From the NCBI RefSeq assembly GCF_036322585.1, contig NZ_AP024600.1, positions 1,674,001 through 1,738,000 on the forward strand: 64,000 bases of DNA, in the 5' to 3' direction. Source of the DNA: Luteolibacter sp. LG18. GTDB lineage: Bacteria; Verrucomicrobiota; Verrucomicrobiia; Verrucomicrobiales; Akkermansiaceae. This document shows, one piece after another, positions 1 to 64,000 of the stretch. A model generated the notes under the pieces. It did not search any database and was not told where the DNA came from. It saw only the letters and a program-made list of their open reading frames with translations. The stretch's first letter is position 1; the number at the start of each line of letters is the position of its first letter. The position numbers and the translations under genes were made by a program.

Positions 1-73
1 CGATCTGGACAAGGCCACCGGCCGCGCGCTGGGCGAGCGGGTCGCCTCGGTGGGGCTGAAACTCAAGGCCTGA
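1..73 (+). CDS. C-terminal end of an unidentified protein (partial)
   Basis: The window opens inside a reading frame that runs from base 2 to a TGA at 71-73 and gives 23 residues ending in VGLKLKA. The composition (GC-rich third positions) matches the neighbouring genes, so it is probably the end of a real gene that begins upstream of the window. Too little is visible to assign a family. The next gene starts 87 bases downstream on the same strand. Confidence 0.55.
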   Translation, partial: DLDKATGRALGERVASVGLKLKA

Positions 74-160
74 CAAGGGTTCCGCGCGCGCGGGCATCGT
101 TTTCCAGTTGGGTGCGGCGGCATTTCGTGTTAGAATGCCCGTCCAGCCCCTTGGAACGCC

Positions 161-745
161 ATGTCCCGCGCGCTCTCCCTCCTCTTCCCGATGGCCGCTT
201 TCACGGCCAATCTCGTTTCGTGCTCGAATTTCTCGCCATTGACCTCGGTGTCGCTGCCGCATCCGGCTCCGGAGCGGCATTTGTTCGAGTGGAATGACGA
301 TGGCGGCCCCGGCGAGGTGGCGGTGAAGATCAACCTGAGCACCCAGCGGGCGACCTACACCCGCGGCGGCCGGCCGATCGGCTGGTCCTATGTGGCCACC
401 GGCAAGGAAGGCCACGGCACGCCGCCGGGCCGCTACTCGATCACCGAGAAACTGGAGGACAAGTATTCCGGCTCCTACGGTTGGATCGAGGATGAGTTCG
501 GCAACACGGTGAACGGCGACGCCACCCCCGGGACCCGTGTCCCGACGGGCTGCCACTACGTTCCCGCGCCGATGCCCTACTGGATGCGCATCACCGGCTA
601 CGGCATCGGCATGCACGCCGGGATCATTCCGAACCCCGGTGAGCCCGCTTCCCACGGCTGCATCCGCCTGCCGAAGCCCTTCGCGCCGATCCTCTTCGAC
701 AACGTCCGCGTGGGAACGCCGGTGACGATCGTGTACGGAGGATGA
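161..745 (+). CDS. L,D-transpeptidase (YkuD family) lipoprotein
   Basis: 194 residues. The N-terminus is a lipoprotein-type signal ending in LVSC (Cys about residue 21), so the enzyme should be anchored on the periplasmic side of a membrane. The C-terminal half carries the YkuD catalytic signature: His152 in GMHAG followed by SHGCIRL with the nucleophilic Cys at 167. Enzymes of this family make 3-3 cross-links in peptidoglycan or attach proteins to it. The stop overlaps the start of the next gene by four bases (ATGA), which suggests translational coupling. Family assignment is secure; whether it cross-links, tethers or remodels is not visible. Confidence 0.92.
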   Translation: MSRALSLLFPMAAFTANLVSCSNFSPLTSVSLPHPAPERHLFEWNDDGGPGEVAVKINLSTQRATYTRGGRPIGWSYVATGKEGHGTPPGRYSITEKLEDKYSGSYGWIEDEFGNTVNGDATPGTRVPTGCHYVPAPMPYWMRITGYGIGMHAGIIPNPGEPASHGCIRLPKPFAPILFDNVRVGTPVTIVYGG

Positions 746-1149
746 GGCCGTATTTGGGAGCCCGAGCGGAAATCGTCGCGGGGTGTCCGTGCGTCATCGA
801 GAGCGATGCCGTGGGCCAGCCCCACGGGGTGGTCTTTGAGGACGACGGCGGCACCGGTTACTTTTACGCCAGGGATTACCGTATCGAGGGCTCGCTGTTC
901 GTTGACGCCCTCCACGTTTACACGGTGAAGGAGGGGAGTGAGGGCGAGAGGCCTTCCTCGCTCCGGATCATCTGGTCCAACGATTGGAGGAAGGCCGCGC
1001 TTCTGATCAACGATTCTCCCCTGGCGATGTTCGATTTCGAACGGAGAACCGGCTATTCCCTCGATGTGTTCCCGGATCCTGATCCCAAGTCGGGTTGGCA
1101 TCGAGCCCCGTGGAGCAGCGACTTGAAGGGCCATTTCTATCAGGATTGA
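742..1149 (+). CDS. Small uncharacterised protein, possibly DUF2251-like
   Basis: 135 residues, starting at the ATG that overlaps the transpeptidase stop. It has no signal peptide or membrane segment. It contains a conserved-looking core (VVFEDDGGTGYFYARD, then WSNDWRKAALLIN) resembling small bacterial proteins grouped as DUF2251, for which I know no established function. The overlap implies co-expression with the transpeptidase, but that protein is exported and this one appears cytoplasmic, so a direct partnership is not obvious. The gene looks real; the family name is tentative. Confidence 0.7.
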   Translation: MRPYLGARAEIVAGCPCVIESDAVGQPHGVVFEDDGGTGYFYARDYRIEGSLFVDALHVYTVKEGSEGERPSSLRIIWSNDWRKAALLINDSPLAMFDFERRTGYSLDVFPDPDPKSGWHRAPWSSDLKGHFYQD

Positions 1150-1502
1150 GTCCACGACGGCTTCGTGGACCCGAGTGCCCACGGCTGCTACCACCTCGTT
1201 TCCGGGGGATGAGTTGAGCCTTTAGGCGAGGAAGGTCTTCCGGGAGGCGGAGGCCTGAAGAGAGTTTGCTGGTTTGCAGTGTTCAGTTTTCAGGAAGAGA
1301 AGACGAGCTTTCGGGGAGTGCATCCCGTCGCCGTTGATCTCTTCCTTTTGCGCTTCTTGCGCCTCTTTGCGGCAAAGAATCTCCCTAGCCTCCGCCCCCC
1401 CTCTAAAGACCTTCCTCGGCTAAAGCCTCAACTCCCCGTGACGCTTTTGCCGCTGGCGTTTTCCGCCTGCTGTGACAAAGGGTGAGGGAACCCGCGAAAA
1501 CC
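1150..1502. other. 353-base gene-free region made of repeats
   Basis: No credible gene lies here. The region contains an inverted pair of a roughly 45-base repeat (1211-1254 and 1387-1434), a G/C-rich spacer resembling a dispersed repeat at about 1341-1380 with TTTTGCGCTTCTTGCGCC-like sequence, and the short leader of the VOC gene. Base composition is more mixed than in the flanking genes. Confidence 0.6.
1211..1434. repeat. Inverted pair of a ~45-base intergenic repeat
   Basis: The sequence at 1211-1254 (starting GAGTTGAGCCTTTAGGCGAG) and the reverse complement of 1387-1434 (starting GGAGTTGAGGCTTTAGCCGA) match closely, including the shared cores GAGGAAGGTCTT and GGCGGAGGC. About 130 bases separate the arms. 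A third related copy lies at about 50081-50124. The pair could form a long stem in RNA or represent two insertions of the same small element in opposite orientation. Confidence 0.7.
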
Positions 1503-1967
1503 ATGTCCGAATCCCACATTCCCGAAGGCTACCACAGCGTTACGCCGTCTCTGACCGTGGCCGATGCGCCCGCCGCGCTGGCATTCTATCAGGCCGCGTT
1601 TGGCGCGGTGGAGATCTTCCGCATGCCGGATGAGAAGACCGGCAAGATCATGCACGCCGAGATCGCGATCGGGAATTCCCGCCTCATGCTTTCCAGCGAG
1701 TTCCCGGAATGGGGCTGTGTGGCTCCGGAGGTGGGGACGGGCGGGGCGTTCATGATCTACGTGGCCGATGTGGATGCGGCCTACGCTCAGGCGGTTGGGG
1801 CGGGCGCTACCTCCCTGCAGGAGCCCACCGACATGTTCTGGGGCGACCGCACCTCGCGGGTGGCGGACCCGCACGGCTACCGCTGGAGCCTCGCCACCCA
1901 TGTCCGCGACGTGTCCCCGGAGGAGATCGCGAAGGCGGCGAAGGAGTGGGATTGCAACGCGTCCTGA
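1503..1967 (+). CDS. VOC superfamily protein (glyoxalase/PhnB-like)
   Basis: 154 residues from the ATG at 1503; an in-frame GTG at 1482 would add seven residues but is less likely. The sequence starts HSVTPSLTVADAPAALAFY and continues through MHAEIAIGNSRLML to a C-terminal DPHGYRWSLATHV, the pattern of PhnB/glyoxalase-like members of the vicinal oxygen chelate fold. These are metal-dependent or metal-less enzymes acting on diverse small molecules; the substrate cannot be read from sequence. The stop is 3 bases before the KefF-like gene, so it is probably the first gene of the efflux cluster. A role in aldehyde or methylglyoxal handling would fit that neighbourhood but is inference. Confidence 0.85.
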   Translation: MSESHIPEGYHSVTPSLTVADAPAALAFYQAAFGAVEIFRMPDEKTGKIMHAEIAIGNSRLMLSSEFPEWGCVAPEVGTGGAFMIYVADVDAAYAQAVGAGATSLQEPTDMFWGDRTSRVADPHGYRWSLATHVRDVSPEEIAKAAKEWDCNAS

Positions 1968-1970
1968 ACC

Positions 1971-2534
1971 ATGGAGGACGTGCTGGTGATTTTCGCGCAC
2001 CCGGCCTTCCACCGGTCGCGCACGAACCGCGCCCTTGTCGCCGCGGCCCGCGCGACCGAGGGGGTGGCGGTGCATGATTTGTACGAAACCTATCCGGATT
2101 TCCTGGTCGATGTCCGCGCCGAGCAGCGGCTGTTGGAACAGTACCGCACGGTGGTGCTCCAGCACCCGTTCTTCTGGTACAGCAGCCCGGCCTTGCTGAA
2201 GGAGTGGCTCGACCTGGTGCTCCAGTTCAACTGGGCCTACGGGCCGGATGGCCGCGCGCTGCGGGGCAAGGTGCTGGCCCAGGCGATCACCGCCGGCGGG
2301 CCGGAGGACGCCTACCGGCGGGAGGGCACGAACCACTTCTCGGTCCGCGAGCTGCTCTCGCCCTTCGAGCAGACCGCGCGCTTGTGCGGCATGGCCTATG
2401 CCGAGGCGTTCACGGTCCACGCGGCGAACCATATCACGGAGGAGACGCGGGACGAGGCGGCCCGGGACTATAGCCGGTGGCTGACCTCACTTCGCGCCGG
2501 TTCCGTCTCGCTCTGGTTGCCGGGGCCGGAGTAG
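1971..2534 (+). CDS. KefF/KefG-like NAD(P)H oxidoreductase
   Basis: 187 residues with a flavodoxin-like fold of the NAD(P)H dehydrogenase (quinone)/KefF-KefG type. The N-terminus VLVIFAHPAFHRSRTNRALV holds the FMN-binding beta-loop, followed by HPFFWYSSPALLKEWLD and ITAGGPEDAY, motifs typical of the family. In E. coli KefF and KefG are ancillary subunits needed for full activity of KefC and KefB. The gene lies 3 bases after the VOC gene and 3 bases before a KefB/C-type antiporter, which supports the same partnership here. No signal peptide is present, as expected for a cytoplasmic membrane-associated subunit. Confidence 0.9.
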   Translation: MEDVLVIFAHPAFHRSRTNRALVAAARATEGVAVHDLYETYPDFLVDVRAEQRLLEQYRTVVLQHPFFWYSSPALLKEWLDLVLQFNWAYGPDGRALRGKVLAQAITAGGPEDAYRREGTNHFSVRELLSPFEQTARLCGMAYAEAFTVHAANHITEETRDEAARDYSRWLTSLRAGSVSLWLPGPE

Positions 2535-2537
2535 TCC

Positions 2538-4436
2538 TTGGGAGCAGTGGCGTTCGAAAGTGTTTTCCTCCAGGCGTTCATCTACCTTGCCGCGGCATTG
2601 GTCGCGGTGGTGGCTGGGAAGCGGCTCGGCCTCGGGGCCGTGCTCGGGTATCTGATCATCGGCGCGGCCATCGGGCCGTGGGGCCTCGGCTGGATCGGCG
2701 GGGAAAGCGAGCAGGTCACCCACTTCGCGGAGTTCGGGGTGGTGGTGATGTTGTTCCTGGTGGGGCTGGAAATGCGGCCCACCGAGTTGTGGCGGATGCG
2801 ACGGCAGATTTTCGGGCTGGGCGGCATGCAGGTGGTGTTGTGCGCGCTGGGTCTTGCCGGAGCGGCGGTGGCCTTCGGCTGCCATTGGAAGCCCGCGCTG
2901 GCGATGGGGATGATCCTCGCGATGTCGAGCACCGCCATTGTCCTGCAATCGCTGGCGGAGAAAAACCTGCTGCGCACCGAGGCCGGCCAGAACTCGTTTG
3001 CGGTCCTGTTGTTCCAGGACCTGGCGGTGATCCCGATCATCGCGCTGCTGCCGCTGCTGGCCACCGGTGCGGCGCATGGAACCGCCGGACACGCGTCGCA
3101 CGATTGGATGGAGGGCTGGCCGGCGTGGGGGCGGGGCTTGGTCACGGTCGGTGCCGTGGTGCTGGTGGTGGTGATCGCGCGGCTGGCCACGCGGCCCTTG
3201 TTCCGCGCCATCGCGAAGACCCGCCAGCGCGAGGCTTTCACCGCCGCGGCGCTGATGCTGATCATCGGCATCGCCCTGCTGATGACGAAGGTGGGACTCT
3301 CCGCCGCGCTCGGCACCTTCGTCGCGGGCGTGGTGCTGGCGAACAGCGAGTACCGCCACGAGCTGGAAAGCGACCTCGAACCGTTCAAGGGGCTGCTGCT
3401 CGGGTTGTTCTTCCTCGGCGTGGGGGTGGGCATCGACTTCGGGCACATCGGGCGTTTCCCCGGCACCGTGCTCGGTCTCGCCGCCGGGCTGATCGTGGTG
3501 AAGGCGGTGATGATGTACGCGCTCGCGCGGCTCCACCGCTCGCCCCGGGAACCGTCGTTCGTGTTCGCCGCGGCGCTCGCGGGTGGCGGCGAGTTCGCAT
3601 TCGTCTTGATCGGCCTGGCGCTCGGCTCCGGGGTTTTCGATGAAAGCCAGGGGAAAACCCTCACCGCCGGGGTGGCCATCTCGATGGCAGCCACGCCCCT
3701 GCTGATCCTTGCCAGCCACCGCCTCACCGCCCGCTCGATGAAGAAGCCGGTGGTCGAGCGGGAGAGTGACGTGCAGGACGAGGGCGCGCCGGTCATCATC
3801 TGCGGTTTCGGCCGCTTCGGTCACATCATCGGTCGCCTGCTGCGCACCCAGGGCATCCACAGCACGGTGCTCGACAATGATCCGGACCAGGTCGACACGC
3901 TGCGGGCGATCGGCATGCCGGTGTTCTTCGGGGACGCGGGTCGGCCGGACATGCTGCTCACCGCCGGGGCGGCGCGGGCGAAGATCCTCGTCATCGCGCT
4001 GAAGGACGTGGCCACGACGCTGAACATCGTGGAGACCGCGCGGAAGCACTTCCCGCACCTGAAGATCTTCCTGCGCGCGCACAGCCGCGCCGAGGCCTAC
4101 GAGCTTCTGGACGCGGGGGAGGAGCGGATCTATCGCGACACGCTGGACACCTCGCTCACGCTGGCCACCGACGTCCTGCGCGAGCTCGGCACCCCGGCCT
4201 ACACCGCCTACCGCGTGGCGAAGCTCTATCGCCGCCGCGATGAGATCTTCCTCCGCAAGATGGCGAAGCACCGCCACAAGGACGACGACGCTTTCATCTC
4301 CGCCGCGCGCGAGGTCCAGCGCACGCTCGACCAGGTCATGCGTGAGGAGCCCGGCCACGACTTCGGCGACGAAGGCTGGGTGCCGCCCGGTGCCGATCCG
4401 AATGCCAAACCTTCTCCCAAACCCGAATCCTTATGA
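2538..4436 (+). CDS. KefB/KefC-like glutathione-regulated K+/H+ antiporter
   Basis: 632 residues from a TTG at 2538; a GTG at 2547 would shorten it by three residues. The first 390 residues form a CPA2 Na+/H+ exchanger domain with about 12 membrane segments (GYLIIGAAIGPWGLG, LAMSSTAIVLQSLAEK, VLLFQDLAVIPI, ESDLEPFKGLLLGLFFLGVG). From residue about 418 an RCK/TrkA-N domain begins with VIICGFGRFGHIIGRLL, a Rossmann nucleotide-binding motif. The similarity to E. coli KefB is visible along its whole length. Kef systems release K+ and acidify the cytoplasm when glutathione adducts of electrophiles accumulate. Residues beyond about 570 form a short charged tail. The stop overlaps the next start (ATGA). 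Confidence 0.93.
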   Translation: MGAVAFESVFLQAFIYLAAALVAVVAGKRLGLGAVLGYLIIGAAIGPWGLGWIGGESEQVTHFAEFGVVVMLFLVGLEMRPTELWRMRRQIFGLGGMQVVLCALGLAGAAVAFGCHWKPALAMGMILAMSSTAIVLQSLAEKNLLRTEAGQNSFAVLLFQDLAVIPIIALLPLLATGAAHGTAGHASHDWMEGWPAWGRGLVTVGAVVLVVVIARLATRPLFRAIAKTRQREAFTAAALMLIIGIALLMTKVGLSAALGTFVAGVVLANSEYRHELESDLEPFKGLLLGLFFLGVGVGIDFGHIGRFPGTVLGLAAGLIVVKAVMMYALARLHRSPREPSFVFAAALAGGGEFAFVLIGLALGSGVFDESQGKTLTAGVAISMAATPLLILASHRLTARSMKKPVVERESDVQDEGAPVIICGFGRFGHIIGRLLRTQGIHSTVLDNDPDQVDTLRAIGMPVFFGDAGRPDMLLTAGAARAKILVIALKDVATTLNIVETARKHFPHLKIFLRAHSRAEAYELLDAGEERIYRDTLDTSLTLATDVLRELGTPAYTAYRVAKLYRRRDEIFLRKMAKHRHKDDDAFISAAREVQRTLDQVMREEPGHDFGDEGWVPPGADPNAKPSPKPESL

Positions 4437-5326
4437 TCACTCCCGCCGACCTTGCCGCGGAGCTCGCCTCCGCCAACCCGCCCGTGGTCCTCGATGTCCG
4501 CCTCGCGGACGATTACGAGGCCTGCCACATCACCGGCGCGCTGAACAACGCCGTCTTCGAGGTGGCCTGCAACGAGCGCTTCCCCGCCCAGCTCCCGGAC
4601 AAGGCCCGCGCCGTGCGCCTCTACGGGGCTTCTGGTAACAGCCTGGAGGCCCGCATGGCGGTGGAGAAACTCCAGCGCGCGGGCTACACCGACGTCGCGG
4701 AACTCGAGGGCGGTCTGGAGGCCTGGTTGGAGGCGGGGCTGCCGAATACCTGTGGTGCTCCGCTGCCGCCCGCGCCGGAGGTGCCCGAGGGCCGGGTGCT
4801 GGTGGATCTGGAAGCCTCCAGAGTCGGCTGGACCGGCCGGAACCTGCTCAACAAGCACCACGGCACCATCGCCATCCGCTCCGGTTGGCTCGATCTCGCC
4901 CACGGCCGTCTCACCGGCGGCGAGATCGTCCTGGATCTGACGCGCCTCGATTGCAGCGACCTGTCCGGCACCGAGTACCACGCGGTGCTGATCCACCACC
5001 TGCACGACCACGATTTCTTCGATGTCGCGCGGTTCCCGGAAGCCCGTCTCACGATCACCTCCGCCACCCATCTGGAGGTTGGCACGCCCGGTGCGCCGAA
5101 CCTGCACCTCGCCGCGGAGCTGACGCTGAAGGGGCAGACCCATCCGATCGAATTCGCCGCCACCTGCGGCCTCACCCCGGACGGCAAGGCCGCCGCGCAG
5201 GCGACCTTTTCCATCGACCGCACCCGCTGGGGCGTCCTCTACGGTTCCGGGAAATTCTTCCACCGCCTCGCGGGGCACCTCGTGAACGACCTCATCGATT
5301 TCGAGGTGAAGATCGTGACGGGGTGA
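4433..5326 (+). CDS. Rhodanese-like / YceI-like fusion protein, rhodanese Cys absent
   Basis: 297 residues. Residues about 1-105 form a rhodanese-like domain (VVLDVRLADDYEACHITGA, ELEGGLEAWLEAG). At the active loop the sequence is RLYGASGN, so Gly65 occupies the position of the catalytic Cys (normally YCxSG), which should abolish sulfur transfer. Residues about 120-297 form a YceI-like domain (HGTIAIRSGWLDLAHGRLTGG, HDHDFFDVARFPEARLTI, RTRWGVLYGS), a lipocalin-like beta-barrel that binds isoprenoid or amphiphilic ligands in known members. There is no signal peptide, unlike most YceI proteins, so it should be cytoplasmic. The start overlaps the kef stop, so it is the last gene of the cluster. 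Confidence 0.85.
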   Translation: MITPADLAAELASANPPVVLDVRLADDYEACHITGALNNAVFEVACNERFPAQLPDKARAVRLYGASGNSLEARMAVEKLQRAGYTDVAELEGGLEAWLEAGLPNTCGAPLPPAPEVPEGRVLVDLEASRVGWTGRNLLNKHHGTIAIRSGWLDLAHGRLTGGEIVLDLTRLDCSDLSGTEYHAVLIHHLHDHDFFDVARFPEARLTITSATHLEVGTPGAPNLHLAAELTLKGQTHPIEFAATCGLTPDGKAAAQATFSIDRTRWGVLYGSGKFFHRLAGHLVNDLIDFEVKIVTG

Positions 5327-5334
5327 TCCGTTCC

Positions 5335-5423
5335 GTAGCCGAAGTCGTGACACTTCGGGCTGGGTGGACGGCCTCATACCCTTCGCGAATTCACCCCGCC
5401 TGAAGTGTCATCACTTCAGCTAC
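5335..5423. repeat. GTAGC...GCTAC nested-palindrome element A
   Basis: An 89-base element between the convergent ends of the fusion gene and a lipoprotein gene. It begins GTAGCCGAAGTCGTGACACT and ends as the near reverse complement of that sequence. Each terminal arm is itself a hairpin (GAAGT..ACTTC). It resembles elements at 14308, 15523 and 19737 in design but not in arm sequence. It may act as a bidirectional terminator for the two converging genes. Confidence 0.7.
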
Positions 5424-5437
5424 CCATGGCCAGCGCC

Positions 5438-5980
5438 CTACCAAACCGACACGTGGGAGCCGTCCTTGTGAACGGTCACGTTCTCACTATCGAGGCGGCG
5501 GGCCACCATGTTTCCCGCGGGATCGTAGGCGATCCGGAACGTGTGTTTGTCATCAAGGCCGGAGACTCGATCGGAGGCTGCCCTCGGGATGTTGATAGCC
5601 TCTCCAATTCCGAAGGTGAAGATGCTGGATTGCCCCGCGGCACTGTACTCCCTGGGATCCAGAACGTAACCATCGATCCGATAGGTATCCACGGTGGCCA
5701 CGAGCTTGCCCGGTGGTTCGATGTTTCCGCGGACCGGAAGATTGAGGGTCGGATACCGCTTCGCCAAGGAGCCCAGAGTGCGGGGTTTCGAGAAAGTTTC
5801 GGACGAAGTGGGCTGACCCAGATGCCCAATGACCTTTGCGCGGTTGAAGGAGGCGTTCCCCGCCGTGTACTCGGTCAGGTCCGTGGCTCCGGACTTGAGG
5901 AGAACCAAGGAGCAACTTGTGCTTGCCAGGGCGGCTGAACAGCAAGCCAGCAAACGGAGGAGCCGCGGGAGATGGGGCAT
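5438..5980 (-). CDS. Hypothetical lipoprotein
   Basis: 180 residues if started at the ATG at 5980, which places a hydrophobic signal (MPHLPRLLRLLACCSAALAS) directly at the N-terminus and a lipobox-like STSC after it. A start at 6019 would add 13 polar residues before the signal and is less likely. The mature part has no motif I recognise; it ends VTVHKDGSHVSVW. The phrases RAKVIGHLGQP and FRIAYDPAGN hint at a SmpA/OmlA- or DUF-type small lipoprotein, but this is only an impression. It converges on the fusion gene across element A. Confidence 0.7.
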   Translation of the reverse strand: MPHLPRLLRLLACCSAALASTSCSLVLLKSGATDLTEYTAGNASFNRAKVIGHLGQPTSSETFSKPRTLGSLAKRYPTLNLPVRGNIEPPGKLVATVDTYRIDGYVLDPREYSAAGQSSIFTFGIGEAINIPRAASDRVSGLDDKHTFRIAYDPAGNMVARRLDSENVTVHKDGSHVSVW

Positions 5981-6130
5981 GACAACGGCGAATTTGTCTT
6001 CGATCGCCGTCTTGTCCAACGGGAATGCCGGTCTTGCACACCAGGCGCGCGGTGCCTGTTAGAATCCCTCCACACCACGGGCGTCCGGCAGCTGAAACAC
6101 CGGCCGCCCGTGGTGGGTTTGGGGGGAGAG

Positions 6131-6655
6131 TCAGTTGCCGATGGCTTGCAGCCGGGCATCGCCCAGCACCCGCGACAGCTCGCGGCGGAGCTTTTCCGGG
6201 GCGTAGAGGAAGGAGGAGGGGACCCGGATCAGCGGCAGGCGGTTCCAGGCGAAGAGCCGGTCCATGAAGCGGTTGCGCTCGGCGCGGGCGGCATCCACGT
6301 AGGCGCGTTCGTCCACTTCGATGGCGACCAGCATTTCGGAGGTCCGCGGATCGCAGAGCACGAAATCGACGTGCTGGCTGCCGATCTTCTCGAACACCGG
6401 GCTGGCCTCTTCGCCGCGGCGGAACCCGAAGAGGTCGGCCATGCGGGCTTTGGTCAGGATCAGGCAGCGGTCCTGCACGACGCGGTTGAGCACGTGGAGG
6501 AAGGAAAGTTCGGACTGCGTGAGCAGCGTCTTGTGACGCCACGTGCGTTCGACCTCGGAAACTTCGGTATCTTGGGGGGCGGTACGGGACTTCGCGGACG
6601 GGAGCCATCCGAAGAGTCTTTCCATACGACCCGCTTGGGGGGAGCGGTTCGTCAT
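6131..6655 (-). CDS. DUF2726 domain protein
   Basis: 174 residues. From about residue 43 the sequence follows the DUF2726 pattern: LLTQSELSFLHVLNRVV, then VDFVLCDPRTSEMLVAIEVD, then NRFMDRLFAWNRLPLIRVP. The domain resembles restriction-endonuclease-like folds in its VDFV...IEVDE core and is found both alone and fused to helicase or topoisomerase zinc-finger modules, so a nucleic-acid role is suspected but not established. There is no signal peptide or membrane segment. It is a single gene on the minus strand with no obvious operon partner. Confidence 0.8.
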   Translation of the reverse strand: MTNRSPQAGRMERLFGWLPSAKSRTAPQDTEVSEVERTWRHKTLLTQSELSFLHVLNRVVQDRCLILTKARMADLFGFRRGEEASPVFEKIGSQHVDFVLCDPRTSEMLVAIEVDERAYVDAARAERNRFMDRLFAWNRLPLIRVPSSFLYAPEKLRRELSRVLGDARLQAIGN

Positions 6656-6793
6656 GGTTAGATTGATAGCACGGGTTTCCTTTAAAAAGAATCCCGTGAT
6701 GAGGGGTAATGCAGAGGGTGTCGTGAAAATATCACGAAATCTTAATCATCGGGGTGGCTATCTGATTCAGTGGTCTTGCCCACCTTTGTCAGC

Positions 6794-7639
6794 TCATTTC
6801 AAGCTGCGTGTTTCGTGCATCGAGTAATCTCCCGAGAGATTCATGTCGTCTCCAGATGTTTCCACGGTACCGGTGAAGTCCCGCTTCAAATCGATCAAGT
6901 CATCCAAGGAGCGGAGGATGACGACGGAGCCTTTCATCAGGACCTTCGGTTTACCGGTATCTTCGTTCCCGTTCTTTTGGCCCATGTCCATTACGGCTTC
7001 GAGGCGGGCGCACTTCTTGCCCTCGAAGGTTTCGATTCCCTTGAACGTGATCGTCACGCTTCCCGCCGCTGTGTTGGAATCGCTGACCCCGGCAAAGGGG
7101 AAATCCACAAGGTTCACCACCCATGAATCACCGATCTTGCGGGGGGCAGTTCCGTAAGCGGTGATGTCCTTGGAGGAGGAGTCTGGGTACTTCAGGTCCT
7201 TCAGCAGCGATCGTTGCAGTGGAGTGGGATTGCCTTTTTCAAGGGCTGCCGTCCAACCGGCCTCGGAACGTGTCATGATGACGGGAGTGTTCAGGAGGGG
7301 GGAAGATCCCCGCTGGGGGTTCTCCTTTCCATCGATGACGAAGGTTTGGACTTTGGAGGCGGCAGTGACGGTGCGCCTGATTTTGTCGGGAGCCAGGAAT
7401 TCGATGGCTTCGGTTCCGCTTTCGCTGCTTTCGCAGGTGCCTTCTTTGGTTTCTCCGGCCATGGTGGCCTTGAACTTGCCGTTTTTCAGTTCCTGCCCCT
7501 GGGTGATCACGCAGTTGGCAGGAGGGGTGGAGCCGGGTTTGGCGAGGACGTAGGCCGCTTTCCCAGCGGATGTGGTCTCCTGGCCAGAGGCCATCAAGGT
7601 CAGGGCGGCAAAGGAGGTGATGGAACGGAGGAGTTTCAT
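6794..7639 (-). CDS. Secreted hypothetical protein
   Basis: 281 residues from the ATG at 7639, chosen because it puts a clean signal peptide (MKLLRSITSFAALTLMASGQ) at the N-terminus; an upstream start at 7675 adds 12 residues of no signal character. The mature protein is rich in Lys, Thr and Ser and carries no motif I recognise. Repeated phrases such as VIDGKENP, SWVVNLVDFPFAG and VTITFKGIETFEGKKCARLEA suggest a beta-rich periplasmic or outer-surface protein. The gene diverges from the DEAD-box helicase across a 342-base gap. Confidence 0.7.
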   Translation of the reverse strand: MKLLRSITSFAALTLMASGQETTSAGKAAYVLAKPGSTPPANCVITQGQELKNGKFKATMAGETKEGTCESSESGTEAIEFLAPDKIRRTVTAASKVQTFVIDGKENPQRGSSPLLNTPVIMTRSEAGWTAALEKGNPTPLQRSLLKDLKYPDSSSKDITAYGTAPRKIGDSWVVNLVDFPFAGVSDSNTAAGSVTITFKGIETFEGKKCARLEAVMDMGQKNGNEDTGKPKVLMKGSVVILRSLDDLIDLKRDFTGTVETSGDDMNLSGDYSMHETRSLK

Positions 7640-7981
7640 CGCCGCACGGGGCCAGATATCTGTTGTCCGTGGCAAGAAGAATTGAGAAACGGTTGGTGCC
7701 TTGCCGGGTCAGAATAGGCTTGCGGTCCGGGGCCTCCGCCCGTATAGCGCCGCCGCTGCCCGCAAGGGATCAGCCGTTTTCATCCGTTTCGGCAGGGGGG
7801 TATCCCCGCGGTTCTCTGGTTGCAAACGACATCGGCCGCTTCTGACAAACCGGCCGTTTCTCCTCCGATGCCATCGGAGTGAATCAACCAGAAACCACAT
7901 CGGGAGACACACTGTCTTCCCCTGGCGTTTGTCGCCCTGACAAGGCCGTGCCGCGATCGCGCGCACCGGCCACCTGACGAA
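7640..7981. promoter_or_regulatory. 342-base divergent intergenic region with a hairpin
   Basis: The region separates the secreted protein (minus) from the helicase (plus) and must hold both promoters, although I cannot place clear -10/-35 boxes. A perfect 7-base-pair hairpin, CTCCGATGCCATCGGAG, lies at 7863-7879 about 100 bases before the helicase start, and a weaker one (TTGTC/GACAA) follows at about 7927-7941. A long structured leader would fit the RNA-based control known for some bacterial DEAD-box genes, but that is inference. Confidence 0.4.
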
Positions 7982-9343
7982 ATGATGACCACGTTTGCTT
8001 CCTTCAATTTGAATCCCGCCATTGCCAAGGCCATCGACGCCTGCGGCTTTGAGACCCCCACCCCGATCCAGGCCAAGTCGATCCCGATCGTGATGGCCGG
8101 CCGCGACCTGATGGCCTCCTCGCAGACCGGCAGCGGCAAGACCGCGTCGTTCGTGGTGCCGATGCTGCACCGGCTGATGGAGCGTTCCGGCACCGGCCGC
8201 CGCGGCCCGCGCGCGCTCGTCCTGACCCCCACCCGCGAGCTCGCGGTGCAGGTCCAGGAAGAGGTCCGCCGCTTCGGCAAGTTTTCCGGCCTGACCTCCG
8301 GCATCGTCGTCGGCGGTGTCGGCTACGGCCCGCAGTACCAGCTTCTCTCCCGCCCGCTGGACGTGCTGGTGGCTACCCCCGGCCGCCTGATCGACCACCT
8401 CGACCAGAAGAAGGTGGACCTTTCCAACGTCGAGTTCCTCGTCCTGGACGAGGCCGACCGCATGCTGGACATGGGCTTCGTGAAGCCGGTGCGCCGCATC
8501 GCGGGCTACACCCCGGATTCCAAGCAGTCGCTCCTGTTCTCCGCCACGCTGGAGGGCGAGGTCCGCCGCGTCGCCACCGACCTGCTCCGCCAGCCGGAAC
8601 TCGTCGAGCTGGCCGCGAACAAGGTCCGCCACGAGGGCATCGAGCAGAAGCTCTTCCACGTCGACAATGTCGACCACAAGCGCCGCCTCCTCGACCACTG
8701 GCTGGGTGACCGCGAGATCAAGCAGGCCGTCATCTTCACCGGCACCAAGCGCCGGGCCGACCGCCTCGCCAAGTCGCTGGCGCTCAGCGGCCATTCCTGC
8801 GCCGCGCTCCATGGCGACAAGACCCAGGGCCAGCGCAAGCGCACCATCGACCAGATGCGTGACGGCAGCGTGAAGCTCCTCGTCGCCACCGACGTGGCGG
8901 CCCGCGGTCTGGATATCGATGGCATCAGCCACGTGATCAACTACGACCTGCCGATGGTCCCGGAGGACTACATCCACCGCATCGGCCGCACCGGCCGCGC
9001 GGGAGCCACCGGCACCGCCATTTCACTGGTCGCGCCGGAGGATCGCGAAAAACTGCGCGATATCGAAAAGCTCACCGGCAACCGCCTGGTGGGTGAGCAC
9101 CTGAAGGGTGACGAGCCGAAGATCCCGCTCACCGTGGTGATCCCGAAGGCCCCGAAACCGGCGCCCCGCGGTCGCGGCCAGCAGGGCGGCGGACAAGGTG
9201 GCGGACAGGGCCGGGCCCCGCAGGGCAATGGCCAGGGCCGTAACCGCAACGGTGGCGGCGGTCGCCCGGGTGGCCAACCGCAGGGGGGCGGCCGCTCCGA
9301 AAACCGTGGTGGCAGCCGGGGTCCGCGCCCCGCCCGTGCGTAA
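7982..9343 (+). CDS. DEAD-box ATP-dependent RNA helicase (RhlE-like)
   Basis: 453 residues with all core motifs: Q motif (FASFNLNPAIAKAI...TPTPIQ), motif I SSQTGSGKT (Lys about 53), motif II DEAD at 156-159, SAT, and HRIGRTGRAG. The length and spacing fit the RhlE/CsdA group that unwinds structured RNA in ribosome assembly or mRNA turnover. The last 70 residues are a Gly/Arg/Gln-rich low-complexity tail (GQQGGGQGGGQGR repeats), likely disordered and RNA-binding. An ATG at 7985 is an alternative start. It stands alone, 128 bases ahead of the desaturase. Confidence 0.95.
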   Translation: MMTTFASFNLNPAIAKAIDACGFETPTPIQAKSIPIVMAGRDLMASSQTGSGKTASFVVPMLHRLMERSGTGRRGPRALVLTPTRELAVQVQEEVRRFGKFSGLTSGIVVGGVGYGPQYQLLSRPLDVLVATPGRLIDHLDQKKVDLSNVEFLVLDEADRMLDMGFVKPVRRIAGYTPDSKQSLLFSATLEGEVRRVATDLLRQPELVELAANKVRHEGIEQKLFHVDNVDHKRRLLDHWLGDREIKQAVIFTGTKRRADRLAKSLALSGHSCAALHGDKTQGQRKRTIDQMRDGSVKLLVATDVAARGLDIDGISHVINYDLPMVPEDYIHRIGRTGRAGATGTAISLVAPEDREKLRDIEKLTGNRLVGEHLKGDEPKIPLTVVIPKAPKPAPRGRGQQGGGQGGGQGRAPQGNGQGRNRNGGGGRPGGQPQGGGRSENRGGSRGPRPARA

Positions 9344-9471
9344 CTCCCCCCGGTCCCGGGTTCTAATTGTTCGCGACTTTCGCGCCCCCGGCCTTACAGA
9401 TGCCCATGGCTACCTGTGGCCGGGATTGACCCGGGACTCCAAACCCTTTACACGCAGCGATCCTTTTCCTC

Positions 9472-10626
9472 ATGACGAAGCTCCAGATTCCCTTTGAGCG
9501 GGTCAATTGGCTCAATACCGTCTTCCTCGCCATCATCAGCCTGACCGCCGTGGTGGCCGCCCCGATCTACCTCTGGCATCACGGCATGGACTGGTTCCAG
9601 TTCGGCATGATGATGTTCTACATCATCGCCACCGGCATGAGCATCACGCTCGGCTACCACCGGTTGTTCTCCCACCTGTCCTTCAAGGCGAAGTGGCCGA
9701 TCCGGTTCCTGACCCTCGTTTTCGGTGCCTGCGCGTTTGAAAACTCGGCCCTGAACTGGTGCTCCGACCACCGCCGCCACCACAAGCACACGGACCACGA
9801 CGACGATCCGTATGACATCACCAAGGGTTTCTTCTGGGCCCACATCGGCTGGATCCTCTTCAAGCTCAACCCGGAGCCGCCGATGGACAACGTCCAGGAC
9901 CTCCGCAAGGACAAGCTCGTCATGTGGCAGCACCGCTGGGACAAGGTCATCGCCCTCGTGGTCGGCCTGCTGATTCCCGCCGCGCTCGGATTCGTCTGGC
10001 ACAAGTTCGCCAAGGGTGGCGACGGCTACACGGGTGCCCTCGGCGGTTTCCTGCTCGCCGGCGTCCTGCGCGTCTTCCTCGTCCAGCAGAGCACCTTCTT
10101 CATCAACTCGCTCTGCCACTGCATCGGCAGCCAGCCCTACTCCACCCGCTGCAGCGCCCGTGACAGCTTCGTCATGTCGCTCTTCACCTTCGGCGAGGGC
10201 TACCACAACTATCACCACGAGTTCCAGCACGACTACCGCAACGGCGTGAAGGCCTGGAATTTCGATCCGACCAAGTGGGCCATCTGGCTGCTCGCCAAGG
10301 TCGGTCTGGCCAGCGACCTGCGCCGCGTGCCGGCCAGCAAGGTGGTCCTTTCCCAGATCATGGAGGCCCGCCGCAAGGCCGCCGACGAAATGGAGCGCCT
10401 GCTGGCCGCCGACGACCATCCGTGGCGCGACAAGGCGGTGGAGGCCGTTCACGCCCTCAGCGAGCGCCTGGCCGCGAACTACCACGAGCTGGAAGCCGCC
10501 GTCGCCGGTCGTGTCGATCTCTCCCGCAAGGCGCTGCGCCGCTGGAGCAAGGAGACCCGCGAAATGCTCGACCACCTCGCCGAGGTGTGCAAGCTGCCGG
10601 AAGTCAAAGTCCCCGCAACGGCTTGA
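9472..10626 (+). CDS. Fatty acid (acyl-CoA/acyl-lipid Delta9-type) desaturase
   Basis: 384 residues. Three His boxes typical of membrane desaturases are present: HRLFSH at 63-68, HRRHH at 100-104 and HNYHH at 245-249, which together bind the di-iron centre. Hydrophobic segments lie at about 15-60 and 150-205, as expected for an integral membrane enzyme. The family introduces a cis double bond into saturated acyl chains using oxygen and reduced electron carrier. The last 80 residues are an unusual charged, helical extension (MEARRKAADEMERLL...) beyond the catalytic core, possibly coiled coil. The gene is followed by rsgA after 54 bases. Confidence 0.93.
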   Translation: MTKLQIPFERVNWLNTVFLAIISLTAVVAAPIYLWHHGMDWFQFGMMMFYIIATGMSITLGYHRLFSHLSFKAKWPIRFLTLVFGACAFENSALNWCSDHRRHHKHTDHDDDPYDITKGFFWAHIGWILFKLNPEPPMDNVQDLRKDKLVMWQHRWDKVIALVVGLLIPAALGFVWHKFAKGGDGYTGALGGFLLAGVLRVFLVQQSTFFINSLCHCIGSQPYSTRCSARDSFVMSLFTFGEGYHNYHHEFQHDYRNGVKAWNFDPTKWAIWLLAKVGLASDLRRVPASKVVLSQIMEARRKAADEMERLLAADDHPWRDKAVEAVHALSERLAANYHELEAAVAGRVDLSRKALRRWSKETREMLDHLAEVCKLPEVKVPATA

Positions 10627-10680
10627 GCCTGTGCGCTTCGGGTGGACAGTTCCCGGAGCAACCCGTAGAGTGATCCTCGC

Positions 10681-11787
10681 GTGACGTTGCTCCAACTCGG
10701 CTGGAATCCCTTTTTTGAAGAGGCCTTTGCTCCCTACCGGAGCAAGGGCCTTGTTCCTGCCCGCTTGATCCGGGAGACCGCCATCAATTATGGCGCGTTT
10801 CTGGAAGGCGGGGATGAGATCGATGTCGTCCTGTCCGGCAAGGTCTGGCATGACGCCGCCAACGATGCCGAATTGCCCGCCGTGGGCGATTGGGTGGCGG
10901 TCGATCTGGGCGGCGAGAATGAGGAAGCGGTGATCCGCGCCCGGCTGCCGCGCCGCTCGTGTTTCTCCCGGAAGATGCCGGGCAAGAGCTCCGAGGAGCA
11001 GGTCATTGGCGCGAATGTCGATGTCGTGGCCGTGGTCACGGACGCCGGCCCGGACTTCAATCCACGGCGGATGGAGCGCTACTTCACCTTGATCGCCCGC
11101 AGCGGCGCGAAGGCGGTGGTGCTGATGAACAAGGCCGACCTTTTCACCAAGGAGGAGAATGCCGAGGCCGCCGCCGTGCTCGCCGCGCTCTGCCCGGAGG
11201 CGGACATCCACATCACCAGCGCCCTGAACCGGAAGGGGCTCCATGTCCTGAAGTCCTACCTCAAGAAGGGCTCCACCATGTGCGTGGTCGGCTCCAGCGG
11301 CGTGGGCAAGTCCACCTTGGTCAACCAGCTATACGGCGATGAGTGGCAGTGGACCGGCGATTGCAACGAGGTCACCGGCAAGGGCCGCCACACCACCACC
11401 TCCCGCGAGCTGGTGCCGCTGCCCGGGAACGGGATGCTCATCGACAATCCCGGGATGCGGGAGATCCAGATGTGGACGGACGAGCAGACGCTGCGCGAGA
11501 GCTTCGCGGACGTCGAGGCGCTGTCCCATGACTGCAAGTTCGCCGATTGCCGCCACCAGAAGGACGCCGGCTGCGCCATCCGCGGCGCGGTGGAGGCCGG
11601 GACGCTGGAGCTTGGCCGCTATGAAAGTTTCCTGCAGCTCGAGGACGAGATCGCCGAGCTGCGGCGGCGCGCGAAGAAGCGCCAGATGTCCGTGGAGCGG
11701 TGGGCGAAGCGGAACCACCGGGTGAAGGCCCGGAATCTGAACGACCGCATCCAGTTGGAGAAAGACGAGCGCGGCGACTGGCGTTGA
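10681..11787 (+). CDS. rsgA: Ribosome small subunit-dependent GTPase A
   Basis: 368 residues from a GTG at 10681. The circularly permuted GTPase order is clear: G4 NKADL (about 150) precedes G1 GSSGVGKST (204-212) and G3 DNPGMRE. An N-terminal OB-like region (VVLSGKVWHD...PAVGDWVAVDL) and a C-terminal zinc motif (Cys285, Cys290, His292, Cys298) complete the family. RsgA checks late maturation of the 30S subunit and releases RbfA. The C-terminal 50 residues are basic and helical. Confidence 0.95.
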   Translation: MTLLQLGWNPFFEEAFAPYRSKGLVPARLIRETAINYGAFLEGGDEIDVVLSGKVWHDAANDAELPAVGDWVAVDLGGENEEAVIRARLPRRSCFSRKMPGKSSEEQVIGANVDVVAVVTDAGPDFNPRRMERYFTLIARSGAKAVVLMNKADLFTKEENAEAAAVLAALCPEADIHITSALNRKGLHVLKSYLKKGSTMCVVGSSGVGKSTLVNQLYGDEWQWTGDCNEVTGKGRHTTTSRELVPLPGNGMLIDNPGMREIQMWTDEQTLRESFADVEALSHDCKFADCRHQKDAGCAIRGAVEAGTLELGRYESFLQLEDEIAELRRRAKKRQMSVERWAKRNHRVKARNLNDRIQLEKDERGDWR

Positions 11788-11977
11788 GAGGGGTGTTCGC
11801 CGGTTCGACCCCGTGATTCGCGAGATTATCGCAACTCCGAGTGGTGGCCGGGGTTTACAAGCAGTTGCAAGACAGCCGGTAGGCATTGGGGCGGGGGAGA
11901 TATCCCGCGTTGCCATATGCTTGGTTTTGGCTAAAGTCCGCCGCTTTCTCTGTTTGTCGCATCAACCCTCTCCTGCC

Positions 11978-14254
11978 ATGACACCTCCCAAACGGCCGGT
12001 CCCGCCACCGCGTCCCCAAGTGCCGCCCGCCGGCAATTCCCGTCACGCCATCCAGGCGGAATACAAGAAACGGGAACAGCAGGCCCAGATCCGCACGGTG
12101 CTGCTTTCCATCATCGCCCTCGGCGGGGTGTGGATCGGGCTCCAGAAGTTCGGCATCACGAAGAAGTTCATTTCCAGCGCCGCCCCGGCCGAGCAAACGG
12201 CCAAGAAGAAGCGCCTGGGTTCCGGTGCCGTCTCGGGCGACCACGAATCCGAGGTCGGCTACGCGGACTTGTTCAAGAACCCGCTGCCGGCGACTACCCC
12301 CGGCAGCAAGGGCACGACTGCTTCGGCGAACGGCACGGACACCGCCGGTGGCTCGTCCAGTGGCGGCACCGCCTCCGGCGAAACCCACGGCACGGTCGGC
12401 GAGGTGCTGGCTGCCAACGACGATGACGTTTTCGGTGACTCGATCCTGCCGCTGGCCGGTCAGGACGCCACCCGCGAGATCACGCTCAAGAAGGACCGCG
12501 AGTTCCTGGAACGTGCGGTCACCGAAGGCGCGTGGGCGAGCTACCGCAAGCTGATGGGCCGCTCGATGGACGCCGCGGTGGCGACCATGCGCCTTGGCGA
12601 TGGCCGGAACCGCTACGATGAGTTCTGGAAGACCCCGATGTTCTACCAGGCCTTCCTGCGCTGGCAGGTGCTCGGCCGGTTCTCTCCGCAGGACATCCAT
12701 GACGTGACCCACGACACCCGCGCGCGGGACATGATCACCTGGGTGATGAACACCCCGGAGAAAATGGAGGAGATCCTCCTCACGGTGCGTCCGGAGGACG
12801 ACAAGCAGAAGGTCATGGTGTTCTTGAAGGACGCCTGGACCGCGAAGGAGGACGTCGCGAAGAAGTACTTCAACCTCGCCTTGGCCACCGCCGTGGTCTT
12901 CGACAAGCCGATGACCGCCAAGAACCCGGGCGGCGAGAAGGATTACTCCGCGGAGCTCTCGATCGACCCGCTCGTCCGCTACCTCTGGTACATCGAAAAG
13001 GACGAGAAGGGGAAGATGGTGGGGCCGATCGACCGCCTGCCCGCCCGCGATCTCGTCTACGTTGTCTGCGCGCCGGTGATCCAGTCCGAGCTGGATTGGG
13101 CGGTGAACAAAATGCACCTCAGCCGGAAGAACTGGGGCGATGCCTATGGCATGATCAACTACCTCATGGAGCGCGCCGTGAAGGGCATCAATCCCTACAA
13201 GGAATACACCTTCGCCGAGATCCTGAAGGAAGGCGGCATCTGCGGCGACCAGTCCTATTTCTGCGCGAACACCGCGCGCGCCAATGGCATCCCGGCGATG
13301 GTCTTCGCCGGTGAAACCGACCTCGGCGGCCACGCCTGGGTGGCGCTCAAGGTGAAGGACGACGAATGGACCACGAGCGTGGGCCGCATCGGCGGCGTGT
13401 CGAAGGGCCAGACGGACAACCCGCAGGTGGGCGGTGGCATCACCGAGCAGGAGGTCTGGCAGTGGAACGACCGCGACCACCAGAGCGCCGTGATCACCCT
13501 CGGCGTGTTCCGTCACCTGTGGCTGACGGATTACTACACCGCCCAGGGCAAGAAGGAGATGGCCGCGGAGGTCGTGCGCCTCGCGAACACCGTCGGCCGC
13601 TCGTTCGTCGAGACCTGGACGAAGCTCTACGGCGTGATGGAGGACGAGACCGGCGCTAAGGATCCGAAGTCCAGTGAGGTCTACGATGCTTGGAAGAAGT
13701 TCGCCTCCGACATGCGCCGCGAGTTCCGCGAGAACCCGCGGATGGCCGCGCTCGCCGCCAAGGCCGAGACCGAGCATGTCTTCCCCTACGGCAGTGAGAA
13801 CGATGCCAAGACCGCGTTCCTGCGCGAGCGCCGCCGCGACGAGCGCAACCAGTCCGAGCAGAAGGACCTGATCGCCGAATCGCTGAAGCGCGAGGCCGAG
13901 ATCATCCTCAAGCGCGGCTCGGCGACCGCGAAGAAGGACATCGAGCACCTCTACGATCCAGCGCTGCGCGAGTATGGGGGCAGCATCACCGGCTTCAAGA
14001 TGATCATGGCCGATTACTTCGGCTACATGAAGGACGATCCGGAAATGGCGAAGAAGGCCGTCCGCGACATCGAGCTGGCGTTCAACCGCGTCGTGAAGAG
14101 CGATTCCGGCAACTGGTTCCGCACCAAGACCGAGGCGGGCATCGTCACCACCATCGCCGGGTACTACCGCCAGGTCGGTGAAGAGGACCGCGCGAAACTC
14201 CTCGAGAAGCGCTACGAGCGCGAGATGGCGAAGGCCGAGCGGGACGCGCTCTGA
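11978..14254 (+). CDS. Membrane-anchored transglutaminase-like domain protein
   Basis: 758 residues from the ATG at 11978, which follows about 190 bases of non-coding sequence; the open frame extends upstream but with unlikely composition. After a Pro-rich basic start, one membrane segment (about 38-56, IRTVLLSIIALGGVWIGL) is followed by a Gly/Ser/Thr linker to about 145. Cys422 in GGICGDQSYFCANTARANGIPA and His452 in LGGHAWVALK match the Cys and His of the transglutaminase/papain-like catalytic triad. The C-terminal 250 residues are charged and helical, possibly TPR-like. The substrate is unknown; the topology suggests a periplasmic peptidase or cross-linker. A strong terminator follows the gene. 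Confidence 0.8.
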   Translation: MTPPKRPVPPPRPQVPPAGNSRHAIQAEYKKREQQAQIRTVLLSIIALGGVWIGLQKFGITKKFISSAAPAEQTAKKKRLGSGAVSGDHESEVGYADLFKNPLPATTPGSKGTTASANGTDTAGGSSSGGTASGETHGTVGEVLAANDDDVFGDSILPLAGQDATREITLKKDREFLERAVTEGAWASYRKLMGRSMDAAVATMRLGDGRNRYDEFWKTPMFYQAFLRWQVLGRFSPQDIHDVTHDTRARDMITWVMNTPEKMEEILLTVRPEDDKQKVMVFLKDAWTAKEDVAKKYFNLALATAVVFDKPMTAKNPGGEKDYSAELSIDPLVRYLWYIEKDEKGKMVGPIDRLPARDLVYVVCAPVIQSELDWAVNKMHLSRKNWGDAYGMINYLMERAVKGINPYKEYTFAEILKEGGICGDQSYFCANTARANGIPAMVFAGETDLGGHAWVALKVKDDEWTTSVGRIGGVSKGQTDNPQVGGGITEQEVWQWNDRDHQSAVITLGVFRHLWLTDYYTAQGKKEMAAEVVRLANTVGRSFVETWTKLYGVMEDETGAKDPKSSEVYDAWKKFASDMRREFRENPRMAALAAKAETEHVFPYGSENDAKTAFLRERRRDERNQSEQKDLIAESLKREAEIILKRGSATAKKDIEHLYDPALREYGGSITGFKMIMADYFGYMKDDPEMAKKAVRDIELAFNRVVKSDSGNWFRTKTEAGIVTTIAGYYRQVGEEDRAKLLEKRYEREMAKAERDAL

Positions 14255-14276
14255 ATGTCTCCTTTCTCCTCCGAAG

Positions 14277-14307
14277 GCCCGGCGGACGAGCTCCGCCGGG
14301 CTTTTTT
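14277..14307 (+). terminator. Rho-independent terminator after the transglutaminase gene
   Basis: A perfect 10-base-pair GC stem (GCCCGGCGGA with TCCGCCGGGC), a five-base loop and then six T residues, starting 23 bases after the stop codon. This is a textbook intrinsic terminator. The nested-palindrome element B begins immediately after the T-tract. Confidence 0.93.
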
Positions 14308-14444
14308 GTAGCTGAAAGCTCTGCTTTCAGAATGTAGGGGGAAGCTCCCGCTTTCCCTCTTCGTGGAGAGGACATCGCTCGGCCTATCCGCCCCCCGCCA
14401 ACTGGAGCTGGCGGAGACCTTTCGAAAGCAGGGCTTTCGACCAC
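14308..14444. repeat. GTAGC-type nested-palindrome element B
   Basis: About 137 bases beginning GTAGCTGAAAGCTCTGCTTT. The far end (CGAAAGCAGGGCTTTCGACC) is its imperfect reverse complement, and each end is itself a hairpin (GAAAGC..GCTTTC). Near the right end lies the hairpin CCGCCAACTGGAGCTGGCGG, which also occurs in element D at 19737. It directly abuts the terminator of the transglutaminase gene and ends just before the methyltransferase gene. Confidence 0.75.
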
Positions 14445-14486
14445 ATTGGCTTGGCAGCGGGGGAAAGGGGCCCTTTGTTGGCAGCC

Positions 14487-15521
14487 ATGATGGAAGTCGA
14501 TCTGACCCGCCTGCCCGATGCCGATCCGATCCGGGCCTACCGTTACCGGGATGGTCTCTATGGCGCGGACCTGGTGACGGCGGCGCTGGTGCACCTCGAT
14601 TTCTTCACGTGGCTGGGCGAGCATCCGTCGGATCTGGCGGGGATCTGCGCGCACTTCGGGTTCGCGGCCACGCGTCCGGCGGACGTGATGATGACCTTGT
14701 TCGCCGCGAACGGGTTCGTGCGCTCGGAGGGCGGAGTGTTCCATCTCACGGACAGCGGCCGGATCGCCCTGACCGGCGGCTCGCCATGGTCGCTGGCCCC
14801 TTACTACGCCTCACTCAAAGACCGTCCGATCACCAAGGATTACCTGAAGGTACTGGCGACCGGAAAACCCGCGAACTGGGGCAGCTACAACGCGGGCGAC
14901 TGGCACAAGTCGATGGAGGACGATGCGTTCGCGCGCCTGTTCACCGCGGCGATGGATTGCCGCGGCGTGCTGCTGGGGCCGGCCATGGCGAAGGCGCTCG
15001 ATCTTTCGGGGTTCACGCGGGTGCTGGACATCGGCGGCGGCTCCGGGATCTACGCCTGCTCGCTGGTGGCGAACCATCCGCATCTCTCCGGAGTGGTGTT
15101 CGACCAGGCCTCGGTCGAGCGGATCGCGCGCCAGCGGGTTTCAGAGCTGGGGTACGGCGAGCGTGTGGAGGTGGTGGCGGGCGACATGTTCCGCGATCCG
15201 TTGCCGCAGGACTGCGATCTGCATCTGTTCTCGAATGTCCTGCACGATTGGGACGAGCCGGAGGTCCGCGAGCTGCTGGCCTCGTCCTTCCGGGCGCTGA
15301 AGCCCGGTGGCATGCTCATCCTCCACGATGCCTTCATCCACGCCGACAAGGCCGGGCCGCTGCCGGTGGCCGAGTATTCCGCGCTGCTGATGCACTCCAC
15401 CCAGGGGAAATGTTACTCCACCGGCGAGTACGAGGCCCTGCTGGCGGAGGCCGGATTCCACGGCTTCACCTATCAGGACACCGCCGCCGACCGCGGCGTG
15501 ATGACGGCGCTGAAGCCGTGA
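14487..15521 (+). CDS. SAM-dependent O-methyltransferase (ASMT-like)
   Basis: 344 residues from the ATG at 14487; a second ATG follows directly at 14490 and a TTG at 14451 is possible. An N-terminal winged-helix-type dimerisation region (residues about 15-95) precedes a class I methyltransferase domain with motif I VLDIGGGSGIY (about 179-189), acidic loop VVFDQ, and motif LFSNVLHDWDE, which is close to the hydroxyneurotene/acetylserotonin O-methyltransferase family. Such enzymes methylate hydroxyl groups of small, often aromatic or carotenoid-like, substrates. No biosynthetic cluster surrounds it, so the substrate is unknown. Confidence 0.88.
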   Translation: MMEVDLTRLPDADPIRAYRYRDGLYGADLVTAALVHLDFFTWLGEHPSDLAGICAHFGFAATRPADVMMTLFAANGFVRSEGGVFHLTDSGRIALTGGSPWSLAPYYASLKDRPITKDYLKVLATGKPANWGSYNAGDWHKSMEDDAFARLFTAAMDCRGVLLGPAMAKALDLSGFTRVLDIGGGSGIYACSLVANHPHLSGVVFDQASVERIARQRVSELGYGERVEVVAGDMFRDPLPQDCDLHLFSNVLHDWDEPEVRELLASSFRALKPGGMLILHDAFIHADKAGPLPVAEYSALLMHSTQGKCYSTGEYEALLAEAGFHGFTYQDTAADRGVMTALKP

Positions 15522-15522
15522 C

Positions 15523-15628
15523 GTAGCGCGAAGCTGAGCTTCGCGTGCGGGAAACGGCCTGATGCGAACCGGGGTCCCCTTTTTGGGAAAGGGCCGGGAG
15601 CAGCACGCGAAGCCAAGCTTCGCGCTAC
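15523..15628. repeat. GTAGC...GCTAC nested-palindrome element C
   Basis: A 106-base element between the convergent methyltransferase and glycogen synthase genes. The left end GTAGCGCGAAGCTGAGCTTC and the right end are reverse complements over about 25 bases with two mismatches. Each arm is also a hairpin (GCGAAGC..GCTTCGC). It starts one base after the methyltransferase stop and may terminate transcription from both sides. Confidence 0.8.
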
Positions 15629-15638
15629 CTGATTCCCC

Positions 15639-17201
15639 TTACGCCGAGCGCTTCGAGATCTTGCTGGGCACCACGTTGTCCGGTTCCGCGGCTTCGGCGC
15701 AGTGGCCGGTGACGGTGCGGCCGAGCATGGCCTCGTAGCGCTGGATGTAGGCGGAGGCGGTGGCCTCGTGGTTGAAGCGCTGGTTGGACTCCCGCATCAC
15801 CCGGGCGAGCTGGCGTTCGCGTACCTCCACGGGTTGGGCATGGAACCTCAGCGCCTCCTCCACGGCCCAGCGCAGGCCGCCGGGATCGAAGATCTTGAAC
15901 AGGAAGCCGTTGCCTTCGTCGTTGGCTACGTTCATTTCCTCCACGGTGTCGTGCAGGCCGCCGGTGTCGTGGGCGATGGTGAGGCTGCCGTACTTCGGCG
16001 CGATCATCTGCGGCAGGCCGCAGGGCTCGAACGAGGACGGCATGAAGATGAAGTCGCTGGCGGCATAGCCGACATGGGACAGCGTCTCGCAGAAGTCCCG
16101 CACGGCGACGCGTTCCTGGAGCCCGTGCATCGCCACGATGCGTTGGAAATGGTGCTGGTAGGCACCGCTGGCGACCACCGCGATCTGCAGGCCGCTGTGG
16201 GCGTGGTCCGCCACCAGCTTGTAGAGGATCTCGGTGAGGAGCTGGCAGCCCTTCTGGACCGGGTCGAGGCGGGACGGCCAGAAGAACAGCGGCGCGTCCG
16301 GGTCGAGCTTGAGGCCGAGCTGGGCCTGGAAGGCCAGCTTGTTGGCGCGTTTGCCTTCGATCACATCCTTCGGCCCGTAGGAGTGGGGCAGGCAGGGATC
16401 GGTGGCGGGGTCGAAGACGGCGTCCGGGGCATTGAGGATGCCGCTGGCGTGGCCGCTGTGGAACTTGGCCCGGAGCTCGTTGCGGATCGGGTCCGGGACG
16501 AAGCCGTGGCAGCCGTCCACCACCTCGTGGAGGAAGGTCGGGCTCACCGTGTTCACATGGCTGGCGGCGAAGATGCCGCTGGTGAGCAGGTCCACCGGGT
16601 TCTCGCCACGGCTTTCCTCGTAGCTGTACGGCGTGCGGCGGTAGTAGAGGTGCTGCCAGAAGTCCGCGGCATCGATGCCGCGGTCCTCGATCTGGGCGAG
16701 CGTGCGGTGCTCGCTGTGGATGTTGTGGACGGTGAAGAGGCAGGGAATGCCGTGGCGCTTCGCCACGCCCGGGATCAGGCCGGTCATCCAGTCGTTGCAG
16801 TGGATCAGGTCCGGCCGCACCTGCGGGATGGTGTGGTTGATCACCTCGCGCTGGAAGGCGAGGGCGATCAGGTGGTTCTCCGCGCCGTAGACCGTGTTGC
16901 GGTGATAGAACACGCGGTCCTCCGCCAGATGGATGCGCTGTTCCGGCAGGGATCGGCTGACCTTCTCATACTCATGGGCCAGCACGCTCTCCACATCGAG
17001 GTGGAACATCCGGCGGTAGTTCGGCAGGGCCACATGGACGTCCGCGCCCTGGTCGTAGAGCGCCTTCACCAGTGAGGCGGATACATCCGCCAGGCCCCCG
17101 GCTTTCGCGCACATCCGTTGGGCGAGATTGCCCATTCCTTCCGGGAGATAAGTGATCTCCGGCGTGACGACGAGAATGCGGGGGCGGTGGGTCGGGGTCA
17201 T
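15639..17201 (-). CDS. glgA: Glycogen synthase (GT5, ADP-glucose type)
   Basis: 520 residues from the ATG at 17201. Glycosyltransferase family 5 features include an N-terminal RILVVTPEITYLP, the K-x-G-G-L acceptor/donor loop as AKAGGLADV, PDLIHCNDWMTGLIPG, FTVHNI, and the C-terminal SSFEPCGLPQMIAPKYGSLTIAHDTGGLHDTV. GlgA elongates alpha-1,4-glucan from ADP-glucose. Compared with the usual E.aPf.K.GGLgDV start, about 12 extra residues (EGMGNLAQRMCA) sit between the first strand and the KAGGL loop. It is transcribed alone and diverges from the MscS-type channel gene. Confidence 0.9.
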   Translation of the reverse strand: MTPTHRPRILVVTPEITYLPEGMGNLAQRMCAKAGGLADVSASLVKALYDQGADVHVALPNYRRMFHLDVESVLAHEYEKVSRSLPEQRIHLAEDRVFYHRNTVYGAENHLIALAFQREVINHTIPQVRPDLIHCNDWMTGLIPGVAKRHGIPCLFTVHNIHSEHRTLAQIEDRGIDAADFWQHLYYRRTPYSYEESRGENPVDLLTSGIFAASHVNTVSPTFLHEVVDGCHGFVPDPIRNELRAKFHSGHASGILNAPDAVFDPATDPCLPHSYGPKDVIEGKRANKLAFQAQLGLKLDPDAPLFFWPSRLDPVQKGCQLLTEILYKLVADHAHSGLQIAVVASGAYQHHFQRIVAMHGLQERVAVRDFCETLSHVGYAASDFIFMPSSFEPCGLPQMIAPKYGSLTIAHDTGGLHDTVEEMNVANDEGNGFLFKIFDPGGLRWAVEEALRFHAQPVEVRERQLARVMRESNQRFNHEATASAYIQRYEAMLGRTVTGHCAEAAEPDNVVPSKISKRSA

Positions 17202-17389
17202 CCGAGGCAAGGGGGTTTCTATCAGCGATAGGCGAGGCGGTGGAAGATCGCAAGAATTGTCGCGTCCGCTCGAAAAAGAGAACGTGGTTGCTTGGCCGTA
17301 TGCATTTCCATGTGGCTTCGCTGCGGGATATGGGTCAAAAGTTAGGGTTACGGCAAATTGTTTCAGCAGGCTGAATTGTCGTTTTGGTT

Positions 17390-17430
17390 ATGACGTCATG
17401 TTGGGGCCGAAAATCATCCGTATTGGCCGA
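17390..17430. promoter_or_regulatory. Palindrome and direct repeats upstream of the MscS-type gene
   Basis: In the 273-base divergent region between glgA and the channel gene, a perfect 10-base palindrome ATGACGTCAT (about 17390-17399) is followed by two GGCCGAAA direct repeats whose first bases are 20 bases apart (17405 and 17425), about two helical turns. They lie 50-85 bases before the channel start at 17475. This arrangement could be a regulator binding site; no regulator can be named. Confidence 0.35.
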
Positions 17431-17474
17431 AATTGAGGGTTTCGAATCGGCCGGTCCTGCCTGAAACTCGGCGC

Positions 17475-19730
17475 ATGATCCGTGTCTTGGCCGCCGCATT
17501 GCTGTTGGGTTCCGCGCCCCTTCACGCGCAGTTGACCAACCTGCTGCCGAAGGATGCGCCGAAACAGGTGGAGGCCACCGAAACTCCGCAGCAGGTCCGC
17601 GACCGCTGGCAGGCGTGGCTCACCGAGGCGAGGGCCCAACTGGTGCGTCTGGACGATCCGGCGGCCGAGAGCCAGTTGCCACCGGGGGTGAATACCTCGG
17701 AGTATGCCGAGCGCCGGCGGGACGTGCAGCAGACGGTGGCGTCGCTGGAGCGTTCTTTGAAAAGTGTCTCGGTGTTGAACGACAGCGTGAAAGAGGCCAC
17801 CCGCGCCCGGGAGGCCCGCGCGGCCTGGCATGGCTTCAAGGACACTCCGCCCTATTCGGTGTTGATGGTGGACGAGTTGCGGAACCAGCGCGACGTCGCC
17901 CGCGAGAAGAAGACCACCGCGGAGTCCTCGATCAGCCTGCTCGAGCACCTGGTGGACGAGGCCCGCCAGCTTTCCGCCACCAACGATGCCGATGTCCGCC
18001 GCGCCCAGGATGCCGCGTCCTCGAACGAGAAGGACATGGCGGCGAAATGGCGGCTGGATTCGGTGAAGATCCGCCAGCGGATGCTGGTGGTGCGCATCGA
18101 GTCCGCCACGGCGGGCATCGAGGTCCAGCGTAACGATCTCGCCGCCGCCGGGGACGATCTTTCGCTGGCGGAGATCCAGATCAACGCGGCCGCGCCGCAG
18201 CAGGCCTTCCTGAAGGGGGATCTCGACAAGATCCGCAAGGCCGCCGCTGACCGCCAAGCCGCGCTGAAGAAAGAGGTCGATGGCCTCGACAAGCGCCGCC
18301 GCTCGATCCTGGCCGACCGCCGCAAGCTCGAGCCCGCGCCCGGCGCGGATGGCAAGGTGCCGCCGGTGGACGAGCTGACCCAGCTCCGCCTCGATTCCGC
18401 CCAGGACCGCGCCGACGCGTTGGAGTTCTCCGCGGACCTGCTCGGCTCGCTCGGGCAGTTGGAGAACCAGCTCCTGGACGCCTACGACGCGCGCAACACC
18501 CTGATGACCTCGCAGGACGCGGATGCCCGCGCCGCCGCCCTCAAGACACTGGGCGACATCGTCGGCCGCGTCGGCCCGTGGGGCGTCTATGTCGACAACC
18601 AGTTCAACCTCGCCGGGGCGAAACTCCGCAGCCAGGAAGCGCGTGCCGCCTCGCTCGCCGCCGGCGACCCGAAGCTCCAGCCGATCAACGAGGCCCGCGA
18701 CGCCCTCGGCGAGCAGATGGCGGTGATCCAGCGGGTGAAGCAGAATGTCGACCTCGCCAGCCGCCTGATCCACCGCTGGCAGGAGGACTACGATGCCCAT
18801 GTCCAGAAGCAGTCGCTGGGCGAGCGGACCTCGTCGTTTTTCCGCTCGGTGTGGCGTGGGGTTCGGAGCACCTGGCAGTTCGAGGTTTTCCACGTCGACA
18901 ACAAGGGGGTCACGCTCGGCCGCCTGATCATCGCGCTGGCGCTGTTCGGATTCGGCTATTTCGTGGCCTCGCGGGTGACCCAGCGGCTCCAGCGGGTGGT
19001 GGTGGCCCGCGGCCGGGTGGCGGAGGCGCAGGCCGGCACGCTGCGGCGGTGGCTGATGGTGCTGCTCGGGTTCTTCCTGGTGGTGGGGACGCTGCAGGTG
19101 ATGAAGATCCCGCTCACGGTGTTCGCGTTCTTCGGGGGCGCGCTCGCCATCGGCCTCGGTTTCGGCACCCAGACGCTGATCAAGAACTTCATCAGCGGCA
19201 TCATCATGCTGTTCGAGCGGAACATCCGGGTGGGGGACATCGTCGATGTCAGCGGCTCGGTCGGCACGGTGACGGAGATCAACACCCGCTCCTCGGTGAT
19301 CCGCAGCGGCGACGGCCTCGAAACGATCGTGCCGAACTCGATGTTCCTCGAAAACAAGATCACCAACTGGACCCACAGCAACCGCCGGTTGCGCCGCAGC
19401 ATCCGCCTCGGGGTGGCCTACGGGGCCTCCAGCCAGAAGGTCTCGGAGATCCTCCTGGATTGCGCCAGCCGCCACGGCCGGGTGCTGAAGGATCCGGAGC
19501 CGCTGGCCTTGTTCGAGGACTTCGGCGAGAACGTGTTGGTGTTCTCGCTCTACTTTTGGGTCGAGCTGGCGGGGAACACCAACGCGGCGGTGGTTTCCAG
19601 CGACCTGCGGTTCATGATCGAGAAGCGGCTCAATGACGCCGGGATCGAGATTCCTTCCCCGCAGAAAGACCTGAAGTTCACGACGGACGCGCCGCTCCGG
19701 GTGGAGTGGGCACCGCGCGGGGAGGAGTGA
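17475..19730 (+). CDS. Large MscS-family mechanosensitive channel
   Basis: 751 residues from the ATG at 17475, giving a signal peptide (MIRVLAAALLLGSAPLHAQ). Residues about 20-470 form a long, helical, coiled-coil-rich periplasmic region, similar in layout to MscK/YbdG-type extended channels. Membrane segments lie at about 482-500 and 515-575; the latter includes the pore-lining FFGGALAIGLGFGTQTLIKNF. The cytoplasmic MscS beta domain follows (IRVGDIVDVSGSVGTVTEI, ETIVPNSMFLENKITNWT). These channels relieve osmotic downshock. The long N-terminal part could also sense periplasmic signals. Confidence 0.92.
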   Translation: MIRVLAAALLLGSAPLHAQLTNLLPKDAPKQVEATETPQQVRDRWQAWLTEARAQLVRLDDPAAESQLPPGVNTSEYAERRRDVQQTVASLERSLKSVSVLNDSVKEATRAREARAAWHGFKDTPPYSVLMVDELRNQRDVAREKKTTAESSISLLEHLVDEARQLSATNDADVRRAQDAASSNEKDMAAKWRLDSVKIRQRMLVVRIESATAGIEVQRNDLAAAGDDLSLAEIQINAAAPQQAFLKGDLDKIRKAAADRQAALKKEVDGLDKRRRSILADRRKLEPAPGADGKVPPVDELTQLRLDSAQDRADALEFSADLLGSLGQLENQLLDAYDARNTLMTSQDADARAAALKTLGDIVGRVGPWGVYVDNQFNLAGAKLRSQEARAASLAAGDPKLQPINEARDALGEQMAVIQRVKQNVDLASRLIHRWQEDYDAHVQKQSLGERTSSFFRSVWRGVRSTWQFEVFHVDNKGVTLGRLIIALALFGFGYFVASRVTQRLQRVVVARGRVAEAQAGTLRRWLMVLLGFFLVVGTLQVMKIPLTVFAFFGGALAIGLGFGTQTLIKNFISGIIMLFERNIRVGDIVDVSGSVGTVTEINTRSSVIRSGDGLETIVPNSMFLENKITNWTHSNRRLRRSIRLGVAYGASSQKVSEILLDCASRHGRVLKDPEPLALFEDFGENVLVFSLYFWVELAGNTNAAVVSSDLRFMIEKRLNDAGIEIPSPQKDLKFTTDAPLRVEWAPRGEE

Positions 19731-19736
19731 TCAAGC

Positions 19737-19866
19737 GTAGCCGGAAGCTCTGCTTTCGGATTGTCCCGGATGGCTCCAGTCATCCGGCGGGAAGGCTTGT
19801 TCGGCCTGAGCGGCCACCGCCAACTGGAGCTGGCGGATACATTCTGAAAGCGGAGCTTTCAGCTAC
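19737..19866. repeat. GTAGC...GCTAC nested-palindrome element D
   Basis: A 130-base element between the convergent MscS-type and lipoprotein genes, starting six bases after the channel stop. The left end GTAGCCGGAAGCTCTGCTTT pairs with the right end, whose complement reads GTAGCTGAAAGCTCCGCTTT. It shares the internal hairpin CCGCCAACTGGAGCTGGCGG with element B. This is the clearest sequence relationship among the four elements. Confidence 0.8.
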
Positions 19867-19885
19867 CATGTGCCCTACGGGCACC

Positions 19886-20419
19886 TCACGGCACGCGGAA
19901 GACCTCGCCGGTGGAGGGGTCCTTGGCGAGCTTGCCGCTCTTGATGCCCTCGACGTCGATCACGTTGTAGGGCGGGTAGGGGCTGAGCACCCGGTTCGGG
20001 TTCGCCGTCTTGGTGGCGGTCGGGTAGCTCTTTTTGGTGGAAGAGCCGGAACCGCTGCCACTTGAGGACGGCGGGTTGGAGCCGCGGCTGCCGGAGGGCG
20101 GGTTTTCGGTGTAGCTGCCGCCGTCGCTGGAGGAGCCGTAGGGGTCGCCGGAACGGCTGGAACCATCGCCACTGCCACCGTTGTAGCCATCCCCGCGTCC
20201 GCCGCCGTAGCTGCCCCCGTAGGGATTGCTGTAGCCCTGGGAATCGCCACCGTATGGATCGCCGTAGCCATCACCCCGTTGCGGGTTGGGGCGCTGGGGG
20301 CGCACGTCGTAAGGGCTCGGCTGCCAGCCGATCGGCGGACCGTAGGGGTCGCAGGAGGTCAGCAGGAGGCCCCCGGCCAGCGCGGCCGTGGTGAGGGACA
20401 AGCGGGTCATCATGTTCAT
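19886..20419 (-). CDS. Gly/Ser/Tyr-rich lipoprotein
   Basis: 177 residues. A lipoprotein signal ends in LLTSC (Cys about 23). Residues about 30-135 are low-complexity, rich in Gly, Ser, Tyr, Asp and Pro, and look disordered. The C-terminal 40 residues are ordered-looking (VLSPYPPYNVIDVEGIKSGKLAKDPSTGEVFRVP) and may be the conserved part; similar tails occur in small verrucomicrobial lipoproteins, but I cannot name a family. The gene starts 21 bases after the squalene/phytoene synthase stop, so it is probably the last gene of that operon. Confidence 0.75.
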   Translation of the reverse strand: MNMMTRLSLTTAALAGGLLLTSCDPYGPPIGWQPSPYDVRPQRPNPQRGDGYGDPYGGDSQGYSNPYGGSYGGGRGDGYNGGSGDGSSRSGDPYGSSSDGGSYTENPPSGSRGSNPPSSSGSGSGSSTKKSYPTATKTANPNRVLSPYPPYNVIDVEGIKSGKLAKDPSTGEVFRVP

Positions 20420-20440
20420 GGAACGTCGATGCGGATGGGT

Positions 20441-21295
20441 TTATTCACCGGACAGCGTCGGCCGGGTGATCAGGTGCTTGGAAAAGATGGCGAGCTTTCG
20501 CGCTTTGGAAAGGCGGTATCTACGGTCGAATACGCGGAATCCATCGCGTTTCATCTTCCCGAGGAGGGTCCGGTAGGTGTCCTCCATGATCGCGGCGGGC
20601 ACCAGCGCGGCGCGGTCGGCGGCCGGCAGGGTGGCGTGGATCGCCTTGGCTTCCTGGTAGAAGGCCTCGGTGCGCTCGGCCTGATAGGCCATCATGGCGA
20701 GGAAGCGGCCGTCGTGGACGCGCCCGACGAGGTCGCGCTCGGTGTATTGGAAACGGGCGAGGTCGGCGAGCGGCAGGTAGATCCGCAGCTCGTTGGAAAG
20801 GTCTTCGCCCACGTCGCGCAGGATGTTGGTGAGCTGGAGGGCGTGGCCGAGGGCCACGGCGAAGCGGTCGGCGTCCGGGTGGGTGCAGCCGAAGAGGCGG
20901 ACCGAGACGAGTCCCACGGCGCAGGCGACCTTCCAGGTGTATTTCGAGAGGTCTTCCCAGGTGCCGAAGCGCTGCGGGCGGAGGTCCATCTTGCAGCCTT
21001 CGATGATGGCCACCAGCAGCTCGGTGGGGAGCTGGCGGGCATCGCGCAGGCCGATCACCTCGCGCTGGAACGGGGTGGGGTCGGCGAAACCGTTTTCCAA
21101 GCCGTCCTTCCAGGCATTGAGGGCGGCCTCGCGCTTGGCGGGAGCCACGGCCTGGTCATCGGCGAGGTCGTCGACCACGCGGCAAAAGGCGTAGAAGACG
21201 ACCATGTCGTCCCGGCGTTCCTTCGGCAGGATGCCCAGCGCGAAGGCGAGGTTGGATTTCGCCTTGCGGGTGATTTCGGAGGAAACGACGGACAT
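20441..21295 (-). CDS. Squalene/phytoene synthase family protein (HpnD-like)
   Basis: 284 residues. Both Asp-rich prenyl-diphosphate motifs are present: DDLAD at 42-46 and NILRDVGED later. The sequence FYAFCRVVDDLADD and the C-terminal YRTLLGKMKRDGFRVFDRRYRLS resemble presqualene diphosphate synthase HpnD and related head-to-head synthases, which condense two farnesyl or geranylgeranyl diphosphates. The gene begins 3 bases after the signal peptidase stop. Neither a desaturase (HpnE/CrtI) nor a cyclase lies in the window, so whether the product feeds hopanoids or carotenoids cannot be told. Confidence 0.88.
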   Translation of the reverse strand: MSVVSSEITRKAKSNLAFALGILPKERRDDMVVFYAFCRVVDDLADDQAVAPAKREAALNAWKDGLENGFADPTPFQREVIGLRDARQLPTELLVAIIEGCKMDLRPQRFGTWEDLSKYTWKVACAVGLVSVRLFGCTHPDADRFAVALGHALQLTNILRDVGEDLSNELRIYLPLADLARFQYTERDLVGRVHDGRFLAMMAYQAERTEAFYQEAKAIHATLPAADRAALVPAAIMEDTYRTLLGKMKRDGFRVFDRRYRLSKARKLAIFSKHLITRPTLSGE

Positions 21296-21298
21296 GAA

Positions 21299-22522
21299 TC
21301 AGCGGATGAAACCCCAATGTTTGGTGGTGACCGGCCAGAGCGAGAACAGGGCCGGACCCACCAGATTGAATTCTTTCACGGTGCCCCAGTAGCGGGAATC
21401 GAGCGAATTGCCGCTGTTGTCGCCCAGCGCGCAGTATTCGCGCATGCCGCGCGGGGCGTCGACCGCGAGGGTCATGCTGTCGGTTTCGCGGAGGAGCTTG
21501 GGATTGGGATAGTGGTCTGCGTTGGCGAGCGAGTATCCCTTCTGGCCGGGGCGGTTCCAGAGTGGCAGGTTGTAGACGTTCTCGAAGCCCCGCTCATGGG
21601 CGATCTGGCCACTGATCAGCACGTTGGGTGGGGCGATCTGGATCTTGTCGCCCGGCACGGCCGCGAGCCGCTTGATGTAGTGGGTGACACTTTCGCCCTG
21701 CTCCGCCAGTTCGCTCCGGCCACCCTTCGGGGCCTGGGGCTTGGTCGGGATGTCACGGGTGTCGAAGACGAACACTTCGCCGCGGACCGGCTTGCGGAAG
21801 TGATAGGAAATCCGATCCACCAGTACCAGATCACCGGCGTCGATGGTGCCCTCGCAGAGCACCGTGCCGGCGGGCATCACGCCGCCGTTGCGGGCGGCTT
21901 TGCCCAGGGCGTCGCGCAGGCCGAGGTCGATGACCTGGGACAGCGGGGCGGGCAGGCGTTGGACGGAGCCGTCCGCGAAGTGGATCTCGGAGCGGCTGAA
22001 GAAATGGAGAAACTGGATGTCCCGGATGTCCGGCTGGCCGTCATTCTTGAAGGCGAGGCGGCGGTCGCTCTTGTTCACCTCATGGACATAGCTGCGGCCG
22101 CGCAGGACGCCGTCGGCGAGGCGGGTGGGGAGTGCTGGCCAGTCCTTCTCCGGGGTCGGGGTGCCGATGATCCCGTTGAGGGTCGGCTGCATGGAGCCGG
22201 TGGGGATGCGGAAGGGTTGGAGAACGTAGGTGCGCAGGCCGAGGGCGATGACGATGGCCACGAACATGACCTCGACGTTTTCCTCCCACCAAGTCGGCGG
22301 CTGCTGGCCTTTCAGCGAGTTCTCGCAGGTGCCGCGGAGTTGCTTGGAGGCTTCGTCGACCTTGGAAAGGTCCTTGGCCTTGATGGCGTCGAGCAGGTCC
22401 TGGCGGCGGGACTCGATCTCGGCGATGCGGTCGGGCTTGAGGAGGTCGCGCTTGTAGTGGACGAATTTCCGCGCGCCTTTGACGAGCAGCATGGCTTCCT
22501 TCTTCCACTTCGGCGTGAACAT
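21299..22522 (-). CDS. lepB: Signal peptidase I
   Basis: 407 residues from the ATG at 22522; the frame is open far upstream, but those residues are antisense to the efflux adaptor gene and the family begins here. After about 80 charged residues a membrane segment (VMFVAIVIALGLRTYVLQPF) leads into RIPTGSMQPTL with catalytic Ser110; the general base is Lys284 in HYIKRLAAVPGD, and the GDNSGNSLDSRYWG box follows. It cleaves Sec and Tat signal peptides at the periplasmic face. An insertion of about 140 residues separates the Ser and Lys boxes, longer than in E. coli LepB, as in many PVC proteins. First gene of a three-gene minus operon. Confidence 0.93.
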   Translation of the reverse strand: MFTPKWKKEAMLLVKGARKFVHYKRDLLKPDRIAEIESRRQDLLDAIKAKDLSKVDEASKQLRGTCENSLKGQQPPTWWEENVEVMFVAIVIALGLRTYVLQPFRIPTGSMQPTLNGIIGTPTPEKDWPALPTRLADGVLRGRSYVHEVNKSDRRLAFKNDGQPDIRDIQFLHFFSRSEIHFADGSVQRLPAPLSQVIDLGLRDALGKAARNGGVMPAGTVLCEGTIDAGDLVLVDRISYHFRKPVRGEVFVFDTRDIPTKPQAPKGGRSELAEQGESVTHYIKRLAAVPGDKIQIAPPNVLISGQIAHERGFENVYNLPLWNRPGQKGYSLANADHYPNPKLLRETDSMTLAVDAPRGMREYCALGDNSGNSLDSRYWGTVKEFNLVGPALFSLWPVTTKHWGFIR

Positions 22523-22759
22523 GCGCGGGAGTGTCGTGGGGGTCGGACGATTGCGCAAGTGCGCTTGCCGGGATTCGCCGATACAGATTTTTACAATTTC
22601 AGGCGGGAAGTTTGGCCCGGCCCGGATAATTCGTCGGATCGGCAGCCGTAACGGGGGCGCTTTCCAAACCCGCCCACCGGACCGCGAATGCGGCGGAACC
22701 GCCCCGCACCCGGGAGTTTGCACCGGCCCGGGTTCATGGTTTGGTAGCGCTTCCCCATC

Positions 22760-24037
22760 ATGTCCGAGCCGAATCCACCCGCCAAACGATCTTCTCCGCT
22801 CAAACCGATCCTGTGGCTGTTGGTCCTCGGAGGGCTCGGATACGGCGGCTGGCACTGGTATCAATCCCGGGCCGCAGCTCCTGGCAGCGAGGCCCAAGGA
22901 GGCGCGGGTGGCCGGCGCGGGGCCTCGGGACCGGTCACGGTGGCCACGGACACGGTGAAGGAGGCGGATTTCGAGGAATGGACCACGGTTTCCGGCACGG
23001 TCACACCGCTGAACGTCGTCACCGTCCGCAGCCGGGTGGATGGCGAGCTGCTGCGGGTGAATTTCAAGGAGGGTGGCACGGTGAAGCAGGGGGACATCCT
23101 CGCCGAGATCGACCCGAAGCCCTACCAGGTGCTGCTGGACCAGGCGAAGGGCCAGAAATCGCGGGACGAGGCGCTGGAACAGAACGCCCAGGCTGACCTG
23201 AAGCGCTACCAGACGTTGCTGGCCCAGGATTCGATCGCGAAACAGCAGGTCGACACCCAGGAGTCGCTGGTCCGCCAGTACGCGGCCGCCATCGAGTCCG
23301 ACACCGCCGCGGTGGCCGCCGCGCAACTCCAGCTCGATTATACCAAGGTCGAGGCCCCGCTGACCGGGCGCGTCGGCCTGCGCCAGGTGGATCCGGGAAA
23401 CCTGATCCGCGCCTCGGACACCAACGGCTTGGTCACCATCACCCAGATGGACCCGATGGGGCTGATCTTCGCGGTGCCGCAGGAACTGGTGCCGACGCTG
23501 GTGGGTTATCTGAACACGAAGACCGAGGTGCCGGTGGAGGCGTTGGCGTCCGACCAGCGCACGGTGGTGGCGAAGGGCAAGCTGTTGACCAGCGACAACC
23601 AGATCAACGCGACCTCCGGCACTCTGAAGCTGAAGGCCGAGTTTCCGAACGCGGACGGCAAGTTGTTCCCGAACCAGTTCGTGAACGTCCGCATCCGGGT
23701 GCGCGTCGACCCGAAGTCGGTGGTGGTGTCGGCGGGGGCGGTGCAGGAAAGCTCGCGCGGCCGCTACGTTTATCTCGTCAATCCGGACCAGACGGTGACC
23801 TTCCGCCAGGTGGAAACCGGGGCGACCTACCGCGAGACGACCCGCATCGTGAAGGGACTGGCCCTGGGCGACCAAGTGGTGGTGTCCGGGCTCGACCGCC
23901 TGCGCGATGGTTCGAAGATCGTGTTGGCCTCGCCTACCGGTGGTGAAGGCGGCGGCGAGCACAAGCACGGTGAAAAGGCCGAGGGTGGAGACGCCGCCAA
24001 GCCGGAAGGCGAACGGAAGCACAAGCGCCCGCAATGA
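22760..24037 (+). CDS. RND efflux periplasmic adaptor (MdtA-like)
   Basis: 425 residues. A single N-terminal membrane segment ([18 protein letters not shown]) is followed by a membrane fusion protein: biotinyl-lipoyl half-motif ([35 protein letters not shown]), alpha-hairpin (about 115-180), second half-motif ([23 protein letters not shown]) and beta-barrel. The match to MdtA is clear. The last 40 residues are a His/Lys/Glu-rich tail with HKH pairs, which could bind metal. It is the first gene of an efflux operon and overlaps the next by four bases. It diverges from lepB with no regulator gene nearby. Confidence 0.93.
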
Positions 24038-27000
24038 ACCCGTCGCGGATTTTCATCGAGCGCCCGGTGGCGACCACCCTGCTGATGGTGGCGCTGCTGC
24101 TGGCGGGCTTTTTCGGCTACCGGCTGCTGCCGGTCTCGGCCCTGCCGGAGGTGGACTATCCCACCATCCAGGTGACCACGCTTTATCCGGGCGCGGGTCC
24201 GGAGGTGATGGTGTCCTCGGTGACCGCGCCGCTGGAGCGCCAGTTCGGCCAGATGCCGGGGCTCACCCAGATGTACTCGATCAGCAGCGGCGGGGCCTCG
24301 GTGCTCACGCTGCGGTTCACGCTCGGCATGAGCCTGGACGTGGCGGAGCAGCAGGTGCAGGCGGCGATCAACGCGGCCTCGAACCTCCTGCCCACCGACC
24401 TGCCGAGCCCGCCGGTCTACAACAAGGTCAACCCGGCGGATGCCCCGATCCTCACCTTCGCGCTGTCGTCCAACAGCCTGCCTCTCACCAAGGTCCAGGA
24501 TTACGCGGACACCCGGCTGGTGCCGAAATTGTCACAGGTCTCCGGCGTCGGCCTGGTCACGCTCAGCGGCGGGATGCGCCCGGCTGTTAGAATCCGGGCC
24601 AATCCCGGTGCGCTGGCCTCCCGCGGCCTGACCACCGAGAACCTCCGCACGGTCATCGCCACGTCGAACGTCAGCCAGGCCAAGGGCAGCTTCGACGGCC
24701 CCACCCGCTCGAGCACGCTCGATGCGAACGACCAGCTCATTTCCGCCTCCGACTACCGGAACCTGGTGGTGGCGTGGAAGGATGGCGCGCCGGTGCGCGT
24801 GAAGGACGTGGCCGATGTGATTCCGGGAGCCGAAAACGACCGCCTCGCCGCGTGGGCGAACGATCGCCCCGCCGTCATCATCCAGATCCAGCGCCAGCCC
24901 GGCGCGAATGTCATCGAGGTGGCGGACAGCGTGAAGACGTTGATGCCGAAGCTCAGCGAGGGCCTGCCGTCCGGCATCGACATCACGCCGCTCACCGACC
25001 GCACCGTGACGATCCGTGCCTCGGTGAAGGATGTGCAGGAGGAGATGCTGATCGCCATCGCGCTGGTGGTGGCGGTGATCTTCGTGTTCCTGTGGAACTG
25101 GCGGGCCACCGTGATTCCCGCCGTGGCGGTGCCGCTGTCGCTGGTCGGCACCTTCGCCGCGATGTACTTCTGCGGGTTCAGCCTGAACAACCTCACGCTG
25201 ATGGCGTTGACCATCGCCACCGGGTTCGTGGTCGATGACGCGATCGTGATGATCGAGAACATCGCGCGCTACATCGAGGACGGCGACCCGCCGCTGGAGG
25301 CCGCGCTGAAGGGCGCGAAGCAGATCGGCTTCACCATCATCTCGCTGACCATCTCGCTGATCGCGGTGTTGATCCCGCTGCTGTTCATGGGCGATGTGGT
25401 GGGGCGTTTGTTCCGCGAATTCGCGATCACGCTGGCGATGGCGATCCTCATTTCGGCGGTGATCTCGCTGACGCTCACGCCGATGATGTGCGCGCGCCTG
25501 CTGAAGGACGAGGCGCATTCGCAGCCCGGCCGCCTCGGGCGGTTGGTGAACGCGACCTTCCAGCACATCATCGAACTCTATGGCAAGGCGCTCGACGTGG
25601 TGCTGAACCACCGGGCGATCACCATGCTGGTGTTCATCGCCACGCTGGTGGCCACGGCCCTGCTCTATCACACCGCGCCGAAGGGGTTCTTTCCGGACCA
25701 GGACACCGGCGTGATCCAGGGCATCACCGAGGCGCCGGAAAGCGTGTCGTTCGAGGAGATGTCCGCCCGCCAGCAGGAGATGGCGAAGTTGATCCTGCAG
25801 GACGCGGCGGTGGAGAGCGTGTCCTCGTTCATCGGCGTGGATGGCGCGAACTCGACTCCGAACGTCGGTCGCGTGCTCATCAACCTGAAACCGCTGGAGA
25901 AGCGGGACGGCAGCGCCTCGGACATCGTGCGCCGCATCCAGGACCACGCGCGGTCGATGCCCGGCATGGAGCTCTATCTCCAGGCGGTGCAGGACCTCGG
26001 CATCGACGACCGCGTCAGCCGCACCCAGTACCAGATGACGGTGGATTCGCCGAGTTCCGCGGACCTCGCCGAGTGGGTGCCGAAGATCGTCGCGAAGATG
26101 AAGGAGAACCCGCAGGTGACGGACGTGGCGGATGACCTGCTCAACAAGGGGCTCCAGGCCCGGGTCGAGATCGACCGGGATCTCGCCGGCCGCCTCGGCA
26201 TCACCGCGGCGCAGATCGATGCGTCGCTCTACAATGCCTTCGGCCAGCGGCAGGTTTCCACGATCTTCACGCAGGGCGGCCAGTACCGCGTGATCCTGGA
26301 GAGCGGTCCGGCGTTCAAGCGTGGCTTCGAGGCATTCGACCACGTCTATGTCACCGGCGGCGATGGCACGCCGGTGCCGATCACCAGCGTGGCGCGGATC
26401 GTCGAGGAGCCGACCTCGCTGTTGATCGCGCGGCAGGGCCAGTTCCCGGTGACCACCTTGTCCTTCAACCTCGCGCCGGGTGCGGCGCTCGGCGCGGCGG
26501 TCGAGTCGGTGCGGAAGGACGTCGAGGCGATGAACCTGCCGCAGAGCATCAAGTTCGAGTTCCAGGGCACGGCGGTGGCGTTCCAGGCCGCGCTGACCAA
26601 CCAGCTCTGGCTGGTGCTGGCGGCGGTGGTGGTGATGTACCTGGTGCTGGGCATCCTCTATGAGAGCTTCATCCATCCGGTGACGATCCTTTCCACGCTG
26701 CCCTCCGCCACGGTGGGCGCGCTGCTGGCGCTGAACCTCACCGACACCCAGCTCGGCGTGATGGCGATCATCGGCATCGTGCTGCTGATCGGCTTGGTGA
26801 AGAAGAACGCGATCATGATGATCGACTTCGCACTGGAGGCGGAGCGCACCCGCGGGGCCGACCCGCGTTCGGCCATTCACGAGGCATCGATGCTGCGTTT
26901 CCGCCCGATCCTGATGACCACGCTGGCGGCGCTGCTTGGCGCGCTGCCGCTGATGCTGGGCAAGGGGGTAGGCTCCGAGCTGCGTCATCCGCTGGGCATC

Positions 27001-27150
27001 ACCATGGTCGGCGGCCTGTTGGTCAGCCAGGTGCTCACGCTGTTCACCACGCCGGTGATCTACCTGATGTTCGATTCCCTCGCCCGCCGCTGGAGAGGGA
27101 ACCGCGAGGAGGAAGTGGTGCCTGAGACCGAAGCCGCGCCCGTGCCATGA
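24034..27150 (+). CDS. RND multidrug efflux permease 1 (MdtB-like)
   Basis: 1038 residues of the hydrophobe/amphiphile efflux RND family. It starts [24 protein letters not shown], has about 12 membrane segments in two halves with large periplasmic loops, and carries the proton-relay Asp residues in [18 protein letters not shown] of TM4. [22 protein letters not shown] in the second half is the usual conserved stretch. Both the start and the end overlap neighbouring genes by ATGA. Together with the next gene it mirrors the MdtB/MdtC heteromeric pump. Confidence 0.95.
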
Positions 27151-30100
27151 GGTTCACCGAGATCTTCATCGATCGCCCGGTGGCCACCACGCTGGCCACC
27201 CTGGCGGTGGCGTTGGCCGGGGCGCTGGCCTATTTCGAGCTGCCGGTCTCGCCGTTGCCGCAGGTCGATTTCCCGACCATCGGGGTGAACGCGAGCCTGC
27301 CCGGCGCGAGCCCGGAAACGATGGCGGCCACCGTGGCCACGCCGCTCGAACGCACGCTGGGCCGCATCCCCGGTGTCACCGAGATGACGTCGAACAGCTC
27401 GCAGGGCAGCACCGAGGTGACCCTCCAGTTCGATCTCAGCCGCGACATCAATGGCGCGGCCAACGACGTACAGGCGGCCATCAACGCCGCGCGGAGCCTG
27501 CTTCCATCCGGCATGCCCTCGATGCCGAACTACCGGAAGCGCAATCCGGCGGACGCGCCGATCATGATCCTCGCGCTGACCTCGGACGTCTACAAGCCGG
27601 GGCAGATGTACGACACGGCCTCGACGGTGATCGCGCAGAAGATCGCGCAGGTGCCCGGCATCGGCCAGGTGTTCGTGGGCGGCAGCTCGCTGCCCGCGGT
27701 GCGGGTGGCGCTGGACCTGCCGGCGGTCGAACGCTCGGGGCTGTCGGTGGATGAGATCCGTAGCACCGTTTCGTCCAACAACGTCAGCCGCCCGAAAGGC
27801 TACGTGGAGGAGGGGGGCCGCCGTTGGCAGGTGACCGCCTCCGATCAACTCAAGAAAGCGGACGATTACGTGCCGATGATCATCGGCTACAAGGAAGGCT
27901 CGGCGGTGCGGCTGGGGGATGTCGCGCAGGTGGAGGATTCGGTGCAGGACGTGCTGAACTACGGCACCAGCAATGGCGTGCCGTCGGTGTCGCTGGTGTT
28001 GTTCCGCCAGCCGGGCGCGAATATTTTGGAAACCACCGCCGCGGTGCGGAAGCTGTTGCCCCAGCTCGAGGCCTCGTTGCCCGCGTCCATCGACCTGAAG
28101 GTGACGATGGAGCGTACCGCCACCATCAAGGCCTCGCTCAACGAGGTGCAGCACGCGATGTTCCTTTCGGTCATCCTGGTGGTGATGGTGGTGTGGCTGT
28201 TCCTGCGCCGGGCGCGGGCCGCGCTGGTGCCCGGGGTGGCGGTGCCGGTGTCGCTGATCGGCACCTTCGCGGTGATGTACGCCTGCGGTTACAGCATCGA
28301 CAACCTCTCGCTGATGGCGCTGACGATCGCCACCGGCTTCGTGGTGGATGACGCGGTGGTGGTGCTGGAGAACATCGCGCGCCACATCGAGGCGGGCATG
28401 CCGGCGAAGGAGGCGGCGCGGAAGGGCGCGCGCGAGGTGACCTCCACGGTGATCTCGATGAGCCTGTCGCTGGTGGCCGTGTTCATTCCGATCTTGTTCA
28501 TGGGCGGCATCGTCGGCCGCTTGTTCCGTGAGTTCGCGGTGGTGCTGTCCGCGTCGATCGCGGTGTCGCTGGTGGTGTCGCTGACGGTCACGCCCACGAT
28601 GTGCGCGCGGCTGCTGTCCCACAAGAAGGGCGAGCGCCAGCCGGGCCGGATCTCCCGCGGCATCGAGTGGTGCTTCACCGCGCTCCAGAACGCCTACACC
28701 CGCACGCTGGACGTGGCGCTCACCCACCGCTGGCTGACGCTGCTGGTGCTGATGGGCACCGTGGCGCTGACGGCGTGGCAGTACGTCACCATTCCGAAGG
28801 GTTTCTTCCCGCAGCAGGACACCGGGCAGATGCGCGGCAACATCAGCGGCGACCAGAGCATCTCGTTCGCGGCGATGAAGGAGAAGGTCATCGAGATGGC
28901 CGAGATCATCCGCCAGGACCCGGCGATCGATTCCGTGAACGCCAGCACCGGCGGCGGTGGGCCGGGCGGTGGCTCGCGGAACAACGGCAGCATTTACATC
29001 TCCCTGAAACCGCGCAGCGAACGCACCGAAGGCGCGCTGGAGGTCATCGCCCGCCTGCGCAAGAAGACCGCCCATATCGCCGGGGCCACGCTTTATCTCC
29101 AGCCGAACCAGGACATCCGCATCGGTGGCCGCGCCAGCGCCGCCAGCTACCAGTACACGCTCCAGTCGAGCGATCTCACCGAGCTGCGCTCATGGGAATC
29201 GAAGGTCCGCCAGGCGCTGATGGGCATCAAGTCCATCACCGACGTCAACAGCGACTTCCAGGACAAGGGCGGGCTCACCCGCGTGGTCGTGGACCGCGAC
29301 ACCGCCTCGCGGCTCGGGATCGCGATGAAGGACATCGACACCGCGTTGAACAACGCCTTCGGCCAGGCGCAGATCTCGACCATCTACGCCGAGCTGAACC
29401 AGTACAAGGTGGTGTTCGAGGCGGACCGCCATTTCTCCACCGATCCCGGCGGGCTCGACCACATCCGCCTGAAGTCCGCCGATGGCACGCTGGTGCCGCT
29501 CACCGCCTTCGCGCGCTGGGAATCCGCGCCCGCGCCGTTGTCCGTGAACCACCAGGGCCAGTTCGCCGCGGTGACGTTCTCGTTCAACCTCGCGCCGGGC
29601 GCGTCGTTCAGCGATGCCACCAACGCGGTGAACGAGGCGGTGAACAAGCTGGGGATTCCGGAGACCGTGCAGCACAACTTCGCGGGCAGCGCCGGCGTGT
29701 TCGCGGACTCCATGTCGAGCCAGCCGTGGTTGATCATCGCCGCGCTGCTGGTGATCTACCTGACGCTGGGCGTGCTCTACGAAAGTTTCCTGCACCCGCT
29801 CACGATTCTCTCCACGCTGCCGTCGGCGGGCGTGGGGGCCTTGCTCGCGCTCCAGCTCTGCCGGATGGACTTCGACATCATGGGCTTCATCGGCATCTTC
29901 CTGCTGATCGGCATCGTGAAGAAGAACGCCATCATGATGATCGACTTCGCGCTGGATGCCGAGCGCACCCGCGGGCTTGGCCCGAAGGAAGCGATCCTCG
30001 AGGCCTGCGAGCTGCGCCTGCGGCCGATCCTCATGACCACGCTCGCCGCCATGCTCGGCGCGCTGCCGCTGGCGATCGGCTTCGGCGAAGGCTCCGAGTT

Positions 30101-30272
30101 GCGGCGTCCGCTTGGTGTCGCCATTGTCGGCGGGCTGTTGCTCAGCCAGCTCCTCACGCTCTACACCACGCCGGTGGTTTATCTCTTCCTCGACCGCATG
30201 CGGCATCGCTTCCTGTCGAAGCGGAAACACCCGTCTTCTGAAGCTCTTCCCAACGAACCTCAGACCGTTTGA
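27147..30272 (+). CDS. RND multidrug efflux permease 2 (MdtC-like)
   Basis: 1041 residues, a paralogue of the preceding gene ([63 protein letters not shown]). The TM4 Asp pair is intact, so both subunits could carry protons. Two adjacent, different RND genes behind one adaptor is the MdtABC layout, in which B2C heterotrimers form the pump exporting, for example, bile salts and novobiocin in enterobacteria. A Gly-rich loop ([12 protein letters not shown]) near residue 600 is unusual. The gene for the outer-membrane partner starts 110 bases downstream. Confidence 0.95.
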
Positions 30273-30275
30273 ATG

Positions 30276-30373
30276 GAACCACGGATAGACACGGATGAAC
30301 GCGGATAAGAATTCAGAAATGTTTCTTCTTCCTCTTCATTCACGTCCATCTGCGTTCATCTGCGGTTAAAATT
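30276..30373. repeat. Inverted dispersed repeat inside the efflux operon
   Basis: Two arms, CCACGGATAGACACGGATGA-type sequence at about 30278-30314 and its reverse complement at about 30341-30373, are separated by an AT-rich loop. The motif of repeated GATGAACGCGGAT units belongs to a sequence type I know as widely scattered in intergenic regions of unrelated bacteria. It sits between the second RND gene and the outer-membrane gene and may weaken coupling between them. Confidence 0.7.
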
Positions 30374-30382
30374 CTTCCTCCC

Positions 30383-31744
30383 GTGAAACGCCCTCTCCAC
30401 CTCACGCCTCTCGTCGCTTTGCTCACCGGTTGTTCACTGGTGGCACCGAAGCAGCAGCTCGACCTCGGCATCCCCGCGAACTTCAAGGAGAGCGGGATCT
30501 GGCGGAGGGCCCAGCCGGCGGCGCATCTGCCGCGCGGCGATTGGTGGAGCTTGTTCCATGACGGCGAGCTGTCCTCGCTGCTGAAGCGCGTGGAGGTCTC
30601 GAATGCCTCGCTGGCTTCGGCCGAGGCGCAGGCGCGGGAGGCTGCCGCGCTGATCACCAGCGCGAAGCTTTCGTTCGTGCCCTCGTTGACCGGGAATGCC
30701 TCCGCGATCGGCAGCGGCCAGGCCGGGAAGAGCAAGGGCACGGAGTATAGCATCGGAGCCTCGTCATCGTGGGAACTCGATCTGTGGGGCCGCCTCCGCC
30801 ACAGCGCCCGCGCCACCACTGCGGATGCGGAGGCCGCTGCCGCGGACGTGCAGTCGACCAAGCTCAGCCTCCAATCGCAGGCCGCGCAGACGTATTTCTC
30901 GCTGCGCGCCGTCGATGCCCAGCGCGACCTGCTCGACCGCCAGATTGAGAGCTACGAGAAGTCGCTCGAGATCACGCGCAACCGCTACACGCAGGGCATC
31001 GTTTCCCGTGGCGATGTGGCGCAGGCGGAAACGCAGCTCGCTTCCGCGCGCACGGCGGCCATCGAGACCGGGGTGCAGCGCGCCACGCTGGAGCATGCGC
31101 TGGCGGTGTTGGTGGGGCAGGCTCCCGCTGCGTTCTCGTTGCCGCGTCGTCCACTGGCCTCCTCGGTGCCATCCATTCCCGCGTCCACGCCGTCGCGGTT
31201 GTTGGAGCGTCGGCCGGACATCGCCGCGGCGGAGCGCCGTGTGGCGGCAGCCAACGAACGCATTGGTGCCGCGAAGGCCGCGTTCTTCCCGACGATCTCG
31301 CTCGGCGCCAGCGGTGGCTGGAGCGGGGCGGGCAACCTGTTTTCCGCGCCGACGCGGTTCTGGTCGCTGGGACCGGAGCTCGCCGCGCCGCTGCTCGATG
31401 GTGGCCAGCGCCTCGCCGCGAAGGCCCAAGCGGACGCCACCTACGACCGCACCGTGGCCGATTACCGCCAGACCGTGCTCACCGCTCTGAAGGAAACCGA
31501 GGACGCGCTGGCCACGCTGCGTGTGCTCTCGCAGGAAGCCTCCGCCCAGCAGCAGGCGGTGAAGGCAGCGCGCGAAAGCGAGCGCATCGCGCTGAACGAA
31601 TACAAGGCGGGCACCAACACCTACCTCAATGTCTCCGTGGCCCAGGCCGCGGCGCTCACCGCCGAGCGCAACGCGCTCGACCTCCAGTCGCGGCGGCTCA
31701 ATGCCGCGGCCGCGCTGGTGGCGGCATTGGGCGGAGGGTGGTAA
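30383..31744 (+). CDS. Outer-membrane efflux lipoprotein (NodT/OprM family)
   Basis: 453 residues from a GTG at 30383. A short lipoprotein signal ends LLTGC (Cys about 18). Two OEP repeats of long helices follow (ASLASAEAQAREAAALITSAKLSFVPSL; the WSLGPELAAPLLDGGQRLAAKAQADATYDRTVADYRQTVLTALKETEDAL stretch of TolC-like proteins is plain). It should form the trimeric outer-membrane channel for the adaptor and pumps encoded just upstream, completing the tripartite system in one operon. Confidence 0.93.
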   Translation: MKRPLHLTPLVALLTGCSLVAPKQQLDLGIPANFKESGIWRRAQPAAHLPRGDWWSLFHDGELSSLLKRVEVSNASLASAEAQAREAAALITSAKLSFVPSLTGNASAIGSGQAGKSKGTEYSIGASSSWELDLWGRLRHSARATTADAEAAAADVQSTKLSLQSQAAQTYFSLRAVDAQRDLLDRQIESYEKSLEITRNRYTQGIVSRGDVAQAETQLASARTAAIETGVQRATLEHALAVLVGQAPAAFSLPRRPLASSVPSIPASTPSRLLERRPDIAAAERRVAAANERIGAAKAAFFPTISLGASGGWSGAGNLFSAPTRFWSLGPELAAPLLDGGQRLAAKAQADATYDRTVADYRQTVLTALKETEDALATLRVLSQEASAQQQAVKAARESERIALNEYKAGTNTYLNVSVAQAAALTAERNALDLQSRRLNAAAALVAALGGGW

Positions 31745-31757
31745 GCTCACCGTTCCC

Positions 31758-32243
31758 ATGCCTGGCATTTATCCAATTTCCGAGGATGAGCTTGAGCGGC
31801 CAGCTCACGTGCAGGCGTCGCGGAAAGAGCGGTTGGCCGTCATTGGAATTTCCGCCGCGTTCCTGTTGGCGGCCTGCTGTTTGCCCGTGATTGAAAAGGA
31901 TGGCCAGCCTTGGTTATTCGGGTGGGAGTTGCTGAAATCCGGATGGATCGGCATCCTGTCTTTCCAATTCGCGTGGTATGGAAACCTGCTGATGGTGTTC
32001 GCTTGGCTGTGTGTCGATCTCCGCCAATGGAAAGGCGCGATCGGATTGAGCGCCATTGGCTATCTGTTCGGTTTGGAAGCTCTGCTCCCGTTTCTCCATT
32101 TCGCGGAGAAGAGCCTTCAGCCCGGCTTTTGGGGCAGCGATGACCTTTCCGATCTTGGTCCGGGTTTTTATCTCTGGTATGGTGCCTTGTTGGCTCCGTT
32201 GGTGGGGGCGATCATTCTCCGTTACCGTGAGCGCCGGGAGTGA
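31758..32243 (+). CDS. Small integral membrane protein, function unknown
   Basis: 161 residues from the ATG at 31758, 13 bases after the efflux gene stop. About four hydrophobic segments are visible: about 28-44 (VIGISAAFLLAACCLPVI), about 58-84, about 93-110 and about 134-152. It has an acidic N-terminus and a basic C-terminus (LRYRERRE). I recognise no family. Base use is less GC-biased than in the efflux genes. It may be co-transcribed with the efflux operon simply by position. Confidence 0.75.
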   Translation: MPGIYPISEDELERPAHVQASRKERLAVIGISAAFLLAACCLPVIEKDGQPWLFGWELLKSGWIGILSFQFAWYGNLLMVFAWLCVDLRQWKGAIGLSAIGYLFGLEALLPFLHFAEKSLQPGFWGSDDLSDLGPGFYLWYGALLAPLVGAIILRYRERRE

Positions 32244-32249
32244 CATTCC

Positions 32250-32387
32250 GGAAGCCCCAAAGGAGGGATGAACAGGGATACGGCTTTCCGCCCTAACATC
32301 CCGCCCCTTCAGGGCTCGACTCTTTCCGCCTCCACCACCCAGGGCGTTGCCCTGGGCTTTCACATGTCGCCCCTTTGGGGCTTTGCC
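32250..32387. repeat. Multi-hairpin intergenic element
   Basis: Between the convergent membrane protein and mgtC-like genes. The ends GAAGCCCCAAAGGAGGGATG and the complement of the right end (GCAAAGCCCCAAAGGGGCGA) are related. Inside is a perfect stem CCCAGGGC-GTT-GCCCTGGG (32338-32356) and a smaller CCCCTTCAGGGCTC hairpin. This hairpin style resembles repeats I have met in planctomycete-verrucomicrobial genomes. It could serve as a bidirectional terminator. Confidence 0.65.
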
Positions 32388-32434
32388 GCACCGCTGGTTC
32401 TTTTGATGGAAACGATCCGGTTGCGGAATTCGGG

Positions 32435-33148
32435 CTACCCATGCCAATGGATCGCCTTCACCCCGGGCAGGGTGGACAGGGCCTTCACCATTTCCTGCGG
32501 CAGCGTCTTGAGGCGGGTGTTCTTGAACTTGAGGTGGAAGCGCAGCTCGCGGTGGCCGGTGACCACGTCCTCCTCCCAGTTCACGCCCTTGACCTTCACC
32601 TTCAGGGCTTCGATGGCGGTGGTCACGGTTTCGACCGCGGTGGCCTGGTCCATCTTCACGGTGAGGTCCGCGTACCAGTCCTTCGCGATGTGGCGTTCGA
32701 ACTTGGGAACGAGATAGAGGATCACCGTCGAGATCCCGGTGGCGAGCGCGGCGAGCCCGAGGGCGCCGGCTCCGAAGCAGATGCCGACGATGGCGCTGAA
32801 CCACAGGGTGGCGGCGGTGGTCACGCCGCGGGTGACGTTGGTGCGCTGCTGGTGGATGATCACTCCCGCCCCGAGGAAGCCCATCCCCGCCAGCACCCCG
32901 GCGGCTAGCCGCGCGGGGTCCGGATGGGTGGAGGGCCCATAGCCGATGGCCCGGAAACTTTCCTGATAGAAGAGGTTCGAAACCACCATCGCCACGCACG
33001 AGGCGAGGCAGACGATCAGGATCGTGCGCAGGCCGGCGGCGCGGCCGTGGTGCTCGCGCTCCAGGCCGAGGATGGTGCCGGCCACCACCGCGAGTCCCAC
33101 GCGCAGGATCGAGTCTCCCGTCAGTTCGAATGAAAGCGCGCCCAGCAT
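32435..33148 (-). CDS. MgtC/SapB family membrane protein
   Basis: 237 residues. The N-terminal 145 residues hold about five membrane segments with the family signature GLEREHHGRAAGLRT, RLAAGVLAGMGFLGAGVII and TRGVTTAATLWFSA. A cytoplasmic C-terminal domain of about 90 residues is ACT-like (ATAVETVTTAIEALKVKVKGVNWEED). Family members act in magnesium-limited growth and modulate ATP synthase or K+ transport in pathogens; the role in this organism is unknown. It lies downstream of the BenE gene on the same strand. Confidence 0.9.
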   Translation of the reverse strand: MLGALSFELTGDSILRVGLAVVAGTILGLEREHHGRAAGLRTILIVCLASCVAMVVSNLFYQESFRAIGYGPSTHPDPARLAAGVLAGMGFLGAGVIIHQQRTNVTRGVTTAATLWFSAIVGICFGAGALGLAALATGISTVILYLVPKFERHIAKDWYADLTVKMDQATAVETVTTAIEALKVKVKGVNWEEDVVTGHRELRFHLKFKNTRLKTLPQEMVKALSTLPGVKAIHWHG

Positions 33149-33179
33149 TCCGCCATCCTAACCGATCCAGGCCGCGGAG

Positions 33180-34349
33180 TCATCTCTTCGTACGAAGAGA
33201 CCGCAGCGCGAGCACCACCACCCCGGCCACGATGCCCCAGAACGCCGAGCCGATCCCGGCCAGCTTGATGCCGGAAAGGGTCACGAAGAACGTCATCGCC
33301 GAGGCCTCCCGATAGCGTTCGTCGCCCAGTGACAAGGCCAGCCCGTTCGCGATGGTGGTCAGCAGCGCGAGACCGGCCACCGCCAGCACCAGCTCTTTCG
33401 GAAATGCCGCGAACAGTCCGGCCACCGTCGCACCGAACACGCCGATCAGCACATAGAACAGGCCCGCGCACACCGGTGCCCAGTAGCGGCGTTTCGGATC
33501 GGGGTGGGCCTCCGGGCTGGTGCAGAAGGCGGCGGTGATCGCGGCGAGGTTCACGGAAAAACAACCGAACGGAGCCAGCAGCAGCGTGGTGACGCCGGTC
33601 CAGCCGATCACCTTCGAGACCGGTGGTTCATAGCCGCCCACGCGGATCGCGGACACGCCCGGCAGGTTCTGGGAGGCCATCGTCACGATGAACAACGGCA
33701 GCGCCACGCCGAGCAGCGTGCCCGCGGTGAATTCCGGCGTGGTCCACACCGGCAGGGTGACCGTCCACGGCACCGCTTCGAGATGGAACAGCTGTTGTTT
33801 GGCGGCGATCGCGATGCCGGTGGCCAGCACCAGTGGCACGTTCGCGCGCGGCCAGAACCTCCGGCCCAGCACGTAGGCGGCGGCCATCGCCAGCACCAGT
33901 TTCGGGTTTTCCGGCGCGGTCATGAACCCATCGAGGGTGAACTTCGAAAGCACCCCGGCCAGCAGCGCGGAGGCGAGTGGCAGTGGCAGCCGTTTCATCA
34001 CCCGCTCGAAGGCTCCGCTGAACCCGGCCACGATCACCAGCACCGCGCTGGCGATGAAGGTGCCGATCGCCTGGGGCAGCGTCAGGTTGCCCGAGGCCGC
34101 CGCCGTGCCCACGACCGCCACGCCGGGCGTCGACCACGCGATCAGGATCGGCTGCCGCCAGACGAGCGAGAACACGATGCTGAGCAGGCCCATGCCCATC
34201 CCGATCGCCCACAGCCACGAGGCCGTTTGTGCTGCCGTGGCGTGGAGATGCTGCGTGGCTTGGAAGATCACCGCCACCGAGCTGGTGAAGCCCACCAGTA
34301 CCGAAACGAACCCCGCCACCAGCGCGGAGAAGGAGAAGTCTTTCAGCAT
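33180..34349 (-). CDS. BenE family benzoate/H+ symporter-like permease
   Basis: 389 residues from the ATG at 34349, which begins MLKDFSFSALVAGFVSVLVG as in BenE proteins; an ATG at 34415 would add 22 residues. About 12 membrane segments fill the protein, with LPLPLASALLAGVLSKFT, NLPGVSAIRVGGYEPP and APFGCFSVNLAAITAAFC typical of the family. BenE is described as a benzoate importer, but many homologues have untested substrates and no aromatic degradation gene is in this window. Stop and mgtC-like start are 31 bases apart. Confidence 0.9.
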   Translation of the reverse strand: MLKDFSFSALVAGFVSVLVGFTSSVAVIFQATQHLHATAAQTASWLWAIGMGMGLLSIVFSLVWRQPILIAWSTPGVAVVGTAAASGNLTLPQAIGTFIASAVLVIVAGFSGAFERVMKRLPLPLASALLAGVLSKFTLDGFMTAPENPKLVLAMAAAYVLGRRFWPRANVPLVLATGIAIAAKQQLFHLEAVPWTVTLPVWTTPEFTAGTLLGVALPLFIVTMASQNLPGVSAIRVGGYEPPVSKVIGWTGVTTLLLAPFGCFSVNLAAITAAFCTSPEAHPDPKRRYWAPVCAGLFYVLIGVFGATVAGLFAAFPKELVLAVAGLALLTTIANGLALSLGDERYREASAMTFFVTLSGIKLAGIGSAFWGIVAGVVVLALRSLRTKR

Positions 34350-34540
34350 GGACGCCCGCACGCCGCCAGCGAAGCAGATCCCGCGCGCTGCCGCCACCGC
34401 GATCGCCGGAAACATTTTCGGCCAGAGATATGGCTCGTGGATACCTAACTGTCACGGCTATAACATCATTCCGTAACATAATGGAATAGTTGCACCGATG
34501 CATTGCGGTGGAGTTGATAATACGGGATTCATGAGATCCC

Positions 34541-35749
34541 ATGAAACGCCATCTTGTTTTCACCCTTGCCACTTTGGCGGGTTTCGTGAGCCAAACCCAC
34601 GGCCAGGCCCAGGTGCTGGTCGATTCCACGACGTATCCGAACCTGTTCAACCCGGCGAACAGCCAGGTGACCGTCGTTCCCAACTCTACCCTCGGCAATC
34701 TCTTCGGCTTGAACGGCACCGCTTCAGGCGCGCTCGGCACCTACTGGCAGGCCGATGTCAACGGCGGTGCCATCGTGGTGGCCGTCGCCAGCACCGGTGC
34801 CCAGGCGAAGCTCACCGGCAGCGCGCTGCAGTTCAATGTCAGCAATGACCCGAATACCGTTCTCGGATCGCTCGGCGCGGGGCTCAGCATCGATTTGAGC
34901 TGGGCCGCCACCGCGACCTTCAATGCCAGCGGTGCCACGCTCAATCTCCAGCCGAACTCGACCTACCGGGTGTCGTTCGATGTGGTCAACGGCCAGGGAT
35001 TGCTGAACTCCGGCCTGGGGATCAGCCCCACCTTCGGCGTGTCCCTGCTCAATTCCCAAGGAAACGCGATCGGGGTCAGCACCGGTGGATCGGTGGCGAA
35101 TATCCTCGGCCTCACCCTCGTGAACCAAGGCGCGACCGGACGGGCGACGGTGGACTTCAAGACCGGCGCGAGCGTGCCAGCCGGCGCGGCGAAGTTGAAG
35201 TTCACCGGTTCCGCGAACTTGCCGATCTCGGTGGGGGCGCTCGGCACCACCTTCGCCACCGTGTCGAATGTCTCGGTGTCCTATGTCTCTCCCTACACGC
35301 TTTATGTCGAAAGCCAGGGCATCACCACTCCCGCGGCCCAGGACCCGAACGCGGATCCGGATGGCGACGGGCGCAACAACCTCGGCGAGTTCGCGTTCAA
35401 CTCGAATGCCAACGTGAGCGACGGAGGCAACCAGCACTACGCGATCGGCGATCCCGATGGCGGCGGGCCGGAAACCTCGGCGTTCGTGTACACCTTCCCG
35501 GTGCGGAATGGGGCGACCTTTGCCCCCAACGGCAATACCCAGCTCGCGACGGTCGATGGCGTCCACTACCAGGTGGAGGGTTCCTATGATCTGGCGAGCT
35601 GGACCCAGGCGGTTTCCGAGGTCACGCCGAACGGTTCCTACACCTCGGCGCTGCCCGCGCTCCAGACCGGCTGGGGCTACCGCTCGTTCCGGGTGGCCGG
35701 CCAGACCACCAACACGCCGAAGGCCTTCCTGCGCGTGAGGTACTACTGA
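34541..35749 (+). CDS. Secreted verrucomicrobial surface protein
   Basis: 402 residues with a signal peptide (MKRHLVFTLATLAGFVSQTHGQA). The long beta-rich region (about 25-255) is full of Asn, Thr, Gly and Val, like adhesin-type folds. A short DPNADPDGDGRNNLGEFAF segment at about 270-288 resembles an EF-hand/thrombospondin-like Ca2+ loop common in exported proteins of this phylum, and the protein ends in an aromatic/basic FLRVRYY tail, a frequent C-terminal module there. Function unknown. The gene diverges from BenE. Confidence 0.8.
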   Translation: MKRHLVFTLATLAGFVSQTHGQAQVLVDSTTYPNLFNPANSQVTVVPNSTLGNLFGLNGTASGALGTYWQADVNGGAIVVAVASTGAQAKLTGSALQFNVSNDPNTVLGSLGAGLSIDLSWAATATFNASGATLNLQPNSTYRVSFDVVNGQGLLNSGLGISPTFGVSLLNSQGNAIGVSTGGSVANILGLTLVNQGATGRATVDFKTGASVPAGAAKLKFTGSANLPISVGALGTTFATVSNVSVSYVSPYTLYVESQGITTPAAQDPNADPDGDGRNNLGEFAFNSNANVSDGGNQHYAIGDPDGGGPETSAFVYTFPVRNGATFAPNGNTQLATVDGVHYQVEGSYDLASWTQAVSEVTPNGSYTSALPALQTGWGYRSFRVAGQTTNTPKAFLRVRYY

Positions 35750-35839
35750 TTTTTTGGTAAACGCCAAAAATGGGATGGGGATTGGGAGATCCACACCGGG
35801 TTTCCCAATCCTCAGCCCCGTCGTTGCGGTCCACCGGGT

Positions 35840-36331
35840 TCAGCCCGCGTGGGCTTTTTTCAAGGCGGCGATGTCGAGCTTCCGCATCTCCATCAGCGCG
35901 GCCATGGCGCGCAGCGCGCCCGGACTCCCGGTGTCCGCCAGCAGCTCGGGCAGGATCTTCGGCACGATTTGCCAGGAGAGGCCGAACTTGTCGGCCAGCC
36001 AGCCGCATTGTTGGGCGGAGGGATCGCCGTCCGCCCCGAGCTTCTCCCAGTAGTAGTCGATTTCCTCCTGGGTCTCGCATTCCACCGCGAAGGACACGGC
36101 GCAACTGAACTGGAACATCGGCCCGCCGTTGAGGGCGGAGAGGGCTTGGCCATCGAGCTCGAAGGACACGACCATCACCGAGCCGGGTTCCTTGCCGTGG
36201 TGCTCCTTGCCGGTGTCCGGGTAGCGGACGACGGCGGTGATTTTCGAGTTCGGGAAGATGCCGACGTAGAAGTTGGCGGCCTCCTCGGCCTGGGTGTCGA
36301 ACCACAGGAACGGGGTGATTTTCGTTTTCAT
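35840..36331 (-). CDS. VOC/PhnB-like protein (3-dmu-9_3-mt type)
   Basis: 163 residues from the ATG at 36331 (MKTKITPFLWFDTQAEEAANFY). The pattern of GPMFQFSCAVSFAVECETQEEIDYYWEKL and CGWLADKFGLSWQIVPKIL is that of the PhnB-like group often annotated as 3-demethylubiquinone-9 3-methyltransferase, although these are small glyoxalase-fold proteins without a methyltransferase fold. The real activity is unknown. It is a single gene converging on the secreted protein. Confidence 0.87.
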   Translation of the reverse strand: MKTKITPFLWFDTQAEEAANFYVGIFPNSKITAVVRYPDTGKEHHGKEPGSVMVVSFELDGQALSALNGGPMFQFSCAVSFAVECETQEEIDYYWEKLGADGDPSAQQCGWLADKFGLSWQIVPKILPELLADTGSPGALRAMAALMEMRKLDIAALKKAHAG

Positions 36332-36445
36332 GGGTCTGCGGATGAGGGTGGGTTTGGAAACGGGGTTCATCCTGACGACGAACGGCCCGCCCCAATCCGG
36401 ACACCAGAGCACGATTTTCTTCCCTCGAAAGGTGGAATCGGTTGG

Positions 36446-38143
36446 CTACGAGGGCTCCTGTTCCACCTCCGCGGCCGGGGGCTCGTTGCCGAGCACCTGC
36501 CGCGCCATCGCGGAACGCGCCGTTGCCAGCCGGTAGGCCTGCCACAACGCCACGATGCTCATCACCAGCAGCCAGAAATGGAACGCGCGTGGCACGGCGC
36601 GGGCGATTTCCGCGGGTAGCTCGGAGATGGAGAGCAGGCTGCCGGAAGCGTAGAGCGGCAGGCTCACCGGGGAGACCGCGATGACCCACGCCGCTGCCGT
36701 TCCCAGATGATCGCTGATGGTGCCGAGTACGGCGCCTACGAGGATCGGAGTGACGCCGCCGAGGATCGCCGCGAGGCCCATGAAGCGTCCGCCCCGCGCC
36801 TCCAGCACGGTTTGGAATGCCATTCCAACGGCGAGCATGACCGCCGTGAAGTAACCGAGCACGGACAGCGGCACCGTGTGGCCCGGAAACCACCGGGACT
36901 CCACCAGGCCGCGGGTGAAGAGGAACCATCCGGTCGCCCCGGCCAACGCCATCACCACCACGAACCAGGTGCTGGTGGCGGGATCGGACAGGATACCCAG
37001 CGAGCGTGCCCCTTGCTTCCGTGCCCGCCGCCATCCGCGTTCCTGGTCCTCGGGAGCGGGAGTGATGAGACCGGTGAGGATGAACAGCAGCACCAAGGTG
37101 ACCACGCCATAGAGTCCGGACATGCCCACCGTTTCCGTGGCCGAAGGCTCCCAGTCGGCTGCGATGTGGACATAGCGCGCGAATCCACGTGAGGGGAACA
37201 GGTTGCCGGATTCCACCAGTGGCAGCGCGTTGCCGAGCAGGAGGATCTGGATCCAGATGAAGAACACCGTGGCCCAGATCTTGCCGAGCAAATGGGACTC
37301 CGCGCGTTTCCACCTCCGCGCCAGCATGATCAGGAAGGTCAGGATCAGGCTGCTTTGCGAGAAGAGGGTGAACACCAGCTCGGAGAAATCGAGGTTGAAG
37401 AACTTCACCGTGGGGGCCAGCAGCTTGCCCACCTCCACCACCGCTCCCACCGGCTTCGGCAGCAGGGCGGGCATGCATTCCTCCAGCACCGGCGTGATCG
37501 TCAGGTACTTGAAGAACACCAGCCCGAAGCGGGCCATCTGCGGCACCACCGTGTAGAGGCTGAACACCAGGCCGATCGAGACCAGGAAGGCCCAGCGGCG
37601 GTTTTTCACCACCGTGCCGGTGACCAGTCCGGTGAAGTGGTAGAGCAGGGTGGTGGTGAAGAAGACGGCATACAGTGGCAGCCACACCGCGGCGGCCACC
37701 TGGCCCTTCCACAGGCACCAGGCGGTGAACGGCAGCGTGGCGAAGACCATCACATACTCGCGCACCGGCAGGCCGAAGAGGTAGCCGATTACCTTGGCCA
37801 TGGGAGTCATCGGGATCAGCCGCTGGTAGTCGATCACGCCTTCGTCCCGCTCCGCTACCATCCCGCCGGACACCTGGGCGGTGCCCAGCACGAACAGCAC
37901 CAGGCCCTGCAGCACCAGCAGCGGGATCAAGGGCGCGCGCTCCGCGTCGGCGGGCGTCAGGTGGGCGCGGTATTCGGCGGCGGAACGGGTGATCGCGAAC
38001 AGGAAGCCCGCGATCAGGACCGTCACCAGAATCGACACGAACAACCCGCGCGGGCGCAGCCGCGAACGGCAGTAGCGGCGGAAGATCGGATTGTCCCAGA
38101 ACCGCCACGCGGGATGGGGGGAGGAAACGGAGGCGTCGTTCAT
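36446..38143 (-). CDS. ABC exporter permease
   Basis: 565 residues with about 12 hydrophobic segments (for example FVSILVTVLIAGFLFAI, IPLLVLQGLVLFVLGTA, VMVFATLPFTAWCLW). The sequence GGMVAERDEGVIDYQRLIPMTPMAKVIGYLFG is of the ABC-2 type membrane subunit style seen in large PVC permeases. It overlaps the preceding ATP-binding gene by four bases, so the two form one exporter. The substrate is unknown. Confidence 0.85.
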   Translation of the reverse strand: MNDASVSSPHPAWRFWDNPIFRRYCRSRLRPRGLFVSILVTVLIAGFLFAITRSAAEYRAHLTPADAERAPLIPLLVLQGLVLFVLGTAQVSGGMVAERDEGVIDYQRLIPMTPMAKVIGYLFGLPVREYVMVFATLPFTAWCLWKGQVAAAVWLPLYAVFFTTTLLYHFTGLVTGTVVKNRRWAFLVSIGLVFSLYTVVPQMARFGLVFFKYLTITPVLEECMPALLPKPVGAVVEVGKLLAPTVKFFNLDFSELVFTLFSQSSLILTFLIMLARRWKRAESHLLGKIWATVFFIWIQILLLGNALPLVESGNLFPSRGFARYVHIAADWEPSATETVGMSGLYGVVTLVLLFILTGLITPAPEDQERGWRRARKQGARSLGILSDPATSTWFVVVMALAGATGWFLFTRGLVESRWFPGHTVPLSVLGYFTAVMLAVGMAFQTVLEARGGRFMGLAAILGGVTPILVGAVLGTISDHLGTAAAWVIAVSPVSLPLYASGSLLSISELPAEIARAVPRAFHFWLLVMSIVALWQAYRLATARSAMARQVLGNEPPAAEVEQEPS

Positions 38144-39117
38144 GAGCGGCGGTTGGATTCGGCGACTTCGACCAGGATCTCCTCGAAGGACGTGCGTTTC
38201 TCCTCGAAGGTCCGCACGCGGAAGCCCTCGTGGATCAGCCCTTCCATCAGCCCCGCCTGGTCCTCGTCGGAGCCGCTGAAATCAAAGACCACCTGGTGTT
38301 CGGTGGCGCGCAGGTGCTGGACCGCGGGCCGTGTCTCGATCCACGCGGCGGCATCCGCGGCGCGGGTCAACAGGGTGACGGTGAGCGTGCGCTCGGTGCT
38401 GCCGAGCTGGTGTCGCACCTCGTCGGCGGTGCCGGAGGCCAGCAGCCGGCCGCGGTTCATCACGCAGACCGAAGTGCACATCTCGGCGAGCTCGCTGAGG
38501 ATGTGGGAGCTCACGAACACCGTCGCGCCCTGGTCGGCCAGCTTGCGCAGGGTCATGCGAAGGTCGCGGCGGGCGAGGGGATCGAGTCCGCTCGCCGGTT
38601 CATCGAGGATGAGCACCTTCGGCCGGTGCAGCAGGGTCTTGGCCAGCACCACCCGCTGGGTCTGGCCGCGGGAGAGTTCCTTGCACCACTTGTGCCGCTG
38701 GTCGGTGAGCGCCACTTCCTCCAGGCACTCCGCCACCCGTTCGCGGCGCCGGGCCTTGGTCCCCAGCCCGTAGGCGGCGGCGTGGAAGTCGAGGAACTCC
38801 CACACTTTCAGGTCGGAGGGCACGGGGGCCAGGTCCGGCATGTAGCCCACGATCCGGCGCGCGCTTTCCAGATCCTCCTGGATGTCCACTCCTTCGAGGA
38901 AGACGTCGCCGTAGGTCGGCATCATCAGGGTGGTGAGCACGCGGAAGGTGCTGGTCTTGCCCGCGCCGTTCGGCCCCACCAGCCCGAAGACCTCGCCGCG
39001 GGGCACGGTGAGCGTGAGGTCGTCGACGGCGACGAAATTGCCGTAGTCCACCCGCAGGTCGCGGATGTCGATGGCGGTCGGCCGGTCCGACGGGGGGCGC
39101 GTTTGCACGTGGTTCAT
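38140..39117 (-). CDS. ABC transporter ATP-binding protein
   Basis: 325 residues. Walker A GPNGAGKTS (about residue 50), signature LSRGQTQRV, Walker B VLILDEPASGLDP and the H-loop SSH are intact. The C-terminal 100 residues match the DrrA/CcmA-type exporter ATPases that pair with ABC-2 permeases. Its stop overlaps the permease start, and a hypothetical membrane-anchored coiled-coil gene lies 9 bases upstream, giving a likely three-gene unit. Confidence 0.92.
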   Translation of the reverse strand: MNHVQTRPPSDRPTAIDIRDLRVDYGNFVAVDDLTLTVPRGEVFGLVGPNGAGKTSTFRVLTTLMMPTYGDVFLEGVDIQEDLESARRIVGYMPDLAPVPSDLKVWEFLDFHAAAYGLGTKARRRERVAECLEEVALTDQRHKWCKELSRGQTQRVVLAKTLLHRPKVLILDEPASGLDPLARRDLRMTLRKLADQGATVFVSSHILSELAEMCTSVCVMNRGRLLASGTADEVRHQLGSTERTLTVTLLTRAADAAAWIETRPAVQHLRATEHQVVFDFSGSDEDQAGLMEGLIHEGFRVRTFEEKRTSFEEILVEVAESNRRS

Positions 39118-39126
39118 GGCAAGGGA

Positions 39127-40077
39127 TTATGGATCGAGGGGGTCCCAGTTCGCGGGCAGGCTCAGGCCGATGGCTTCGAGGTCCTTGGCGGCCTCCTGGC
39201 GCCGCCGCTGTTTTTCCGCCAGGTACTTCTCCTGTTGCTCGGGGCGCAGGGCCGCCAGCGTGGCCTCCTCGGGCGTGCCCTTGCCGATGGTGGCGATGTC
39301 TCCGGCGGCTCCTTCCAGCTTCACGGAGGCGTCGTAGTCCGGTGACTGGCGGGCCATGATGCCGAACACTTGGTCGCGCTGGCTGGCGTCCAGTTCCACG
39401 ATGGAATCGATCCGCTCCACGCGCATGTCCGCCTCCTGCTGGATGCGCTCCGCTTTCTCCGTGGCCCGCTGGGTCTTGAAGGCGGCCAGTTTGTCCCCGC
39501 TCAGCATCGTTTCCATCACACTGTCCAGTCCCTGGTCCGGCCGGACATTCCGGGCTTCTTTTGCCAGATCCTGCAGCGAGGTGCCCTTGCGGCTGACCAG
39601 ATCGGTCCACGCCTTGGCATCGGCCTCGGCTTTCTGTTCGAACCACCGCTTGAGCGCCGCCTGCTGGCCGGGATCGAGGCCGTACTTGCGGATCATTTCC
39701 CCGGCCAGGCTGTCGGCGATCTTCTCGGCCTCCCGCACGCGGATGCGCTCGAACAGAGGGGCCAGCGTGCCGATCAGCGGCTGGCACTTCTGGAAAATGT
39801 CATCCGGGCTCACCGGGCGGCCGGCGCGGATGTCCTCGGCCAGTTCGCGGAGGCCGTCGGACACGGTCCGGCCCGGCCGCCCGGTGCGACCGCTGGCCTC
39901 CAGCTCCGTGATCCGGTTGCGGGCGCTTTTCAGCTCCACCTCCAGCCGGGTGACCTGTGCTTCAGGGGTGCCCTCGGCTCCCGGGTGGCTGCCGGCGAAC
40001 AAACCGACCCCGGCACCGCCGATCACCAGACCGGCCACGAGGGGCACGAGAGAACGAAGGGAGGATGGCGCGGACAT
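39127..40077 (-). CDS. Membrane-anchored coiled-coil protein, unknown
   Basis: 316 residues. One N-terminal membrane segment (LVPLVAGLVIGGAGVGLFAG, about 10-29) is followed by an almost wholly helical, charged region with heptad-like stretches (VTRLEVELKSARNRITELE at about 42-60; REAEKIADSLAGEMIRKYGLD). No enzymatic motif is visible. Two bases-rich blocks of Glu/Arg/Gln (LRPEQQEKYLAEKQRRRQEA) lie near the end. It precedes the ABC ATPase by 9 bases and may be a periplasmic accessory of that exporter, which is inference from position only. Confidence 0.75.
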   Translation of the reverse strand: MSAPSSLRSLVPLVAGLVIGGAGVGLFAGSHPGAEGTPEAQVTRLEVELKSARNRITELEASGRTGRPGRTVSDGLRELAEDIRAGRPVSPDDIFQKCQPLIGTLAPLFERIRVREAEKIADSLAGEMIRKYGLDPGQQAALKRWFEQKAEADAKAWTDLVSRKGTSLQDLAKEARNVRPDQGLDSVMETMLSGDKLAAFKTQRATEKAERIQQEADMRVERIDSIVELDASQRDQVFGIMARQSPDYDASVKLEGAAGDIATIGKGTPEEATLAALRPEQQEKYLAEKQRRRQEAAKDLEAIGLSLPANWDPLDP

Positions 40078-40285
40078 GACGGTGGCGGTGATGACGACCT
40101 ACTGTGAAAGACGGATGAGAGGTTCATGAAATTTCGCCGCCGGTCGGTGGTGGCGTGTGTGACAAAAATGCTCGAATGGTAAAATAAATTGCCTTTTGAG
40201 AAACATGTTGATTGGGTGCGGTTTGTCGCCCGCATGTTGTTTCCAGGGTCAATTCGTGCCTGATGGTTTCCCAAAAAGCAAAATT

Positions 40286-41188
40286 ATGAATCTTTGTTCA
40301 TTCGTCATTCTGGGTTGTAGCCTTTTCGCTGCCACGGGTCACGCCGCCGTTACGACCGGGCTGGTGGCCTATTACGATTTCCAGGATCCCGCGTCGGGAG
40401 GGGCCATCGCCAACCGGGCTCAGGCGGTTGGTTCGGATTACGCGGGGCCGTTCGTGAACGCCACGGTGGTGGGCACCACTCCCACCAGCGGCTTCAGCGG
40501 CGATGCGGCGTTCAATTCCACGGGAGCCACCGGAGCCGGAAACACGTCGAACCGTTCCACCCTGCTGGCGGGGAACGCGGCGAACTTCACCCACACCAGC
40601 ACGGACGCCATCAGCACGGGCGTCGGCACCGCCACGCTCGGCCAGAGTTACTCGATCAGCGCGTGGTACTTTGCCGCGCTCGATCCGAACCAAGCCGCGA
40701 GCCAGCGTTACTTCGTGTTTGAAGATGGCACGAACACCTCGCAGTTCGATCTCTCCTACGGTTCGCAGGCCGCGGCGGCCAATGCCACCAGCCTGGCGAT
40801 GTGGTCGTACAACAACGGCGAAACCAACGCCGCCATTCAAGGCAGCGCGACCACCAATGCCTGGCACCACGTCGTGCAGGTCGTCACGCCGAACGGCGCG
40901 AATTCCACCATCGCCGTCTACATCGATGGCGTGCTTGCCGGCAGCTACACCACGACCAACGGCCAGCCGTCGTTCACCGACATCAACCTCGGCAACGCCC
41001 GCGATGGCCAGAGCCGCGGTTGGGACGGCATGATCGATGAAGTGGCGATCTACAACCGCGCGCTGGGCCAGTCCGATGTGACCGAGCTGCGCAATCTCGG
41101 GCTGGCAGGGCTGGCCGTTCCCGAGCCAGCCAGCGCGGTGCTGGGTGGCCTGGGTTCCCTGCTGCTGTGGCGCCGCCGCCGCGCCTGA
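40286..41188 (+). CDS. PEP-CTERM protein with LamG-like domain
   Basis: 300 residues from the ATG at 40286. A signal peptide (CSFVILGCSLFAATGHAA) precedes a LamG/concanavalin-like jelly-roll domain (VAYYDFQDPASGGAIANRA, SYSISAWYF, WHHVVQVVTPNGANSTIAVYIDGVLAGSY, GMIDEVAIYNRAL). The C-terminus is a full PEP-CTERM sorting signal: VPEPASAVLGG, a hydrophobic stretch and the basic WRRRRA. Such proteins are processed by an exosortase, which is not in this window. The carbohydrate-binding-like fold suggests a cell-surface or extracellular matrix role. Confidence 0.88.
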   Translation: MNLCSFVILGCSLFAATGHAAVTTGLVAYYDFQDPASGGAIANRAQAVGSDYAGPFVNATVVGTTPTSGFSGDAAFNSTGATGAGNTSNRSTLLAGNAANFTHTSTDAISTGVGTATLGQSYSISAWYFAALDPNQAASQRYFVFEDGTNTSQFDLSYGSQAAAANATSLAMWSYNNGETNAAIQGSATTNAWHHVVQVVTPNGANSTIAVYIDGVLAGSYTTTNGQPSFTDINLGNARDGQSRGWDGMIDEVAIYNRALGQSDVTELRNLGLAGLAVPEPASAVLGGLGSLLLWRRRRA

Positions 41189-41198
41189 GCGGGCGACA

Positions 41199-41888
41199 TC
41201 ACTCGCCGTCCTTGCCCTCGATCACCTGCTTCTGCTCGGCGGCGGTGAGTTCGCCGAGCCAGAGGTAGTTACCGCTGAAGTAGGCGCGGGCACCGTGGAA
41301 GGAGCCGGTGTTTTCCTCCGTGACCCGGATGGAGCCATTGTAATCGAGGCCATCGAGAAAGGTCAGCCAGGTGGGGTCCTTCTCGCCCTCGCCCTTGGTT
41401 TCGAACCAGCCGGTGCTGCCATTGACCTTCACCTGCCCGGCGATCTCGCCGGTGTGGGACGACGGCCCGCGCACCACGGAGAGGGTGAACCACGCATGGC
41501 CGTCCTTCTCCACGATCTCCAACAGGCCGCCGCGGCCATCCGAGTAGCGACCGGACCAGCCCTTGCGCTGGTCGAGCTTCTTCCATGCCTTCAGCCACGC
41601 GATGCGGGCCTCGGTGAGTTCCGCGGCACCGGTCCAGCGGTCCGGTGTGGCGTCGGTCGCATCACCGGTGCCGGGGCCGGTGGTGATGTAGTCGCGGTAT
41701 TCGACCCAGCCGCGCTGGTCCTCCTGCATCTTCACGAAGAGGTCCGGACGCAGCTCCTTCTTCAGCGTGGTGAAGACGGTGTTGAGCGCCTTGTCTTTCT
41801 CGGCGAATGCGGCCTTGGCCTTCGCAAGGTCATCGGCCTGGGCCGTGAGCGTCCACGTGAGCACCAGCAATCCGGCGAGCCATTTCAT
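41199..41888 (-). CDS. Exported protein with LprI-like (DUF1311) region
   Basis: 229 residues with a signal peptide (MKWLAGLLVLTWTLTAQA). Residues about 20-120 follow the LprI/DUF1311 pattern: alternating helical AFAEKDKALNTVFTTLKKEL, KMQEDQRGWVEYRD and ARIAWLKAWKKL. LprI-type proteins can inhibit lysozyme in some species. The usual Cys residues of the domain are missing here. The C-terminal half (GRYSDGRGGLLEIVEKDGHAWFTL...) is a separate beta-rich domain. It converges on the PEP-CTERM gene 10 bases away. Confidence 0.78.
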   Translation of the reverse strand: MKWLAGLLVLTWTLTAQADDLAKAKAAFAEKDKALNTVFTTLKKELRPDLFVKMQEDQRGWVEYRDYITTGPGTGDATDATPDRWTGAAELTEARIAWLKAWKKLDQRKGWSGRYSDGRGGLLEIVEKDGHAWFTLSVVRGPSSHTGEIAGQVKVNGSTGWFETKGEGEKDPTWLTFLDGLDYNGSIRVTEENTGSFHGARAYFSGNYLWLGELTAAEQKQVIEGKDGE

Positions 41889-41941
41889 CCTGCCACCCTA
41901 ACCGCTGCCTCCCGGCGTTGGCAATGCGGTTCGGGCCGGGA

Positions 41942-42778
41942 TTACTCGCCGGGGCAGGGCTCGCTGATGGATCCGTCCGGCACGCTGGTGGCCTGGTTGG
42001 CGAGCTGCTCGCGTTGTTCCGGGGTGGAAGGGTGGCGCCATTCCGCGTAGGCGGCGGCGAGGTCGCGGGAGTCCGGATGATCGCCGAGCCACGATTCGAA
42101 CGCGGTGGCATCGCGGGTCGCCCACGTTTCCGCGATTGCGGTGCTGGCGAGGGTGCGCAGTTGAGTGTCCTCGATGTCGGTGGACCAGGCGGCGGCGGCG
42201 GGCGCGTCCTGGACTGTCCAGCGTTGCACGGTGGCGGCCAGCAATAGGGGCGAGTGCGCCGCCTCCATGGTGCCCGCGGCGAGCAGATCGATGGCGGCCG
42301 GGGCATCGACCGCGGCCAGGGCGGGGATGAGCCGGGTTTCGATGGCGGCGCGTTGCGAAGGACCGGTTTCGGCGTGGAGCAGGGCGAGGGCGGCGCGGGG
42401 ATCGCGCTCGAAAAGGAAAGCGATGGCGAGCGCCACGGTTTCGTGGCGCAGCGGGTCCGCGACGATGAGGCGCGCGTACTGGAGCGCGAGTTGCGGATCG
42501 GTGCGGCCGTGTTCCGCGGTGAGGATGGAAAGCACCTCGTCGCGTTCGCTGGCGGGAAGTCCGCTCAAAAGCCGCGCGACCTCCTCCGCGGAGCGACCTT
42601 CGAGGCGGCGTGCGGTTTCCGCGGAGCTGCGGGAACCGCTCGGATGGCCGGTGGGGCGGGTCCGTGCCGGTGATCCGGAGGACGCGGGAGGCGTCCGATC
42701 CTGACGACACAGCAGGACCCCGCCGAGCAGCAGGGGCAGGGCGGCGGCGAGGACGAGTGGATGGCGGATGGACGGCAT
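41942..42778 (-). CDS. Hypothetical membrane-anchored helical repeat protein
   Basis: 278 residues: an N-terminal membrane segment or signal (LVLAAALPLLLGGVLLC) then a Pro/Ser/Thr-rich linker and about six helical repeats of the form W-x4-D-x3-A-x3-W (RWTVQDAPAAAAW, TWATRDATAFESW). This repeat style is frequent in uncharacterised verrucomicrobial proteins and resembles TPR/Sel1-like solenoids. Function unknown. A large hairpin lies directly upstream of the start. Confidence 0.72.
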   Translation of the reverse strand: MPSIRHPLVLAAALPLLLGGVLLCRQDRTPPASSGSPARTRPTGHPSGSRSSAETARRLEGRSAEEVARLLSGLPASERDEVLSILTAEHGRTDPQLALQYARLIVADPLRHETVALAIAFLFERDPRAALALLHAETGPSQRAAIETRLIPALAAVDAPAAIDLLAAGTMEAAHSPLLLAATVQRWTVQDAPAAAAWSTDIEDTQLRTLASTAIAETWATRDATAFESWLGDHPDSRDLAAAYAEWRHPSTPEQREQLANQATSVPDGSISEPCPGE

Positions 42779-42787
42779 GGCGGGAGT

Positions 42788-42826
42788 GGCTCCGCGCCTG
42801 CTTCACGGGGAAGCAAACGCGGAGCC
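42788..42826 (-). terminator. Long hairpin between metalloprotease and repeat-protein genes
   Basis: A two-part stem: GGCTCCGCG pairs with CGCGGAGCC, and within it TGCTTC pairs with GAAGCA around a five-base loop. It lies after the metalloprotease stop (42863) and ends ten bases before the start codon of the next minus-strand gene. Without a T-tract on that strand it is not a classic terminator; it could block readthrough or mask the ribosome-binding region. Confidence 0.5.
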
Positions 42827-42862
42827 GTGGGTTTTTGGGTTTGGATGGGGGGAGCGGGAACG

Positions 42863-44800
42863 TCAGGGGGTGACCGTGACGTTGTCGAAGCCGGTGGTGC
42901 GGGTGCTGGAGTTGTTCAGCGCGCTCACGGCCAGGCCGACGTAGACCGAGCTGGCCATCGAAACGGTGGTGGTGCTCACCGTGGTCCACGTCGTGCCATC
43001 GGTGGAGGTGGCGGAGACGAAGGTGTCGCCGGTGCGGGTCAGCTTCACCCAGGTCGGAGTGGCGGCGGTCGCGCCATTGACTTCGGTGGAGGAGCCGCCG
43101 GTGGTGGTGCGGCGGGTGGTCACGTTCTTGGCGATGTCCGAGTGGAACAGGGTGCTGACGTGCTTCGATCCGGCAGTGAGGGTTTCACGGATCATCACCC
43201 CGGACTTGCCGCGGGCCTGGGAGGAGGTGGAGGAGGCCACCCGGGCCACGATTTCGCCATCGCCGGTCATCGGCTGGTAGACGTAGCGGAAGGCGTCCGC
43301 GGTGCTCCAGATGTCCGCGCCCGAGCCCATCAGGGTGTAGGTGGTGCCATCGAACGAGGTGCCGCCCACGGTGCCGACGCTGCCGATGTCCGCGCTGACC
43401 CACGGTGCCGCCGGTTGCGGGGCGGGGTTGACCATCACCCAGCCCTTCGCCTCGTAGTTGGCGGAGTCCTTGATGCGGTAGCTGAACCAATCGAGGCCGC
43501 TGGTGAACGACGAGGGCGCGGTGTAGATGAGCTGGTCGCGTCCGCCCGGGCCGGTGCCCACGGAGCGGGTGATGGTACCGCCCTTGTTCGAAGCGGTGTC
43601 GAAGGACGGGATCGTGATCGACTGGCCGTTCGAGTCGGAGTCGTTCGCCATCACGTCCAGGGTGATCGGGGTGCGGGAGGCATCCACGGTGGCGCGGTCC
43701 GCGTTCGCGCGCGGCGGCAGCGGATAAGTGTAGCCGCCGAGGTTGGTGAGGATGCCGGTCTTGGTGTTGCGGTGGGCGATGATCTTCGCCAGTTCGGAGC
43801 TGGAGAAACGGCTCAGCGCGTTGTCCGACATGATCGTCGGGCCCTCCGGCTTGCCGCCGCCCTCGTAGTGGCTGGAGCCCCAGTTGTGGCCCGCCTCGTG
43901 GCGCCAGATCACGGTGAAGTTGCCGTCGCTGTTCGCGCCATTGGCGCCATAGCGGCTGCTGGTGCCGATCACGCCGACATAGGCCAGCCCGCCGCCCGCG
44001 CCGGGGCGCACCAGCGCGGCGAGGTCGTAGGACGTGGCGGGCAGGGCGGTGGAGAGCACGTTGTTCCAATGGTCCCGCATGCCGGGCAGCAGCACGCTGA
44101 GGTCGGAGGAGCCGGCGTAGGGATCATCGGCGGTGCTGGTGCGCACGATCACGCGGCCGAGCTGCATCTTGATCGCCGCGTCCCGCAGGTAGACGGCATC
44201 GGTCTCGATCAGGCAGTACTCCGCCATCTCCAGCGCGTTGTCCACGTTCGAACCGGTGGCGGTGTAGTAGGACGGCGTGAGGTCGAGCGCCACGTCCGCG
44301 GCATAGACCGAGGAACCGGCGCCGCCCGCGGGGGCAACGGTGGTGGGATAGATCGGGGTCCAGCTCGCGGCGGCGGGAATCGTCATCGAAAGCGTGGTGC
44401 CGCGCCAGGTGGTGCCGTCCTCGAAGATGATCGAGGTGCGCAGGCTGCCGTCATCGCGGAGCTGGGCCGCGGCGATCGCGCCGGGATAGCCGGTCACGGT
44501 GCCGAGGTAGGTGCGGTTCGGGCGGGACGGCGTGTGGGCGGTGTAGGCCCCGCCCGCGGCCTGCGAGTAGACGCCGAAGTTCGGGCCGCGCACGTCGTGC
44601 AGCGAGTAGTTCACCGTGAGGCTGCCACCGGTGTAGGTGTAGGTCTTGGTCAGCGTGGAGGGCGGGGCCTGCGCGCCCGCCAACGACGAGAGTCCTAGTA
44701 ACAAGCCGGCCGGTGCGGCCAGGAGGCGGGTGGTGGAGACGGCGTGGCGGAGCGCGCCGCGGGTAGACCTGCCGTGGCAGGGTGCAAGGGTTTGGGTCAT
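42863..44800 (-). CDS. Secreted zinc metalloprotease (reprolysin-like) with C-terminal lectin-like domain
   Basis: 645 residues from the ATG at 44800, which precedes an export signal (LLAAPAGLLLGLSSLAGAQA). The zinc motif HEAGHNWGSSH lies at 301-311 and fits the extended HExxHxxGxxH of metzincins, with a Met-turn candidate TIMSD shortly after. A domain around 370-450 contains a linker-type ANADRATVDASRTPITLDVMAND cadherin-like start. The last 180 residues (FRYVYQPMTGDGEIVARVAS, SGVMIRETLTAGSKHV, WVKLTRTGDTFVSATSTDGTTW) resemble the DUF1349-like jelly-roll also found alone at 48687. Likely an extracellular protease. Confidence 0.85.
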   Translation of the reverse strand: MTQTLAPCHGRSTRGALRHAVSTTRLLAAPAGLLLGLSSLAGAQAPPSTLTKTYTYTGGSLTVNYSLHDVRGPNFGVYSQAAGGAYTAHTPSRPNRTYLGTVTGYPGAIAAAQLRDDGSLRTSIIFEDGTTWRGTTLSMTIPAAASWTPIYPTTVAPAGGAGSSVYAADVALDLTPSYYTATGSNVDNALEMAEYCLIETDAVYLRDAAIKMQLGRVIVRTSTADDPYAGSSDLSVLLPGMRDHWNNVLSTALPATSYDLAALVRPGAGGGLAYVGVIGTSSRYGANGANSDGNFTVIWRHEAGHNWGSSHYEGGGKPEGPTIMSDNALSRFSSSELAKIIAHRNTKTGILTNLGGYTYPLPPRANADRATVDASRTPITLDVMANDSDSNGQSITIPSFDTASNKGGTITRSVGTGPGGRDQLIYTAPSSFTSGLDWFSYRIKDSANYEAKGWVMVNPAPQPAAPWVSADIGSVGTVGGTSFDGTTYTLMGSGADIWSTADAFRYVYQPMTGDGEIVARVASSTSSQARGKSGVMIRETLTAGSKHVSTLFHSDIAKNVTTRRTTTGGSSTEVNGATAATPTWVKLTRTGDTFVSATSTDGTTWTTVSTTTVSMASSVYVGLAVSALNNSSTRTTGFDNVTVTP

Positions 44801-45048
44801 GATGGGTTTTTGCGTTTTGCACGGAGCCCGTGTCTTCCGTCGTCGCCGCCGGGATGGCGGATAGGTCGGATTCGGTTTCTCCGTGGGGCCTCGTAAATGC
44901 CTCACCCCGAACAAAGTGCAATGGTTTCGCATCCTCCAAAATCCAACTTCGATGGTCAAAAAATACAACTTCCGCGGTTTCCGGCTGGTCCGGGGATCGA
45001 ACCACCCTGTATGCATGATCGGTTATTTGCTCAGTTTGCTTTTTTGTT

Positions 45049-46281
45049 ATGAGAGACAGGGAGATGCAGGGATATCCCGGCAGGCCGCGCACGCTCGCGG
45101 TGTTGCTCGGCGTCCATGACGCACAGCTTCACAAGGGCATCGCCGATTGGGCGCGGGAGCACGAGTGGGAGATCGACACCGGCCTGATGTCGCCCGCGCC
45201 CTTGCCTTCGGTCCATGATTGGGATGGCGTGCTGGCCACCGTGTACCGCGCCGAGGTGGCGGAGTGGCTGCGCCATTTGCGATGTCCGGCGGTGCGGATG
45301 CTGCAGGCCAGGCCGCTGGACGAGGAGTGGCTGCTGCGCGCGGTGCCGAAGGTCGATTGCGACTACGAGGCGATCGGGGCCGCGGGAGCCGAGCACCTGC
45401 TGGCGCTGGGGCAGCCGCACTTCGCCTTCTACCGCCGCCACCGCGGCGCGGACGCGAAGGCGATGGAGCGCGGGTTCCGCGCGGTGATGCGGGAGGCGGG
45501 ACGTCCCGCGGCGGTGCTCGATTTCCTGGGCGACCACCCGGACGTGCATCCGGACCACGCGGTGCCGCGTGAGTTCCGCCTCGGCTGGCTCCAGCGGCGG
45601 CTCGCCGAGATGCGCGGCCCGCTGGCGGTGATGGCGGAGGACGACCGCTTCGCGCTGGACGTGATGTACGCCGCGCGTCGTATGAGGCTGCGGGTGCCCG
45701 AGGACATCGCGATCCTCGGCGTGGACGACAAGTATCCGCTGCTCGAGGTTTCCGAGGTGGCCATCTCCTCGATCGACACCAACCTGCGGGGCGTGGGCTA
45801 TGCCGCCGCGGCGCTGCTGGCGCGGATCGTGGAGGGCGAACCGCCGCCGGAGCGTCCGCTGCTGGTGCCGCGGAACCGGGTGATGGCCCGCATGTCCACC
45901 GCCACCTACGCCGGCACCCACCGGCTCGCGAACGAGGCGCTGCGCCACGTGAGGCAGAATTTCCGTTCACCGGACCTGACCTCGGAGGGCGTGGCGAAAC
46001 TCCTGCGGATCACCCCCTTCGGCCTGCAGAAAATCCTCCAGCGCGAGATCGGCATCACCCTCAGCCAGGAGATCCTGCGGTTGCGGATGGAGGAAGCGGT
46101 GCGGTTGTTGATGGACAGCTCGCTGAAGCTGGACTCCATCGCCCACGACGTGGGATTCGGCAGCGGCCGGAACTTCGCGCGTGCCTTCAAGAAGGCCTGC
46201 GGGGTCACGCCCCAGCACTGGCGTGCCTCGCTGGAGATGCCGGATGGTGGTTGCTCCACCGTGGCCGCCCGCGGGGGATGA
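45049..46281 (+). CDS. XylR-type AraC family transcriptional regulator
   Basis: 410 residues. Residues about 10-280 form a LacI/periplasmic-binding-protein-like sensor (TLAVLLGVHDAQLHKGIADWA, IGAAGAEHLLALGQPHFAFY, PEDIAILGVDDKYPLLEVS). Residues about 285-395 are an AraC HTH pair (LLRITPFGLQKILQREIGITLSQEILRLRMEEAVRLL...IAHDVGFGSGRNFARAFKKACGVTPQHWR). This architecture is that of E. coli XylR and the many verrucomicrobial regulators of sugar use. It converges on an alpha-galactosidase gene, which is a plausible target. Ligand unknown. Confidence 0.92.
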   Translation: MRDREMQGYPGRPRTLAVLLGVHDAQLHKGIADWAREHEWEIDTGLMSPAPLPSVHDWDGVLATVYRAEVAEWLRHLRCPAVRMLQARPLDEEWLLRAVPKVDCDYEAIGAAGAEHLLALGQPHFAFYRRHRGADAKAMERGFRAVMREAGRPAAVLDFLGDHPDVHPDHAVPREFRLGWLQRRLAEMRGPLAVMAEDDRFALDVMYAARRMRLRVPEDIAILGVDDKYPLLEVSEVAISSIDTNLRGVGYAAAALLARIVEGEPPPERPLLVPRNRVMARMSTATYAGTHRLANEALRHVRQNFRSPDLTSEGVAKLLRITPFGLQKILQREIGITLSQEILRLRMEEAVRLLMDSSLKLDSIAHDVGFGSGRNFARAFKKACGVTPQHWRASLEMPDGGCSTVAARGG

Positions 46282-46290
46282 TGCTGGAAC

Positions 46291-48489
46291 TCACGGCACT
46301 TCGGTGATCTCCACGGCCACCGATTGCAGCGCGCGCCAGCCCCAGTGGATCGTCAGGCCGCGGGTCATCAGGAAGTCTCCTCCCAGTGTCTTGCCGTCCT
46401 CGGCCACGATCGAGGCGTCCGGGTTCTTGGCGTACTTGTTCTTCGTGCCGTCGCGGTTGATCTCCACCACCTGGTAGCGCTTCGCGGGATCGAGGCCCTG
46501 CAGCGCCACCGGCCCGTAGCCGGAAATGAGGCGGTGCTCCTTGAGATAGGCGAAGAACACGGAGTGCTTCGCGCCCTTCTCCTCCCGCACGTATTGCAGC
46601 GCGGCGAGATCGCCCTGGTAGGGATTCTTCAGTCGGTAGAGATCGCCGAACTGCACCACGGGGCGGATGCGCTTGTACTCGGCGACCGCCTTGTTCGCGT
46701 AGTCGAGTTCCTCGGGAGTGAGTTTCTTCGGCGAGAGCTCCAGGCCGAGGCGGCCGCTCATCGCCACATCGAAGCGGAACTTCAGCGGAGTGACGCGCTG
46801 GCTGTAGTGGTTCGGCGATTCGGTGACGTGCGCGGCCATCGCGATCGCGGGGAAGAGGTAGCTGGCGCTCCATTGGATGAACACGCGGTCGTAGGGGTCG
46901 GTGTTGTCGGAGGTCCAGAACTCGTGGTGGAACTTCATCGCGCCGTAGTCCGCGCGGCCGCCGCCGGAACCGCAGGCCTGGAACACCACCTTCGGATGCG
47001 CCTTGGTCAGCTTGTCGAGCACCTCGTAGTAGCCCCTGATGTAATCGACCTGGAGGTTCTGCTGGCGGTCCGCGGCAAGCGCGCCGCTGCCGGGATCGAC
47101 GATGGTGTAGTTGCAGTCCCACTTGATGTAGCAGATGCCCGGGTTTTCCGTGAGCAGCTTGTCGATCACACCGTGGACGAACTCGCGGACCTCGGGGCGG
47201 GTGAGATCGAGCACGAGCTGGTTGCGGCCCTCACGGCGCGGGTGGTCCTTCATCGCCACCACCCAGTCCGGGTGCTTTTCGTAAAGATCGCTCTGCGGGT
47301 TCACCATTTCCGGTTCCACCCAGATGCCGAACTTCAGGCCGCGTTCCTTCGCGGCGTTGACGAGCCCTTCGATGCCGTGCGGCAGCTTGGTCGCGTTCAC
47401 CTGCCAATCGCCCAACCCGGCCTTGTCATTGTCGCGCGGGTGGGCGTTGCCGAACCAGCCATCGTCCAGCACGAAGAGTTCCACGCCCATCTGCTTGCAG
47501 CCGTCCATCATGCCGTGCAGCACGCTTTCATCGAACTTGAAGTAAGCACCCTCCCACGAGTTCAAGAGGATGTCGCGCGCCTGGTCGCCGCCGCGCAGGC
47601 CGCCGGAGCGGGCCCAGCGGTGGAGGTTCCGCGAGGCCTCGCCGGTGCCGTGGCCCGAGCGGGTGAGGATCATCCGCGGAGTGGTGAAGGTCTTGCCCGC
47701 GTCCAGCGTGTAGGCTGAGTACGCCGGATCGTAGCCGAAGCTCGCGTCCACTTCATTCGAGGTCGCGGCATTGTCGAACTGGAACGCCCAATTTCCGGAC
47801 CACGCGAGCGCGCCCAGCACCACCTCGCCGGTGGTTTCCGCCGCCGGTTGGTCGAGCGAGAGGATGAACGCCGGACTGCCCTCCGCCGCGCCCTTCGGGG
47901 TCGAGCCGGAGCGCAGCAACGCGCTGCCACCCTGCACGATCTCCTGCTCGCGCGCCGTGGCCTCCCGGCCCCAGGTGCCCGGGAACGAGGTGAGGAAATA
48001 CCGGTCCGCGCGGAAGTGCAGCGTGGCCGAGGCCGCCTTGTTCAGCACCACCGGTTTGTCGCCGCCATTGGTGACCTCCACCCAGCGCTCGAACACGTTC
48101 GAGTCCGGGTGCGCCAGCACGCACACCGCCAGCGTCACCGGATAGCGGCGGTCCTTCAGGATCACGCGCAGCAGCTTGCCGCCCTCCGCGTCGGTGAGGG
48201 CGTGGGACTCGTACACCGGATCGAGCGCGAGCTGGCCGTCCGGCTGGGTGATCGCGATCCCGTGCGAACCGGTCTGCGCGTCCCAGTGGGAGGGATAGAA
48301 GAGCGAGGCGGATTCCGCGGGCACCGCCACGTCACCGCTGTCCCGGACCTTCGGCCCGAAATAGGTGCCGGCCACCTTGCCATCGTTCACGTCCAGACGG
48401 AGCGTGGTGGTGTTCGTTTCGAGCAGGATCGGAGCGGCGAGTGCGGATTGGACGAGCATGATGAACGGGAGCGCGAACCTCGTGGGCAT
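46291..48489 (-). CDS. Secreted alpha-galactosidase (GH36-like)
   Basis: 732 residues from the ATG at 48489, with signal peptide MPTRFALPFIMLVQSALAA. An N-terminal beta-sandwich (to about 290) precedes a TIM barrel with family landmarks ILLNSWEGAYFKFDE, VELFVLDDGWFGNAHPRDND, LGDWQVN, GLKFGIWVEPEMVNP and the nucleophile region CYIKWDCN, with acid/base Asp candidates in FWTSDNTDPYDR. It should release galactose from alpha-galactosides such as raffinose or galactomannan side chains in the periplasm or outside. Convergent with the XylR-like regulator. Confidence 0.93.
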   Translation of the reverse strand: MPTRFALPFIMLVQSALAAPILLETNTTTLRLDVNDGKVAGTYFGPKVRDSGDVAVPAESASLFYPSHWDAQTGSHGIAITQPDGQLALDPVYESHALTDAEGGKLLRVILKDRRYPVTLAVCVLAHPDSNVFERWVEVTNGGDKPVVLNKAASATLHFRADRYFLTSFPGTWGREATAREQEIVQGGSALLRSGSTPKGAAEGSPAFILSLDQPAAETTGEVVLGALAWSGNWAFQFDNAATSNEVDASFGYDPAYSAYTLDAGKTFTTPRMILTRSGHGTGEASRNLHRWARSGGLRGGDQARDILLNSWEGAYFKFDESVLHGMMDGCKQMGVELFVLDDGWFGNAHPRDNDKAGLGDWQVNATKLPHGIEGLVNAAKERGLKFGIWVEPEMVNPQSDLYEKHPDWVVAMKDHPRREGRNQLVLDLTRPEVREFVHGVIDKLLTENPGICYIKWDCNYTIVDPGSGALAADRQQNLQVDYIRGYYEVLDKLTKAHPKVVFQACGSGGGRADYGAMKFHHEFWTSDNTDPYDRVFIQWSASYLFPAIAMAAHVTESPNHYSQRVTPLKFRFDVAMSGRLGLELSPKKLTPEELDYANKAVAEYKRIRPVVQFGDLYRLKNPYQGDLAALQYVREEKGAKHSVFFAYLKEHRLISGYGPVALQGLDPAKRYQVVEINRDGTKNKYAKNPDASIVAEDGKTLGGDFLMTRGLTIHWGWRALQSVAVEITEVP

Positions 48490-48686
48490 CTTGGTAGAGT
48501 GGCGTCTCCATTCCGAGCCTCCAGTCATTTCCACCGTACTCTTCGAGAGTGCGCCTGTTCGTCCAGACGGCGACGGGAAGATAGGGTGAAAGGGACGGTA
48601 TGGACTCGTCCTCCGGACTATCGTCTTGAGTCCCGCGGAGGATTCATCTGAATGTTAGCGGATTTCTCCCGTCTCATCCGCTACCC

Positions 48687-49379
48687 ATGAAAACCCTCCT
48701 CCTTCCTCTCGCGGTGGCCTCCACGCTGCTCCTCTCCGCCCATGCCCAGGAAGCCCCGCTCCCGGCTCCGGAACTCGCCGGCTGGGGCGCGCCCACCGAT
48801 CCGGACGGAGATTGCAAGATCAGCGTCGTCGAGGACGCCCTGCAGATGGAGGTTCCCGGCGGCAAGGCCCACGACCTCGCCGCCGAGATCGACACCACCA
48901 ATGCCCCGCGCGTCCTGCAGGCGGTGAACGGCGACTTCACCCTGCAAGTGAAAGTCGATGGCAAGTTCTCGCCCGGCGAGGAATCCACCAAGGCCAGCCG
49001 CACCGGCTACAACGGTGCCGCCATCATCGCCATGATGAACGCCGACAACGTGGTGACCCTCGCCCGCGCCGTGCTGCACAATGGCAGCGAGGAGGTGCCC
49101 TACGCGAACTTCGAGATCCGCTCCGAGGGCAAGCTGCTGCGGATGGGCAGCACCGGCGACCAGGAGCTGCCGAAGGACGGGCCCGTTTACCTGCGTCTCG
49201 AGCGCCGCGGCGACAAGTTCCTCGCCGCCACCAGCAGCGACGGCACCACTTGGAAAACCCTCACTCCGAAGGATGTGCCGGGCGATTGGTCGCAGGAGCT
49301 CCAAGTCGGCCTCGCCGCCATCAGCACCTCGAAGGAACCCTTCACGCCGCGCTTCTCGAAGCTCCAGCTTCTCAAGTGA
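48687..49379 (+). CDS. Secreted DUF1349-like jelly-roll protein
   Basis: 230 residues with a signal peptide (MKTLLLPLAVASTLLLSAHAQ). The rest is a single beta-sandwich domain (FTLQVKVDGKF, SRTGYNGAAIIAMMNADNVVTLARAV, VYLRLERRGDKFLAATSSDGTTWKTL) of the DUF1349/concanavalin-like type, close in style to the last domain of the metalloprotease at 42863. Such domains are thought to bind glycans, though this is not shown. It diverges from the alpha-galactosidase, and its stop overlaps the stop of the next (convergent) gene by 8 bases. Confidence 0.82.
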   Translation: MKTLLLPLAVASTLLLSAHAQEAPLPAPELAGWGAPTDPDGDCKISVVEDALQMEVPGGKAHDLAAEIDTTNAPRVLQAVNGDFTLQVKVDGKFSPGEESTKASRTGYNGAAIIAMMNADNVVTLARAVLHNGSEEVPYANFEIRSEGKLLRMGSTGDQELPKDGPVYLRLERRGDKFLAATSSDGTTWKTLTPKDVPGDWSQELQVGLAAISTSKEPFTPRFSKLQLLK

Positions 49380-50040
49380 CGTCCGCGGCCACCGCGTCCA
49401 GCTCGCCCGTCACCTCGCGGTCCGCCAGTTCACCCAGCAGCTCGAGCTCCGCCCGCAGCGTCTGCCGCGCGGGCGGGCCACCGCCACAGGACATCCCGCA
49501 GGGCGTGAAAGCGGAGAACCCCGGGTAGCCGGGATGCGCCGCCGGATCGTGGTCCGGGGTGGCCAGCGTCAGCACCGGCCGCTCGCCGCGGCGGCCCGGC
49601 TTCAGGATGACCGGGTGCATCCAGCACGACACCGGTTTCCAGAACCACGGGTGGCGGCCCTCGTCCATCGCCAGCCGTTGCAGCACGCAACGGTGTTCCG
49701 CGTCCAGGAACACGCAGCGGGTCTTCGGGAAGTGCGCCGGGAATGCCGCGGCGGGTGCGTCATCGGGCAACGTCACCGACTTCCACCGTCCGTCCGGCAG
49801 CCGCTGGAAAATCTCCGGGGCCTCCCAGCCGTATCTGGCCAGTTGATCCGCGTGCGACCCGATCACCTCGCCGATGATCTCCCGCTCTTCCGGCTCCAGG
49901 AACACGCCATCGTGACAACACGTCGCGCGGCACTCCGCCAGCTCGCAGATCTTCAGCGGCATCGCGAACGCCTCATGGTCCACCCGTGCTTCCCGCACCT
50001 GCCGGGCGAGTTCCTGTTGCAGCGAGGTGAAGGCGATCAT
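49372..50040 (-). CDS. YkgJ/DUF3109-like Cys-cluster protein
   Basis: 222 residues without a signal peptide. Cysteines cluster as CELAECRATCCHDG (about 32-45), KTRCVFLDAEHRC (about 106-118), KPVSCWMHPV (about 139) and CGMSCGG (about 181-185). This is the layout of the YkgJ and DUF3109 families, which are thought to bind a metal or Fe-S cluster; no activity is established. It converges with and slightly overlaps the jelly-roll protein gene. Confidence 0.8.
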   Translation of the reverse strand: MIAFTSLQQELARQVREARVDHEAFAMPLKICELAECRATCCHDGVFLEPEEREIIGEVIGSHADQLARYGWEAPEIFQRLPDGRWKSVTLPDDAPAAAFPAHFPKTRCVFLDAEHRCVLQRLAMDEGRHPWFWKPVSCWMHPVILKPGRRGERPVLTLATPDHDPAAHPGYPGFSAFTPCGMSCGGGPPARQTLRAELELLGELADREVTGELDAVAADVT

Positions 50041-50080
50041 GTCCGTGGGCGGATCGGATCACGGAACGAGCCAGGGAGTC

Positions 50081-50124
50081 GAGACTTGAGCCAAGGAGGG
50101 TCTTCAGAGGGGGCGGAGGCTTCT
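50081..50124. repeat. Third copy of the ~45-base intergenic repeat
   Basis: The sequence containing TTGAGCCAAGGAGGGTCTTC and GGGGGCGGAGGCTTCTGA matches the two arms at 1211-1434 at the conserved blocks TTGAGCC, GGTCTTC and GGCGGAGGC. Here a single copy lies between two minus-strand genes, 41 bases upstream of the YkgJ-like gene and just downstream of the next. Confidence 0.6.
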
Positions 50125-50153
50125 GACGCGCGTACCCGACGATGCGGCGAGGC

Positions 50154-50927
50154 CTACTCCTCCACCACCGGCGCGGGCCGCGGCGGTGCCTGCCTCTGGA
50201 GTTCCAGAAGATCCGCCTGGAACGCCTGGTAGTCCTTTGGAAACGCCGGGTTGGCGGGGAACAGATAGCGGCGTGTCAGCCAGAAGCCGTAGCGTTCGTC
50301 GCCCGAGGCTCCGTCCCCGCTCAGCAGGCGTGAACCCAGCGCCTCGCGGGTCTGGTCCCACTCGTCCACGTAGGACAGCGCGGTGATCTCCCAGGTGCCC
50401 CAGTTCTTCGTCCCGTCCCGGTGCCGCTGCAGCAGTTCGTCGAGGGCGGCCCGGTTGCCGTTGACCGCGTAATCGTAGGCCAGCAGGAAAGGGGAGAGTT
50501 CTTCGTTGTCCCGTAGATCCTTCCGCTCCAGCAGATAGCGGAAGCGTGGGTTCTTTTCCGCCACCGCGCGCCCGAGCAGTCCCGCGAAGACGGAGGGGTT
50601 CAGATCCGGTTGTTCGGCATAGCGCACCAGTTCCTCGGGATCGAAGGGCGTCAGGAGCTTCCGGACGAACACATGCTCGTAGGACTCCGGAGCCCGCATC
50701 TTGGCCAATAGGGCCTCGTCGATGGCTTCCACCTTCCCGGTCTTCGCCGGGCGTGCCCGCCCGGTGGCAGGGGACTTCGACGGTTCCGTTTGCGGGGTGG
50801 GCGGGCGTGGCCCATCCGGGCGGGTGGGCTCTCCGGCGGCCTGCGGTTTCCCCATCACCCACCAGATCCCCAATCCGGCCACCAGCAGGGTGGCGAGCAA
50901 GACGGAGGCTCGGGATGAGAGGACCAT
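50154..50927 (-). CDS. Membrane-anchored hypothetical protein
   Basis: 257 residues from the ATG at 50927 (an upstream start at 50972 would add 15 residues). One N-terminal membrane segment (VLLATLLVAGLGIWWVMG) is followed by a Pro/Thr/Arg-rich linker (about 30-65) and a helical domain containing LLTPFDPEELVRYAEQPDLNP and AYDYAVNGNRAALDELLQRH. No family is recognised. It lies downstream of the GloVer protein gene but behind a terminator. Confidence 0.7.
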   Translation of the reverse strand: MVLSSRASVLLATLLVAGLGIWWVMGKPQAAGEPTRPDGPRPPTPQTEPSKSPATGRARPAKTGKVEAIDEALLAKMRAPESYEHVFVRKLLTPFDPEELVRYAEQPDLNPSVFAGLLGRAVAEKNPRFRYLLERKDLRDNEELSPFLLAYDYAVNGNRAALDELLQRHRDGTKNWGTWEITALSYVDEWDQTREALGSRLLSGDGASGDERYGFWLTRRYLFPANPAFPKDYQAFQADLLELQRQAPPRPAPVVEE

Positions 50928-50970
50928 GCGGACATCCCTATCAGGCTTGGAAGCTCCTGTCAGCCATCGC

Positions 50971-51008
50971 AAAAAATACGCCCCGTGACCTTGGTGGTCA
51001 CGGGGCGT
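50971..51008 (-). terminator. Rho-independent terminator of the GloVer protein gene
   Basis: Read on the minus strand, a perfect 13-base-pair stem (ACGCCCCGTGACC with GGTCACGGGGCGT), a five-base loop and then an A plus six T residues, starting 13 bases after the stop of the 1057-residue gene. It is one of the two strongest intrinsic terminators in the window. Confidence 0.93.
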
Positions 51009-51021
51009 TTGGGAAGGGGAT

Positions 51022-54000
51022 TTACCCGGCGGTCGAGTAGATCACCAGCTTCGGCAAGCGCGGGGCTTCCACGAACGCCTCGATGGTCATCGACGCCGGA
51101 GAGCTGGCGTCACGCGGGGTCTGGTTGGCCGTGCGCCAGGCCGTGTCGATGGTTTTGACCTTCGTGCCCGCTTTGAACATCCGGGAGAACTCCGCGAATG
51201 TGATCACTTCGTCGTGGTCCGTGTCCAATTGCGCGGCGAACGCGAGGCGCGTCTCGCGCAGCTCGGCGGCCTGCGAATAAGTCCGCTCGTTCGGCAGCGT
51301 GGCCGCGTGGAGCCACTCCCAGAAGTCGATCGTCGCACCGACCCCGGCACGCGCCATCCAGGTGTCGACCGTCAGCGACGGTGTGCCCGGCTTCCACATC
51401 TTCGCCAGCTCGGCCTTGGTGATCTCATTGTCCTCGCTGGCATCCACCGAGAGGAACAAGGCCGTCCGGTCCACCGCGGTGGAGAAGGTGCGGGCCGTGG
51501 TGCGGTTGGAGGCCGCGGCGGAGAACTCGCTGAAATCGAGGAATCCATCCACGTTCACATCGAGCAGCGCGAACGCCGTTTCCTTCGCCGGAGCCTTCAC
51601 GTAGATCGGTTTCCACTCCGCGGCCGTCAGCTTGTCATCGCGGTTGCCATCGAGAGCGCAGAACAGGAACTCCTCCGGTCCCGCGCTGGCGTCGACGCCG
51701 CTGGCGACGAACGAGCCGATCTGGCCGTACTGGGCGGCCATGCCGGGGCATGCCGCTTTCACGCGGAAGTAGTAGGTCGTGCCCAGCGTCAGGCCGTCCA
51801 GGCGGACGTTCACCGCACCGCCGTCCTGCGTGTCCGGAATCGTGGTGACCGCCGCCTCCGCGGCACCGGCGAGCCCGGCGTCCGTGCCGTATTCGAAGGA
51901 CACCGTCGTGGTCATCCCGTGCACCGCCACGCTGCCGTGGAGCACGGTGGCCGTGGCCGAAAGCACCTCCGCGTTGCCGGTGGTGGCCTCCGGGGCGAAG
52001 TCGAGCTTGTAGACCGTGCCGCCGCCGCCCGTGGACTCACCCTCGTCCACGCCGCCGAGGCGGGTGCTGCCATAGAACTGGCCGTCCGGCCCGATCGTCA
52101 GCGCGCCCGCCGGATCACTGCCATTGTAGAAGTCGAAGTCCACCAGCGTGGTCAGCGTGCCATCCAGCCCGCAGCGGAAGACCGTGCCGTTGCCGCCGTC
52201 TCCGCCCGCCGAGGTGGTGCCGTAGAGCCTCCCATCCGCGCCCTGGATCAGCTCGGTTTTGGGAGTCGAGCCATTCGTGCCATCGAAGGTGAAGATCGTG
52301 CTCAGCACGCCCTCCGGCGTGAGGCGGAAGATCGTGCCATACTGCCCGGGTCCCGTGTAGAGCTCGCCCGAGGTGGTGCCGTAGAAGTTCCCGTCGCTCG
52401 CCAGGATCAGACCGGCGGCGGGGTTGGCGCCATTGGAGCCATCGAAGGTCACCACGGTTTCCTGGGTGCCATTCGCCAGCACGCGGCAGATCGAGCCCCG
52501 GTAGGAGGGATACCAACCCGGATAGGCGAGATATGTGCTGCCATCAGCGCCGAAGCAGACCCGGCCCACGGACGAGCCAACCAGGGGGCCCGCCACTTTC
52601 GAGAGCTGGCCCGCTGTGGTCACGCGGAACAGGGTGCCCGTGAGACCCGTTGATACTCCGTAAAACCCACCATCGGCCCCCACCACGAGTTCGCCGGGGG
52701 GCTTGTATCCGGACACCGAGTCCAGGAAGGCCAGATTGGAGATCGAGCCATTCGTGTCCACCCGACAGAAGACTCCGCCGGTATGGTCATTGGAGACGAT
52801 TCCATAGACCTTCCCATCCGCTCCGGTCGTCAGTCCGTGGCTCGGATTGGTGGAGAGGCCGGAAAGAGCGGTGTAGCCACCCTGCGGGGTGACGCGGAAA
52901 GCCAGGCCTCCGGCCTCGGCACCCAGGCCGGTGGTGACCCCGTAGAGATTGCCATCCGGTCCGGTGGCGAGGGAGCCTGCTGGATTCTGGGCCGCATGGA
53001 GGAATTTCACCTTCAGGCTCGTTTGGGCTCCGGTCGGGTTGAATTCGAACACCCCTCCGCCGAACCAGCTCACAGAGGTAGAAGTGGTGCCGCCTGCCGC
53101 CGTGCCCAGCAGCGTGCCGGACGGGCTCAGGATCATCCCGGAAGGACGGGAACCGGCGGAACCATCGAAGGTGTAGAGGTTTTCCATGCCTCCCGCCACG
53201 CTCGCGCGGAACAAGGTGTTCGGTGTCGTCCCCACGTAGGAGGTCACCCCGTAAAGGCTGCCGTTCGCTCCGATTGCGAGTACCGATCCCGGGATGGTTG
53301 AGAGGGCAAAAGGGGCGATGACCGACAGGGTTCCGGCTGGCGAGCATTGGTAGACGACGCCTGGAGCGAGACCGCCGCCGTTGGTGGTGCCGTAGAAATT
53401 CCCTGCCCCGTCCTGCACCAGCCCGTACTGGGCATAGCCATATTGCTCGATGGGGATCCTCGCGAAAACCGAAATGCCCCCCGCCGTTTCCACGCGGAAG
53501 ATCGCGCCGAAGCCGCCCTGGGCATCGTTGCCGGTGGACGCCACGCCATACACGTTCCCGTCCGCCGCGGTCATCAGGTCGTCCGCCGGGAAGCGGGGAT
53601 TGCCGAGCGTCGCGTGTTTGGTCAGCACCAGGTCCGGGCTGACCTTGAAAATGGTTCCCATGCCTTGGGCCGTGGTCCCATAGAGGTTGCCCGCGGCGTC
53701 CCGCGCCAGCCGTCCCTGGGGATTGGCCCCCACCGCCTCGGTGATGCTGATGGAGGTCAGCTCGCCGGATGGAGACAGGCGGAACACCGTGCCGAGGTTC
53801 GCGCTTCCTCCGGTGCGCGTCGTGCCCCACAGGTTCCCGTCCGGCGTCAGCAGCAGCCTGCCCAGCGGATTGGAGCCATTCGTGCCATTGAAGGAGGCCA
53901 GGACCGTCACCGTATTGTCAGCAGCCATCCGGAACACGGTGCCTCTCGCGTAGAGGCCGCCACTGACGGTCGTCCCGAAATAACTGCCGTCACCGGCCGG

Positions 54001-54195
54001 GATCAAGCCCCCCGCGGGGCCGGCCGGCTCGGAGTCAAAGGCATGCAGGGTTTTGAGGATGGGACCGGCGGCGGACACGGGCAAGGCTCCCGCCGCAAAC
54101 ACGGCACAGGCCGCCGCGACACCTTGGACCCCCCGCGGAAACACGGGTTTGGAGGACAAGATACGGTTCAAATTCGAAATCACGGCGCAATCCAT
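51022..54195 (-). CDS. Secreted GloVer (TIGR03803) repeat protein with EF-hands
   Basis: 1057 residues. A signal peptide (VAAACAVFAAGALPVSAA, after a charged start) precedes about 13-14 repeats of roughly 45-50 residues built on GGxxxxGTVFRxxxxGxxxxLxxFxGxxGxxPxGxLxxxxDGxxYGTT, the Gloeo_Verruco repeat, likely one or two beta-propellers. From about residue 740 a fibronectin-like segment (ATVLHGSVAVHGMTTTVSFEYGTDAGL) appears. The final 200 residues carry four EF-hand-like loops (LDGNRDDKLTAAEW, LDVNVDGFLDFSEF, VDASEDNEITKAEL, LDTDHDEVITFAEF). Probably an extracellular or surface protein, Ca2+-dependent. Confidence 0.9.
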   Translation of the reverse strand: MDCAVISNLNRILSSKPVFPRGVQGVAAACAVFAAGALPVSAAGPILKTLHAFDSEPAGPAGGLIPAGDGSYFGTTVSGGLYARGTVFRMAADNTVTVLASFNGTNGSNPLGRLLLTPDGNLWGTTRTGGSANLGTVFRLSPSGELTSISITEAVGANPQGRLARDAAGNLYGTTAQGMGTIFKVSPDLVLTKHATLGNPRFPADDLMTAADGNVYGVASTGNDAQGGFGAIFRVETAGGISVFARIPIEQYGYAQYGLVQDGAGNFYGTTNGGGLAPGVVYQCSPAGTLSVIAPFALSTIPGSVLAIGANGSLYGVTSYVGTTPNTLFRASVAGGMENLYTFDGSAGSRPSGMILSPSGTLLGTAAGGTTSTSVSWFGGGVFEFNPTGAQTSLKVKFLHAAQNPAGSLATGPDGNLYGVTTGLGAEAGGLAFRVTPQGGYTALSGLSTNPSHGLTTGADGKVYGIVSNDHTGGVFCRVDTNGSISNLAFLDSVSGYKPPGELVVGADGGFYGVSTGLTGTLFRVTTAGQLSKVAGPLVGSSVGRVCFGADGSTYLAYPGWYPSYRGSICRVLANGTQETVVTFDGSNGANPAAGLILASDGNFYGTTSGELYTGPGQYGTIFRLTPEGVLSTIFTFDGTNGSTPKTELIQGADGRLYGTTSAGGDGGNGTVFRCGLDGTLTTLVDFDFYNGSDPAGALTIGPDGQFYGSTRLGGVDEGESTGGGGTVYKLDFAPEATTGNAEVLSATATVLHGSVAVHGMTTTVSFEYGTDAGLAGAAEAAVTTIPDTQDGGAVNVRLDGLTLGTTYYFRVKAACPGMAAQYGQIGSFVASGVDASAGPEEFLFCALDGNRDDKLTAAEWKPIYVKAPAKETAFALLDVNVDGFLDFSEFSAAASNRTTARTFSTAVDRTALFLSVDASEDNEITKAELAKMWKPGTPSLTVDTWMARAGVGATIDFWEWLHAATLPNERTYSQAAELRETRLAFAAQLDTDHDEVITFAEFSRMFKAGTKVKTIDTAWRTANQTPRDASSPASMTIEAFVEAPRLPKLVIYSTAG

Positions 54196-54298
54196 CAGGG
54201 GTCATGAAGGCCCGCAAGGAGGATTGTGTGAATACGTATCTCCCGGCATATCCACGTTGCATCTTGCCCGTTGGCCAGGCCCGGTCGCCGCGAGGCTC

Positions 54299-54661
54299 TT
54301 ACTTCTCCAACCCCGTTTGATACACGAACCACGAAACCTCCGGGCCGGTGAGCGTGCCACGCATCTTGTCCAGCTCCTCGGCGGGGCCGTGGAGTTCCAG
54401 CCGCACCATCGTGGAGAGCTCCAGCGCGCGGGTCAGCGGACCATCGACGTTCACGATGTGCGCCAGCGCGGCATCGCCGTCCACGTAGGCCTCGCGGCAG
54501 AACGCCAGGTCGCCGTTCAGCGTGAAGTTGTAATACAGGCAGGTCTCCTCGGTCGCCGTGCGCGCCTTGAAGTCCTCCAGGTTCGCGAGGAACTCGGCGG
54601 TCTTCCCGGCGTGGATCTGGAAATACGGATGGATGGTGACGGACTGGGCGTGGCTGCTCAT
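54299..54661 (-). CDS. Antibiotic biosynthesis monooxygenase-like (ABM) protein
   Basis: 120 residues from the ATG at 54661. It has a ferredoxin-like ABM/quinol monooxygenase pattern (VTIHPYFQIHAGKTAEFLANLEDFKARTATEETCLYYNFTLNGDLAFCREAYVDGDAALAHI). Family members oxidise polyketide-like quinols or degrade haem; some have no known activity. There is no signal peptide. It diverges from the lipoprotein gene at 54802. Confidence 0.85.
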   Translation of the reverse strand: MSSHAQSVTIHPYFQIHAGKTAEFLANLEDFKARTATEETCLYYNFTLNGDLAFCREAYVDGDAALAHIVNVDGPLTRALELSTMVRLELHGPAEELDKMRGTLTGPEVSWFVYQTGLEK

Positions 54662-54801
54662 GCGCTGCCTAACATCCGAAGCCCGGGCCGCCCGGCAAGC
54701 GGGAAATGCCCGCCCGCTTCTCCACGGCGCGGTCTTGCCACACCCAGGGGCCGCCGTCATCGTGCCGATAACCTCCGTTGAACGCGTCTATTTCCACCAC
54801 G

Positions 54802-55419
54802 ATGATCTCCAGTCTGCTTCGCCGGTTTGCCATCGTTGCCGGTCTCGCCGGAATGGTCTTTTCCTCCAGTTGTGCCTCCCGCCACGACCTAGGCCGGGTG
54901 ATTTTCCAAGAGCCCGACTATGTGGTGAGGGAAGTCCGTGTCAGCGGCCGGCCGGTGCTCGCGAAACGCGGGGATGAGGTGACTTTGATGATCGTAGGGT
55001 TCAGCGAGCCGGGTGGCGGCACCTACAACATCGATCACCCGGTGGCGGGCAGGGTCTTGCAGCAAAAGCTCGACCGGGCGAAGTCCTACACGTTCCAAGT
55101 CTACACCACGGACCAGACCCGTTCGAAGAACGACCATATCCGGCATGCCATCCTGTCGAAGGTCGAGGATCGGGGCACCGTCATCCTCGATGCCTCGGTC
55201 TGCGACGTCCACCACTGTCCGATGACCTTCGGCGCGGCCGTCAACGTCGATTGGTGGCTGAAGTCCCGCCGGGAGCAACGCGGGCTCGAAACCTACCACA
55301 ACCACGGTTACTCCCTTCCGAGTTGCTGCTCCGGCGGCCTGGTCCATGAGTGGACCTGGCACTGCCCGCGGTGCGCGAGGACGGTGGATGGGTTCAAATC
55401 GAAGTTCGAGCCGGGATAG
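54802..55419 (+). CDS. Cys-rich lipoprotein, paralogue 1
   Basis: 205 residues from the ATG at 54802 (a TTG at 54778 adds 8). A lipoprotein signal ends FSSSC. The mature part contains GRVIFQEPDYVVREVRVSGRPVL, YTFQVYTTDQTRSKND, the cysteine motif VCDVHHCPM and a C-terminal zinc-ribbon-like WHCPRCARTVDGFKSKF. The protein at 60281 shares this entire layout, so the two are paralogues. I know no named family. The Cys/His pattern suggests metal binding. It is followed by the dehydrogenase gene after 66 bases. Confidence 0.8.
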   Translation: MISSLLRRFAIVAGLAGMVFSSSCASRHDLGRVIFQEPDYVVREVRVSGRPVLAKRGDEVTLMIVGFSEPGGGTYNIDHPVAGRVLQQKLDRAKSYTFQVYTTDQTRSKNDHIRHAILSKVEDRGTVILDASVCDVHHCPMTFGAAVNVDWWLKSRREQRGLETYHNHGYSLPSCCSGGLVHEWTWHCPRCARTVDGFKSKFEPG

Positions 55420-55485
55420 GCGCCGCCCGGGTTGCATGAAAGGAACCGGGCGCGGCCGAGGTATTCCCGGCGATCTTTTTAGGTG

Positions 55486-57627
55486 ATGAGACGGTTCAAT
55501 GTGATGTCGGTGGGGATTCGTGCAGGCGTGGGATTGCTGGCCTGCACCCTGGGCGTGGGAGCTTCCGCCGAACCGCTCAACAGCCCGAACCTCCAAAAGG
55601 ACGGCACCCTGCGGCCGCTCTCCGCGCAGGAGGGGCTGAAGCTCATCGAGGTGCCCGCGGGCTTCCAACTGGAGCTCGTGGCCTCCGAGCCGATGGTCCA
55701 GGAGCCGGTGTGTTTCGCCTTCGATCCGGATGGGGCGCTCTTCGTCTGCGAGTGGAACACCTACATGCAGGACCCGTACGCCACCGGCCAGTTCGAGCCG
55801 AAATGCCGCGTGGTGAAGCTGGTGGATACCGATGGCGACGGGAAATTCGACAAGCGCACCGTGTTCGCGGACTCGCTGTTGCTGCCCCGTTCCATCCTCG
55901 CCCTCCACGACCGCATCCTGGTGCGGATGTCCAATGACAACACGATCTGGGCCTTCTTCGATGACAACAAGGACGGCGTCGCCGACCGCAAGGAGGTCGC
56001 CCTCGCCGGTGGTCCCGTCGGCGGCAACATCGAGCACCAGGACGACAGCCTCGTCTGGAACGTGGATGGCCGGATCTACGAAACCTCGCGCGCGCTGCGC
56101 TTCAAGGAGGGCAAGCTCCAGGCCGTGAAAAACATCCCGCGCTACGGCCAGTGGGGCCTCGCGCATGACGATGTCGGCCGCCTCTATGGCAGCGGCAACA
56201 GCACGCCGGTCCAGGGTTGGCAGAGCCTCGGCGGCTATCCCAATGTCACGCCGCCGTCCGAGGACGCGGTCAAATACGCCAACTTCATCTGCGAGGTGGA
56301 TGACGCCACCGATCCCGGCCACGACGTGACCGCCACCGGCGGCCAGACGATGCTGCGCACCGCCCAGTTCGGCCGCTACACCGGTTCCTACGTCATCCCG
56401 GATCCCGTGCGCCGCTGCGTGAAGATCGTCGCCTTCGAGGAGCGCAATGGCGTGCGCGTGGCCGTGCCGCATCCGGATTTCAAGGGCACGGAGTTCATCC
56501 GCAGCCCGGACACTTACTTCCGCCCGGTTTGGACCGATATCGGGCCGGATGGCGGCCTCTACATCGCGGACATGTCGCGCGGCATCGTCCAGGAGTCCCA
56601 GTGGTTCCCCACCGAGCGCACCCAGGACCCGAACCCGCGCTGGATCGCCCGCTACTACCGCGCGAAGGACTGGGGCATGCTCGGCGTCCACCAGCGCGGC
56701 CGCATCTACCGCCTCGTGCCGCAGGACAAGAAGCTCCTCGACCCGCGCCCGGCCCTTTCCGGGAAATCCAGCACCGAACTCGTCGGACTCCTCGGCCACC
56801 CCAATGGCTGGTGGCGCGATACGGCCCAGAAGCTCATCGTCTGCCGCGGCGACCAGTCCGCCGTGCCCGCGCTCCGCACCGCGCTCCAGGCTGCCAATCC
56901 GAACGCACGCTTGCTCGCCATGCGCTGCCTGCAAGGGCTCGACAGCCTCACGCCCGCGGAGGTCGCCACCGCGCTGAAGGACGCGGATGAAAACGTCCGC
57001 ACCACCGCCATCGCCATCGCGGAAACGCTGGTCGCGCAGGCCCCCGAGCTGGAGGCCGCCCTCGTTCCGCTCACCGCCGATCCCTCCTCCACCGTCCTCG
57101 GCCAGCTTTACCTCACCTTGGGAAACATCCACACCCCCGTCGCCGCGAAGGCTCTCAAGGAACTGGTGGAGAAGAACCCGAAGAACGGTTCGCTCGCCCT
57201 GCTCCAAAAGGCGGGCCAGAAGCTTCCCAAGGAGCTGGAGCCCTACCGCGCCGGCCACACGATCTTCACCGGCTTCTGCAAGGAGTGCCACGGCGATGGC
57301 ATCAACGGCCTGAAAACCGGCGACAGCCTCATGGCCCCCGTCTTCGCCAAGAACACCCGTATCAAGGACCCGTCCTATCTGGTCCACGTGCTGTTGAAGG
57401 GCCTGCAAGGTCCCCTCGGCACCGGCGAAACCTACGCCGCCGGCATGATGCCGCCCCTGGAAACCATGTACAAGGACGACCAGCTCGCCGCCGTCGCCAA
57501 CTACATCGGCGTCCAATGGGCCGGCTGGAAAACGCCCGTCACCGCGGAAGACATCGCCAAGTGGCGGGCGGAGACGAAGGACAAGCAGACACCGTATACC
57601 TTTGAGGAGTTGAAGGGGCTGAAGTAA
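55486..57627 (+). CDS. PVC-type membrane dehydrogenase with HEAT repeats and cytochrome c
   Basis: 713 residues from the ATG at 55486 (GTG at 55483 also possible). A signal sequence leads into a propeller domain (about 45-420) typical of the Planctomycete/Verrucomicrobial dehydrogenase family (VPAGFQLELVASEPMVQEPVCFAFDPDGALFVCEWNTYMQD, TDGDGKFDKRTVFADSL, PDTYFRPVWTDIGPDGGLYIADMSRG). HEAT-like repeats follow (about 450-580), then a c-type haem motif CKECHG (about 598-603) with a Met ligand in the later PPLETM stretch. Likely a periplasmic oxidoreductase, possibly for sugar or polyol substrates. Confidence 0.9.
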   Translation: MRRFNVMSVGIRAGVGLLACTLGVGASAEPLNSPNLQKDGTLRPLSAQEGLKLIEVPAGFQLELVASEPMVQEPVCFAFDPDGALFVCEWNTYMQDPYATGQFEPKCRVVKLVDTDGDGKFDKRTVFADSLLLPRSILALHDRILVRMSNDNTIWAFFDDNKDGVADRKEVALAGGPVGGNIEHQDDSLVWNVDGRIYETSRALRFKEGKLQAVKNIPRYGQWGLAHDDVGRLYGSGNSTPVQGWQSLGGYPNVTPPSEDAVKYANFICEVDDATDPGHDVTATGGQTMLRTAQFGRYTGSYVIPDPVRRCVKIVAFEERNGVRVAVPHPDFKGTEFIRSPDTYFRPVWTDIGPDGGLYIADMSRGIVQESQWFPTERTQDPNPRWIARYYRAKDWGMLGVHQRGRIYRLVPQDKKLLDPRPALSGKSSTELVGLLGHPNGWWRDTAQKLIVCRGDQSAVPALRTALQAANPNARLLAMRCLQGLDSLTPAEVATALKDADENVRTTAIAIAETLVAQAPELEAALVPLTADPSSTVLGQLYLTLGNIHTPVAAKALKELVEKNPKNGSLALLQKAGQKLPKELEPYRAGHTIFTGFCKECHGDGINGLKTGDSLMAPVFAKNTRIKDPSYLVHVLLKGLQGPLGTGETYAAGMMPPLETMYKDDQLAAVANYIGVQWAGWKTPVTAEDIAKWRAETKDKQTPYTFEELKGLK

Positions 57628-57828
57628 GGCGTCTTAAAATAAAAAGATCTGGCCTTAAGCTTTTAATTTGGGATGTCCCTATTCACCAAGTGGGCCAGCG
57701 GACCATTCTTTCTTCATCGCGACGTTATGTCATCGCGCAGGATGAATTGTAATAAATTAACTCTTTTTCGTGACGGTTCAGTTGGTGAGATAGAGCCTGC
57801 ACGCCGATTTCCTTGTGATTTTGGCGGA

Positions 57829-58335
57829 TCAATAGCGCAAAGATTGATCGAGGCAAGCCATTATCTCCTTTCCGCAAAGGTATGCCTTCTTTACCTCTGC
57901 ATAACTTGCATTTGTGGGGAGCCTGCCTGCATGGGCAAATTCATTTCTCCAAGTTATTAGATTTCCGTAACTCGATATAAAGCTCACCCTGCGAGATGCA
58001 AGATTGGCTCTTTCTAATTTTTCAATTTTCTTTTTGAATCTAATAACATATTTATCTCCAAATTTTGCAAGATAATCTTCGCGAATGGTTTTTAAACCGA
58101 TTTTTCCATTAATTCGGTCAAAAAACGAGGCGCAAAAGCATCCAAGTACTTTGTGTTTTTTGGCCGAGAAATCATTAAATATAGTTTTAATCGACAGCTC
58201 GAGAACTGTTACCGCGCTGACAGCAATGAATCCTGTATAACGAGATTGGATGAACGGGTCTCGAATCGCTGCTACCACCGTATCTAGATGGGCGATCAGA
58301 TCATCGGTAAGTCTGAAATGGTCAGTATACGGCAT
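57829..58335 (-). CDS. HEPN domain protein (MAE_28990-like), putative RNase
   Basis: 168 residues, helical throughout. Near the C-terminus WRNEFAHAG carries Arg130 and His135, the RX4H motif of metal-independent HEPN ribonucleases. The first half (FIAVSAVTVLELSIKTIFNDF) fits the first HEPN helices. It starts 7 bases after the DUF262 gene stop, so the two are one operon. HEPN RNases act as toxins or defence effectors in many systems. The AT-rich composition marks it as foreign. RNase activity is inferred from the motif alone. Confidence 0.85.
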   Translation of the reverse strand: MPYTDHFRLTDDLIAHLDTVVAAIRDPFIQSRYTGFIAVSAVTVLELSIKTIFNDFSAKKHKVLGCFCASFFDRINGKIGLKTIREDYLAKFGDKYVIRFKKKIEKLERANLASRRVSFISSYGNLITWRNEFAHAGRLPTNASYAEVKKAYLCGKEIMACLDQSLRY

Positions 58336-58342
58336 ATTCCAA

Positions 58343-59416
58343 TCACTTGATCAAATGGTTTGAGGTTGCCTCGAAGCGCCTCTTAACAACTGACAAATCA
58401 CTCGTGCTATAGAACGTGGTCTCACTAAATGTGGGGTCCTTTTTCAGGCGATCATATCTAGCTTGGAGGTCTATTGGGATTTTGCCTTTGAAGGACAAGA
58501 GAATTCCGAAAACTGAATCCAAAGCAGAAGAGTTTAGACGGCCTCGGATATGGAATGGTTTTGCACCTAGGCGAGCGACTATTAATTCAGCTATCTTAGG
58601 AAAATGCTCTTCAAAAGAAGCCACTTGCTTTGATGTGCCTTTTTTCTCTCGAGCCATAACTCGATTTAGAAATTCCTTCATAGGTTTTTCATAATCTTCA
58701 AAGAAATATGACAGGCCAAAGATTCTCAATATCAATTCTACGTCCTTTTGGTGTTTATCTAAATTATTCTTTCCAATGATGGAGCGCCAATTTTTATCAG
58801 CATTGAGCTTTCTTAATATCGAGACAAATTTTCCACGGAAAACGCAGTTCCGGATCTCCTGTGGTTTGAGCGGAGTTCCTCCAGTATTCAATCTTTCAAA
58901 AATATGATAAATGCTGGTTGGTTCTCCTAATGGGTTCAGTTGACGGATATTGATAGCTCTTAAGACTGCCCCTCGAAGTTTACGTTGACTAGATTCACTC
59001 AAATCTTCGAACCGTTTTTTATGAAAAGGACTTGATTCGTCTAAACCTTGCAATCTGAACACTTGTTTTTTCCCGTGGATATTTTCATCTCCGAAGTATC
59101 CATTCATGTAATAAACAACGCTTGTTATGCGCTGTTGGCCGTCGATAACTTGACTCTTGTTCTGCTCGTCGACGTAAAAGAATACTTGAGGGATGGGGAG
59201 TCCTATCAAAAACGATTCTATCAACAACGAAGACTGCTTAATGTTCCAAACAAAATTTCTTTGGAATTCCGGGATGAGAATTTCATCGTTTGACCACATC
59301 TCATATATGACACTCAAAGTGAGATCAGAAGGGTAAGAAGCTATGTCATATTTAATGCTGACTTCAGCGTCTTCTGTTTCTTCAAATACTTCGAGATCTT
59401 CATTTTCGTCATCCAT
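58343..59416 (-). CDS. DUF262 (GmrSD N-terminal-like) protein
   Basis: 357 residues. After an acidic start, PEFQRNFVW (49-57) and IDGQQRITS (91-99) are the DUF262 hallmarks, related to ParB/Srx-like folds; the DGQQR motif is needed for nucleotide-dependent activity in GmrSD, SspE and BrxU. ERLNTGGTPLKPQEIRN follows. No DUF1524/HNH nuclease domain is present at the C-terminus, so this protein probably senses or regulates while the adjacent HEPN protein acts. First gene of the operon, with an inverted repeat about 55-105 bases upstream. Confidence 0.9.
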   Translation of the reverse strand: MDDENEDLEVFEETEDAEVSIKYDIASYPSDLTLSVIYEMWSNDEILIPEFQRNFVWNIKQSSLLIESFLIGLPIPQVFFYVDEQNKSQVIDGQQRITSVVYYMNGYFGDENIHGKKQVFRLQGLDESSPFHKKRFEDLSESSQRKLRGAVLRAINIRQLNPLGEPTSIYHIFERLNTGGTPLKPQEIRNCVFRGKFVSILRKLNADKNWRSIIGKNNLDKHQKDVELILRIFGLSYFFEDYEKPMKEFLNRVMAREKKGTSKQVASFEEHFPKIAELIVARLGAKPFHIRGRLNSSALDSVFGILLSFKGKIPIDLQARYDRLKKDPTFSETTFYSTSDLSVVKRRFEATSNHLIK

Positions 59417-59470
59417 ATTTAAGTTTGGGAAAAATTGAGATTACCTGGGGAATTTTCGGACTATCTGCAG

Positions 59471-59520
59471 AATTGCGATATAGGGCATACATCTAGCAAA
59501 TAGATAAATATATCGCGATT
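59471..59520. promoter_or_regulatory. 12-base inverted repeat upstream of the DUF262 gene
   Basis: AATTGCGATATA at 59471-59482 and TATATCGCGATT at 59509-59520 are inverted repeats matching at 11 of 12 positions, with 26 bases between. They lie 55-105 bases upstream of the DUF262 start, where a promoter is expected. Such a widely spaced pair could bind a repressor dimer, perhaps one of the island's own proteins; the sequence does not prove it. Confidence 0.45.
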
Positions 59521-59639
59521 ATATGGCGGGATTTTAAATATGGAAGCAAAATTTGACGAGCTTACACCCGGGAAATTTCTAATCTATCAAATACCCTAGG
59601 AAAGCGAGAATTCAGCAATGTAAGGTGAGTGCGAATTTC

Positions 59640-60100
59640 CTGCGCTTGAAGGGTTCAATTTAGACATCCTAGTGATGAGGCGTTCCTTGATTGCGGCTAT
59701 GAAGTGGCCACCGAGATTGTTGAGCATCTTCCAAAGATCGCCCCAGGATGGCGAAGCAGTCGATCAGCAAGATACATGGGATGAAGAGAGACCGTACCAG
59801 CAGATACAGAATGTGTATTGACGGCGGCCGGGAGCAGACCGATGTCGATGAGGCACTTGTGACGGCAGGCACCGCGGATGGTGGCGATGCGGTCGGCGCG
59901 GGCGTTGTAGAGGAGATCGGCGGTTGGGCCGGTGACTCCGTTGACTTTCAGGCGGTGGTAGACTTCTTTTTCTTTTCGCCCCACAGAACCATATTCAGCC
60001 CCATGGGGTAGAGACGGTGTTCTTCGATTCCAGCATCGGGAATGATGTCGGTTTGGGATGCATCGTCCTGTTGTGCGCCGGGAGAGGTGTAGGGGTCCAT
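59640..60100 (-). pseudogene. Frameshifted remnant of a small membrane protein gene
   Basis: Starting at an ATG at 60100, the frame MDPYTSPGAQQDDASQTD...LYPMGLNMVLWGEK is interrupted and the family-like continuation KEKEVYHRLKVNGVTGPTAD...ATIRGACRHKCLIDIGLLPAAV appears in another frame, then a hydrophobic ILYLLVRSLFIPCILLIDCFAILG in a third stretch. At least two frameshifts separate segments that together resemble a PVC-type small membrane protein. No intact copy lies in the window. The AT-rich island ends beside it, so its decay may be linked to the island's insertion. Confidence 0.6.
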
Positions 60101-60280
60101 GATTGATCCGGTTGGTTGTTAGCCGGGTCGCCGGAAAAATGGCAAATCGGAAAGGAAGGGAAGGACGGGCGGCTTGCTCCGTTTTGTCGTCAGGTGTCCG
60201 ATCTTGCTTCGCCGGAATGACTGGAAAAGGATTGGCGTGACGCTTCCAGCATTGTTTCGATCTTCACTCATCCCACCACC

Positions 60281-60904
60281 ATGGCTGCTTTCGGCTTCCG
60301 CCCGGTTCGTGCCCTTCTCGCCATCGCTATGACCATTGCGGCGACCCTGGCCTGCAGTTGTGCCCGCCACCCGCAATTGGTGCGGGTGATTTCCCAAAAA
60401 CCGAATTATGAGGTGGAGGAGGTTCGCCTTATCGGACGGCCGATCTTGTCGGGCGAGAATTCACTTCAAGTCGGCGGCTCCAAGGTCTTTCCATACAAAC
60501 GTGACCTGTCCTCCAACCTGACGACCGAGATTCTTAAACAGAAGCTCGATCCGAAGAAGTCCTACAGCTTTTATGTCTATACGACGGATCAGACCTTTCC
60601 CTCCTCGCCGTTCCTGAACAGGAGCGAGGCCCATCTTTCGAAGATCGAGGACGGTGGCAAGATGATCGCCGATGCCTCGATCTGCGAGGTCCACCACTGT
60701 CCGATGGAGTTCGTGGCGGAAGATTTCATCACATGGCAACTCCGTTCCAAGAAGGAGGAGCATCTGATGGACCAAGTGTACCGCCATCATGCTCTCACCA
60801 CACCGGGCGACTGCGGGGTTGGTTACTATGACTGGACCTGGCGCTGCCCGAAATGTGCGGCAGCGGTGAAGGCTTTCAAATCGAAGTACCCAGTCTGGGA
60901 GTGA
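60281..60904 (+). CDS. Cys-rich lipoprotein, paralogue 2
   Basis: 207 residues. A lipoprotein signal (LLAIAMTIAATLACSC) is followed by LVRVISQKPNYEVEEVRLIGRPIL, YSFYVYTTDQTFPSSP, ICEVHHCPM and WRCPKCAAAVKAFKSKY. These blocks line up with those of the protein at 54802, although the region between residues 60 and 85 differs. The shared CxVHHCPM and C-P-x-C motifs suggest a conserved metal site. No named family is known to me. It flanks the AT-rich island on the other side from its paralogue. Confidence 0.82.
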   Translation: MAAFGFRPVRALLAIAMTIAATLACSCARHPQLVRVISQKPNYEVEEVRLIGRPILSGENSLQVGGSKVFPYKRDLSSNLTTEILKQKLDPKKSYSFYVYTTDQTFPSSPFLNRSEAHLSKIEDGGKMIADASICEVHHCPMEFVAEDFITWQLRSKKEEHLMDQVYRHHALTTPGDCGVGYYDWTWRCPKCAAAVKAFKSKYPVWE

Positions 60905-60976
60905 GCCGCTCTTTGATGGCGTGCCGATGAGATGAAGAACGGGACAGGAATGTCCCTACTCCCAGTTAGGGCAGAA

Positions 60977-62776
60977 TCAATCCCCCGACTTCAGCACCTT
61001 GATGAAGGCGTCCTGGGGGATGTTGACCTTGCCGAACATCTTCATCTTCTTCTTACCTTCCTTCTGCTTCTCGAGGAGCTTGCGCTTGCGGGTGATGTCG
61101 CCGCCGTAGCACTTGGCGGTGACGTTCTTGCGCATGGCGCTGATGCTCTCGCGGGCGACGATCTTGCCGCCGACGGCGGCCTGGATGGCGACGACGAAGA
61201 GGTGGGCGGGAATGACTTCCTTGAGCTTGCCGGCGAGGACGCGGCCGTACGACTCGGCCTTGTCGCGGTGGACGATGGTGGAGAAGGCCTCGACCGGATC
61301 ACCGGCGATGAGCATGTCCATCTTCACCATGTTGGCCGGGCGGTAGCCGGCGTGCTCGTAGTCCATCGAGCCGTAGCCGCGGGTCATGGACTTCAGCTTG
61401 TCGTTGAAGTCGACGAGGATTTCGCCGAGCGGGAGGACGCAGGAGAGCATGACGCGCATGTCGTCGATGGTCTCGGTGTTGGTGACCTCGCCGCGCTTTT
61501 CGAGGACGAGCTGCATCATGTCACCGATGTAGTCGCCGGGGACCATGATGTAGACGTTCACGACGGGCTCGCGGATCTCCTGGATGACCTGGGTTTCCGG
61601 GAAGAAGGTGGGATTGTCCACGATCAGCTCCGAGCCATCCGTGAGCGTGACCTGGTAGATCACGGACGGGTAGGTGGAGATCACGTCCATGTTGAACTCA
61701 CGGCGCAGGCGCTCCTGGATGATCTCCATGTGGAGCAGGCCGAGGAAGCCGCAGCGGAAGCCGAAGCCGAGGGCGGTGGAGCTTTCCGAGCCGTAGGTGA
61801 AGGCGGCGTCGTTGATCTGGAGCTTGGCCATGGCGGCCTTGAGCGCCTCGTAGTCGGAGGATTCCACCGGGTAGATGCCCGAGAAGACCATCGGCTGGAT
61901 CTCCTTGTAGCCGGGGAGCGGCTCCGGGCAGGGGTGGGTGTTGTCGGTGATGGTATCGCCGATCTTCGCCTCATCGGCGGATTTCATGTTGGCGATCACG
62001 TAGCCCACATCCCCGGCGACGAGCTGGGGGCGGGCGCTCATCTTCGGGGTGAAGACGCCCACTTCCTTGACCTCGTAGGTCTTGCCGGTGTGCATCAGCT
62101 TGATGCGTTGGCCCTTTTTCACGGAGCCGGAGAAGACGCGGACGTAGGAGACCACGCCGCGGTAGGTGTCGTAGATGGAATCGAAGACCGAGCAGCGCAG
62201 CAGCTTGTCCGGGTTCTCGACCGGGGCCGGGACGCGTGCGACGACGGCTTCGAGGATGTCGATGATGCCGATGCCGGCCTTCGCGGAGGCGGGGATGGCG
62301 TCCTCGCCGGGGATGGCGAGGATGTCCTCGAGCTGGCGGCGGCACTTCTCGACGTCGGCGGCGGGGAGGTCGATCTTGTTGAGGACCGGGATGATGACGA
62401 GGTTCTGGGCGTGGGCGAGGTGGAGGTTCGCCACGGTCTGGGCCTCCACGCCCTGGGCGGCGTCCACCATCAGGATCGCGCCCTCGCAGGCGGCCAGCGA
62501 GCGGGCAACCTCGTAGGAGAAGTCGACGTGACCGGGCGTGTCCAACAGGTTGAGCTTGTAGGTCTTGCCGTCCTTGGCCTTGTACTCCATCGCCACCGGG
62601 TGGGACTTGATGGTGATGCCCTTCTCGCGCTCCAGGTCCATGGCGTCGAGGAGCTGCTCCTTTTCGTCGCGCTGGGCCACGGTATTGGTCGCGCCCATGA
62701 GGCGGTCGGACAGCGTGGTCTTCCCGTGATCGATGTGGGCGATGATCGAGAAATTGCGTGTCAGGCTGGTAGGCAT
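60977..62776 (-). CDS. lepA: Elongation factor 4 (LepA)
   Basis: 599 residues from the ATG at 62776, the same length as E. coli LepA; the open frame extends upstream to 62854 but the family begins here. GTPase motifs: AHIDHGKTT (G1), DTPGHVDF (G3), NKIDLPAAD (G4). The EF4-specific C-terminal part (YGGDITRKRKLLEKQKEGKKKMKMFGKVNIPQDAFIKVL) is complete. LepA back-translocates or remodels stalled ribosomes. The gene diverges from the kinase-like gene across 155 bases. Confidence 0.97.
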   Translation of the reverse strand: MPTSLTRNFSIIAHIDHGKTTLSDRLMGATNTVAQRDEKEQLLDAMDLEREKGITIKSHPVAMEYKAKDGKTYKLNLLDTPGHVDFSYEVARSLAACEGAILMVDAAQGVEAQTVANLHLAHAQNLVIIPVLNKIDLPAADVEKCRRQLEDILAIPGEDAIPASAKAGIGIIDILEAVVARVPAPVENPDKLLRCSVFDSIYDTYRGVVSYVRVFSGSVKKGQRIKLMHTGKTYEVKEVGVFTPKMSARPQLVAGDVGYVIANMKSADEAKIGDTITDNTHPCPEPLPGYKEIQPMVFSGIYPVESSDYEALKAAMAKLQINDAAFTYGSESSTALGFGFRCGFLGLLHMEIIQERLRREFNMDVISTYPSVIYQVTLTDGSELIVDNPTFFPETQVIQEIREPVVNVYIMVPGDYIGDMMQLVLEKRGEVTNTETIDDMRVMLSCVLPLGEILVDFNDKLKSMTRGYGSMDYEHAGYRPANMVKMDMLIAGDPVEAFSTIVHRDKAESYGRVLAGKLKEVIPAHLFVVAIQAAVGGKIVARESISAMRKNVTAKCYGGDITRKRKLLEKQKEGKKKMKMFGKVNIPQDAFIKVLKSGD

Positions 62777-62880
62777 GGTGTTACGGGGACCGGGACAGGG
62801 CGGAAAAAGCGTGCGGGAGGGGCGGAAGAGAAGCACGAAATCGCTGAAAGGCACGCAAAATTACAGCCTGTATACCCGGA

Positions 62881-62900
62881 CCGCCACGCCGCAGTGGCGG
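62881..62900. promoter_or_regulatory. Hairpin in the lepA/kinase-like divergent region
   Basis: CCGCCAC and GTGGCGG form a perfect 7-base-pair stem around a six-base loop, about 32 bases before the GTG start at 62932. It may be a palindromic operator or an RNA hairpin in the leader of the kinase-like gene. Confidence 0.35.
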
Positions 62901-62931
62901 AATCGTCAAACCTTTGCTAGGAACAACAGAA

Positions 62932-64000
62932 GTGAGCCAGCGATTCCAGATTGAAGAACTTGTGGCGCAGGACGAGCACGGCGTCGTCTTCCATGCCACG
63001 GACAGCGAAACCGGCGGCGAGGTGGCGGTGCGGCGGATTTTCCCGTTCGGCGCGGACGGCGGCGGCCTCAATGAGGAGCAGCGCGCCACCTATGAGGCCA
63101 GCATCGGTAAATTCGCTGCCGTGAAGCACGCCGGGCTGCGCACGGTGGTCGGCGGCGGCTGCGATCCGGTCGATGGCATGCCGTTCCTCGCCACCGAGTG
63201 GGTCGAGGGGCCCACGCTGGCGCAGGCCATGGAGCGCGGCCCGATCGCCGCGGCGTCCGTGGTGGCGCTCATGGAGCGGGCCCTGGAGGTCTGCGTGGAG
63301 CTTTCCAAGGCCCTCCAGGAGGAGGAAACCGTGTGGATCGAAACCTCGCCCTCCGCGATCATCGTCAGCACGGAGGATGCCTCCCGCGGCTTCACCTTCT
63401 GGGTCGGGCCGCTGAAATGGCTCAACGAGGCCAATGGCAAGCGCGGCCTGGCCCCGCTGGCGAAGTTGCTGCGCACCGTGCTCGCCCAGCCGCACCCGGA
63501 TGACGACCCGGGCGTGCTGGAGATCCTCCAGAATTTCAGCCGCTGGCTCGATAAATACTCCGAGCTCGCCGAGATCCCGCAGGCGCAGGAGTCGATGAAG
63601 GAATTCTTCGCCCCGCTGAGCGCCGGGGTGCCCCGTTCGGTGCCGCCCGGCCCGCGTCCGGTGATGGCCGCCCGCCCGGGTGCCACCACCCAGCCGGCCG
63701 CGCGTCCCGCCGCTCCCACCAATCGCGCCCCGGCCGTCCAGACCGCCGCACCGGTGGTGAAGCCGCCGGGCATGGCCAGCGCCGCCGAGCCCGAGCCGAC
63801 CCAGATGGGCGGCTACCCGGTCCCGGTGCCGAAGAAAAAGTCGCTGATGCCGCTGGTGACCATCGCCGTGGCCGCCGTCTGCCTTTCCGCCGCGGGCTAC
63901 CAGGTTTACCGCTTCCAGCAGGCGAAGAAGAGCAAGGCCGCGGCCACCTCGACCGCCGATGATCCCACGAAGGGCCTCTCGGACTCGATCGCCCGCGCCG
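62932..64000 (+). CDS. Kinase-like (pseudokinase) membrane protein, partial
   Basis: The frame opens with GTG at 62932 and runs to the window end (356 residues seen). Residues 1-150 look like the N-lobe of a Ser/Thr kinase (VSQRFQIEELVAQDEHGVVFHATDSETGGEVAVRRIFPFG; FLATEWVEGPTLAQAME). The ATP-contacting Lys of VAVK is Arg34 here, and the expected HRD/DFG motifs are missing (IETSPSAIIVSTED), so catalysis is unlikely. A Pro/Ala-rich linker (about 225-300) and a membrane segment (about 304-326, LMPLVTIAVAAVCLSAAGYQVYRF) follow. Probably a membrane-anchored pseudokinase; the rest lies outside the window. Confidence 0.8.
   Translation, partial: MSQRFQIEELVAQDEHGVVFHATDSETGGEVAVRRIFPFGADGGGLNEEQRATYEASIGKFAAVKHAGLRTVVGGGCDPVDGMPFLATEWVEGPTLAQAMERGPIAAASVVALMERALEVCVELSKALQEEETVWIETSPSAIIVSTEDASRGFTFWVGPLKWLNEANGKRGLAPLAKLLRTVLAQPHPDDDPGVLEILQNFSRWLDKYSELAEIPQAQESMKEFFAPLSAGVPRSVPPGPRPVMAARPGATTQPAARPAAPTNRAPAVQTAAPVVKPPGMASAAEPEPTQMGGYPVPVPKKKSLMPLVTIAVAAVCLSAAGYQVYRFQQAKKSKAAATSTADDPTKGLSDSIARA

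Follow-up and report, generated by a model that had tools for sequence, protein, structure and literature searches.

The textbook case of K+ efflux gated by glutathione is Kef. In E. coli, glutathione keeps the antiporter closed and glutathione adducts open it (PMC10224563, PMC11150392), its ancillary subunit KefF is a quinone reductase (PMC10224563), and the substitution Q412K abolishes the inhibition of KefC by GSH (PMC11150392). The electrophile operon nemRA-gloA of E. coli brings a flavin reductase and a glyoxalase-fold protein together in one cluster (PMC3739934). Exported proteins of the YceI family bind ubiquinone-8 or other isoprenoids, including octaprenyl phosphate (PMC9113575), and the non-catalytic rhodanese domain of TBC1D23 can act as a docking module (PMC7274447).

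The window analysed here is a 64,000-nucleotide stretch of the genome of Luteolibacter sp. LG18. Between positions 1503 and 5326 four genes lie co-directionally on the plus strand and are tightly packed, as an earlier note on this DNA had described; the reading frames, gaps and Pfam domains have all been verified. The first gene (1503..1967, ATG start) encodes a VOC-fold protein of the YjdN/At5g48480/TioX-like kind (Pfam Glyoxalase, 4e-18). After 3 nt comes KefF (1971..2534), a flavodoxin-like quinone oxidoreductase that acts as the ancillary subunit to KefC (Pfam Flavodoxin_2, 1e-45; NCBIfam KefF PRK00871), and after a further 3 nt a KefC-type CPA2 K+/H+ antiporter with a KTN/RCK domain (2538..4436; Pfam Na_H_Exchanger 2e-59 and TrkA_N 1e-24). 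The TTG start of KefC is preceded by GGAG 7 nt upstream, and the end of this gene overlaps by 4 nt (ATGA) the last of the four (4433..5326, ATG start), which encodes a fusion of a pseudo-rhodanese with a YceI domain (Pfam Rhodanese 3.8e-14 and YceI 6e-20). An imperfect inverted repeat with 32-nt arms, to which no strand is assigned, lies 9 bp past the stop codon of the fusion (5335..5423). It has no second copy elsewhere in the window, and is possibly the end of the transcript or a REP-like element. A scan for sigma-70 promoters gave no signal above chance. We infer that the genes are co-transcribed.

These four genes are the distal end of a longer cluster that continues upstream past the start of the window, in the wider locus L085 (window position = L085 position minus 12001). 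Genes for DoxX, LysR and a DUF2314 protein lie upstream on the minus strand. Diverging from them are, in order, genes for pirin, a YceI lipoprotein, a WrbA-like flavoprotein, YkuD, DUF2251 and VOC-KefF-KefC-fusion. The WrbA-like protein is an NAD(P)H:quinone-reductase-like flavodoxin of 198 aa from the WrbA/FMN_red family (FMN_red 1.6e-16), encoded on the plus strand at L085:11478-12074 (i.e. window -523..73); its gene starts upstream of the window, which holds the 3′ end at 1..73. On the same strand follow a YkuD L,D-transpeptidase-fold lipoprotein (161..745; Pfam YkuD 3.7e-23) and, overlapping its gene by 4 nt, a DUF2251 protein (742..1149; Pfam 3.5e-27), of which no homologue was found in the clusters of the relatives compared. 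Pirin, the WrbA-like protein and Old Yellow Enzyme (OYE), which occurs in related clusters, act on quinones and related electrophiles.

The composition of the cluster varies among relatives. Two of them (L031 and L032) have pirin-YceI-OYE-WrbA-YkuD-VOC-fusion, with no Kef gene in the cluster. L083 has LysR/pirin/YceI/OYE/fusion/KefF/KefC, L044 has LysR/pirin/OYE/fusion/KefF in a cluster that reaches the end of its contig, L045 has LysR/pirin/fusion/OYE, and L039 has fusion-KefF-KefC. In L108 VOC-KefF-KefC is found with pirin, YceI and YkuD nearby and the fusion elsewhere in the genome, and L109 also has VOC-KefF-KefC. This three-gene unit is kept in three genomes, and VOC is kept beside KefFC or the fusion in four relatives; its conserved position next to KefF indicates that VOC belongs to the unit. 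OYE is the commonest family among the 73 immediate neighbour proteins of the fusion (4/73), and Ada/AlkA, isochorismatase and SBF-like transporters each occur twice in that set. An intradiol dioxygenase was found once near the fusion. These neighbours suit a response to quinone, carbonyl and alkylation damage. Outside the family of the window, most fusion loci have no recognised stress neighbour. The suggestion that the four genes serve in electrophile stress is supported by the pirin, quinone reductase/OYE and LysR context, the retention of VOC-KefF-KefC and the repeated occurrence of the fusion next to Kef and OYE genes, and the assignment of the cluster to electrophile defence is well supported.

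The Kef pair resembles the E. coli KefFC and KefGB systems in its minimal spacing, its CPA2 antiporter with a KTN domain and its ancillary subunit of quinone-reductase type. The window KefF, which was aligned to E. coli KefF, scores 211.3 bits against the KefF model PRK00871, reaching the cut-off of 210. KefC scores 685 bits against the NCBIfam KefC equivalog, below the cut-off of 752, and matches the solved E. coli KefC (8bxg) over its full length with 1.8e-146. The transport residues D156, H259, E262 and D264 are kept, as are most of the AMP residues, and the KTN domain is 46% identical. The GSH-contact positions Q412, R416, R498, D499 and R516 are occupied in the window protein by His, Arg, His, Ser and Arg respectively, i.e. 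only R416 and R516 are kept. Comparison with yardstick Kef proteins from plasmid-collection records shows that Q412 is retained in 9/9 Pseudomonadota proteins but in just one of 19 from Verrucomicrobia, with similar overall divergence, and D499 in 8/9 compared with 3/19, although D499 is also lost in KefB. R416 is present in all of the proteins compared, whereas neither R498 nor N551 is constant in either group, and these two do not discriminate between them.

The genome of the host (complete, 5.8 Mb, in a single contig) contained no match to the gshA families PF04262 and PF04107 or to BshC, where the controls matched. PF08886 also gave no match, but its control was silent too. The sole GSH-S_ATP (PF02955) match in the genome is RimK, and was rejected as a glutathione synthetase. 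Thus no gene for the synthesis of glutathione or bacillithiol was detected in the genome sequence, and glutathione might still be taken up. According to a survey, no low-molecular-weight thiol has been documented or predicted for Verrucomicrobia (PMC6282198). Note that the KefC pocket is also altered in a genome (G041) that contains a GshF-like ORF, so the change in the pocket does not simply track loss of GSH. The earlier note had invoked activation of Kef by glutathione adducts; with gshA, gshB and bshC not found and Gln412 and Asp499 replaced, this part is not supported, and the window Kef is likely not gated by glutathione.

The VOC protein matches only general VOC models, together with structures of the TioX (3.5e-10) and At5g48480 type. 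No match to the NCBIfam glyoxalase I equivalog was found, so an identity as glyoxalase I is not supported; moreover, with no glutathione the reaction of the E. coli glyoxalase would not run. Compared with nemRA-gloA, the cluster has LysR rather than NemR and VOC rather than GloA, and adds the Kef genes and the fusion (PMC3739934).

In the fusion protein the Pfam rhodanese match covers residues 4-100 and the YceI match 124-294, and the protein can be divided approximately into a pseudo-rhodanese (~1-105) and a YceI lipocalin-like domain (~120-297). Residue 65 is glycine, where the solved rhodanese 6mxv has cysteine at the aligned position. All 56 of the aligned fusion homologues, from Verrucomicrobiota, also have glycine here, while lone rhodaneses of related genomes have cysteine in 8/9 cases. 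Both alignments agree with the proposal that Gly65 replaces the catalytic cysteine; the alternative of a local mutation is ruled out, and the loss is ancestral to the fusion family and invariant in it. The fusion thus contains a rhodanese domain that lacks the catalytic cysteine of a sulfurtransferase. A Cys-less rhodanese of this kind is seen in Alr3790 (3hix), which has Tyr-Gly where the catalytic cysteine should be, so that domains with this motif occur elsewhere, and TBC1D23 provides a case of binding in place of catalysis (PMC7274447). The window protein differs from both in that the rhodanese is fused to YceI, in a fusion conserved across Verrucomicrobiota.

No signal sequence was seen on inspection, and the rhodanese half begins at residue 4, so the YceI half should be cytosolic, in agreement with the cytoplasmic barrel that had been proposed. 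Like BcnA, E. coli YceI and T. thermophilus 1WUB it has a YceI domain by Pfam and is expected to form a ligand-binding barrel. It differs from these exported lipocalins in being apparently retained in the cytosol, rather than sent to the periplasm or outside, in lying behind a Cys-less rhodanese, in having a conserved Cys174, and in its own invariant motifs W-G-N..H.G and DR....YGSG. An AlphaFold model built from four input sequences had a pLDDT of 39; no ligand pocket was seen and the model was set aside.

Genes for the fusion were found in 17/59 relatives, 20/288 genomes of the phylum and 44/384 of the class, in samples that overlap. A peptide-pattern scan of 84,980 species genomes, which detects close relatives only, returned Verrucomicrobial fusions and otherwise YceI-only matches in Bacteroidota. 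No plasmid record carries the fusion, the only candidate being a lone YceI in Hymenobacter. In three or more lineages the fusion adjoins KefF/KefC, with two different gene orders, and in others it lies beside OYE/pirin. On the fusion tree, well-supported branches require the Kef-linked label to have changed three times or more. By a rough estimate ~0.013 linkages would be expected by chance in 30 independent lineages. The association extends to whole genomes. In the phylum sample the fusion is present in 12/18 genomes with KefC and 8/270 others (p = 4e-12), and in 9/12 genomes with KefF and 11/276 others; collapsed by genus, the figures for KefC are 8/13 and 6/138 (p = 6e-7). In these statistics common descent is treated by the genus collapse only, and genome size and lifestyle are not factored in. 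The genes are thus co-conserved in the sense of recurrent co-location, and the conservation of the missing cysteine, the other point raised for checking, extends to every homologue aligned. We found no description of the cluster in the literature on rhodanese/YceI/KefC, pirin/YceI/LysR, pirin/KefF or Kef without glutathione. The arrangement is real and recurrent, and is a variant of Kef electrophile defence for which we have found no earlier description.

The linkage is not universal. KefC in the class of ~45% identity ("close" KefC) is missing from 14 of the 30 fusion genomes tested, which rules out the fusion as an obligate Kef subunit and indicates that in many species it works without Kef. 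The fusion could therefore be a general cytosolic carrier of lipid or quinone with no functional tie to Kef, which in some lineages merely uses the same promoters as stress genes, and the unrelated neighbours at many fusion loci are in keeping with this. Against this stand three or more separate linkages to Kef in two gene orders and genome-wide co-occurrence even where the genes are unlinked, and we regard it as rather unlikely. An ordinary glutathione-gated KefFC working with a glyoxalase, in which VOC makes S-lactoylglutathione, KefC opens in response and the fusion is an accessory, would be consistent with a KefF at the equivalog cut-off, a full-length match to E. coli KefC and the retention of R416 and R516; moreover, SdKef is GSH-gated despite having neither R498 nor N551. 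Nevertheless the failure to find gshA and gshB in a complete genome, the replacement of Q412 by His and of D499 by Ser, and the lack of a glyoxalase I match for VOC make this distinctly improbable.

Two further possibilities concern the fusion protein itself. It might be redox active through Cys174 or Cys40, sensing thiols or carrying a persulfide. In its favour, 47/56 fusions have Cys174, which lies in the YceI half, and none of the companion or free-standing YceI proteins used for comparison has it. However, it is Ser, Asn or Thr in the other nine; Cys40, in the rhodanese half, is present in 46/56 but is Ala in the window protein, and both positions are away from the known sulfurtransferase sites, so that a redox role has a still smaller chance of being correct. 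The presence of YkuD homologues in the clusters of close relatives (L031, L032, L033, L071 and L108), and the ability of YceI proteins to bind octaprenyl phosphate (PMC9113575), might instead point to the envelope, with the YceI domain handling polyprenyl phosphates for wall synthesis alongside the nearby L,D-transpeptidase. But the fusion appears cytosolic whereas YkuD looks exported, and YkuD is absent from the clusters of L039, L044, L045 and L083; an envelope role is very improbable.

The reading that we favour, with about an even chance of being right, is that the four genes lie at the distal end of a LysR-linked cluster for electrophile defence in which Kef runs without the glutathione switch of E. 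coli and the fusion is a non-catalytic cytosolic protein that binds a ligand or serves as an adaptor. The most likely targets would be quinones, along with aromatic or unsaturated carbonyls of a similar kind. KefF would reduce quinones and activate KefC, and KefC would exchange K+ for H+, acidifying the cytosol and so protecting thiols, with neither glutathione nor its adducts acting as the switch. In the fusion the Cys-less rhodanese half may serve as an interaction or scaffold module for docking, as in TBC1D23, and the YceI barrel may bind a hydrophobic ligand, either an isoprenoid quinone or an electrophile adduct. The protein could then sequester the ligand or present it to flavin reductases (KefF, OYE or the WrbA-like protein), and where its gene joins the kef operon it may signal to KefC. 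Contact of the fusion with KefC or KefF, its action as an input in place of glutathione, and the nature of its ligand are inferences.

The E. coli systems differ from that of the window in that its host has no detected genes for glutathione synthesis, Gln412 and Asp499 are replaced in its KefC, and its Kef genes are coupled to those for the fusion and VOC in a pirin/quinone-reductase cluster. We suggest, tentatively, that Verrucomicrobial Kef could be gated by a low-molecular-weight thiol of this phylum, or by a quinone or electrophile ligand delivered by the fusion, which would then represent a new class of Kef regulator. The analysis defines a fusion family of 56 aligned members, marked by the ancestral and invariant loss of the rhodanese cysteine. 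With an altered glutathione pocket and a recurring fusion partner, in a phylum that has no known low-molecular-weight thiol, what switches Kef on in the absence of glutathione becomes a testable question. A second is which thiol Verrucomicrobia use, for which the KTN domain of KefC could be used as bait.

The gene for the rhodanese-YceI fusion overlaps by 4 nt that for a protein of 527-558 amino acids in three genomes of family f4 (loci L035, 6070-7659; L036, 8226-9902; L037, 8623-10206). No family was recognised for these three proteins, one of which gave a weak match to alpha/beta hydrolases. Two further genomes have an SBF-like transporter of the CPA superfamily downstream of the fusion (L156, 3353-4363; L158, 6954-7937). 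An imperfect inverted repeat lies directly 3′ of the fusion stop codon at window 5335-5423 (arms of 32 nt, 84%); no second copy of this motif was found across the window, and none in the loci of other species.

The Verrucomicrobial genome G041 (locus L093) contains a GshF-like ORF of 823 amino acids, an exception to the missing glutathione synthesis.

Cys174 in the YceI half of the fusion (codon at window 4952-4954) is retained in 47 of the 56 aligned fusions, while sequence comparison reveals no counterpart in the companion YceI proteins. The second YceI gene of the cluster lies upstream of the window, at 10774-11415 of the extended locus L085. It is of the lipoprotein type, so that exported and cytosolic YceI domains are paired within one cluster.

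Follow-up and report, generated by a model that had tools for sequence, protein, structure and literature searches.

A predicted membrane-anchored pseudokinase family of the Akkermansiaceae, a candidate non-catalytic scaffold, exemplified by Luteolibacter sp. LG18

The right-hand end of the window (the whole stretch of 64,000 nucleotides from Luteolibacter sp. LG18 analysed here) carries a gene whose product was described, in a preliminary description, as kinase-like in its glycine-rich loop and N-lobe strands but devoid of catalytic motifs. Is this protein a true member of the kinase fold that has lost catalysis, and if so, for what might a membrane-anchored dead kinase be kept? The reading frame that begins at GTG 62932 stays open to the end of the window. 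The genome consists of one contig of 5.8 Mb, on which the full gene encodes 496 aa and, counting its stop codon, reaches window-equivalent 64422, which is 422 bases beyond the window. TTG 62914 is an alternative start; aligned relatives start close to the position of GTG 62932, their own starts having been chosen by nearness to it. The gene is indeed divergent from lepA, with 155 bp between the inferred starts. The features of the locus are as follows.

62932..64000, + strand, continuing to window-equivalent 64422: pseudokinase gene, codons 1-356 of 496 in the window
62919..62922, + strand: AGGA, a probable ribosome-binding site lying 9 nt ahead of GTG 62932 (sequence reading)
62932..63621, + strand: pseudokinase domain, residues 1-230 (profile and fold comparison)
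62965..62982, + strand: degenerate glycine loop, residues 12-17 (AQDEHG), with Q13, D14 and G17 conserved (alignment)
63031..63036, + strand: R34, standing where VAIK has its lysine, followed by R35 (R in 64/64 members; alignment)
63334..63357, + strand: pseudo-catalytic loop, residues 135-142, WIETSPSA for HRDxKPxN (alignment)
63394..63402, + strand: pseudo-DFG, TFW, residues 155-157 (alignment)
63622..63840, + strand: Pro/Ala-rich linker, residues 231-303 (sequence)
63841..63897, + strand: predicted membrane helix, residues 304-322 (hydropathy peak 1.98)
63898..64000, + strand: start of a second Pro-rich linker, the C-terminal domain (GTWKYF...) lying beyond the window
60977..62776, - strand: lepA, the divergent neighbour, taken to begin with the ATG of MPTSLTRNF

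Kinase homology is all but invisible in single sequences. Pfam finds no kinase in the window protein, the sole match being DSHCT at 0.03, and neither Pfam nor NCBIfam reports a kinase above cut-off in any single protein scanned. Across 64 members Pfam gives weak matches only, to APH in eight (best 0.0013) and to Pkinase in one (0.029). Searched alone against PDB sequences with phmmer, the window protein retrieves a designed protein first (0.016) and Staphylococcus aureus PknB at 0.07. A profile of 64 members, made from the window domain plus 63 of the 65 named relatives (L102, which is split, and L112, which lacks its start, were excluded), matches PDB chains of S. aureus PknB at 2.2e-7 and Mycobacterium tuberculosis PknB at 5e-5. 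The homology of the N-terminal domain to kinases thus exceeds chance.

The predicted structure leads to the same place. AlphaFold2, given the 64-member alignment, produces a model of high confidence (pLDDT 91.3, pTM 0.87), for which the top Foldseek matches are M. tuberculosis PknB and PknA (E 3e-10). Superposition with VIA-align on PknA, PknI and PknB yields Z scores of 16-18, the value being 17.7 both for PknA (212 residues, 3.2 A) and for PknI (210 residues, 3.6 A). A Z of 8 is reached by 996 of the 1000 chains compared, all 1000 of which were Foldseek's own matches. By computation, then, the N-terminal domain is a Hanks kinase fold, as profile, model and superposition agree, and the preliminary idea of a kinase-like fold, for which an unrelated predicted fold would have been fatal, stands.

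The catalytic residues are a different matter. The 64 pseudokinase domains were aligned with 11 kinase domains from the same genome, picked from 14 Pkinase matches (13 of them above cut-off; L130, L131 and L132 were excluded); since these 11 were chosen for an HRDxKxxN-type motif, their HRD columns are canonical by construction. The VAIK lysine is present in 11/11 active kinases and 0/64 pseudokinases (R in 54, Q in 8, S in 1, E in 1), the alphaC glutamate in 10/11 and 0/64 (A in 46), the HRD aspartate in 11/11 and 10/64 (E in 45), the catalytic-loop asparagine in 11/11 and 1/64, and the DFG aspartate in 11/11 and 0/64 (T in 44). The second glycine of the glycine loop has become aspartate in 63/64 pseudokinases. 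Alignment of the 64-member profile to PDB chains pairs the same columns at the lysine, HRD and DFG sites. In the window protein itself the VAIK lysine, the HRD aspartate and the DFG aspartate are all missing, the residues standing there being R34 (VAVR for VAVK, as first noticed), WIE at 135-137 and TFW at 155-157. Only 16 residues separate TFW (157) from the next long helix of the model (174-184), in a C-lobe whose alignment is unsure, and the activation segment therefore appears to have been cut out.

The window gene is thus almost certainly a pseudokinase gene, and the original assignment as a membrane-anchored pseudokinase is borne out by the profile, the fold and the motif counts in 64 members. 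Canonical motifs in orthologues would have spoken against it; the lysine and the DFG aspartate occur in none, though ten have an aspartate at the HRD position. A second proposal of the preliminary description, nucleotide binding without catalysis, fares worse. On this account the domain would still bind nucleotide and switch without catalysis, or would have gained a new ATP-dependent activity like those of SelO and SidJ; R34 (R in 54/64 members) might replace the lysine, and an acidic residue persists at the position of the HRD aspartate (E in 45, D in 10 of 64). We consider it quite unlikely, with the alphaC glutamate and DFG aspartate absent from all 64 members, the catalytic-loop asparagine present in one, and a loop glycine replaced by aspartate in 63. 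SidJ and SelO, according to a 2025 review of bacterial pseudokinases (PMC12599244), keep a lysine in the VAIK position and a DFG-like aspartate, unlike the present family. From these alignments, ATP binding by the domain is unlikely.

Loss of the catalytic residues has not released the gene from selection. In nine pairs of close relatives, dN/dS (NG86, first 238 codons) is 0.09-0.25, the pairs among L052, L053 and L056 and two with L075 sharing members and so not being independent. Between the window domain and its nearest relative (G244, 75% identical) the values are 0.17/0.65, a ratio of about 0.26, and between the C-terminal pieces of the same two proteins 0.28/0.86, about 0.33. With 0.09-0.27 in ten pairs overall, the gene is being kept, and the pseudokinase domain is under purifying selection. 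A decaying pseudogene or chance reading frame is scarcely credible: five loci (L079, L083, L089, L095, L099) look truncated or shifted, but 7/16 genera carry the gene and the dN/dS range is that just given.

Conservation within the domain is uneven. Positions conserved in at least 95% of members number 18/93 in residues 1-93 and 6/137 in residues 94-230, and the invariant columns (I7, Q13, G17, R35, G75, D78, D81, P84) all precede residue 94. The alphaC stretch (46-64) has 0/19 positions at 95%, although it lies within the N-lobe. The residues that we take to form the PknB dimer (R10, L33, D76) are only partly mirrored in the family (R4 in 92%), so a PknB-like dimer of the pseudokinase stays a guess.

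How widely is the family found? A contig scan returned 65 distinct loci, all with Verrucomicrobia titles, which in many cases name Akkermansiaceae, Luteolibacter, Haloferula or Roseibacillus. With the family profile at E 1e-25, the pseudokinase is present in 88/244 genomes of the window's family, in 7/16 genera, three of the 88 carriers having two copies. In the genus of the window, 56 of the 69 genomes among the rows listed match and 13 do not. Class-wide, 16/286 genomes match, all from the window's family; outside that family there is no match among the 286 genomes of the class. A separate tally of 59/61 mixes in N-lobe matches to active kinases and is no orthologue count. Genus g2, with small, complete genomes, gave no match in any of its 18 listed rows; we take it to be Akkermansia itself. 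Six pseudokinase loci are titled Akkermansia (L095, L096, L105, L106, L107, L109), and we suppose these to be loosely named MAGs. By profile search, therefore, this is a family-wide pseudokinase of the Akkermansiaceae.

The domain sits at the N-terminus of a predicted single-pass membrane protein. The layout first noted, a Pro-rich linker followed by a membrane helix, is present, with the helix at residues 304-322; it is followed by a second Pro-rich linker, which starts inside the window, and by a small C-terminal domain that lies outside it. Beyond residue 190, 61/65 proteins (64 loci and the window protein; L102 was too short and was excluded) have a 19-residue segment whose mean hydropathy is 1.6 or higher. 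Basic residues flanking the helix predominate on the N side in 38 of 65 proteins and on the C side in nine, and are balanced in 18; the window protein, with three on the N side and four on the C side, belongs to the nine. Hydropathy and this weak charge bias suggest that the kinase fold is likely cytosolic and the C-terminal domain likely outside, in the periplasm. One 287-aa relative (L022, in genome G009) ends soon after the membrane helix and has no outer domain.

Most relatives share one type of outer domain. A profile of 42 C-terminal domains (A4; threshold E < 0.01) finds it in 53/66 proteins (65 named loci and the window protein), most of which had themselves gone into the profile. The domain is missing from 12 named loci: six stop where their contig ends, L102 is split, with its OB part located in another frame, and five look shifted or shortened; the window protein is the thirteenth. 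An AlphaFold model of the A4 domain (pLDDT 86.8) matches aspartyl- and asparaginyl-tRNA synthetases in Foldseek (2e-5, TM by query about 0.6) and, further down, OBody, an engineered OB domain, and CST chains. From the known structures of these synthetases, we take the matching part to be their OB domain. Pfam support is only suggestive, tRNA_anti-codon being found at 0.005 in one of five proteins scanned. The outer domain of most relatives is thus predicted to be an OB-fold, a fold that by itself gives no function. Two OB domains seem to be present in L088, L115 and L116, and are called by the profile in L088 and L116; in L115 and L116 (the latter titled Roseibacillus persicicus) the pseudokinase C-lobe is shorter.

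The window protein ends differently. Its C-terminal piece of 86 residues, beginning GNSPILGTWKYF, has no Pfam match at E up to 10, and its matches to PDB sequences are at chance level (best 0.43). A domain of this type occurs in 2/73 genomes of the genus (L118 and L002:5163-5420, 64% identical to each other). Judging from its GTW start, it may be a small lipocalin-like barrel. With a different C-terminal domain in the window lineage, the pseudokinase seems to have been retained through an exchange of outer domains. This bears on the view that the kinase-like domain is merely a stable cytosolic anchor or relic and that the outer domain does the work. The view draws on the single type of outer domain in 53/66 proteins and on the variable C-lobe, but conservation is higher in the N-lobe than in the C-lobe, purifying selection acts on the domain, and it is the outer domain that differs in the window lineage; we regard it as unlikely.

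The preliminary description compared this layout to PknB-type kinases, and at the level of topology the comparison is sound. PknB, PknA, PknI and Stk1 share fold and topology with the window protein and are its nearest relatives by sequence profile and structure; in the window family, however, the catalytic residues are lost, no PASTA repeats were found and the C-lobe is shortened, and the likeness in layout is one of topology only. A peptidoglycan-binding pseudokinase of the PknB/PASTA kind would have just this order of kinase fold, Pro-rich stretch, single helix and outer domain, but Pfam detects neither PASTA nor any further kind of wall-binding domain in the full-length protein, the NCBIfam PASTA kinase model scores 17 bits against a cut-off of 450, and the outer domain of most relatives is a predicted OB-fold. 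The peptidoglycan binding suggested earlier is therefore unsupported, and we judge it very unlikely.

A closer parallel may be EssB/YukC of type VIIb secretion in Firmicutes, in which, according to the available text of PMC9600267, a pseudokinase domain (3-206) is followed by a helix (220-243) and an outer domain (244-384), and in which YukC does not bind ATP and contacts the FHA of the ATPase. Its kinase-fold domain of about 205 residues has degraded motifs and glycine loop and a reduced activation loop, as the window domain appears to have (PMC9600267; PMC12599244, available text). The order of pseudokinase, membrane helix and outer domain (about 140 residues in EssB/YukC) is the same here, where the topology is predicted only, but the EssB/YukC outer domain is helical, in contrast to the OB-fold or other small domain predicted here (PMC9600267). 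The YukC profile PF10140 has no match in the full protein (E up to 10), nor has YukC in the window genome, with B. subtilis as positive control.

MviN of M. tuberculosis (ActPs3) offers a second parallel: in the available text of PMC12599244, its phosphorylated tail recruits FhaA in a scaffold role. Three lost motifs, a membrane helix C-terminal to the domain and a small outer domain are common to MviN and the window protein, which, as in ActPs3, has lost all three catalytic motifs. The MviN domain, however, is fused to MurJ, whereas here it is part of a separate gene of 496 aa. MviN is not among the listed PDB matches of the profile search or of VIA-align, which excludes nothing. The same source counts five wholly pseudokinase families among 42 bacterial kinase families and treats seven; its main text holds no word beginning Verrucomicrob. 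The GLW motif that stands for HRD in some pseudokinases is not found here, the corresponding columns holding W (62/64), then V, L, I or A, then E (45/64). The comparison with described pseudokinases covered the profile and layout of EssB/YukC, the motif loss and layout of MviN (ActPs3) and the GLW motif. A search of open-licence PMC literature showed no description of the present family among the papers listed.

Among the best-scoring active kinases is an L122-type kinase of the same genome (G000:C1:2142943, 582 aa), which reads VAIKR where the window protein reads VAVRR; its HRD and DFG motifs are canonical, unlike those of the pseudokinase family. A tree in which 18 pseudokinases were set beside 19 motif-bearing kinases (11 from this genome, 8 from others) does not show the descent from such a kinase that this likeness might suggest. 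In it, one branch (100/100) sets off the pseudokinases and another (97/95) the L122-type kinases. L131 of the same genome may be a second, unrelated pseudokinase: its Pkinase match is above cut-off at 53.5 bits and AVK is present, but a simple pattern search of its long frame found no HxDxxxxN.

Gene context across the 65 loci reveals no constant partner. lepA is the divergent neighbour in only 13/65 loci, 71 to 957 bases away, four of which also have the window's ABC transporter genes downstream; some loci are short contigs. A CBM9-like gene (CBM9_2 at 3e-4, below cut-off, in one representative) lies directly upstream on the same strand in 27/65 loci, at 50-90 bp in 21 of the 27, and in the window genome it is about 26 kb from the pseudokinase gene. 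As general rules, fixed operons with lepA or with the CBM9-like gene are accordingly rejected. Other neighbours (one representative each) are DUF1287, a DUF3482 GTPase, RecG, Maf and CinA. A MurJ gene lies about 3 kb downstream of the pseudokinase gene in the window genome, but an MviN-like link through it was likewise set aside, MurJ being close by in just L055 (same arrangement) and L079 (other side) of the 65 loci. Elsewhere in the window (57829-59416, - strand), a GmrSD_N (DUF262) protein (Pfam 1e-29) and, next after it and equally oriented, a RiboL-PSP-HEPN protein (2e-19) resemble a defence or toxin-antitoxin-like pair. The 662-aa frame that is open opposite lepA (60932-62920, + strand) and abounds in D, E, H, L, G and V is most likely an artefact, read antisense, of high G+C codon usage.

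What might the protein do? Because it has been kept by relatives in one bacterial family, it is probably a docking or signalling hub and not an enzyme. We propose, with a probability of roughly 60%, that it is a single-pass membrane pseudokinase acting as a non-catalytic scaffold or receptor. The kinase-like domain would lie in the cytosol, connected by the membrane helix to a periplasmic C-terminal domain that would sense or hold an envelope component. The N-lobe residues Q13, D14, G17, R35, G75, D78, D81 and P84 would form the face on which a cytosolic partner docks; a candidate partner is any of the 13 Pkinase-type domains that score above cut-off in this genome, another an FHA protein, on the model of MviN and YukC. 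As in EssB/YukC or the MviN tail, an envelope domain would be linked to a cytosolic partner, here through the conserved N-lobe.

By analogy with these systems we tentatively extend the proposal, at rather less than even odds. This candidate family, found here only in Akkermansiaceae and not recognisably described in the available text of PMC12599244, might be the hub of a transmembrane signalling complex in which the envelope is read by a periplasmic domain, either the OB-fold or its replacement, and an active Hanks kinase or an FHA protein is recruited by invariant residues of the N-lobe; kinase-dead scaffolds of the EssB/MviN type might then have arisen again in Verrucomicrobia.

Few bacterial pseudokinases have a known role, and two well-studied membrane examples are EssB/YukC, in secretion, and MviN, in wall synthesis. 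The present gene is spread over seven genera and is single-copy in 85/88 carriers. As the members scanned escape the Pfam and NCBIfam kinase cut-offs, automatic annotation likely leaves it unnamed. With an outer domain that varies by lineage and N-lobe residues that are fixed, the family may serve as a natural experiment on docking by a dead kinase.
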